NCBI GenBank assembly: GCA_026988575.1
Contig: JALSKZ010000077.1
Span: 1 to 32,987 of the forward strand
Length of the DNA: 32,987 nt
Source of the DNA: Thermodesulfobacteriales bacterium
GTDB taxonomy: Bacteria; Desulfobacterota; Thermodesulfobacteria; Thermodesulfobacteriales; Thermodesulfatatoraceae
Reading direction: 5' to 3'
Both the position numbers and the translations under genes were made by a program. The stretch's first letter is position 1. Each line of letters opens with the position of its first letter. Positions 1 through 32,987 of this stretch are shown piece after piece. The notes under the pieces are model-generated. The model did not search any database. It was not told the origin of the DNA and saw only the letters and a program-made list of their open reading frames with translations.

Positions 1-160
1 CATAAGCTATAAGAGATCCCTTCATCATACCTTTAACAAGGGGCTTAGCCGCCTGACCAAAAACAGGCAAAAGTTTGGGAATAACATAGGCCAAACCTAA
101 ACCAATTGATAAACCAGTTACTACCTCTTTTTTGACGAAGTCATCTGCATCAATCCCCAT
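1..160 (-). CDS. DUF5132-like protein, 5' part only (cut by window edge)
   Basis: Reading the minus strand from an ATG at 160 gives 53 codons without a stop before the window ends. A good ribosome binding site (AAGGGGG) lies just upstream of the ATG. The peptide begins MGIDADDFVKKEVVTGLSIG, followed by a hydrophobic stretch with LAYVIPKLLPVFG and then AAKPLVKGMMKGSLIAY. A short polar start, one glycine-rich membrane-like segment, then a 'KPLVKGxxKGxLIAY' segment is the pattern I know from the DUF5132 family, whose function is unknown. The rest of the gene lies outside the window. It is transcribed away from the glycosyltransferase block. The family call rests on the N-terminal third only. Confidence 0.6.
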   Translation of the reverse strand, partial: MGIDADDFVKKEVVTGLSIGLGLAYVIPKLLPVFGQAAKPLVKGMMKGSLIAY

Positions 161-186
161 AATTTCCCCCCTTAATTTCCAAAAAA

Positions 187-215
187 AGAATAGGAATTAT
201 GATATAAATTTTCAA
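187..215 (-). promoter_or_regulatory. Candidate sigma-70 promoter for the DUF5132 gene
   Basis: On the minus strand a -35 element TTGAAA (210-215) is followed after exactly 17 bp by TATTCT (187-192). It sits 27 bp upstream of the ATG at 160, leaving room for the AAGGGGG ribosome binding site. This is a motif match by eye only. Confidence 0.4.
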
Positions 216-330
216 GCTGGAGTATCATTCCATTCCTATACATCTCAAGAACTCGCAAGAGCCGTTTTTTAACGGAAAGAGCATTCTTTTGTCAATAAAC
301 TTTAACAATTTTTTGTTTTTTAAAAACGAA

Positions 331-1029
331 ATGGATAAAAAATTAATGGTAATCGAATTACATGATGTATGTCCTTATTATCAGAAAGAGTTACTTTCTA
401 TTTTAGATATGCTTTATTGTTGTGAGGTTAATAAGTTTTCTTTACTCTTGATTCCTAATTTTAAAGGAACAAATAGATTAGATAAATATTTAGATTTTGT
501 TGAGTTTATAAATAGGTTAGATCAAGAAATTATTATGCATGGTTGTTATCATATTGGTAAAAAAGATATCAAATATTTGTTGTTAACTTATGGTGAAGGT
601 GAGTTTATTGGTTTAGATAGGTTTGAGACATTTAGACGACTTGATAATGGCAAGGAAATTTTAAATAAAGTTCAGATTGATGTAAAATATTTTGTTCCTC
701 CAGCATGGATTTCTAATAAATTTCTTGAGGAAGAATTGCAAAGACTTAATTTTAGTGGTGTTGGCTATAGATGGTATCTAAAAGATTTTAATCGTTTTAA
801 AATATATTCTCCTGTATTAACTTTTAGTAATAGAAGTGTTTTATCTTTTTTAAGTAAAGTAACCTCGAGTATTTTTCTGAAATTGTTTGATATTTTTAGT
901 GTTATTAGGTTGGCAATTCACATGAAAGATGCAAGAGACGATGAGAAAATAACTTTATGGAAAAAGATTATTAAAATGTCTAATCATAGGAGGATGATTA
1001 GCTATGGAGAATTATTTAGCAAAGGTTGA
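331..1029 (+). CDS. Polysaccharide deacetylase-like protein (DUF2334 type)
   Basis: The ATG at 331 gives 232 residues. The start MDKKLMVIELHDVCPYYQKE has the 'HD' of the NodB/DUF2334 fold right after the first strand, as is usual in this family. A second motif, IIMHGCYHIG, supplies the HGxxxH metal-ligand pattern, and VPPAWISN resembles the later conserved 'PP' loop. The predicted role is removal of acyl groups from a sugar polymer or lipid-linked sugar; the substrate cannot be told. It overlaps the downstream PHP-glycosyltransferase gene by 26 bp, so the two are probably cotranslated. The gene is very AT-rich compared with the rest of the window. A TTG at 289 with a weak GGAAAGAG upstream would add 14 residues, but the conserved fold starts after 331, so I prefer the ATG although it has no clear ribosome binding site. 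Confidence 0.65.
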   Translation: MDKKLMVIELHDVCPYYQKELLSILDMLYCCEVNKFSLLLIPNFKGTNRLDKYLDFVEFINRLDQEIIMHGCYHIGKKDIKYLLLTYGEGEFIGLDRFETFRRLDNGKEILNKVQIDVKYFVPPAWISNKFLEEELQRLNFSGVGYRWYLKDFNRFKIYSPVLTFSNRSVLSFLSKVTSSIFLKLFDIFSVIRLAIHMKDARDDEKITLWKKIIKMSNHRRMISYGELFSKG

Positions 1030-3304
1030 TTTACATGTACATTCAAAAGCTTCTAGCTCTCCAGTAGGTTGGATGTTAAGTGTTTTGAAGTGTCCTGAAT
1101 GTTATACAGATCCTAAGGAACTTTATAAGAGGCTTAAAAATAGAGGAATGACTTTTGTTACTATAACTGATCATAATACGATTGATGGTGTGCTAGAAAT
1201 AGCTCATATGCCTGATGTTTTTATTGGTTGTGAGTATACAGTTAAGTTTCCTGAAGAGCCTATAGAAATACATATTTTATGCTATGGGATGGATGAACAA
1301 CAGCACAAAATCTTAAATAAGTTACGTGATAACGTATATGACTTTGTGGATTATATAAAGCAAAATGATTTAGCTTATAGTTTGGCTCATCCATTATATG
1401 CGGTAAACGGAAATTTGATTACTAAATATATAGTGGAAAAGTTAATTTTACTTTTTGATAATTGGGAAATTATAAATGGTACGAGATCTAAGAATACAGA
1501 AACAATAGAAAAGACAATAGCGGAGAAGTATAATGGTTGGCAAAAAATTAGAGAACTAGAAGAAAAATATAATATAACGTCGAGAAGGTCAAGAGAGAAC
1601 ATTTCTTTTACTGCTGGATCTGATGATCATGGTGGAATAGATGCTGGTAGAACATGGACTAGTGCTTATGCTTTTACTAAAAAAGAATTTATTGATTCAC
1701 TAAAAACGGGTGACATCTCTATTGGATCTGAAGAATTAGGGGAAGAAAGATTGATAAATACTGTTGTAAGAGTTGCCTATAATTATATAAAACAGCATAA
1801 GAATCTTTCCAAAGAATTTAGAGAAATAGCAGATCATCTCTTGATGTATAAAGAAAATAAGTTTATCGATGTTTTAATAAAACGACATTTAGGTGTAAAT
1901 AGTTCTCGAGAATTATTGCTTAAAGAAATTATAAGAAAATGTCCATTTATTGCTATTGAACGAGTAAAAAGGCAAGATTATTTTAGGAGTATAGGTGAAA
2001 TTTTTGTTTCAATGTTATTTCAAGTTCTCCCTACAATAATAATATATCTGCAAAAGGCTGAAGAGATAAGAATTAAACAAGTGGCACAAAATTTAAATAT
2101 ATCTTTAAAGGAAAAAAAACGATTGGCTTATGTTACTGATACCTACTACGAAATCAATGGTGTTTCTCGTACCGCCCAAATAATCAAGACTCTTACTAAA
2201 AAGTACTGTTTGCCCGTTGATGTTATAACTATGAGCCGCGGTTTAAATGATGATGAAGATTGTATTAATCTCTTTACCTATTTAGATTTACCCACTCCAT
2301 TTTATAATGAATTTAGATTAAGATTTCCTTCTTTGTTAGATATTTTTGATCTTTTGAAAGAAAGAGATTATTCTCACGTTCACATATCTACACCTGCACC
2401 TTTAGGCTTGTTGTTTTTATTAGCTGGTAAAGTGTTTCAATTGCCTGTCAGTTTTACTTTTCACACAGATGTTCCCGCTTATGTTGCCAAATATACACAA
2501 AGTGATGTTGCGCAAGAGTTAGTTTGGAATTTTTTTGTATTTCTTTCTAATTTTTGCGACAAGATATTGGTCCCTTCCAAAGTTTATTTAAAAAAATTGC
2601 AATCCTATGGTATTCCTTCTACTAAAATAAAAACTTTTTTGAGAGGTGTGGATACAAATTTATTTAGACCAGATAGACATGATCCTTTATTTTGGAGTAC
2701 TGTTTTAGGATTTGATGTTCAGGATAAGACGATTGTTTTATTTGTTGGCCGTGTATCCAAAGAGAAAAATCTTGATTTAATTTTAAAAATAGCCTCTAGA
2801 TTACCCGATTTGGTATTTGTTATAGTCGGTGATGGTCCTTATAGGAGTATTTTAGAATCTAAAAAGCCTAAAAATGTTTTTTTAGTTGGTTATATGGAGG
2901 GAGAAAAACTTGCTCGGGCCTATAGTAGTTCAGATATCTTTTTGTTTCCTTCAGAAACTGAAACATATGGTTTAGTTATATTAGAAGCTATGGCTAGTGG
3001 TCTTCCTGTTATTGTGAGCTCTATTGGTGCAGCTCATGAGCATATTAAACACAATTATAATGGTCTTATTGCCTCTTCTGAGGAAGAATTTTTTCATTAT
3101 ACTCATATATTAGCTACTAATGAGGGTTTAAGAATGAAATTGTCTTCTGAAGCCTTTTATACGGCAAAAAATCTCGATTTAGAGACTACCTATTTACAAT
3201 ATATAAATGAAATTTTATTCAATAAGGGGTTTCAAAATGAAGCTATTAGATGTTACGATTTACTATCATCAGAAAAGTGGCGGAATCAAGAAATATATAG
3301 ATAA
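1004..3304 (+). CDS. PHP-domain / GT4 glycosyltransferase fusion protein
   Basis: This 766-residue protein has two enzyme modules. Residues 1-250 form a PHP metal-dependent phosphoesterase domain: H11 and H13 (DLHVHS), D56-H57 (ITDHNTIDG), E77 (GCEY), H90, H129 (AHPLY) and GSDDHGG at 205-211 supply the usual metal ligands. A mostly helical linker (about 250-370) leads to a GT-B glycosyltransferase of family GT4 (about 374-755), with FHTDVPAY at 486-493, the RGVDTNLFRP hinge near 547, LFVGRVSKEKN at 579-589 and the E-x7-E nucleotide-sugar motif (E653/E661). The GT half resembles alpha-mannosyltransferase-like GT4 enzymes; donor and acceptor are unknown. An AGGAGG lies 10 nt before the ATG, inside the deacetylase gene. 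It overlaps both neighbours, indicating an operon. PHP domains are better known from polymerases, histidinol phosphatase and nucleases, so a fusion to a GT is notable. Confidence 0.85.
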   Translation: MENYLAKVDLHVHSKASSSPVGWMLSVLKCPECYTDPKELYKRLKNRGMTFVTITDHNTIDGVLEIAHMPDVFIGCEYTVKFPEEPIEIHILCYGMDEQQHKILNKLRDNVYDFVDYIKQNDLAYSLAHPLYAVNGNLITKYIVEKLILLFDNWEIINGTRSKNTETIEKTIAEKYNGWQKIRELEEKYNITSRRSRENISFTAGSDDHGGIDAGRTWTSAYAFTKKEFIDSLKTGDISIGSEELGEERLINTVVRVAYNYIKQHKNLSKEFREIADHLLMYKENKFIDVLIKRHLGVNSSRELLLKEIIRKCPFIAIERVKRQDYFRSIGEIFVSMLFQVLPTIIIYLQKAEEIRIKQVAQNLNISLKEKKRLAYVTDTYYEINGVSRTAQIIKTLTKKYCLPVDVITMSRGLNDDEDCINLFTYLDLPTPFYNEFRLRFPSLLDIFDLLKERDYSHVHISTPAPLGLLFLLAGKVFQLPVSFTFHTDVPAYVAKYTQSDVAQELVWNFFVFLSNFCDKILVPSKVYLKKLQSYGIPSTKIKTFLRGVDTNLFRPDRHDPLFWSTVLGFDVQDKTIVLFVGRVSKEKNLDLILKIASRLPDLVFVIVGDGPYRSILESKKPKNVFLVGYMEGEKLARAYSSSDIFLFPSETETYGLVILEAMASGLPVIVSSIGAAHEHIKHNYNGLIASSEEEFFHYTHILATNEGLRMKLSSEAFYTAKNLDLETTYLQYINEILFNKGFQNEAIRCYDLLSSEKWRNQEIYR

Positions 3305-4424
3305 AAAGATAGAATTTTTCAATAATCATCCTGTTGTAAATCATATTTTAGTTATACCTGGTAAGAAAAATTGTGTTTATTTTAGAGGGAACACTAAGGT
3401 ATATGAAGTAGTATCTTTTCCTATTCCTATGTCAGGAGGTTATCGATTTTTTGCAAATATAAAAAATATTAATCAGATTATTTCGCGAGAAAATCCGCAT
3501 ATTATTGAATTTGGTGGTTGTTATTCGTTGTATCCGTTAATAAAGAAATCCCCTTTCTCTATTTATACGATATTTTATCATTCTGATTTGCTTAATGATG
3601 TTAAATTATATCCCGGACCACAGAAGATAAAGAAGTTCTTTGTCCAATATATTATTGATAATGTTTTATTGCAAGCCGATTTGATTTTGTCCCCCAGTGA
3701 TCGATATTTTTCTATATTACAGGAAATGGGCGTTAACTCAGTTGTTCCTATTTATCTTGGTGTTGATAGTAAAGTTTTTTGCCCTGCATATAGAGAAACA
3801 GATTTTTGGCGTCGTTATAATGTAAATGACAAAAAGATTAAGTTATTATATGTTGGTAGGCTATCTATTGATAAAAATATTACTTTATTAATCGATCTTT
3901 TGAAGTTTTTAGATCCTGAGAAATATCAGTTGATTATTGTAGGCTCGGGTCCCTTGGCTCCATTTGTTAAGATTAAGGAAAAGAAAATTAAAAATTTGAC
4001 TTATTTGGGACATATTCAAGATGAGTCTATTCTGGGGAAAATTTATGCCAATGCAGATATATTTGTTAGTACTTCATTTTACGAAACTTTTGGTTTAACT
4101 TTTGTTGAGGCTCAATCTTCCGGCCTTCCGGTTGTTGCTTTCGATTTGAAAATAGATACGCAATTGATAAAAGATTTTTTGGTAAAAGATTTTGACTTAA
4201 AATTATTGGCTCAAAAGGTCAATTACGTTGCTCAAAATTTTTTGGGTCCTAAATTGAGAAATATGTTGCATATACAAGCAAGTAAGAACTTCTCTTGGGA
4301 AAAAACTTTTTGCAAACTTGTTAATATCTATAGAGATTTGGTAAGAAATAGATTTTTAGTCTCTCCTTTTAGCTTTTCTTCGTCCCCTTTTTTTTCGTTT
4401 AAAAATTCTTCCCCTTTTTTATAA
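3237..4424 (+). CDS. GT4 family glycosyltransferase
   Basis: The ATG at 3237 gives 395 residues. It is preferred over an upstream in-frame start at 3207 because AAGGGG sits 7 nt before it and the protein then begins MKLLDVTIYYHQKSGGIKKY, a typical GT4 N-terminus with the glycine-rich acceptor loop. Further GT4 marks are the LGVDSKVF hinge, LLYVGRLSIDKN, LIIVGSGP, LTYLGH and the E-x7-E motif in ETFGLTFVEAQSSG. It is presumably cytosolic or membrane-associated, adding a sugar to a lipid carrier or surface glycan. It overlaps the end of the PHP-GT gene by 68 bp. The last ~20 residues are an odd Ser/Phe/Pro-rich tail coded by runs of C and T (about 4365-4424), beyond the usual GT4 end, perhaps the result of a shifted or lost stop codon. 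AT-rich like the two genes before it. Confidence 0.85.
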   Translation: MKLLDVTIYYHQKSGGIKKYIDKKIEFFNNHPVVNHILVIPGKKNCVYFRGNTKVYEVVSFPIPMSGGYRFFANIKNINQIISRENPHIIEFGGCYSLYPLIKKSPFSIYTIFYHSDLLNDVKLYPGPQKIKKFFVQYIIDNVLLQADLILSPSDRYFSILQEMGVNSVVPIYLGVDSKVFCPAYRETDFWRRYNVNDKKIKLLYVGRLSIDKNITLLIDLLKFLDPEKYQLIIVGSGPLAPFVKIKEKKIKNLTYLGHIQDESILGKIYANADIFVSTSFYETFGLTFVEAQSSGLPVVAFDLKIDTQLIKDFLVKDFDLKLLAQKVNYVAQNFLGPKLRNMLHIQASKNFSWEKTFCKLVNIYRDLVRNRFLVSPFSFSSSPFFSFKNSSPFL

Positions 4425-4453
4425 ATCTTTCTTACTCGATTAATTTGTTTTAG

Positions 4454-4584
4454 GAGACCTTTGCAAAATTGTGGAGATCAGTATTGCAAGCACAACCGCA
4501 AGGGATCCGTTCCCATTTTTCATTCCGAAAAATGGGAACGGTTGCTTGAACGGGCCTTAAGAAAAGATGTTTTGCAAAGGTCTC
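4454..4584. mobile_element. 131-bp MITE-like non-autonomous element
   Basis: The ends are perfect 15-bp inverted repeats: GAGACCTTTGCAAAA at 4454-4468 and TTTTGCAAAGGTCTC at 4570-4584. The element is flanked by a direct repeat TTTAG (4449-4453 and 4585-4589), consistent with a target duplication; a 4-bp TTAG would fit the YTAR target used by IS5-type transposases. There is no coding capacity. Inside is a perfect 15-bp stem with a 5-nt loop (4507-4541). Terminal GAGACCTTTGCA-type repeats occur in some IS5/IS4-like elements (recalled, not searched). No transposase and no second copy are present in this window. Confidence 0.75.
4507..4541. repeat. Internal perfect hairpin of the MITE
   Basis: CCGTTCCCATTTTTC (4507-4521) and GAAAAATGGGAACGG (4527-4541) are exact reverse complements separated by ATTCC. 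The 15-bp stem is nested within the element's terminal repeats, so a transcript through the element would fold into a strong structure. Confidence 0.85.
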
Positions 4585-4607
4585 TTTAGGTTAGTTACTT
4601 AGAAGTC

Positions 4608-4641
4608 AAAAAGAGACCCGTTTTAAAACGGGTCTCTTTTT
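4608..4641. terminator. Bidirectional rho-independent terminator
   Basis: A perfect 34-bp palindrome: left arm AAAAAGAGACCCGTTTT (4608-4624), right arm AAAACGGGTCTCTTTTT (4625-4641). The GC-rich core (GAGACCCG/CGGGTCTC) is followed by five T on both strands. It lies between the convergent glycosyltransferase (plus, ends 4424) and hsp20 (minus, ends 4650), so it can stop transcription from both sides. Confidence 0.85.
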
Positions 4642-4649
4642 GGTTGAGC

Positions 4650-5090
4650 TTATTTTTCTATTTTAACCGGTATTTGTTTCCCTTTGGCCTCTTCCTTCTT
4701 GGGAAGGATAATTTTTAGTACGCCGTTCTTATAAGAGGCTTCTATCTTGTCGGCATCTATTTCGGTAGGGATCTGGACACTGCGCACAAAGCTTCCGTAA
4801 CTGCGTTCTACCCGATAAAAATTTTCGCCTTTTTCTTCTTTTTCCTGTTTCTTTTCCCCTTTAATGGTCAACACATTTCCCGAAATGGTTATTTCTAGGT
4901 CCTCGGGGTTTATGCCTGGAACATCGGCCCGAACAATTACGGTGTCTTTGGTCTCGGATATGTCTAGGGCAGGCACCCACTCTGTATTCAAAGTTTCTGG
5001 TAAGGACTCGCGCCCGAAAAATTCAGTCCACAAACGATCCATCTCTCTTTTTAGGTCTCTTAAAGGACGCCAAGGTACTAATTCGGTCAT
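4650..5090 (-). CDS. Hsp20 family small heat-shock protein
   Basis: A 146-residue small heat-shock protein of normal bacterial length. The N-terminus (WRPLRDLKREMDRLWTEFFG) is typical of class A bacterial Hsp20. The alpha-crystallin domain spans about 38-131, with ADVPGI at 55-60, the EITISGNVLTIKGEK strands and the closing GVLKIILPK. The C-terminal I-x-I/V anchor appears as IPV at 140-142. It acts as an ATP-independent holdase in the cytoplasm, assembling into oligomers through the I-x-V tail. A very strong ribosome binding site (GGAGGTGA) precedes the ATG. It sits alone at the 3' end of the minus-strand stretch, before the bidirectional terminator. I see no CIRCE-type inverted repeat upstream. 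Confidence 0.95.
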   Translation of the reverse strand: MTELVPWRPLRDLKREMDRLWTEFFGRESLPETLNTEWVPALDISETKDTVIVRADVPGINPEDLEITISGNVLTIKGEKKQEKEEKGENFYRVERSYGSFVRSVQIPTEIDADKIEASYKNGVLKIILPKKEEAKGKQIPVKIEK

Positions 5091-5127
5091 ATTTTATCAC
5101 CTCCTTTTTTCGTCGTTTCCGCAAAAA

Positions 5128-5155
5128 ACGGTAAGTATTTGTCCAAAATTGTCAA
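5128..5155 (-). promoter_or_regulatory. Candidate promoter for hsp20
   Basis: On the minus strand TTGACA (5150-5155) is followed after 16 bp by TACCGT (5128-5133), 37 bp before the ATG. The -35 is a perfect match but the -10 is weak, and the -35 overlaps the stop codon of the upstream permease gene. Confidence 0.3.
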
Positions 5156-5988
5156 CTTTTCAAGGACCTTTGGCTACGGGGGTCGGTGATCTCTTGGAGG
5201 GCCTCTCCCAAGAGATTAAACCCCAGTACAGTGATGAGAATAGCCAATCCTGGAAATACGGAAAGCCACCAGGCCACTTCCAGGGTGTTCTTGCCGTCGG
5301 TTAGCATATTCCCCCAGGAGGGGGTAGGAGGTTGGACTCCTAGTCCCAAAAACGACAATGCCGATTCTACCAAGATGGCGTTTCCTACTCCCAGGGTGGC
5401 GGAAACAAGGATAGGGGGGAGGGCGTTGGGCAGTATGTGGAGAAAGATAATGCGCAGGTTGCTTGCCCCCAGGGCCTTTTCGGCCAAAACAAACTCGCGT
5501 TCTTTGAGACTTAAAAACTCGGCCCTAACCAAGCGGGCTACACCCATCCAGCTAGTCAGACCAATTACGATCATAATATTAAAGATAGAAGGTTCTAAAT
5601 AGGCGATAACGGCTAAAATCAGGAAGATAGTAGGGAAACAAAGCATTATATCAATAAAACGAGATATAAGGGTGTCTATCCATCCTCCATAGTATCCAGC
5701 CAGCGCTCCAAGGACTACGCCAATGGCCAAAGAAATACCCACAGCCAGTATGCCAACCTCAAGGGATATGCGGGCTCCGTATATAAGGCGTGACAGGATG
5801 TCTCTACCCAAAAGATCTGTACCGCAGGGATGAGAAAGACTTGGGGGACATAATACGTGCTGGACATCTATGGCAAGGGGATTATATGGGGCCAGGTACG
5901 GGGCAAAAAAAGCCACTATTAGAAGCAACGAGACCACCAAGAGACCCAAAAGGCCTAATGGGTGTCGTAAAAGGGCCTTTAATATCAC
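5152..5988 (-). CDS. Peptide-type ABC transporter permease, DppC/OppC family
   Basis: A 278-residue inner-membrane permease. An N-terminal membrane segment (about 12-33) leads to a periplasmic loop with HPCGTDLLGRDILSRLIYG, the signature of DppC/OppC proteins, followed by about five more membrane segments. The EAA loop that contacts the ATPase is at about 169-189 (AEKALGASNLRIIFLHILPN). The start is GTG at 5988 with AAGGAG 10 nt upstream. It follows the dppB-like gene by 15 bp, so the two form the heterodimeric channel for peptides or nickel-type ligands. No substrate-binding protein or ATPase gene lies next to it, so those partners must be elsewhere; the ligand cannot be assigned. Confidence 0.93.
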   Translation of the reverse strand: MILKALLRHPLGLLGLLVVSLLLIVAFFAPYLAPYNPLAIDVQHVLCPPSLSHPCGTDLLGRDILSRLIYGARISLEVGILAVGISLAIGVVLGALAGYYGGWIDTLISRFIDIMLCFPTIFLILAVIAYLEPSIFNIMIVIGLTSWMGVARLVRAEFLSLKEREFVLAEKALGASNLRIIFLHILPNALPPILVSATLGVGNAILVESALSFLGLGVQPPTPSWGNMLTDGKNTLEVAWWLSVFPGLAILITVLGFNLLGEALQEITDPRSQRSLKS

Positions 5989-6003
5989 CTTCTGCTTTCT
6001 CCT

Positions 6004-6987
6004 TTAGCGACCTTCTAAACGGATACGTGGGTCGGCAAGGGCGTAACAGATATCGGCCACAAGATTGCCCAATAAGGTGAGTATGGAGACAATGACCAAA
6101 TTACCCATAATTAGTGGGTAATCTCTGGCCATAACGGCTTGCCACATGAGTTGTCCTACACCTGGTATGCTAAAGATAGATTCAAATATTACACTACCGC
6201 CTACTAAACCAGGAATAGAGAGCCCCAAGAGGGTAATGACCGGCAATAGGGCGTTCCTTAAGGCATGTTTGTAGATAACGGTTCGCTCTGGTAGCCCCTT
6301 GGCGCGGGCGGTGACGATATAGTCTTGACGCAGGACTTCTATCATGGAGGCCCTCATAAAGCGTGACAGCCCTGCTAGCCCCCCAAAGGCAGAGACAAAA
6401 AGGGGAATTAACAGGTGTTTAGTCCAATCGATGATTTTTTGCCCCACACTCATTTTTTCGTACCCCATGAGGCTGTGTAGTCCTGAAATAGGTAGGAGAT
6501 GCCATTTTATACCTAGAAGCAACATTAAAAGTAAGGCCAGCCAGAAACCAGGCATGGCGTAGCCTATAAACACCACAATGGTTGTAACCCGGTCAAATAA
6601 GCTATTTTGGCGTACGGCGGCCGTAACGCCCAAGGGCAGGGCAATGATAAAAATTAGGAATAAAGACAAAATGTTTATAAGGAGCGTTATAGGGAGACGT
6701 TCTTTTATTTTGTCCCAAACAGGACGACGGTCAGGGGCAAAGGAACGTCCTAGATCTAAGGTGAGAAGGCCTTTCATCCACTTCAGGTATTGTACATAAA
6801 GGGGTTTGTCTAATCCGTATTGCGACAGGAGACGCTGTCTCATCTCTGGGGTGAATTTGGGATTAAAGTCTGCCATAGGCCCTATGGGTTCGCCAGGGGC
6901 CAGATGGATAATAAAAAAGGATATCAGGGTTATACCCCAGAAGGTGAGCAGGAGACTTACCATGCGTTTTAAAAGCCATACGAACAC
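6004..6987 (-). CDS. Peptide-type ABC transporter permease, DppB/OppB family
   Basis: A 327-residue inner-membrane permease. The N-terminus [20 protein letters not shown], the HLAPGEP motif after the first membrane segment, and the loop [29 protein letters not shown] are characteristic of the DppB/OppB half. The EAA region is [20 protein letters not shown]. The [23 protein letters not shown] motif and the C-terminal DPRIRLEGR are also standard. The start is GTG at 6987 with AGGAGG 10 nt before it. It begins 2 bp after the stop of tsaB and runs into the dppC-like gene. In complete dpp/opp operons this gene follows a substrate-binding protein; here it follows tsaB. Confidence 0.93.
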
Positions 6988-6989
6988 TA

Positions 6990-7685
6990 TTACGGCCTCC
7001 TTGCCTTAAGCTCTGCTTCCGAAGGGCGCAGGTATAAAGGCACTAAGCGTGTGGGATCATCTACTTTACCGGCAAGAAATCTCTGGCGGGCCAAAAAACC
7101 GACACTGTAAGCTCTTGGATATCTTAGAGGGCTCAAGGAAGGAACGAAGTTTGCCCCTAGTAGTTTTTGCCAAAGAGAGCCATAGAGTTTAAGGGCATCG
7201 CCCACAAAGAGTGTGGGGCCTTTTATATGAGAACATAGTTTTTCTGGGCTTAGTAAAGAAGGTGGCCACACTGTTTCTAGCGTCTTGTTATCGGACCATC
7301 TGTATAGGGCGGCGTATACTTGGTTGCGTCGGGCATCAAGGGCAGGGCAAATAAAGCCGTCGAAATAAAGGGCCTGGGCGGCCAGGGCCTCCAGGGTGGA
7401 TACACCCATGAGGGGTATGTTACCCCCCAAAGCCAACCCTTTAGCCGTGGCCAAACCTATGCGCAAGCCTGTAAAGCTACCTGGTCCTATGCTAACGGCC
7501 ACGCCGGCTATCTCTTCTAGAGATAAGGACAGGCGCTCAAATAAATAGCGTATAGAGACCAGAAGGCGCCTAGAATGGGTCTCTGAGGAAGATAAAAATA
7601 TCTCGCCTTTTAAATCTTCCCCTACGATAGCCACTCCCCCAGCAGGGCTGGCTGTTTCTATGGCCAATATCAGGCTCTCTTGCAC
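6990..7685 (-). CDS. tsaB: tRNA threonylcarbamoyladenosine biosynthesis protein TsaB
   Basis: A 231-residue protein of the YeaZ/TsaB family (actin-like ASKHA fold). It begins with [16 protein letters not shown], and the family signature [22 protein letters not shown] follows, with [17 protein letters not shown] in the middle. TsaB partners TsaD and TsaE in making the t6A modification at position 37 of tRNAs reading ANN codons; it is non-catalytic and stabilises TsaD. The GTG start at 7685 is preceded by a modest GGAGA. It is only 2 bp upstream of the permease gene, suggesting one transcript even though the functions are unrelated. Confidence 0.93.
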
Positions 7686-7756
7686 TCTATTTCTCCGCGG
7701 AAGAATAGATTTGATCCCCTAAATCTTAGGACGTGAAGGATTAAATGCAAGGGGGC

Positions 7757-8170
7757 TTATTTCTTTAAAAGGGTGGCCGTGTCTTTGTCTATGCGGAGTA
7801 TGTGACCACAAAACCAGTTACCCAAAAATTCAAATAGTTTTACTAGCTCTTTTGTCGACAGAGAGCCGTTTTCAAAAAGACCGGTAAATTCCTGAATGCG
7901 GTCGATAAAGTAACGGTGTTCTTTAAGGTGTTTTTCGAAGAAGTCTGGGGGGAACGCCGGCGCATTTTTCATGAGGTTTTCTTCTGTACTGAAATGTTCT
8001 ACTATGTATTCGTTTAGAAAGTTGATTACCTTTTTGAGCTCTTCTCGCCCGGTCTTCTCTTCGTAAAGCATGGAGTGTAAGTCATTTAAGATCTTTATGA
8101 GGGAGCGGTGTTGGGCGTCGATTTCCTCAAAACCGGTTTCGTATTCGGGTAGCCATTCTATAAAGCTCAT
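7757..8170 (-). CDS. Bacteriohemerythrin
   Basis: A 137-residue single-domain hemerythrin. All seven expected diiron ligands are visible: H21 (DAQHRSL), H59 and E63 (VEHFSTEE), H81 and H85 (EKHLKEH), H123 and D128 (GHILRID). It starts MSFIEWLPEYETGFEEIDAQH, the classic opening of bacterial stand-alone hemerythrins. The protein binds O2 reversibly in the cytoplasm and may deliver or sense oxygen, or store iron; which applies here is not shown by sequence. GGTGGAG precedes the ATG. Gaps of about 70 bp on either side suggest it may have its own promoter. It fits the oxygen-defence set elsewhere in the window. Confidence 0.95.
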   Translation of the reverse strand: MSFIEWLPEYETGFEEIDAQHRSLIKILNDLHSMLYEEKTGREELKKVINFLNEYIVEHFSTEENLMKNAPAFPPDFFEKHLKEHRYFIDRIQEFTGLFENGSLSTKELVKLFEFLGNWFCGHILRIDKDTATLLKK

Positions 8171-8247
8171 AACTCCACCTGGAGGACGGTCTTTAAAAGA
8201 GATCGGCCCACAGAAAAATTACTTTAATATTTTGCGCAAGTAAGGGT

Positions 8248-8655
8248 TTAGTGGGTAAAGCGGTACCACAAATCCCAGCCAATGGCGGCCAAGGAAAAAA
8301 TAAATATTATTAAGTAATTAAAGCGTTCTTTAGAAACGTAAACACTACTGACGATATAATAGAGGGCTTCCCAATCACTTTCTTGAAGTTCGTTTCGCTT
8401 TTTAAGCTTCTCCAGCAGGGCAAGTTCTCTTATAACGCGTCGTCTTCGATGGGTGATGTAGGTGCGGAAGGAAAAAAAGAGCATATTCCCACAGACACCT
8501 ATATACCAAAACAAAGAGATGAGTTCGGGCCGGTAGACCTTGGCTACCAAGATAAGTCTTAAAGAAATAGCTGCTGTTAACCCTACGCCAAAGGCCAGCC
8601 ACGTTATCCAGGTGGGAAACCGGTGCGGAATATGGATCTCGTGTACTTCTTCCAT
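8248..8655 (-). CDS. Unknown small membrane protein linked to hemB
   Basis: I do not recognise this 135-residue protein. It has a short polar, histidine-rich start (H5, H8, H11), a membrane segment at about 17-37, a second at about 46-66, a basic cytoplasmic loop beginning HRRRRVIREL with a charged helix (about 69-110), and a third membrane segment at about 112-131 ending in WDLWYRFTH. Its ATG lies only 2 bp after the hemB stop, so it is translationally linked to HemB. A role around heme supply or a small membrane complex is possible but unproven. No cofactor motif is evident apart from the N-terminal histidines. Confidence 0.7.
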   Translation of the reverse strand: MEEVHEIHIPHRFPTWITWLAFGVGLTAAISLRLILVAKVYRPELISLFWYIGVCGNMLFFSFRTYITHRRRRVIRELALLEKLKKRNELQESDWEALYYIVSSVYVSKERFNYLIIFIFSLAAIGWDLWYRFTH

Positions 8656-8657
8656 GA

Positions 8658-9650
<993 letters not shown>

Positions 9651-9708
9651 TTAACAAATCTTTACAAGGTTCTCGGTGGTGGTCAAGCTGTTCCAAAAAC
9701 CCCCCTGC

Positions 9709-11418
9709 TCACCCTTGGGTTGAGTGCTTGTAGATAAAGGCCTTCCTAACGATGGCAATCCCTGTGGTTATAGGTAAGGCCTCGGTAAGCCCCTCTAACA
9801 AGAGGCTTTGTCCTAAGAGCCTTTTCCTATAAAGGTTTAAGAGCAAAAGACAGTAAACTGGTATAAAAAGAAGAGTTATCATCCTTATGCCCCAAACAAT
9901 GACCAGGGCAAGTAGGCCTATGGCTACATATAATATTTGAAACGTCTTTTTTTCGCCTACAAATACCGGCAAGGTCTCCTTCCCCACGAAACCATCGCCC
10001 TGTACTTCTAAAATTTCTAGAAACACCGCTCGTATAAAGGCGATCAGAAAGGAAAAGGCCATGAGTACATAAGGGCTTTGGGGATGGTTTTCAGATATCC
10101 AGGGGACCAAGGTGGAAAAAGACATCCAGGCCAAGGCGATAAATAGGCTTCTTACTCCAGGGAACCACCTCGCTCTAGAAGCTTGCTTTTTAGAAAAAAA
10201 CGGAAGGCTGTAGATTATGGTGATAAGGGTCAAAAAGACTACCAAGCCAAAGGCAGATCGAGCATAAGTCCAGGCCATAAAGAGCGTAATCAGGTAGCTT
10301 AGAAGGGAAAGGCCCAATAAAAAAGGCCTATATTTTTCCAGAAACTGGGCGCGAAAGGGGTCGTTTAGCCTGAGGGACTTTATATCCATGAGTCGGTTTA
10401 GGGTATGGGCCCCGAAGCAAAAGCAACTTGCCATTAACGGATAATAGATCTTAGAGGGAAGTCCCATGAGAACTAAATTGCTCAAGGTCAAAACAAAAAT
10501 TCCCAGCCCCAAGGCCAAATTGCTTTCAAAACAGAAGCGCAAAAGCTTACGCAGCCATCTCTTCCACCCAGGTTCATAGGGAGAAGGCAGGTTTTCTAAC
10601 GTGCGGATCACCTGATTTATAACCCAGTTAGGAGTAGAGGCCCCGGCTGTTACGCCCACGCGTTTAAATTTCTGGAGCCTTTTTAAAGGCAAGTCGTGGG
10701 CTGTTTCTACCAAAAATACTTCACGACCCTCTTGCTGGGCTATTTGGGCCAGGCGTTTGGTATTGGCGCTGTTTTTACCCCCCACAACTACGATGGCTTC
10801 GCATAATTTACAGAGGCGGCGCACTTCTTTTTGGCGCTCATGGGTGGCGTTACAAATGGTGTTATAGACCTTGCCGCCGGGAAAGCGCCTCAAAAGCTCC
10901 TGGACGATCTTTGTATATAGAACTGTATCTTGTGTGGTTTGAGAAAGAATTACGTATTTTTGAAGGGGGGGGAGGGAGTCTATTTCTTGAGGAGAACTTA
11001 TTACCAGACCTTTGTCTCCGGCATAACCTAAGAGACCTTTTACTTCGGCATGCTCAGGGTCACCTACAATGATTACGTGAAAGCCTTGTCTACTATAACG
11101 GCGGGCCAGGGCTTGTACACGTAGGACGCGAGGACAAGTGCCGTCTATAACGTGAAAGCCGGCCTTTTTAAGGGCTTCCTTTTCTTGAGGGGGTATTCCA
11201 TGGGCCCTTATTATGATTGTCCCCTGGCCTTGGGTAGGTATCCCTTTTAAGGGATAAACATTTAGGGTCTCTAAAAGCATAAGGGCTTGTGCATTATGAA
11301 TGAGGGGGCCGTAGGTGTAAACAGGTGGGGGGGCTTCTCCTGCCGCCCTCAGGGCTATTTGTACGGCCCTCCTTACTCCCATGCAGAAACCAGCCTTTTG
11401 GGCCATGACCACCTGCAT
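9709..11418 (-). CDS. ispH: IspH (HMBPP reductase) fused to a UbiA-like prenyltransferase domain
   Basis: The ATG at 11418 gives 569 residues. Residues 1 to about 276 are IspH, the 4Fe-4S enzyme that turns HMBPP into IPP and DMAPP in the MEP pathway: cluster cysteines C12 (GFCMGVRRAV), C95 (DGTCPRV) and C189 (NTICNATHERQ), plus H41, H73 (RAHGIPP), H123 and the STPNW loop. Residues about 290-569 are a multi-spanning membrane domain of the UbiA superfamily: N341-x3-D345 plus D353 as the first motif, and a second motif in which E468 and E471 stand where aspartates are usual, with D475 (EVQGD) and KETLP. The ordinary IspH length is about 280-320, so this is a true fusion, without a frameshift at the joint. 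A TTG one codon upstream is in frame, but the ATG overlaps the radC stop (TGATG) and follows AAGGGG. Confidence 0.93.
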   Translation of the reverse strand: MQVVMAQKAGFCMGVRRAVQIALRAAGEAPPPVYTYGPLIHNAQALMLLETLNVYPLKGIPTQGQGTIIIRAHGIPPQEKEALKKAGFHVIDGTCPRVLRVQALARRYSRQGFHVIIVGDPEHAEVKGLLGYAGDKGLVISSPQEIDSLPPLQKYVILSQTTQDTVLYTKIVQELLRRFPGGKVYNTICNATHERQKEVRRLCKLCEAIVVVGGKNSANTKRLAQIAQQEGREVFLVETAHDLPLKRLQKFKRVGVTAGASTPNWVINQVIRTLENLPSPYEPGWKRWLRKLLRFCFESNLALGLGIFVLTLSNLVLMGLPSKIYYPLMASCFCFGAHTLNRLMDIKSLRLNDPFRAQFLEKYRPFLLGLSLLSYLITLFMAWTYARSAFGLVVFLTLITIIYSLPFFSKKQASRARWFPGVRSLFIALAWMSFSTLVPWISENHPQSPYVLMAFSFLIAFIRAVFLEILEVQGDGFVGKETLPVFVGEKKTFQILYVAIGLLALVIVWGIRMITLLFIPVYCLLLLNLYRKRLLGQSLLLEGLTEALPITTGIAIVRKAFIYKHSTQG

Positions 11419-12149
11419 CAAAACACCCCTTGTACCTGATTTTCTAGTTGGTTTAAAAGTCCATTATCAGCAAAACTGAAATAGCCCTCTTTGGCAATAA
11501 TTAAATGGTCTAAAAGACGGATTTGCAAAACCCGGCAGGCCATGAGTATTCTTTTAGTGAGGTCAATATCTGCCCTGGAAGGGGAAGGATCTCCAGAAGG
11601 ATGATTATGGGCCAGGACAAGGGCGGTCGCCTGAAGCTCTAGAGAACGCTTTAGAATTTCTCTAGGGTAAACAGCGCTCTCGTTTACGGTGCCCTGAAAG
11701 AGCTCTTCCACCGTGATAATGTGGTGTCGCGCGTCCAGAAATAATACTTTAAATACTTCTCTTTTCAGGTCCATCATGCTATGGCCCAAGTATTCAAATA
11801 CTTCTTGGGCGCAGGAGATATAGGGCCTCTTGGCCAGACGCCGGGCCAGGAAGCGTCGGGCTACCTCGTGAACAAATTTAAGGGCCAAGGCGTTTTTGGG
11901 GCCTACCCCAGAAACCTTACAAAGTTCTTCCAACGGGGCCTCTAGGACTTGGGCAAGACTACCGAAGCGCTTTAAGAGCTCCCGAGCCTGTATCTTACAG
12001 TCCCGACGGGGGGTACCAAAAATAAGCAATAGTTCCAATACCTCTTCGTCCGTAAAGGCTTTAAGCCCGTGGGTTAAAAATTTCTTCCTAAGACGCTCTC
12101 GGTGCCCAGCTACTCGCTGATAAAATTCTGCGGGTAATTTTGCCCCCAT
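11418..12149 (-). CDS. radC: RadC family JAB/MPN-domain protein
   Basis: A 243-residue protein of normal RadC length. Residues 15-105 hold the helix-hairpin-helix part (SGVGPKNALALKF at 80-92). Residues about 110-235 form the JAB/MPN domain with the metal motif H181-x-H183 ... D194 in AHNHPSGDPSPSRADIDLT. Despite the name, a role in DNA repair is doubtful in E. coli and the real function is unknown; the metal site suggests a hydrolase. It lies in a tight minus-strand run after the kinase gene (16 bp gap), and its TGA overlaps the ispH-ubiA ATG, implying translational coupling. No strong ribosome binding site precedes the ATG. Confidence 0.93.
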   Translation of the reverse strand: MGAKLPAEFYQRVAGHRERLRKKFLTHGLKAFTDEEVLELLLIFGTPRRDCKIQARELLKRFGSLAQVLEAPLEELCKVSGVGPKNALALKFVHEVARRFLARRLAKRPYISCAQEVFEYLGHSMMDLKREVFKVLFLDARHHIITVEELFQGTVNESAVYPREILKRSLELQATALVLAHNHPSGDPSPSRADIDLTKRILMACRVLQIRLLDHLIIAKEGYFSFADNGLLNQLENQVQGVF

Positions 12150-12165
12150 TTGTCCAAAATCGACC

Positions 12166-12819
12166 TCAAGCCCCGGATAACTTTAAACAAAGATGGTGAT
12201 TTTGTTTCAACGTATGCACCAAACGATAATACGTTTCGACAGGGGAAGTCTTCCGGCCTACCAAGATCTTTGCCACCGGTGTGCCTATTTTTTGGTAATA
12301 ATTTATCAAAGGACGGGTTCTTTCTCTGTAAGTAAGCCATTTCTTGTATATTAACTCAATGTAATCGTCACGGCGGCCCTTTCTGTCTCCGCCTACGTCT
12401 TTGTGTATCCTTTCTAGTACTTCCTCAAAGGAGGCCTCTAATACCACCACCGTGTTTATGGCCACCCAAGGTCTGAGGGCCTCGGCTTGACCTTGGTGTC
12501 TAGGAAGACCGTTCATGACTAATAATTCGTTACCCTGGGCCTTTTTAGAGGCCAGAAAAAAGCGCAGTATTTTTAAGGCCAAAGGAAAGTGTTGGTCTTC
12601 TAACAAGAGACCCTCTTCCAGTACTTTCTGGATAAAGATACGCTCAGAGGGCAAAAATTCCTTCCGCGAGGGTCCGTAGGCAATCGAACGCAATTGTTGA
12701 CCAAAATCGAAGTGAAGGCATCTTTTCCCTAAGAGTCCTTTTTCACTTAAGAGATCTCCCAAGGGAGATTTGCCTACCCCAGTAGGACCGAGGAGTAAAA
12801 TAGCCGACCACTTGGACAT
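12166..12819 (-). CDS. Adenylate kinase-like P-loop nucleotide kinase
   Basis: A 217-residue P-loop kinase. GPTGVGKS at 11-18 is the Walker A loop, VMNGLPR at 101-107 matches the nucleoside-binding 'DGFPR' of adenylate kinase, and GRRDD at 148-152 with the following YRERTRPLINYYQKIG matches the 'RxDD...T.PL..YY...G' end of that family. The LID segment is very short. The P-loop (GVGKSP instead of GxGKGT) and NGLPR differ from ordinary Adk, so the substrate may not be AMP. It starts 9 bp after ftsY without a clear ribosome binding site, so coupling to ftsY translation is likely. Whether another standard adk exists in this genome cannot be seen here. Confidence 0.75.
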   Translation of the reverse strand: MSKWSAILLLGPTGVGKSPLGDLLSEKGLLGKRCLHFDFGQQLRSIAYGPSRKEFLPSERIFIQKVLEEGLLLEDQHFPLALKILRFFLASKKAQGNELLVMNGLPRHQGQAEALRPWVAINTVVVLEASFEEVLERIHKDVGGDRKGRRDDYIELIYKKWLTYRERTRPLINYYQKIGTPVAKILVGRKTSPVETYYRLVHTLKQNHHLCLKLSGA

Positions 12820-12828
12820 AATTTTTTA

Positions 12829-13806
12829 CTAAGGTAATATAGCGTCTACAAAGGCCTCGGCCTCAAAGGGATCAAGGTCTTCGATCTTTTCCCCCAGGCC
12901 TACGAAGCGAATAGGTACCTTAAAAAGATGGGCTAAGGTCAGGGTGATACCTCCTTTAGCAGTTCCATCCATTTTGGTGATAATGAGCCCTGTTAAAGGT
13001 AGGGCCTGGCCAAAGAGTTCTACCTGGCGCAAGGCATTTTGCCCGGTGGTGGCGTCGATTACCAAGAGGTTTTCGTGAGGGGCCCCCTCTAAGACTTTAC
13101 CAGCAACGCGGGCCATTTTTTTGAGTTCTTCCATCAGGTTATATTTGGTGTGTAATCTCCCAGCAGTATCTACCAAAGCGATATCTACTCCCCTTTTTTG
13201 AGCAGCCTTTAGTCCTTCAAAGACTACCGAAGAGGGGTCTGCCCCAGGGGTTTGTTTTACTATTGGTACTTCAAGCCTCCTACTCCAGGTTTCCAGCTGT
13301 TCAATAGCGGCCGCGCGGAAGGTATCAGCAGCAACCAAAAGGGGCTTGTAGCCCTCACTTTTGAGTCGATAAGCTAATTTAGCTATCGTGGTAGTCTTGC
13401 CTACACCGTTTACCCCTACAAGGAAGATAGCTGCAGGCCTTGCCAGGGGAGGGAAGGCAGGGGAGGGAATTGATAACATTTTGAGCATCTCTTCGCGGAG
13501 ATAGCGCTTACACTCACTACTCTTCAGGAGTTGCCCGTCTTTTACTTTGAGTCTTAAAGGATTAAGAAGGCTCCTTACTGTATCTATATTTATGTCTGCG
13601 GTAATAAGGGCTTCTTCCAGTTCCTCAAAAAAGGCCTCGTCTACAATGCGTTCTACCACAAAGAGCTCTCCGAGGCCTTCTTTTAGGCGTTCTCTAGTAC
13701 GGGACAAACCCTTTTGAAATTTACTCCAAAGCCCCTTTGTCTGCTGAGGCCTGTTCCCTTCTGTATCCGGACTTTCTGGACTTTCTTTTTTAAACCACTT
13801 GAACAT
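12829..13806 (-). CDS. ftsY: Signal recognition particle receptor FtsY
   Basis: A 325-residue SRP GTPase that docks ribosome-SRP complexes on the membrane. It has a short charged A region (1-50), a helical N domain (about 50-115) and a GTPase G domain: G1 loop GVNGVGKTTT (131-140), the DTFRAAA insertion-box start (161-167), DTAGR (213-217), TKMDG and the closing GLGEKIEDLDPF. All are intact. AAGGAG precedes the ATG. It heads the run ftsY - kinase - radC - ispH-ubiA (gaps of 9 and 16 bp, then an overlap) and is divergent from ilvE across an 81-bp AT-rich gap that must hold both promoters. Confidence 0.97.
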   Translation of the reverse strand: MFKWFKKESPESPDTEGNRPQQTKGLWSKFQKGLSRTRERLKEGLGELFVVERIVDEAFFEELEEALITADINIDTVRSLLNPLRLKVKDGQLLKSSECKRYLREEMLKMLSIPSPAFPPLARPAAIFLVGVNGVGKTTTIAKLAYRLKSEGYKPLLVAADTFRAAAIEQLETWSRRLEVPIVKQTPGADPSSVVFEGLKAAQKRGVDIALVDTAGRLHTKYNLMEELKKMARVAGKVLEGAPHENLLVIDATTGQNALRQVELFGQALPLTGLIITKMDGTAKGGITLTLAHLFKVPIRFVGLGEKIEDLDPFEAEAFVDAILP

Positions 13807-13887
13807 GAGTGCTCCTTGGAGTATTAAGATCTTTCGGGAAATTTAAAACTATATAATTAACTAGTAAGTATATTTTGGCAACCAGAG

Positions 13888-14955
13888 ATGGATATAGCTT
13901 ACAAATTATTACCACCAGAAAAGCGCCGTTCTTTACCACCCAATTTGGCCTTGGATTTTGGTCGTCTCTTTACAGATCATATGTTCTATATGGAATATGA
14001 AAACGGGGTGGGCTGGCAGAATGCCTGCATAAAACCCTATGAACCCATTTGCCTCGACCCGGCGGCTGTAGTTTTTCACTACAGTCAGACTATTTTTGAG
14101 GGGCTGAAGGCCTATTTGGGGGTTGATGGCCGGATACGCCTTTTTCGTCCAGATAAAAATGCCGAGCGTTTTGCTCGTTCGGCACGTCGTATGTGTATGC
14201 CGGAAGTGCCCAAGGAAGTTTTTCTTGAGGCGGTCAAAAGTCTCGTCAAGGTAGAAAAGCAATGGGTGCCCAGCGAAAGGGGGGCGGCCCTTTATATCCG
14301 CCCTTTGTTAATGGGGGTAGAGGCCTTTCTTGGGGTCAAGCCCAGCAGCAAGTATATTTTCTTTATCATCCTCTCCCCTGTGGGGGCTTACTATAAAGAA
14401 GGCTTTTCTCCTATTCGTATTTATGTGACCGACAAGTATGTGCGGGCCGTACCCGGGGGAGTAGGAGACGTCAAAACCGGGGGGAATTATGCGGCCAGCC
14501 TTATGGCTTCTGAAGAGGCCAAAAAACTTGGTTATACGCAAGTGCTCTGGTTAGATGCTATCCATAGACATTACATTGAAGAAGTGGGCACCATGAACAT
14601 CTTTTTTTATTTTGAAGACGAGTTAGTCACACCGGCCCTTTCCGGGAGCATCCTTCCTGGTATTACGCGCGAGTCCGTCCTCCAGATGGTGCGGGATTGG
14701 GGAGTGAAGGCGGTGGAAAGACGCATATCTATCCAGGAAGTGATTGAAGGTATCAAAACAGGACGCCTAAAAGAGTGTTTTGGTACAGGAACAGCGGCTG
14801 TTATATCTCCTGTGGGTTGGTTGGCTTACCAGGGTAAAGAATACACCATAAATAATGGTAATACAGGGCCTCTGGCGCGGAAACTTTTTGAGGAACTTAC
14901 CGGGATCCAGTACGGGGATCGTCCTGACCCTTACGGGTGGGTACAGTTTCTTTAG
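13888..14955 (+). CDS. ilvE: Branched-chain amino acid aminotransferase
   Basis: A 355-residue PLP-dependent aminotransferase of fold type IV that interconverts Leu, Ile and Val with their 2-oxo acids using glutamate/2-oxoglutarate. The PLP lysine is K196 in GDVKTGGNYAASL. FEGLKAY (70-76), LYIRPLLMG, EEVGTMNIFF and CFGTGTAAVISPVG are characteristic of the longer IlvE type shared with mitochondrial enzymes. The ribosome binding site is weak (AGAG just before the ATG). Its last 59 bp overlap, tail to tail, the end of the minus-strand AAA+ gene; the end of IlvE (GDRPDPYGWVQF) is conserved in the family, so its reading frame is the constrained one. Confidence 0.95.
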   Translation: MDIAYKLLPPEKRRSLPPNLALDFGRLFTDHMFYMEYENGVGWQNACIKPYEPICLDPAAVVFHYSQTIFEGLKAYLGVDGRIRLFRPDKNAERFARSARRMCMPEVPKEVFLEAVKSLVKVEKQWVPSERGAALYIRPLLMGVEAFLGVKPSSKYIFFIILSPVGAYYKEGFSPIRIYVTDKYVRAVPGGVGDVKTGGNYAASLMASEEAKKLGYTQVLWLDAIHRHYIEEVGTMNIFFYFEDELVTPALSGSILPGITRESVLQMVRDWGVKAVERRISIQEVIEGIKTGRLKECFGTGTAAVISPVGWLAYQGKEYTINNGNTGPLARKLFEELTGIQYGDRPDPYGWVQFL

Positions 14956-16108
14956 CTTGGTGTCTGTCTTTCAAGACTATTTCTTCAAACCGGCGATCAA
15001 GCTCCTCTTCTAGTTGACGAAGGCTTTTGATCCTTTTTTCCTGTCTGGTGGTGATTTCTTCCAGGATCTTTTCTTCTCCAAAAAGGAGAAAATCTTTTAT
15101 TACGCGTTCGATTTCTGATATGTTTCGAGGCCAAGAATACCGTAAAAATTGTTCCCATAACTTAGGAGAGGGTCCTTTATAGGGCAACCAATATAAGGAA
15201 CTGTAGTTTTCCAAAAATTGTTCTACAAGGATGGGTAAGTCTATAAAACGGCGTCTCAGGGGAGGTAAATATAAGTTGAATTCCGAGAGTCGAAAATAAA
15301 GGGAAGGTAAAAGATCCCCCCTTTTTAGCAGATTCCCCGGGGGGCTATTTAGCGATACCACCAATTTCAGGGTGGGGCTAAATTTTTTGTATGAACCAGC
15401 AGGGAAAAAGCTCCCTGTTTCTACGAAGTACAAAAGCTTCTGTTGGGCAATAAGGGCTAGCTTTTCCAAGCCTTCTATGTAAAGGAGGCCGTTGCGTGCC
15501 CTGTGTAGGGCCCCCTCTTTGGCCTTTTTGATTTTGGGAAAGGCCTTTGCTGTAAAACCGAATAATAGGGCTTCATGCATTTCTTTGGGCAGGGCTTGCG
15601 CGGCAAATTTTACAAAGGGCCCTCCCCAATAGCCATGCAGGTGACGAGCCAATAGTTCCTTGCCTGTGCCGGGTTCGCCTTCTAGTAATAAAGGATTGGC
15701 CAGGGAAGCCAAAAAAGATATTTTCTTCCTGAGGGCGACAATCTTTTGGTCTTCTCCAAGAAAGGGCCTTTCCCGTTCTATCTCCTTGAGATATAGACGT
15801 ATATCTAAGACCTTTTCTAGATGTTCATAAAACCTTTGTGGTGTAAAAGGTCTTTTAAGATAAGAGATTTTTTGAAAATGAGAAATACCTGTGGCCTTCC
15901 GTTTAGTACCGATACACATTATAGGAATATGAGGATCAAAATGAGACTTTAAAGCCAAGAGGAGATCTTGATCCAGGGTTGAAGGCTCTAAGAGGATAAT
16001 TAAGTCGACCTCTGGATTATCTACTACCTTAAGACCCGCCAGATGAAGTAAGTTGCTTACATAACGACCTAAACTCCCCTCTTTAGTCAAAATTTTGACT
16101 TTTATCAT
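14897..16108 (-). CDS. Degenerate NtrC-like (bEBP) AAA+ regulator without HTH
   Basis: A 403-residue protein with the layout of a sigma-54 activator but missing key parts. Residues 1-105 resemble a receiver domain: the K85 'YLKRPF' motif is kept, but at the phospho-acceptor position (DLIILLEP, 35-42) the Asp is absent. Residues about 115-350 are the AAA+ domain with Walker A GEPGTGKE (144-151). The GAFTGA loop that grips sigma-54 is replaced by FTAKAFPKI (185-193), and the Walker B is YIEGLEKL instead of FLDEIGEL. The FRLSEFNLYLPPLRRR and WPRNISEIERVI regions are recognisable. No C-terminal DNA-binding helix-turn-helix follows; instead there is a charged tail (355-403), partly coded in the overlap with ilvE. 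It probably no longer activates sigma-54 and may act through protein contacts. Confidence 0.8.
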   Translation of the reverse strand: MIKVKILTKEGSLGRYVSNLLHLAGLKVVDNPEVDLIILLEPSTLDQDLLLALKSHFDPHIPIMCIGTKRKATGISHFQKISYLKRPFTPQRFYEHLEKVLDIRLYLKEIERERPFLGEDQKIVALRKKISFLASLANPLLLEGEPGTGKELLARHLHGYWGGPFVKFAAQALPKEMHEALLFGFTAKAFPKIKKAKEGALHRARNGLLYIEGLEKLALIAQQKLLYFVETGSFFPAGSYKKFSPTLKLVVSLNSPPGNLLKRGDLLPSLYFRLSEFNLYLPPLRRRFIDLPILVEQFLENYSSLYWLPYKGPSPKLWEQFLRYSWPRNISEIERVIKDFLLFGEEKILEEITTRQEKRIKSLRQLEEELDRRFEEIVLKDRHQAKETVPTRKGQDDPRTGSR

Positions 16109-16200
16109 GCTAATCCTTAATTTTGCTTAAAAAATCCTTGCCGAGACGTCAATAAATATGGCCTTTTCAAATTGTTTAATTTCTCTCTCGGAGAGACTTA

Positions 16201-16217
16201 TGCAAAAAAAATGCCTT
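16201..16217 (-). promoter_or_regulatory. Possible sigma-54 (-24/-12) promoter element
   Basis: On the minus strand the sequence AAGGCATTTTTTTTGCA has the invariant GG and GC exactly 10 bp apart and matches GGCA and TTGCA of the -24/-12 consensus. It lies 93 bp upstream of the degenerate activator gene. The T-run makes a chance match possible. Confidence 0.3.
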
Positions 16218-16346
16218 CTTTTTGCCTGGGGGAAAGATTTGAATAAGGTTACCTGAAAGGGCATATTTTGTTGGATTTTTGGTCCAAAAAGGCTGAAAAA
16301 ATACCCTGAGGGAGTAGAAAATCTTTTGATTTTGAGAAGCCCATCC

Positions 16347-16375
16347 GGAAGGGCAGGAGATTTTCCTGCCCTTCC
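16347..16375. repeat. Strong 12-bp stem hairpin in the 320-bp intergenic region
   Basis: GGAAGGGCAGGA (16347-16358) pairs with TCCTGCCCTTCC (16364-16375) over a 5-nt loop. It lies downstream of the TPR gene (minus). No U-run follows it on the minus strand, so it is either part of a compound terminator or a structured 3' end. Apart from this hairpin, the palindromes next to it and the sigma-54-like site, I see no gene in 16109-16427. Confidence 0.7.
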
Positions 16376-16420
16376 AAATAGGAAAAATTTTTACCTATAT
16401 AGGAAAACTTTTTCCTATTT
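16376..16420. repeat. Two tandem AT-rich palindromes sharing a TAGGAAAA half-site
   Basis: Four half-sites of the type TAGGAAAAA alternate in direction: AATAGGAAAAA (16377-16387), TTTTTACCTAT (16388-16398), TATAGGAAAAC (16398-16408) and TTTTTCCTATT (16409-16419). The outer arms AAATAGGAAAAA and TTTTTCCTATTT are perfect complements. This could be a terminator-like structure for the TPR transcript, which ends just upstream on the minus strand, or a double operator. Confidence 0.6.
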
Positions 16421-16427
16421 AAGGATA

Positions 16428-16871
16428 TCAGAAGTCGACAATTTTTTTGGCCTGGGCCGTGGCCTTTTGTACGGCTACGGCCTTGTCCAGGTCAATATCA
16501 GCCAGTTCTTCTTCCCCCATATCCCTATATACTTGACTTCGGGCCATAAAGGCTGCAGCGTAGAGTGGTTGCAGGTCAATGGCCTTATTAAAACAGTTAA
16601 GGGCCTTTTCCAGGTCTTTTTTGCGATAAAAGACCTGTCCCAGTCTAAAGTGCAGCCGGGCGTTATCGGGTTCTAGTTCGAGGGCCTGTTTTAGATCTCT
16701 TTCGGCCTCGTCAAAACGTTCATAATGCATGTATACCGCTGCACGAGCATGAAGGGCCCTTACCATTTGAGGGTCTTTTTCCAGGGCCTGATTTAGATAT
16801 TCTAAGGCTTGGTCAAATTGTCTTTTGAAGAGCAAGAAAGCCCCTTCTTCAAAAAGTTCTTCGGCCGTCAT
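16428..16871 (-). CDS. TPR-repeat protein
   Basis: A 147-residue soluble protein made almost wholly of about four tetratricopeptide repeats (roughly 3-36, 37-70, 71-104, 105-138), each with the W/Y-L-G-Y-F-A-P type spacing, for example ALEYLNQALEKDP, AERDLKQALELEPDNARLHFRLGQVFYRKKDLEKALNCFNKAIDLQP. No signal peptide or other domain is seen, so it is probably a cytoplasmic protein-protein interaction scaffold with an unknown partner. GGAGG lies before the ATG at 16871. It stands alone, divergent from the tRNA-Ser genes. Confidence 0.88.
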   Translation of the reverse strand: MTAEELFEEGAFLLFKRQFDQALEYLNQALEKDPQMVRALHARAAVYMHYERFDEAERDLKQALELEPDNARLHFRLGQVFYRKKDLEKALNCFNKAIDLQPLYAAAFMARSQVYRDMGEEELADIDLDKAVAVQKATAQAKKIVDF

Positions 16872-16881
16872 AAATACCTCC

Positions 16882-16910
16882 TTGGCAAATGGTTAGACTT
16901 TGTTTAATAG
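16882..16910 (+). promoter_or_regulatory. Candidate promoter for the tRNA-Ser genes
   Basis: TTGGCA (16882-16887) and TAATAG (16905-16910) are 17 bp apart and end 22 bp before the first tRNA base. The -35 differs from consensus at one base; the -10 is weak. Confidence 0.3.
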
Positions 16911-16932
16911 TAAACTGAAAATAAGGCAACGA

Positions 16933-17020
16933 GGAGGGGTGCCCGAGTGGTCGAAGGGGGCGGCCTTGAAAGCCGCTGAGGGTCTAGTGCCCTCCGGGGG
17001 TTCGAATCCCTCCCCCTCCG
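16933..17020 (+). tRNA. tRNA-Ser (anticodon UGA)
   Basis: The 7-bp acceptor stem GGAGGGG/CCCCTCC and discriminator G17020 are visible. The anticodon loop CTTGAAA between GCGGC and GCCGC gives anticodon TGA, which reads UCA-family serine codons. A long variable arm (GAGGGTCTAGTGCCCTC) and T-loop GGTTCGAATCC mark a type II tRNA. The 3' CCA is not encoded (TGG follows), unlike the next gene. Confidence 0.95.
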
Positions 17021-17077
17021 TGGTGCTTTAAAAACTTGCGTAAAAGGCCATCTTTCGTTAGCCTATATAGCATGGTT

Positions 17078-17169
17078 GGAGGGGTGACCGAGAGGCCGAA
17101 GGTGCTCGCCTGCTAAGCGAGTGTGCCCTTAACCGGGCACCGTGGGTTCGAATCCCACCCCCTCCGCCA
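17078..17169 (+). tRNA. tRNA-Ser (anticodon GCU)
   Basis: The acceptor stem GGAGGGG/CCCCTCC is identical to that of the preceding tRNA-Ser. The anticodon stem CTCGC/GCGAG encloses CTGCTAA, giving anticodon GCT for AGC/AGU codons. It has a long variable arm (TGTGCCCTTAACCGGGCACC) and T-loop GGTTCGAATCC. Discriminator G17166 is followed by an encoded CCA (17167-17169). It lies 57 bp downstream of the first tRNA, probably in the same transcript. Confidence 0.95.
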
Positions 17170-17204
17170 CTTCCTCCCAGGTAATTCCCTTTGGGGGTTA
17201 GACA

Positions 17205-18200
17205 TTGATCCTCGTCCTAGGAGCAGGCAGTTGGGGTACGGCTTTAGCCCATCTTTTAGCACAAAAAGGCCTCTCTGTGGTCCTTATTGCCCGTCGCCAG
17301 GAAGTAAGTGCGGCTATAAATAACCAACATGAAAACCCTTATTATTTGCCCGGTATAAGGCTGTCTTCACGGCTTAAGTCTTCTACATCTTTAGAAGGCC
17401 TATTGCCTAAGGCAAAGGTATTGGTCTTTGCGGTGCCTTCGCATGCCTTAAGAGAGGTCCTCCGTAGCCTAAAAAGACTCCTGACTGAGCCTATACCAGT
17501 GGTCTCCACCATAAAAGGCATTGAAGAGGGATCTTTAGCCACTATGAGTCAGGTAGTAGTAGAAGAATTGGGGGCCCCGTGGCGTCCTATGTATACGGTT
17601 CTTTCTGGACCAAGCTTTGCCAAGGAGGTAGTCCAAGAACGTCCTACAGCAGTGACTGTGGCCGGTTTCGAGGTCCACATAACCAGGCAAATTCAAGATC
17701 TCTTTTATGTGCCTTATTTTCGGGTATATCGCAGTACAGATGTCTTGGGGGTGGAGCTAGCCGGTGCCCTCAAGAACATCATAGCCATTGCGGTGGGCAT
17801 CTGTGACGGTCTTGGTCTTGGTTTTAACGCCCGCGCGGCCTTGATTACCCGGGGGTTGGCTGAGGTATCCCGTCTAGGTGCCTATCTGGGGGCGAATCCC
17901 CTAACTTTTTCCGGCCTTGCTGGTTTAGGTGATCTCGTTTTGACGTGTACAGGACCTTTGTCCCGCAACCGTACGGTAGGGCTCAGACTAGGGCAGGGAG
18001 AAAGTCTTGATAAAATATTGTCCGACATGACACAAGTAGCCGAAGGTGTACGCACTACCGCCTCGGTGAAAAAGCTTGCCGATAAACTTCAGGTGGATAT
18101 GCCTATTACACAGGCCGTCTATCGGGTGCTTTATCAAAGAGAAGATCCCCTCCATATGGCCGAAGAACTCCTCTCTAGGAGCCTTAAGGACGAATTTTGA
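17205..18200 (+). CDS. gpsA: Glycerol-3-phosphate dehydrogenase [NAD(P)+]
   Basis: A 331-residue enzyme that reduces dihydroxyacetone phosphate to sn-glycerol-3-phosphate for phospholipid synthesis. The Rossmann loop GAGSWGTALA is at 6-15, VFAVPSHALR at 74-83, the conserved lysines K104 (STIKGIEEG) and K190 (GALKNIIAIAVGICDGLGLG) are present, as are LSGPSFAKEV and GLAGLGDLVLTCTG. The TTG at 17205 must be the start or near it: an in-frame TAG lies two codons upstream and GGGGGT is at suitable distance. It follows the tRNA-Ser genes by 35 bp. Its last 17 bp overlap the end of sfsA on the other strand. Confidence 0.96.
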   Translation: MILVLGAGSWGTALAHLLAQKGLSVVLIARRQEVSAAINNQHENPYYLPGIRLSSRLKSSTSLEGLLPKAKVLVFAVPSHALREVLRSLKRLLTEPIPVVSTIKGIEEGSLATMSQVVVEELGAPWRPMYTVLSGPSFAKEVVQERPTAVTVAGFEVHITRQIQDLFYVPYFRVYRSTDVLGVELAGALKNIIAIAVGICDGLGLGFNARAALITRGLAEVSRLGAYLGANPLTFSGLAGLGDLVLTCTGPLSRNRTVGLRLGQGESLDKILSDMTQVAEGVRTTASVKKLADKLQVDMPITQAVYRVLYQREDPLHMAEELLSRSLKDEF

Positions 18201-18870
18201 GCCACTGACGATCATAAGAAAACCACATTGTTATTAGTTGGACCCCGCCCTCTAAAGCCTCTTCAAAGATACGGGCAAAACAGGGGTCTATGTCTGCGGC
18301 TGGGGCGAAATATTTGGTATCTGGCCGGAAGATCAAGACCCATAAAAGGGCCCCAAACCCCTGGCGCTTTAAACTAAGGAGTGTTTTCAGGTGTCTGCTC
18401 CCCCTAGTTGTAGGGGCGTCCGGGAAGAGGGCCATTTTCCCCTGAGCCATGGTACAACCTTTTACTTCAACAAATATCTTTTCTCCTTTTTCGGTAAGCA
18501 ATAAGTAGTCGAGACGTCCATTTTCTACCTGGGGTTCGGCAATTATTTCTTTGAGAGGAGCTAGGGGGAAAAGGTTTGGCTTACGGAGTATTTTCTCGGT
18601 AAGGGCTCTATGATAGCCCGAATTTATAAACACCCACTGGTTAGCATGTTTGGCCGCCAAAAGAGACCAACGGGTACGACGTCTAGGGTTGTTAGCCCTT
18701 TTCAAGACTACCCTGGCCCCTGGATACAATAGTTGAGGCAGGCGGCCTGGATCGTGGACGTGGGCCTCCACTTCTTGTCCGTTGGCCAGACGCACTACGG
18801 CCAAAAAGCGGTTGGGGCGACGGAGGAATATGGCTTCTTGCTCAGAAATAACCTTTAAAACAGGTATCAT
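18184..18870 (-). CDS. sfsA: SfsA family protein (sugar fermentation stimulation homolog)
   Basis: A 228-residue SfsA protein. Family marks are RPNRFLAVVRLANGQEVEAHVHDPGRL (an OB-like N-terminal part), the PRRRTRWSLLAA segment, and the nuclease-like C-terminal part with RLDYLLLTEKGEKIFVEVKGCTMAQGKMALFPDAPTTRGSRHL, where the D and the E-V-K resemble PD-(D/E)XK enzymes. Its cellular role is not established: a nuclease-like or DNA-binding function has been suggested. It starts 32 bp after the HEAT-protein stop, so it may be the last gene of the oxygen-defence transcript, and ends within the 3' end of gpsA. Confidence 0.93.
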   Translation of the reverse strand: MIPVLKVISEQEAIFLRRPNRFLAVVRLANGQEVEAHVHDPGRLPQLLYPGARVVLKRANNPRRRTRWSLLAAKHANQWVFINSGYHRALTEKILRKPNLFPLAPLKEIIAEPQVENGRLDYLLLTEKGEKIFVEVKGCTMAQGKMALFPDAPTTRGSRHLKTLLSLKRQGFGALLWVLIFRPDTKYFAPAADIDPCFARIFEEALEGGVQLITMWFSYDRQWLKIRP

Positions 18871-18902
18871 TCTTTTACCTTAATTAGGCGCTGGGCAAAG
18901 TA

Positions 18903-19463
18903 TTACCCCTCTGGGGAGATGCCGAGCCTTTTTAAGGCAAGCGAGGCCAGTTCACGCACTTTTTCGTCGGGAGAAGATAATAATTTTTTAAGATGATCCG
19001 GGGCACCAGCCCGGATTAGATCTTCCTTATACCTTGGTATCAAGCGTAAAAGCCCCTTTAATACTTCATATTGAATAGGACTAAATTCCAAATAATTACC
19101 TTCTTCCCACAAATAGGAGAGAAAAATGGTGAGGTATTCGCGGGCCAAAAGGGGATTTTGGACCATCACTTCGGCCATGGCTTGAGGTACACCCCAACCT
19201 ATTCCGCCTGATTCTTCGTTGAGCATCCACATGAAACGGCGCATGATGATCCGTGCCCCTTCAAGGTCTTGCTCAGCTAGCTCCTTTACTACACGACCTA
19301 TGACGGAGACCGCCTGCTGTTGTATGGATTCGTCTGGATGCAACAGGGCCCCAATAAGGGGGTTTATTACTTGGCGAGGGGGGAGGGAGAGGATCTTTGA
19401 TATTCCCTCCTCTCCCTGGGTTAACCACTCTATTACTTTATTCTTAAGGCTTGTTGTCTGCAT
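18903..19463 (-). CDS. HEAT-repeat protein, DVU0298-like
   Basis: A 186-residue all-helical protein with HEAT-like repeats (for example VINPLIGALLHPDESIQQQAVSVIGRVVKEL, LKKLLSSPDEKVRELASLALKRLG). The centre has a distinctive segment, RRFMWMLNEESGGIGWGVPQAMAE, followed by YLSYLWEEGNYLE-type sequence, which I associate with the DVU0298 family of sulfate reducers and relatives. The function is unknown; a scaffold or adaptor role is likely. It starts 7 bp after the flavodiiron protein gene, so it belongs to the oxygen-defence operon. No signal peptide or membrane segment. Confidence 0.75.
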   Translation of the reverse strand: MQTTSLKNKVIEWLTQGEEGISKILSLPPRQVINPLIGALLHPDESIQQQAVSVIGRVVKELAEQDLEGARIIMRRFMWMLNEESGGIGWGVPQAMAEVMVQNPLLAREYLTIFLSYLWEEGNYLEFSPIQYEVLKGLLRLIPRYKEDLIRAGAPDHLKKLLSSPDEKVRELASLALKRLGISPEG

Positions 19464-19470
19464 AGTCTTC

Positions 19471-20664
19471 TTAGCCTTGTTTTATAGTTTGAGCCAACTT
19501 GCGTCCTAGCTCCGCACATGTTTTGAGGTCTTCATGGGTGGGCACATATTGTACTTTAAGCCCTTCACTTACCACTTCGGCCTTTATATCCTCTAAGAAT
19601 TTTAGGAGATGCTTAACGGCTTCTCCGCTCCATCCGTAAGAACCAAAGGCCACCCCCACTTTTTTACGCGGCCTTAGTCCCTTAACGTAGGTAAGGGTAT
19701 CGGCCATTATGGGGAGCATATGGTTATTAAGCGTGGAAGAACCTACGGCCAGCCCTTTGGCCAACATCACCTCGGTCATGATATCACTACGGTGAACCGT
19801 ATCGGCATTCATGACCTTTACCGGGATCCCTTCGGCTTCTATGCCCGAAGCCACGGCCAGGGCCATCTTTTCGGTGCTCTTCCACATGGTGGCGTAAATC
19901 ACTACTACTCTTTGTTCGGCTTCATAGGCGGACCACCGTTGGTAAGCAGAAATGATGTCCTTTAAGTATTTGCGCCAAATAACGCCGTGGTCTGGGAGGA
20001 TCATGTCTATTTCTAGTCCCTTTTCTTCTATGGTGGCCAAAAGCTTCTGTACCTGGGCAGAGAAAGGCAAGACAATGTTGGCGTAATATTTGGCCGCCTC
20101 TTGCATAAGTTCGCAGTAATCTACCTGGTCGTCAAAGAGCATACTGTTGGCATAGTGTTGGCCAAAGGCATCTTGGGAGATCAGGATCTTTTCCTGTGGC
20201 AGATAAGAGACCATACTATCAGGCCAGTGGATCATGCGTGTTTCTAAAAAGACCACTTCGCGCCGGCCGAGTTTGATCTTTTCGCCATTTTCTACCACGT
20301 GGAGGGGCCAATTTTTGGCCTGGGGAAAGTGGGCCTCTAAGGCCTTCTGGCCCATTTTAGAACAAAACACCTTCTGGGGCTTGACCCGTTCTATTACTTC
20401 GGGTAAGGCGCCGGTGTGGTCCATCTCTACGTGATTGACCACGATATAGTCTATTTTTTCTGGGTCTAGCACGCGCTGTAGATTATGAAACAACTGGCCA
20501 GCAAGGGGTTTCTTTACCGTGTCAAATAGGGTTATCTTATCGTCTAGCAAAAGATAAGCGTTATAAGTAGAACCTCTATTGGTAGAGTAGCCATGAAAGT
20601 CTCTGATGCCCCAGTCAATGGCCCCTACCCAATAAAGATCTTCTCTCACTTTTACAGGTGGCAT
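19471..20664 (-). CDS. Flavodiiron protein (FprA / rubredoxin:oxygen oxidoreductase type)
   Basis: A 397-residue class A flavodiiron protein. The metallo-beta-lactamase-like half (1-250) carries all diiron ligands: H78-x-E80-x-D82-H83, H146 (MIHWPDS), D165 (SQDAFG) and H226 (PDHGVIW). The flavodoxin half (about 252-397) has YATMWKSTEKMA as the phosphate loop, SSTLNNHMLP and FGSYGWSGEAVK for FMN. It reduces O2 to water (or NO to N2O) in the cytoplasm, with electrons from rubredoxin or a similar carrier. No rubredoxin domain is fused and no rubredoxin gene is adjacent. It lies 12 bp after the desulfoferrodoxin gene; GGGAGGA precedes the ATG. Confidence 0.96.
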   Translation of the reverse strand: MPPVKVREDLYWVGAIDWGIRDFHGYSTNRGSTYNAYLLLDDKITLFDTVKKPLAGQLFHNLQRVLDPEKIDYIVVNHVEMDHTGALPEVIERVKPQKVFCSKMGQKALEAHFPQAKNWPLHVVENGEKIKLGRREVVFLETRMIHWPDSMVSYLPQEKILISQDAFGQHYANSMLFDDQVDYCELMQEAAKYYANIVLPFSAQVQKLLATIEEKGLEIDMILPDHGVIWRKYLKDIISAYQRWSAYEAEQRVVVIYATMWKSTEKMALAVASGIEAEGIPVKVMNADTVHRSDIMTEVMLAKGLAVGSSTLNNHMLPIMADTLTYVKGLRPRKKVGVAFGSYGWSGEAVKHLLKFLEDIKAEVVSEGLKVQYVPTHEDLKTCAELGRKLAQTIKQG

Positions 20665-20676
20665 GGTTCTTCCTCC

Positions 20677-21054
20677 CTAAGAATTTTTCCAAAAGCCGTG
20701 TAAGTTACAATAGGCCCGAGCCACAGCACCGTTGCCTTCCGCTTTAAATATGGCTTCAGGGGCCTCCCCTGGATGCAGAAACTGTATATAACTCTTGTCT
20801 CCCACCAAGAGCTCAATCCACTCTATATAGTGTTTTTCTTCCATGGGGTGAGGAGTACTGCCCACCTGGACTTTGTAGCCGTCGGCCAATTTCTCTATAA
20901 CCGGCACGTGTTTTTCTTGGGCAGCATCGGTACTATTCTCTTTAAGGAGCTCCATAGGCTCTTGACAGCATACTAATTCTCCTTTACCGCTGTGCATAAC
21001 CATAACTATGTTGCCGCATTTGTGGCATTTATAGACTTGTAACTTTTCCGTCAT
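20677..21054 (-). CDS. dfx: Desulfoferrodoxin (superoxide reductase, two-iron type)
   Basis: A 125-residue protein with both iron centres. The desulforedoxin-like centre I cysteines are C10, C13, C29 and C30 ([14 protein letters not shown]). The catalytic centre II has H49 (EKHVPV, with E47-K48 that assist catalysis), H69 and H75 (TPHPMEEKH), C116 and H119 (YCNLHG). It reduces superoxide to peroxide without making O2, which suits an anaerobe. It sits between rubrerythrin (42 bp upstream) and the flavodiiron gene (12 bp downstream), forming an operon in which superoxide, peroxide and O2 are all removed. Confidence 0.97.
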
Positions 21055-21096
21055 TTTTTTCTCCTTAGACTAGGTATTTGTTTTTTCCTGTTTTTT

Positions 21097-21672
21097 TTAC
21101 CAAACTTCCACGTACAATTCGAAATAGGCCTTAGGGTGGGCACATGCTGGGCATTCTTCAGGGGCCTCGGTGCCTTCATGTACATAACCACAATTACGAC
21201 ACCGCCAGCGCACTTTCTCTTCTCTCTTAAAGACCCGGTCGGCCTCTAAGTTTGCGGCAAAGGCCTTGAAACGGGCTTCGTGGTATTTTTCGGCCACAGC
21301 TATAGATTCAAAGACCCCAGCAATTTGCTCAAAACCCTCTTCCCGGGCAATACGGGCAAATTCAGGATACATCTTTTCGTGTTCGTAGTTTTCTCCACTG
21401 GCGGCGGCCTTTAGGTTTTCCAGGGTGGAACCTATAACTCCAGCGGGGAAGGAAGCCTTAATCTCTACTTCTCCCCCTTCGAGAAATTTAAAGAGACGTT
21501 TGGCATGTTCCTTCTCTTGGTTGGCCGTCTCTTCAAAGATGGCGGCAATTTGGACGTAGCCTTCCTTTTTGGCCTTGGAAGCAAAATAAGAATAGCGATT
21601 TCGGGCCTGAGACTCTCCAGCAAAGGCCGTAAGTAGATTCTTCTCGGTTTGGGTTCCCTTAAGACTTTTCAT
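21097..21672 (-). CDS. rbr: Rubrerythrin
   Basis: A 191-residue peroxidase starting MKSLKGTQTEKNLLTAFAGE. Residues 1-140 are the ferritin-like diiron domain with the EESQ/E-x2-H type ligands (FAGESQARNRY, EETANQEKEHA, YEHEKMYPEFA, AEKYHEARF). The C-terminal rubredoxin-like domain has CRNCGY and CPACAHPKAYFEL. It reduces H2O2 to water. An ATG two codons upstream (21678) is rejected because GGAGG touches it directly, while the same GGAGG lies 6 nt before the ATG at 21672, and the family normally begins MKSLKG. It is the first gene of the oxygen-defence operon, behind a strong promoter with an overlapping palindrome. Confidence 0.97.
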   Translation of the reverse strand: MKSLKGTQTEKNLLTAFAGESQARNRYSYFASKAKKEGYVQIAAIFEETANQEKEHAKRLFKFLEGGEVEIKASFPAGVIGSTLENLKAAASGENYEHEKMYPEFARIAREEGFEQIAGVFESIAVAEKYHEARFKAFAANLEADRVFKREEKVRWRCRNCGYVHEGTEAPEECPACAHPKAYFELYVEVW

Positions 21673-21699
21673 AAGCATCCTCCTGTTTTTTAATTTTTC

Positions 21700-21714
21700 C
21701 CTCTCAAAGAGAGG
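21700..21714 (-). repeat. Small hairpin in the rbr leader
   Basis: CCTCTC (21700-21705) and GAGAGG (21709-21714) pair with a 3-nt loop in the roughly 90-nt leader between the predicted rbr start point and its ATG. It could stabilise the mRNA 5' region or act in attenuation; a T-rich stretch follows it on the minus strand only weakly. Confidence 0.5.
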
Positions 21715-21756
21715 ATTTTATATCTTTTCGGGATTATTTTTGAATCAATTCTTTTT

Positions 21757-21799
21757 TAGAATTTTTCTAAATTCTATAGTCTTCTTAAATATTTGTCAA
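21757..21799 (-). promoter_or_regulatory. rbr promoter with overlapping PerR/Fur-like operator
   Basis: On the minus strand TTGACA (21794-21799) and TAGAAT (21771-21776) are 17 bp apart, a near-consensus promoter. The perfect palindrome TAGAATTTTTCTAAATTCTA (21757-21776) overlaps the -10, and inside it TTAGAATTTTTCTAA (21756-21770) has the 7-1-7 form of a PerR-type box (TTATAATnATTATAA). A repressor bound here would block the promoter, which fits peroxide control of rubrerythrin operons in related bacteria. The regulator is inferred. Confidence 0.65.
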
Positions 21800-21840
21800 G
21801 AAAAAATATTTTTCTTTAGATGATATATGATGATCATATA
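21798..21840 (+). promoter_or_regulatory. Further palindromes in front of the SAM hydroxide adenosyltransferase gene
   Basis: AAGAAAAA/TTTTTCTT (21798-21805 and 21809-21816, 3-nt spacer) and the perfect 17-bp palindrome TATATGATGATCATATA (21824-21840, 8-1-8) lie between the rbr promoter and the plus-strand gene. A weak plus promoter TTGTCA (21793-21798) - 17 bp - TTAGAT (21816-21821) would share its -35 position with the rbr promoter. The 17-bp palindrome has the symmetry of a Fur-family site but not its consensus. Confidence 0.45.
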
Positions 21841-21878
21841 AATTAATCGCCTGATCCAAGGAGGAAGATAAGAAAAAA

Positions 21879-22649
21879 ATGCGAAATTTAGTGGTTCTGC
21901 TAACGGATTTTGGCCTCAAAGACCATTATGTTGGCGTAATGAAGGGCGTAATTTTGAGTATAGCCCCCCAAGCGTGTATTATTGATCTTAGCCACGAAAT
22001 TTCCCCTCAGAATATCATGGAAGGGGCCTATGTTTTGGGCGTTTCTTACCGATATTTTCCGCGGGGCAGTATATTTGTAGGAGTAGTAGATCCTGGGGTG
22101 GGTACAAGCCGTCGGGGGATATGCGTGGAGGCGGGTGGTTATTTTTTTGTAGGACCAGACAACGGTCTTTTTACCTTGATCTATCAGAAGAACAGGTCTT
22201 ATAGGGTCTTTTCTTTACAAGAGAGCCGTTTTTTTCGGTCCAAGGTCAGCAACACCTTTCATGGGCGTGATATTTTTGCCCCGGTGGCGGCCCACTTGGT
22301 ACGCACTAGACAGCCGGACGAGTTTGGTCCGGAAGTGAGAGATCCCGTGATGCTTCCTTGGCTTTGGCCTAAGCATACTGACAAGGGTATAAGGGGCCGA
22401 ATTATCTATGTAGATCGTTTTGGTAACCTCATTACTAATATCTGCGAGAAAGATTTAAAGGGGCGTCGAATAAAAGGGGTCTTGTTTAAAGACCATCTTT
22501 TGCCTTTTTGTAAGACTTATGCAGAACAACACAAAGGGGCTCCTGTCTGTCTCATAGGTAGTGATGGTTATTTGGAAATAGCCGTTTCTCAGGGCAGTGC
22601 TCTGGAAAGGTGGGGGAGGGAGGGCGAAGTCTATGTGCTTTGGGCGTGA
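21879..22649 (+). CDS. SAM hydroxide adenosyltransferase (DUF62 family)
   Basis: A 256-residue protein of the chlorinase/fluorinase-like DUF62 family. Typical features are LLTDFGLKDHYVGVMKGVIL at the N-terminus, IDLSHEISPQNIMEGAYVLG, VGVVDPGVGTSRRGICVE, GPDNGLFT and FHGRDIFAPVAAHL. The known family reaction is hydrolysis of S-adenosylmethionine to adenosine and methionine using water-derived hydroxide instead of a halide. AGGAGG precedes the ATG at 21879. It is divergent from rubrerythrin and overlaps the next methyltransferase gene by 17 bp, so two SAM-using enzymes share a transcript. Its physiological role is unclear in bacteria generally. Confidence 0.93.
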   Translation: MRNLVVLLTDFGLKDHYVGVMKGVILSIAPQACIIDLSHEISPQNIMEGAYVLGVSYRYFPRGSIFVGVVDPGVGTSRRGICVEAGGYFFVGPDNGLFTLIYQKNRSYRVFSLQESRFFRSKVSNTFHGRDIFAPVAAHLVRTRQPDEFGPEVRDPVMLPWLWPKHTDKGIRGRIIYVDRFGNLITNICEKDLKGRRIKGVLFKDHLLPFCKTYAEQHKGAPVCLIGSDGYLEIAVSQGSALERWGREGEVYVLWA

Positions 22650-23367
22650 TCTTACCCGCGACAGTATAGGGGATTTGATTCTTTATCAGCCCCAGAGGGG
22701 TTATCGTTTTTCGTTAGATGCCGTTCTCTTGGCCGGTTTTGTAAGGCTACGTCCAGGGGACCGGGTACTTGAGCTTGGAGCAGGCTGTGGCGTTGTTTCT
22801 CTATTTTTGGCTAGACGCTTCCCCCAGGTCCGTTTCTGGACCTTGGAGATACAGGACCGGCTAACAAGATGTCTCTCCTTAAATATTCGGAAAAATAACT
22901 TAACCCAGAGAGTATTTGGGCTACAGGGCGATCTTTGCTATCTGCCTTTTAAAGAGGGTTGCTTCAGTATTGTGGTCACCAACCCTCCCTTTTATCCCTT
23001 AAATACCGGGCGTCTTTGTCCTGACGAAGAGGAACGATTAGCACGCCACGAGGTAAAGGCCTCCTTAGAGGATGTCTTAGCGGCCTCTAAAAAGGCCCTG
23101 AAGGAAAGGGGGCGATTTTATATCATATATCCGGCTTCTCAGTTAGTGCGTCTGATGGTAGAGGCCAGGAAACAGCGCCTCGAACCCAAAAGACTCCGGT
23201 TGGTTTACTCTTATCCCCAAGATCAAGGGCGGTTGGTACTTCTTGAAGCAATTAAAGGAGGGGGAGCAGAATTACAGGTCCTTCCGCCTCTTTTTATTTA
23301 TGTTTCCCGTGGAGGGCCTTATGCTCCCGAGGTGGAAGCCCTTTTTTCTTCCAAAGGGTCAATCTAA
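22633..23367 (+). CDS. TrmN6-like SAM-dependent methyltransferase
   Basis: The ATG at 22633 gives 244 residues and is preceded by AGGGAGGG; an upstream in-frame start at 22597 would add 12 residues lying wholly within the preceding gene. The opening LTRDSIGDLILYQPQRGYRFSLDAVLLA is typical of the tRNA1Val adenine-37 N6-methyltransferase group. SAM motif I is LELGAGCG (46-53) and the catalytic motif is NPPFY (117-121), the form used for N6-adenine methylation. The substrate is probably tRNA but is not proved by sequence. Its last 74 bp overlap the end of the minus-strand DUF721 gene. Confidence 0.88.
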   Translation: MCFGRDLTRDSIGDLILYQPQRGYRFSLDAVLLAGFVRLRPGDRVLELGAGCGVVSLFLARRFPQVRFWTLEIQDRLTRCLSLNIRKNNLTQRVFGLQGDLCYLPFKEGCFSIVVTNPPFYPLNTGRLCPDEEERLARHEVKASLEDVLAASKKALKERGRFYIIYPASQLVRLMVEARKQRLEPKRLRLVYSYPQDQGRLVLLEAIKGGGAELQVLPPLFIYVSRGGPYAPEVEALFSSKGSI

Positions 23368-23779
23368 GGCGTAAAAAGGCCTGACGTAGTTCGGGATCTT
23401 CAATTACCGAGACTTCTCTTTGGGCCTTTTCTTGCCAAGAAACAGGCACCGGGGTGTTCAGCCAATCTTTTGTTTGGGGAGCGGGAGAAGCAAAGCCCCT
23501 GGCAAGTACCCATCTTATGTGCTGAAAAAGGTCTTCTTGGGCCACCTGATTAAGGCGTTTAAGTAAGAGCCTTTCTTGGAATTTTAGCTGGGTCATCCAT
23601 ACCGAATCGCGCACCTCTATAATAAGTGTCCCTTTAGAAAAGGCCCGGGGTCTGGCTACTTGGGCCACGGCCGGGCCTACGATATCTCCCCATTGGCCAA
23701 GGACTTCGGCCGCTCGGAGCCGTTTTTTCCAACCAGAAAAGCTCCAAAGATTGGTTATAACTTCCCCTAAGGGCTTCAT
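23294..23779 (-). CDS. DUF721 (DciA-like) protein
   Basis: A 161-residue protein. The N-terminal 95 residues match the DUF721 pattern: WKKRLRAAEVLGQWGDIVGPAVAQVARPRAFSKGTLIIEVRDSVWMTQLKFQERLLLKRLNQ. DciA, a member of this family, loads the replicative helicase in bacteria lacking DnaC; whether this one does so is inference. The C-terminal 65 residues are charged and unmatched, and the last 24 codons lie in the overlap with the methyltransferase gene. The ATG overlaps the stop of the phosphomannomutase gene (ATGA), implying coupling. Confidence 0.8.
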   Translation of the reverse strand: MKPLGEVITNLWSFSGWKKRLRAAEVLGQWGDIVGPAVAQVARPRAFSKGTLIIEVRDSVWMTQLKFQERLLLKRLNQVAQEDLFQHIRWVLARGFASPAPQTKDWLNTPVPVSWQEKAQREVSVIEDPELRQAFLRLRLTLWKKKGLPPREHKALHGKHK

Positions 23780-25143
23780 GCTACTTCGCGTTTAATTTCT
23801 TCTAGTTTTTGCTCTATGAGACGTCTAATCTCTAAGAGCCTTTCTTCTGTGCGGGCTTCAAAGCGCAAGACCAAAACAGGCTGAGTATTAGAGGCCCTTA
23901 CCAGGCCCCAGCCGTCTTCAAAGATGACCCGGGCCCCATCGATATCAATTACCTGGAAGCCTTCTTGCTTGAGCCTTTCTGTAAGGAGCTCAACGATCTT
24001 GAATTTTTTTTCGTCAGGGCACTCTACGCGGATCTCCGGGGTAGATACAGTTTGGGGTAGATCAGCAAGCAGTTGAGACAGGGGAACGTCGGAGGCGGAT
24101 ACGATTTCAGCTAGCCTCAAGGAGGCATAGAGGGCATCGTCAAAACCAAAATAGCGATCCGCAAAAAAGATATGTCCACTCATTTCGCCGGCCAGGAGGG
24201 CCTTTTCGGCCTTCATTTTGTTTTTTATAAGGGAATGTCCAGTCTTCCACATAATGGGGCGCCCCCCTAGACGGGCAATCTCGTCATACATCACTTGGGA
24301 ACACTTGACCTCCCCAATAATGGTGGCTCCAGGGTGTTTTTTAAGGATTTCCCGGGCAAATAGGATCATCAGTTGATCTCCCCATAATACCTGCCCTTTA
24401 TCATCTACTACCCCTATACGATCTCCGTCACCATCGTAACCTACACCAAAATCGCCACCTTCCTCCACTACCTTGCGGCGCAAATCAGCAATATTTTTTT
24501 CTACCACCGGGTCGGGAAAATGGTGCGGAAAGGTCCCGTCTACTTCACAATAAAGAGAAATAACTTCACAGCCCTTGGCAGAAAAGGCCTTGGGGGCAGT
24601 AAGCGCAGTGACCCCGTTGCCACAGTCTAAAACCACTTTTAAGGGGCGGGAGAGGTGGATATTTTCTTGCAGAAATTTTAGATATGCAGGCAAGATATCC
24701 AGTGCCTCTTCGGTGCCCTGACCAGAGGCAAAGTCTTCTTTTTCTATAATTTGCCTTAGTTCCTGTATCTTTTCGCCGTAAATGGTCTCTTTACCCACAC
24801 AAATTTTAAAACCATTGAATTCGGGAGGATTGTGTGAACCAGTTACCTGGATGCCACCGTGTACATCCTGTAGGTGAAAGAGGGAAAAATACATAACAGG
24901 GGTAGGAGTTACCCCAATATTGACAATATCTACCCCTGTAGAGAGGATTCCCCTTATAAGGGCTTCTTGGAGTTTGGGGCCTGAAAGACGGCCATCTCTG
25001 CCACATACAACCCGCCGGCCCCCGGTGCGTTTAACCATAGTGCCATAGGCCTTGCCTATGGCCTCCGCTACTTCCACAGTAAGGTCCTCGTCTACCTTGC
25101 CTCGGATGTCGTATTCTCGAAACATTAAGGGATTTACCTGCAT
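23776..25143 (-). CDS. Phosphomannomutase/phosphoglucomutase (AlgC-like)
   Basis: A 455-residue alpha-D-phosphohexomutase. The phosphoserine is S103 in TGSHNPPEFNGFK, the Mg site DGDGDR has D237, D239 and D241, the sugar-binding loop is GEMSGH, and the phosphate-binding loop is RASNTQPVLVLRFEA. FREYDIRGKVDEDLT at the start is the AlgC/ManB form. It moves phosphate between C6 and C1 of mannose or glucose to feed nucleotide-sugar synthesis, so it could supply the GT4 enzymes at the window's left. GGAGGTGA precedes the ATG. Its stop overlaps the DUF721 start by 4 bp. Confidence 0.95.
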   Translation of the reverse strand: MQVNPLMFREYDIRGKVDEDLTVEVAEAIGKAYGTMVKRTGGRRVVCGRDGRLSGPKLQEALIRGILSTGVDIVNIGVTPTPVMYFSLFHLQDVHGGIQVTGSHNPPEFNGFKICVGKETIYGEKIQELRQIIEKEDFASGQGTEEALDILPAYLKFLQENIHLSRPLKVVLDCGNGVTALTAPKAFSAKGCEVISLYCEVDGTFPHHFPDPVVEKNIADLRRKVVEEGGDFGVGYDGDGDRIGVVDDKGQVLWGDQLMILFAREILKKHPGATIIGEVKCSQVMYDEIARLGGRPIMWKTGHSLIKNKMKAEKALLAGEMSGHIFFADRYFGFDDALYASLRLAEIVSASDVPLSQLLADLPQTVSTPEIRVECPDEKKFKIVELLTERLKQEGFQVIDIDGARVIFEDGWGLVRASNTQPVLVLRFEARTEERLLEIRRLIEQKLEEIKREVA

Positions 25144-25171
25144 ACGTCACCTCCTTGGATACCTGTTCTCT

Positions 25172-25200
25172 AAGGTAGATTCTAAGATACTTAGCGTCAA
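25172..25200 (-). promoter_or_regulatory. Candidate promoter for the phosphomannomutase operon
   Basis: On the minus strand TTGACG (25195-25200) and TACCTT (25172-25177) are separated by 17 bp and lie 28 bp before the ATG, leaving room for the GGAGGTGA ribosome binding site. The -10 is a partial match. Confidence 0.4.
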
Positions 25201-25221
25201 TTTGTTTTTTAGACTAAAGAA

Positions 25222-26928
25222 TTATTTGAGGTCATGGATCAAGAGCTGGACATAGCGACGGCCTTGAAATTCGGTAAAATCTAAAGAGGCTGCCAGAGCT
25301 TTGATGTCTTGAGGTTGAGCCCCCAGGCCAAAGGCAATGGCCTCAAGTCCTAAGCCTTGTTGCCAAAGATAAAACTTGAGATGTTTTTCTTTTATGAGAC
25401 GGGGCTGACGTACTTCAAAGCCCTTTAGGGCAAAAAGAGGTTCAGGAAACCCAGGGCCGAAGGGCCCTAGGCGGATAAAGCCTTCTAAAAATTGTGGTTC
25501 TAAAAGTTGATTTACATTTACCCAGGCGTCAATCTTAAGAGTGGGGCTGACCATTTCTCCCTTCAAACTCTGGCGTACAGCCTCTTCAAAAGCCTTACAA
25601 AAGTCTTCCTTTTGTTCAGGCCTAAGCTTTACCCCTGCGGCAGCAGGATGGCCTCCAAAACGGAGGAGATGAGGGGCACAGTGTTTTAAGCATGCGTATA
25701 AATTTACCTCGGGGATACTCCTGCCTGAACCGCGTAATAGATGGTCTTCTTCGGAAAGGAGGATAACAGGCAGGTAAAAGGCTTCCTGTAGTTTAGAAGC
25801 CACTATGCCAATGACCCCTAAGGGCCAATTTTTTCCGCTTAGTACCAGGCTAAACCTCTCCTTTTCTTTAGAAAGTAATTGTTGCGCTTCTTGCCAGGCT
25901 TCTTTAAAAATATGCTCTTCTATACGTTGGCGTTCTCCGTTTAAGCGGTTTAACTCCTCCGCCAGACTTTGGGCTTGAGTATGGTCTGTAGTGGTCAGTA
26001 AACGAAAGGCAAGTTGGGCTTCACGTAAACGACCAGCCGCGTTTATCCGTGGTGCAAGACGATAAATAACCTCTGTGACCCCCACGCTTTGTTCTTCTAG
26101 GCCCGCCACCCTTTTTAAGGCACATATTCCTGGCCGCTTACTTTGACTAAGTTCCTGTAAACCGAACCAGGCAATAAGGCGATTTTCTCCCACCAGGGGC
26201 ACGATGTCTGCTATGGTCCCCAAGGCCACTAGATCTAGATACCGTTTTAAATTGGGTATAGGTCTAGAAGAAAAAAAACCCTTTTGGTATAAGGCCTGTC
26301 GCAGGGCACGTATTAGACAAAAGGCCACTCCTACTCCAGCAAGATCCTTATAAGGATATCTGTTGGAAGGTACTTGGGGGTTGATTACGGCCAAGGCTTC
26401 AGGCAATCGTAAGGGGACCTGGTGGTGGTCGGTTATTATTACGTCTATCCCCAATCTTTGGGCTTCTTCACAGGCCTCATGGCCCGTAATACCACAGTCT
26501 ACGGTGATTAGGAGGCTGACCCCCTTTTCTTTTAAGGGCGGCAATAGGTGACTGTGAAATCCGTAGCCGTCTCTTTCCCGATGGGGAAAAACTATTTCTG
26601 GCTCAAGACCAATTTCTTTCAAAAATAAGTAGAGGATAGCTGTGCCAGTTACACCGTCCACATCGTAATCTCCATAGAGGGCCAACTTTTCCTTTTGGTA
26701 AAGGGCCCTTAGGAGCCTTTCTACAGCAAGATCCATGGCTGGTAAGAGAAAGGGGTCGGCAAAGTGACGTAAAGAAGGATTGAGATGATGATAGGCCAAC
26801 TCGGGGTCTTTAATGCCTCGAGCCACAAGGATGTGGGCTAGTAGGGGAGAGATATTTAAACTACGGTTTAGATATTTAATGGCCTCTAAATTAGGCTTTA
26901 CTATTTGCCATTTGGGTACTTTACGCAT
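25222..26928 (-). CDS. recJ: Single-stranded-DNA-specific exonuclease RecJ
   Basis: The ATG at 26928 gives 568 residues, the usual RecJ size. The DHH nuclease core has GDYDVDGVTG (86-95), VDCG (about 144-147) and TDHHQ (166-170); the DHHA1 domain ends with the LRFGGHPAAAGVKL motif. RecJ degrades single-stranded DNA 5' to 3' in recombination and mismatch repair. An in-frame TTG at 26967 would add 13 residues, but it is the first half of a perfect TTGACA -35 element and has no ribosome binding site, so I start at the ATG. It lies between the phosphomannomutase operon and the divergent DUF4911 gene. Confidence 0.95.
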   Translation of the reverse strand: MRKVPKWQIVKPNLEAIKYLNRSLNISPLLAHILVARGIKDPELAYHHLNPSLRHFADPFLLPAMDLAVERLLRALYQKEKLALYGDYDVDGVTGTAILYLFLKEIGLEPEIVFPHRERDGYGFHSHLLPPLKEKGVSLLITVDCGITGHEACEEAQRLGIDVIITDHHQVPLRLPEALAVINPQVPSNRYPYKDLAGVGVAFCLIRALRQALYQKGFFSSRPIPNLKRYLDLVALGTIADIVPLVGENRLIAWFGLQELSQSKRPGICALKRVAGLEEQSVGVTEVIYRLAPRINAAGRLREAQLAFRLLTTTDHTQAQSLAEELNRLNGERQRIEEHIFKEAWQEAQQLLSKEKERFSLVLSGKNWPLGVIGIVASKLQEAFYLPVILLSEEDHLLRGSGRSIPEVNLYACLKHCAPHLLRFGGHPAAAGVKLRPEQKEDFCKAFEEAVRQSLKGEMVSPTLKIDAWVNVNQLLEPQFLEGFIRLGPFGPGFPEPLFALKGFEVRQPRLIKEKHLKFYLWQQGLGLEAIAFGLGAQPQDIKALAASLDFTEFQGRRYVQLLIHDLK

Positions 26929-26938
26929 CTTAGACTTG

Positions 26939-26967
26939 AGGGTAAAAAGCTCTATTTGAGGTGTCAA
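26939..26967 (-). promoter_or_regulatory. Candidate recJ promoter
   Basis: TTGACA (26962-26967, minus) is 17 bp from TACCCT (26939-26944). The -10 is weak and would start transcription only a few bases before the ATG at 26928, giving an almost leaderless mRNA. It overlaps the ribosome binding site of the divergent DUF4911 gene. Confidence 0.3.
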
Positions 26968-26969
26968 GT

Positions 26970-27182
26970 ATGGAGGGAATTGTACTCAAGGCAAATATAA
27001 ATCCCCAGAAAGTTTATTTCGTCAAGTTTGTCTTAGAAGCTATACCTCATATAGCCTGGCTTTCAGTTCCTATGAAAGGGATAATTTTATTGCATACTAG
27101 CGTAGAAAATAAAGAAGAAGTTATTAAGATTATAGAATCTATTCGCCAAGAGATTGAGTTTCAGGGCTGGATTGAGTCTTAG
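26970..27182 (+). CDS. DUF4911 family small protein
   Basis: The ATG at 26970 gives 70 residues; GAGGTG lies 6 nt upstream, so the GTG at 26961 is not needed. The sequence VLKANINPQKVYFVKFVLEAIPHIAWLSV...[22 protein letters not shown] matches the DUF4911 layout: a short beta strand, the 'F/Y-x-KxxLEA' helix, then strands and a final helix. It looks like a small ferredoxin-like alpha/beta domain of unknown function, known from sulfate reducers and relatives. Its last 44 bp overlap, tail to tail, the histidine kinase gene. It is divergent from recJ. Confidence 0.7.
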   Translation: MEGIVLKANINPQKVYFVKFVLEAIPHIAWLSVPMKGIILLHTSVENKEEVIKIIESIRQEIEFQGWIES

Positions 27183-28713
27183 ATCCAGCTGAAGGGAAAA
27201 TAATTTCAAAAACGGCCCCTGGGTCATTATCCAATACTCTTATACGTCCCTGATATTTAGTAATAATGCGATATACAATATTTAGACCTAATCCAGTACC
27301 TTCTCCAGGCTCTTTAGTAGTAAAAAATGGGTCAAAAATGCTGTTACGAATCTCTTTTGGTATGCCAGGTCCTGTATCTTTTACGATGATTTTTATATGG
27401 TTATTTTGTTTTTCTCCAATAATAAATATTTTACCTTTGCCCTTCATGGCTTGAGCCGCATTTATAAAAAGATTTACAAAAATTTGTTGTATTTCTGATT
27501 TTTTGCCCATGATTATTAACTTTCCATTTTGGAATTTTTTAATAAATTCTATGTTTATAGAAACTTTTTTTGATAATCTTACCGTTTCTATTGCTGCATC
27601 AATGCTTTCTATGATATTTATATATTCTTGTTTCTTTTCTTTTTTGGAATATTCTGATAATGATTTTACAATTTGTTTTATATCTTCCGTATGTTCTTTT
27701 ATTTTTATTAATTTTTCTCTAGTTTTAGGGTCTTTTGTTTTGTATAATAAAATTTCACAAAATCCACTTATTACTTGTAATGGATTATTAATCTCGTGTG
27801 CAATTCCTGCAGCTATTATCCCTAACCCTGCTAGTTTTTCCGCTTGTATTAGTTGATCTTGACTCTCTTTTAATTGCTTTATTGTGTTTTTTAATGCTAT
27901 ATTTTTTTGTTCTAATTCATCTATGTATCCTTGTATTTCTTTACGTACTTCTTCTTCTTTATGCTTGAGCGCCATTACCATATGATTAAATGACTCAGCT
28001 AATTCTTTTACTTCTTTTGTCCCTCCATAGAGAAATTCTTTATCTAATTCTTCTAATTGTCCGAACGATATTTTTTTGATTTGTTTGGAAATAATTTTTA
28101 GAGGCAATATCGTTTTTCGTATCATGATTAAAGCAATAGTGCTAGCAATAGTTGTGGCAATTATGCTGATAATTAATGCAATATATGCAGTATTGTATAG
28201 CGCCCCTTCTAGTTTGTTTCTGGATATAATAAATATTATTTTGCAAGTCAGGGTTCTTGTTCTGTAGGTAAATTCGTTTTTTAGAATACTTCTCTCTAAA
28301 GAAAATCTATTTGGTATCTTTATTTTTAGACACTCTTTGTAGATTAGGTATTCTTTTGATATTTCAGTAAGTTTTTTTTCTTCAGTATTTGATATGATTT
28401 TTATAGGTATGTCTAGTTTTTTTGTACTAATTATCCAATTTCTCTCTGGACATATCAAAATAATATTTTCAATATTTGCTACATCTATATATTTTTTAAA
28501 TATCTGTTTTATATTTTGTTTTCTTCTTAGAGCTAGTCCATATATTATGTCCTCTTTTAAGGTGTTAAATATCTCTTTAATGGTTGTTTCTTCCATTTTT
28601 AACATAAAAGATCTACTAAAATAAAAATAGATTGCTGTGGTTATAATGAATGTGCTAAATATAGTTATCGTTGTTATTATTAATACAATATGTATTAATG
28701 ATTTGTTTTTCAT
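27139..28713 (-). CDS. Membrane sensor histidine kinase with HAMP domain
   Basis: A 524-residue sensor kinase. A first membrane helix (about 8-32), a periplasmic sensor region of about 140 residues with no recognised fold, a second helix (about 174-198), a HAMP domain (199-252), a coiled coil (252-292), then the kinase: phospho-acceptor H306 in [17 protein letters not shown] box [11 protein letters not shown]1 DTGPGIP, F box FDPFFTTK and G2 [11 protein letters not shown]. The start is 1 bp from the end of the substrate-binding protein gene. No response regulator is adjacent. It is strongly AT-rich over most of its length, but the last ~120 bp return to host-like composition, and the C-terminal 15 residues ([15 protein letters not shown]) lie beyond the ATPase fold and are coded in the DUF4911 overlap. 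Confidence 0.93.
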
Positions 28714-29607
28714 TTATCTTATTATAACCTCTTTTTGGGTTTCTTTTGGTATTTTGATTCCCCAAAAATCAATTAAATTCTTATTTAGAATTATTTTAAA
28801 CTTTTGTGTAAATTCTATTTTGCATTTATGTAATATTGTGCAATCGTAGAATATTTTGGCTGCCTCTTTACAGTATTCGTTGTTGTCTATTTTAAAACTT
28901 CCAAAAGCTCCGGCATTTAATAAGATTGTTGAAAATGACCATACAGGAATACCCAATTTTATTCCACTTAATAATGTCCTTTTAATGGTAATAGGGGTAT
29001 AAATATCTTGATCTGGTATCATCCAAATTATTCCGTTTTCTTGGAGGGCAGTTTTTAAACAATTATTGTAATGTTCTAAATCTGTTTTGTATATATTTAT
29101 AAATTTCCCTCTACGTCTTCCCAATTTATATATATATTGAGCCAGTTTTAGACTTTTTTCTGAGCAAATAATAGCAATATTTTTAATGTTTGGAAAAATA
29201 TTCGTCATAATTTTTAGTTGCATTTCTGGTGATGGATAATAAAATATACCACTTATGTTTTGTTTTTTTTCTTCTTCTGTAACTTTTGCGTAAATATTAG
29301 GATCTATTACCAAGAAAAAGAACAAACTATTATATTCTTTTGATATATATTTTTGGGTATTTTTGCTGCCTATTGTAATGATATCTATTTTTTGGTCTTC
29401 TGTAATTTCATTTTTTATTATAAAATTAAAATTATGCAATTTTTGTGTTTGCTTTTTAAAGCTATTAAATAGAACTATATATTCCTTTTCTTTGGGCATA
29501 ATTACCCAGATTTTATTGCCAATTCCTGTCGCTAAAATAGGTTTGCTTAAAAAAAGCATTAACAAAAGAATTGATAAAATTAATGTACTCTTTCTTTTAC
29601 CATTCAT
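28714..29607 (-). CDS. Periplasmic ABC-type substrate-binding protein (TrpX-like)
   Basis: A 297-residue exported protein. A signal peptide is clear: basic MNGKRK, a hydrophobic run, then a PILA cleavage site near residue 26. The rest looks like the PF04392 (TrpX/YtcQ-type) periplasmic binding fold: DIITIGSKNTQKY, PNIYAKV...GIFYYPSPEMQLKIMTNIFPNIKNIAIIC, WMIPDQDIYTP and LLNAGAFGSFKIDNNEYCKEAAKIFYDC. No permease or ATPase gene is near, so it more likely presents a ligand to the adjacent histidine kinase than feeds a transporter. It overlaps the TonB receptor gene by 11 bp and abuts the kinase gene. Very AT-rich. Confidence 0.8.
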   Translation of the reverse strand: MNGKRKSTLILSILLLMLFLSKPILATGIGNKIWVIMPKEKEYIVLFNSFKKQTQKLHNFNFIIKNEITEDQKIDIITIGSKNTQKYISKEYNSLFFFLVIDPNIYAKVTEEEKKQNISGIFYYPSPEMQLKIMTNIFPNIKNIAIICSEKSLKLAQYIYKLGRRRGKFINIYKTDLEHYNNCLKTALQENGIIWMIPDQDIYTPITIKRTLLSGIKLGIPVWSFSTILLNAGAFGSFKIDNNEYCKEAAKIFYDCTILHKCKIEFTQKFKIILNKNLIDFWGIKIPKETQKEVIIR

Positions 29608-31495
29608 ATTTTAATTTTATAAAAAATCTTCGTTTGATAGTTTCCCCTAAGGGAGTTTCCTTTTCTTTTTGATTCAATAAATTGTATACACTAAAACTAA
29701 GAGAAAAATTTTTGTTTATGTTCCACGTGTACCCTGTGTTTAAATAGAATATATCTCCCATTTTTATGTTATTTTCTTCTCTTTTGGTAATTATTTTTGT
29801 CCCGATATAAAAAGAATAGTTTTTCCTCTTTTTGAGAATTATAGCTGAGAAATTGTGTTTTGGATATCGTTTAATATATTGGTTACTTGTTTTGTCTTTT
29901 ACTGTCAAATATTCATATGCTATATGTAGATTGGTGTTTGCTGTGATATTAATTTTTGTGTCTATGTCAAACCCTTCTATTTTTTCTCTTTTATAGTCGC
30001 TTATCATGTTTATGTACGTTGCCCCTGGTTGGTATTTATATATAGTTGTAAAATAAGGGATATTTTTAATGTCGTAGGTAAACCAGCTAATTAAAAAGTT
30101 TATTTTATTTAGTTCGTATTTTAACGATAATTCGTGAGAGTTTTGAGAAATATATTTAACTTTTTCGCTTTTAGCTGTAAGAAATATATTTGGATATATC
30201 TCCATATTATTTATATCTATATTAGTGAATAATATTATTGGGTCTCCAAACGATTTTGTGTAGCTATATCTCATTGATATATTTTTTTTAGGTCTAGCTA
30301 TTATTGATAATCTTGGTGATATTATGAATCCACTAATAGGGTGATAGTTTAACCTAGTCCCCAATAATAATCCTATCTTTTTATCTATATTTATGTAATC
30401 TTCGGCAAATATGGTAGACTTTATTTGATTTACATCTCTTAAAAATTTCCCTTCTGCATGTAGGTATGTGGCTTCAAACCCACTATTTATGCGTTGTCTT
30501 TTTATATAGCTAAACTTGTTAAATTGTAATCTGTAGGTGCTCTGGCTATATCTTCCAGAAAGGCTTGGAAAATTGTCTGCTATTAAGTCTCCCCCTGTAA
30601 AATCTCCCGCCACTCTTAAGTGCCATGATGATCCTTCAATACTGGCTTTTAGATAGCTATAATAGAGATCTTCTCCTTTTACTATAAGTAGCTGGTTTAA
30701 AAAGTAATCGTTGTATATATCGTCGGCGTCTCCTGTATAGTAGCCTCCCATTATTCGGAAGGTATAATCTTTTTGGGTGCGTGAAACGTCTAAGTGGACA
30801 GCCTGCTTTTCTAGGCTTCGTTGTCCGTCACTAAATCCGTCTATAGCTTGTTTTGATAGGTTGATGTGTAAATGCCAGTCTTTTAGGTGTTTCGTGTAAA
30901 AAGCGGTTTCGCGATTATAATCCTGACTGCCTAAGGCCCCTTGTATACCTGTTCCGTGTAACTCTTCTGGTGGTTTGGTAACTATATTGATGGCTCCTGT
31001 AAGGGCGTAGGTACCGAAATAAACCGAGGCCGGGCTCCTTATTACTTCTATTCGTTCTACTTGTTCAGGAAATATCAACATAAAAGGCCAGACAGGGATG
31101 CCTAAAAGTTCTATATTTATGGGATAACCATCGATGAGGACCAATATAGGAGAAAAAGGTCCCACCCCTCCGTGTAGATAAATATTGGCATACCCAGCCG
31201 AGGAATGAGCTACAAATATACCAGGTAAGTAATTAAGGGCCGCATAAAGTTCTTCTGGAGAGATAATTTCTATTTCTTGTGAGGATAAACTAGATAAGAC
31301 TCCTGGCTCCAAGGAAAACAGGGCCTCATGTCGTGCAGCAGAGGTAGCGGAAAGTATGGTTTGTGAATCGAAAAAAAAGTCGTTTTCTTGAGCAAGGGCA
31401 CTACTTGAAGAAAAAATATGTATAATAAAAAAAAGGGATAATAGAAGAGTAAATTTTAGAAATATTTTATCAAGTGGATCGTACTCTCCGTACAT
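29597..31495 (-). CDS. TonB-dependent outer-membrane receptor
   Basis: A 632-residue outer-membrane protein. A signal peptide (cleavage after ALA, about residue 35) is followed by the plug domain (about 60-175): ELYAALNYLPGIFV, IYLHGGVGPFSPILVLIDGYPIN and EQVERIEVIRSPASVYFGTYALTGAINIVTK. The rest alternates in beta-barrel style and ends in an aromatic residue (KLKYEW), as outer-membrane proteins need for assembly. The ligand is unknown; the plug form resembles vitamin B12/siderophore-type receptors. AGGGGGGAG precedes the ATG. The plug-coding part has GC near 43%, whereas the barrel-coding part is below 30%, hinting at a mosaic gene. First gene of a trio with the binding protein and the kinase. 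Confidence 0.92.
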   Translation of the reverse strand: MYGEYDPLDKIFLKFTLLLSLFFIIHIFSSSSALAQENDFFFDSQTILSATSAARHEALFSLEPGVLSSLSSQEIEIISPEELYAALNYLPGIFVAHSSAGYANIYLHGGVGPFSPILVLIDGYPINIELLGIPVWPFMLIFPEQVERIEVIRSPASVYFGTYALTGAINIVTKPPEELHGTGIQGALGSQDYNRETAFYTKHLKDWHLHINLSKQAIDGFSDGQRSLEKQAVHLDVSRTQKDYTFRIMGGYYTGDADDIYNDYFLNQLLIVKGEDLYYSYLKASIEGSSWHLRVAGDFTGGDLIADNFPSLSGRYSQSTYRLQFNKFSYIKRQRINSGFEATYLHAEGKFLRDVNQIKSTIFAEDYINIDKKIGLLLGTRLNYHPISGFIISPRLSIIARPKKNISMRYSYTKSFGDPIILFTNIDINNMEIYPNIFLTAKSEKVKYISQNSHELSLKYELNKINFLISWFTYDIKNIPYFTTIYKYQPGATYINMISDYKREKIEGFDIDTKINITANTNLHIAYEYLTVKDKTSNQYIKRYPKHNFSAIILKKRKNYSFYIGTKIITKREENNIKMGDIFYLNTGYTWNINKNFSLSFSVYNLLNQKEKETPLGETIKRRFFIKLKYEW

Positions 31496-31563
31496 AATCT
31501 CCCCCTGATTTTAAGACGCCCTTTTTAGAAGTGTTGTTGAATACAATTTTTCTGCTGTATCTT

Positions 31564-31641
31564 AAAAGAGACTTTTTCATAGATCTGTATTGGGAATTGG
31601 TTTGCCTTTTTAAAAACCAAAAATCGAAAAAGACTCCTTTT
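31564..31641. terminator. Nested inverted repeats downstream of the DsrE-like gene
   Basis: Outer arms AAAAGAGACTTTTTC (31564-31578) and GAAAAAGACTCCTTTT (31626-31641) pair with one bulge and one mismatch; an inner perfect 7-bp stem TTGGTTT/AAACCAA lies at 31597-31603 and 31614-31620. On the minus strand the structure ends in TCTTTT, so it may terminate the aroC-fliL-dsrE transcript before the receptor gene. Nothing else stands out in 31496-31690. Confidence 0.35.
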
Positions 31642-31690
31642 GTCTTATATGTCCGATTCCATCTTTATTTTGCCCAAATATAAAGTTCTT

Positions 31691-32008
31691 TTACAAGAGA
31701 ATAATTTTTTCTCCTTTCTTTTCGCTTTCTCTAATTTTATCTTGGTAATCATTTATCCTTTCTAGGATATCAGGTGGACGAGAGGAGGGAATCCCCCTTT
31801 TTTGGAGGGAGCATGAACAAACCAAAACCTTTCCACCATCCAAAATAAACTGATGAAGATGTTTAAAGAGCTCTGGTTCACACTTAATACAGGTGTTAAC
31901 GGCTTCTTCACCTATTAATAGGGTAGTTTCTTCTTTTTTTTGCCATTTTTGGGCCTTTTTTAAGGCTTTAAGCCACTTCTTTTCGTCTTTTAAGACAATT
32001 AAGGCCAT
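31691..32008 (-). CDS. DsrE-like small cysteine protein
   Basis: A 105-residue soluble protein. ALIVLKDEKKWLKALKKAQKW, TTLLIGEEAVNTCIKC, FKHLHQFILDGGKVLVCSCSLQKRGI follow the DsrE/DsrF layout, in which a strand after 'GG' carries a conserved cysteine (here C64 and C66, VLVCSCSLQKRGI). C40 and C43 form another C-x2-C. DsrE-type proteins carry persulfide sulfur in sulfur relays; with these extra cysteines the same is plausible here but unproven. Its ATG abuts the FliL-like gene stop. No sulfur-oxidation or sulfite-reductase genes are in view. Confidence 0.65.
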   Translation of the reverse strand: MALIVLKDEKKWLKALKKAQKWQKKEETTLLIGEEAVNTCIKCEPELFKHLHQFILDGGKVLVCSCSLQKRGIPSSRPPDILERINDYQDKIRESEKKGEKIILL

Positions 32009-32521
32009 TTAGAGCCCTCTTAAGCTCTGAAATTCATATGTAGTAATCCAGATCTTTTTTATCTTACCTTTATAAAGATTTTTTAACTCTAAATCTAGCA
32101 CTTCTTTTACAATACGTGGCCCTTCTGAAGAAATCAAATCTCTGTAGGATATCCGTTGTATGGTGTCTGATATTATAGATTCGAGCCGGGCCTTTTGGGG
32201 CCTGTAATTTTGGGCCGTCTCCTTGGATGCAAAATCAAGCACCAGGGAAAGTCTCAAATAAGTACCTTTGGGTGCATCTTTGGGGGTAACCAATATGTCT
32301 GTAAGGAGAAGCTGATTGTCTCTTAGGGAAGAGACTAAAAGTGATGGTTTGCGTATAGGCTTTTCTTTAAAGGGTAAACTCCGAAGCATAGAAGGTATTT
32401 TTTGGGTTTTAGGAGTTCCTTTTAAGGGGAAATTGTAACGGTTATATAATTTTATACCTATTATTACCAAAATAATACCTATAAAGATGATTACTAAAGC
32501 GACAAGCCAACCTCTATTCAT
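32009..32521 (-). CDS. FliL-like single-pass membrane protein
   Basis: The ATG at 32521 gives 170 residues: GGAG lies upstream and the protein then begins [10 protein letters not shown] with a membrane helix at about 5-25; a longer start at 32560 would lie inside aroC. The C-terminal domain ([16 protein letters not shown]..., [53 protein letters not shown]) matches the FliL form, with the periplasmic domain that helps flagellar stators. It overlaps the aroC stop by 8 bp. No other flagellar gene is in view, so it may be a FliL paralogue outside the flagellar operon. Confidence 0.7.
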
Positions 32522-32987
32522 GGCTAAAGTTTCTCCAAGCCCATTGGGCGTATTTAGCAATAGCCTGCTGGCGTAGCAGATGATCAGCCAAAACCAATCT
32601 TACCATTGCCTGGCATACCGGTACTATACGAGGGATGGCCGAAGCATCATGGCGTCCGCCAACGGTTATTTTGGCTTTCTGGCCTGAGACATCGATGGTG
32701 TCCTGTTCTTTGGCAATACTAGGGATTGGTTTTACCGCCACACGGCAAATTATGTCGTCTCCGTTGGATATACCAGCAAGGATCCCTCCGGCGTTATTGC
32801 TCCTAAAACCTTTGGGGGTTAAGGGGTCATTATGTTCCGACCCAAGCATGGCAGCCGCTTTAAAACCAGCACCGATTTCCACCCCTTTAATAGCCCCTAT
32901 ACTCATTAGGGCCTTGGCCAAGTCAGCATCAAGCTTATCGAAAACAGGTTCCCCCAGACCGGCTGGGACCCCTTGGGCCAGTATTTC
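32514..32987 (-). CDS. aroC: Chorismate synthase, C-terminal part (cut by window edge)
   Basis: The frame is open from the right window edge to a TAG at 32514, giving 157 residues of the C-terminal part. [32 protein letters not shown]-type sequence, [36 protein letters not shown] and [17 protein letters not shown] are diagnostic. The enzyme removes phosphate from EPSP to form chorismate, the last step of the shikimate pathway, with reduced FMN. An internal TTG at 32921 is not the true start; the gene continues beyond the window. It is followed by the FliL-like and DsrE-like genes, which overlap or abut it. Confidence 0.95.

Follow-up and report, generated by a model that had tools for sequence, protein, structure and literature searches.

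The fusion gene and its IspH half

The window (the whole stretch of DNA that was analysed, 32,987 nucleotides from a Thermodesulfobacteriales bacterium) carries an intact single frame on its minus strand, running from 11418 to 9709 and encoding a 569-aa protein in which IspH (HMBPP reductase) is followed by a nine-helix domain of UbiA fold. This ispH-ubiA fusion gene (9709..11418) starts with an ATG at 11418 and stops at 9709; an in-frame TTG lies at 11421. Directly upstream on the minus strand lies radC (11418..12149), whose stop overlaps the start of ispH-ubiA by one base (TGATG), making it likely that the two genes share an operon, and the same radC-ispH order is found at L007-L009. In one contig scan using close-relative patterns, relatives were found in Thermodesulfatator autotrophicus and in two Thermodesulfobacteriales MAGs, with 58-59% identity across the whole length. 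Elsewhere in the window, a probable membrane protein of 135 aa without a Pfam match (8248-8655) sits between hemB and a hemerythrin-like gene.

IspH is usually regarded as a soluble enzyme. In the fusion, the IspH domain (10588..11418, minus strand; aa 1-277) matches Pfam LYTB at 3e-87 across aa 4-276, the whole protein scores 272 bits against TIGR00216 (cut-off 188), and the nearest solved structure to this half by sequence is 3dnf (E 4.7e-66). The residues that a sequence-only reading of this DNA had named as [4Fe-4S] ligands, i.e., C12, C95 and C189, are indeed invariant against other IspHs (alignment A3), and so are H41, H73, H123, E125, T161, S217, N219 and S261. The LytB domain is thus complete, with the three cluster cysteines and the full active-site set of His, Glu, Thr, Ser and Asn. 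As the fusion is the sole ispH found in the source genome, which is 98.8% complete, this IspH likely converts HMBPP to IPP and DMAPP.

A predicted UbiA fold with altered motifs

The C-terminal half (9712..10560, minus strand; about aa 287-569) has 8-9 predicted membrane helices and matches Pfam UbiA at 3.5e-9 across aa 333-527 (36.8 bits, cut-off 34.2). Together with the LYTB match and the same arrangement in relatives, this bears out the uninterrupted IspH-UbiA frame that the sequence-only reading had described. AlphaFold2 models of the UbiA half (pLDDT 80.6, pTM 0.81) and of the whole protein (pLDDT 84, pTM 0.73), which rest on shallow alignments of 5-8 sequences each, predict a UbiA-like bundle of long helices and a well-formed IspH part, respectively. 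The best Foldseek matches of the UbiA-half model are UbiA of A. fulgidus and of A. pernix (TM 0.5-0.67), so that the predicted fold of the domain is that of the UbiA superfamily, with its 8-9 membrane helices. The domain profile (A2) matches the PDB weakly (4tq3 at E 0.12), and residue equivalences with the A. fulgidus enzyme (AfUbiA) therefore rest on motif alignment.

In AfUbiA, Mg and substrate are bound by N68, D72, D198, D202 and Tyr139, the N68A and D72A changes abolish GPP binding, and the equivalents of N68 and D72 are required for function in E. coli MenA (PMC4106721). The window equivalents of these five AfUbiA residues are, in the same order, N341, D345, position 471, D475 and Y403. 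The first motif reads H338-x-x-N341-x-x-x-D345 (10384..10407, minus strand): compared with the canonical NDxxDxxxD, the Mg ligands N341 and D345 are present, whereas the second-position Asp and the third Asp, four residues past D345 (AfUbiA D76), are absent. Y403-S404 (10207..10212, minus strand) corresponds to the near-universal UbiA Tyr-Ser pair (AfUbiA Y139-S140), and this TM4 Tyr was present in 34/34 sequences outside family f3 in our first set. The second motif, E468-ILE471-VQGD475-GFVGKE481-T482 (9973..10017, minus strand), has Glu at 468 and 471, so that the canonical DxxxD is replaced by E471-x-x-x-D475. E471 is equated with AfUbiA D198 without a gap, on the basis of its DxxxD distance from D475; HMMER placed a three-residue gap in motif 2. 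Both the NxxxD and the Glu-bearing motif reported from the sequence alone are therefore present as described.

The fusion is widespread in the phylum

We next consider how far the fusion extends. An IspH match was found in 38 of the 41 genomes of the window's class; in 35 of these 38 it lies in a frame of 546-852 aa, and the remaining three are short frames ending at contig ends, i.e., every uninterrupted IspH of the class is fused. Across 395 sampled genomes of the phylum, the frames that carry IspH come in two size groups, of about 280-345 aa and about 570-690 aa, and the long-frame representatives examined all carry the UbiA domain, bar one locus of family f18 that is long only upstream. 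Profile A2 finds matches in 184/395 of these genomes at E <=0.001 (some 155 reach 1e-26 or better), almost all within fused frames; the weaker ones may include unrelated UbiA genes. The fusion is present in 49 family-level groups of Thermodesulfobacteriota/Desulfobacterota, which answers the question of taxonomic spread within the phylum; outside it, the survey consisted of one pattern scan with close-relative patterns.

This distribution bears on whether the frame could result from an assembly fault, a frameshift or chance read-through between two neighbouring genes. A single locus has the look of one: at L099 (3095-4888, family f25, G062), IspH and the UbiA domain lie in different frames, reflecting either a split gene or a sequencing error. 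Against this, the same single frame occurs in five finished one-contig genomes (G005, G010, G016, G019 and G035) and across the 49 families, and no stand-alone copy of the domain was found near the unfused loci examined, L099 aside. Separate full-length genes in close relatives, named in the sequence-only reading as the sign of an error at the joint, were looked for and not found. We therefore reject an artefact, whose probability we regard as negligible.

Several loci depart from the common arrangement. Additional N-terminal partners, considered for frames of 672-904 aa, were discarded: upstream of L042, L114 and L126 lies a high-G+C open frame in which no domain was recognisable by eye. One genome of family f65 (G171) has two IspHs (L070 and L071), one fused and the other of a different, longer unfused type, and in family f80 the unfused IspH type occurs in several genomes, with a fused one in G280 (and, by frame length, in G408). 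This mix of fused and unfused IspHs in f65 and f80 suggests gene replacement. The closest stand-alone UbiA-like relatives that we found are L014 1781-2650 (Patescibacteria), near an ORF resembling a polyprenyl-diphosphate synthase, and L111 1420-2277 (family f15).

In a careful IspH tree (78 rows), the fused proteins form one clade, save one unfused f78 row inside it, with two label changes (fused side 95/78) that are best interpreted as a single gain and a single loss. A quick tree that also took in f34, f42, f83 and others gave five changes, and its deep forks are unsupported. A single origin of the fusion is thus likely from these trees but unproven.

The UbiA metal site is eroded in many fused families

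Motif 2 is of an Asp type (FDILDIQGD...GKET) in most families and of a Glu type (LEILEVQGD) in the window's family (f1) and its sister f2, where the change is fixed in all sampled sequences (8 rows). The altered second motif singled out from the sequence alone is hence real, but it is not peculiar to the window: it is fixed in f1 and f2, and Asp motifs are eroded phylum-wide. By alignment, 30/49 fused families are without one or more of the five UbiA residues (Asn, Asp, Tyr, Asp/Glu, Asp); all five are canonical in 16/49, or in 19/49 when Glu is allowed at 471, a family being scored as complete only if every sampled row keeps all five, and most families being represented by one row. D345 is kept in 36 of 63 representatives and an acidic residue at 468 in 58 of 63. 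On the IspH-only tree, D345 changed state at least seven times and N341 and position 471 at least nine times each, D475 only once. Whole clades, f3 and f34, are without motif 1; the equivalences were drawn by motif alignment, which is uncertain in the most degenerate rows and least certain in these two. In f34 (L119, L133, L135 and L136), the fused tails are 260 aa long, without the motif-1 region, and match the domain only weakly (15-25 bits), making it a second strongly degenerate lineage besides f3.

As a control, we scored 20 MqnP-type genes above the family cut-off (30 genomes of the same set, 19 of which have one), and all 20 keep N, D, D, Y, D, D. The erosion is therefore peculiar to the fused domain rather than something that UbiA proteins of these bacteria share at large.

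These patterns weigh on the idea that the fusion is a bifunctional 'Rosetta stone' (Rao et al. 2015), in which IspH would feed IPP and DMAPP locally to an active UbiA prenyltransferase with an unknown acceptor, Glu standing in for Asp in the second metal site. The window itself has N341, D345, Y403, S404, E471 and D475, the UbiA fold is supported by Foldseek, the canonical five persist in 16 of the 49 families (19 with Glu), and H338, E481 and T482 hardly vary outside the degenerate clades; Rao et al. argue likewise from two DxxxD repeats (PMC4746011). However, the 30 families that are without at least one of the five include several without N341 or D345, the counterparts of residues that AfUbiA needs to bind GPP, MqnP of the same genome set never loses its key residues, and some lineages have lost the domain with no stand-alone relative found elsewhere in the genome. 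We consider this unlikely, although catalysis in lineages with a full residue set, among them the window's, is the main rival to the anchoring reading favored below. Since N341, D345, Y403, E471 and D475 remain in the family of the window, its proteins may still bind some substrate or act as transferases, and prenyl transfer could survive in certain lineages, including that of the window.

Other positions behave differently from the metal ligands. H338, Y403, D475, E481 and T482 are almost fixed outside f3 and f34, and there the first four are better conserved than the classical ligands N341, D345 and 471. This could point to a module, no longer catalytic, with a ligand-binding or regulatory role, which would sense or hold prenyl diphosphates in an altered pocket formed by His338, Tyr403, Asp475 and Glu481. 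Yet most of these pocket residues are gone as well in f3 and f34, and binding is proposed from conservation; we consider such a module improbable.

The fused helices are under selection but can be lost

To the extent that f3 pairs show measurable synonymous change, dN/dS is about 0.17-0.33 in the UbiA half and 0.07-0.09 in the IspH half, with one near-identical pair at 0.46 on very few changes. By hydropathy, the degenerate f3 tails have 7-9 predicted helices. The degenerate UbiA halves are thus under purifying selection and still look membrane-spanning.

Outright loss also occurs. No match to the UbiA domain was found in four f78 genomes that are at least 99% complete, and the domain has gone from one f18 genome (L114, G055) as well; f78 (L103, L117 and L121) and L114 fall within the fused clade on the tree and have normal-looking IspHs. 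The domain is accordingly useful but dispensable, and anchoring of IspH, if this is what the domain provides, is not essential everywhere.

The source genome has other UbiA-family genes, the separate genes whose existence the sequence-only reading had raised as a point to settle. MqnP (ubiA_other, TIGR01475; G000 C83) is a stand-alone protein encoded next to a ubiX-type gene. Two other loci, C30 and C28/C32, resemble decaprenyl-phosphate phosphoribosyltransferase. L003 and L005 (G000 C28 and C32) are overlapping translations at two contig ends, likely one UbiA-type gene in pieces. Given MqnP and these other genes, menaquinone would be made independently of the fused domain, for which we judged such a role unlikely. 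From the gene content, no known job seems clearly left vacant for it.

The fused domain probably holds IspH at the membrane

Taken together, we favor the hypothesis (at a probability of roughly 0.55) that anchoring is the property that selection keeps, and that the main role of the domain is to keep IspH at the membrane. Such anchoring, which the sequence-only reading had likewise put forward, is favored because UbiA N-termini and Asp motifs lie on the cytoplasmic side (PMC4106721), where IspH works, and because no known job is vacant. The gene product would then be a membrane-bound form of IspH, whose soluble Fe-S half would reduce HMBPP to IPP and DMAPP, and whose C-terminal half, presumably a former UbiA-type prenyltransferase, would tether it to the membrane's cytoplasmic face, close to downstream users of prenyl diphosphates and perhaps to electron donors on the membrane side. 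Prenyl transfer by the UbiA half would not be what maintains the fusion, because the Mg/diphosphate residues have been lost repeatedly and the fused helices are under purifying selection. Some observations speak against anchoring: a pure anchor needs none of the near-fixed H338, Y403, D475, E481 and T482, the acidic residue kept at 468 could take the place of 471, and f78 and one f18 genome do without the domain. A broader formulation is that an ex-prenyltransferase whose metal site was lost many times in parallel has been kept either as an IspH anchor or as a pocket holding prenyl diphosphates, with the last step of the MEP pathway membrane-bound across much of the phylum; we offer it tentatively, at a little under even odds.

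If anchoring holds, IspH in many Thermodesulfobacteriota would be fastened to the membrane through a domain with apparently dispensable chemistry, the last MEP-pathway step would be membrane-localised in these anaerobes, and many such proteins would be misleadingly annotated as 'IspH/prenyltransferase'. The UbiA half also provides a natural series, running from canonical through Glu-variant and degenerate forms to absence, through which anchoring and catalysis could be separated experimentally.

Comparison with known systems

Among UbiA structures, AfUbiA (4tq3) and ApUbiA (4od5) share with the window domain its predicted fold, the Tyr-Ser pair, N341/D345 and the final Asp of motif 2. They differ in that E471 stands where AfUbiA has D198, AfUbiA D76 has no window equivalent, and the window domain adds the conserved H338 and E481. 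MqnP of the source genome belongs to the UbiA superfamily like the fused domain, but is stand-alone and keeps all its Asp motifs. The IspH-RPS1 fusion (NF000907; Clostridia and others) likewise joins IspH to a C-terminal partner in anaerobes; there, however, the partner is ribosomal protein S1 rather than a membrane domain, and the window protein scores 304 bits against NF000907 (cut-off 624), with the match confined to the IspH part.

The nearest precedent is that of Rao, O'Dowd, Li, Wang and Oldfield (2015, Chem Sci 6:6813; PMC4746011), who described IspH-UbiA fusions in sulfate reducers, and no later study of them beyond citation of that work was found in the open literature. The statement in the sequence-only reading that no studied fusion of this kind was known thus falls, as Rao et al. 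reported 47 such sequences, all from sulfate reducers and with two DxxxD motifs. They noted that a separate UbiA/MenA also exists, proposed membrane anchoring of IspH by the domain and a local supply of IPP and DMAPP from IspH, and found that full-length expression failed, the Thermodesulfatator atlanticus protein included (PMC4746011). The window protein is of their type, having IspH, then an in-frame C-terminal UbiA-like domain, in the sulfate-reducer phylum; domain order and phylum are the same, and T. atlanticus is among the proteins that they tried. It differs in its motifs: where Rao et al. mention two DxxxD repeats (without making them a definition), the window has NxxxD in motif 1 and ExxxD in motif 2, and many of its relatives have lost more motif residues than the window has. 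This pattern of motif-residue loss across the fused families, as read from their alignment, is new relative to Rao et al. (2015).
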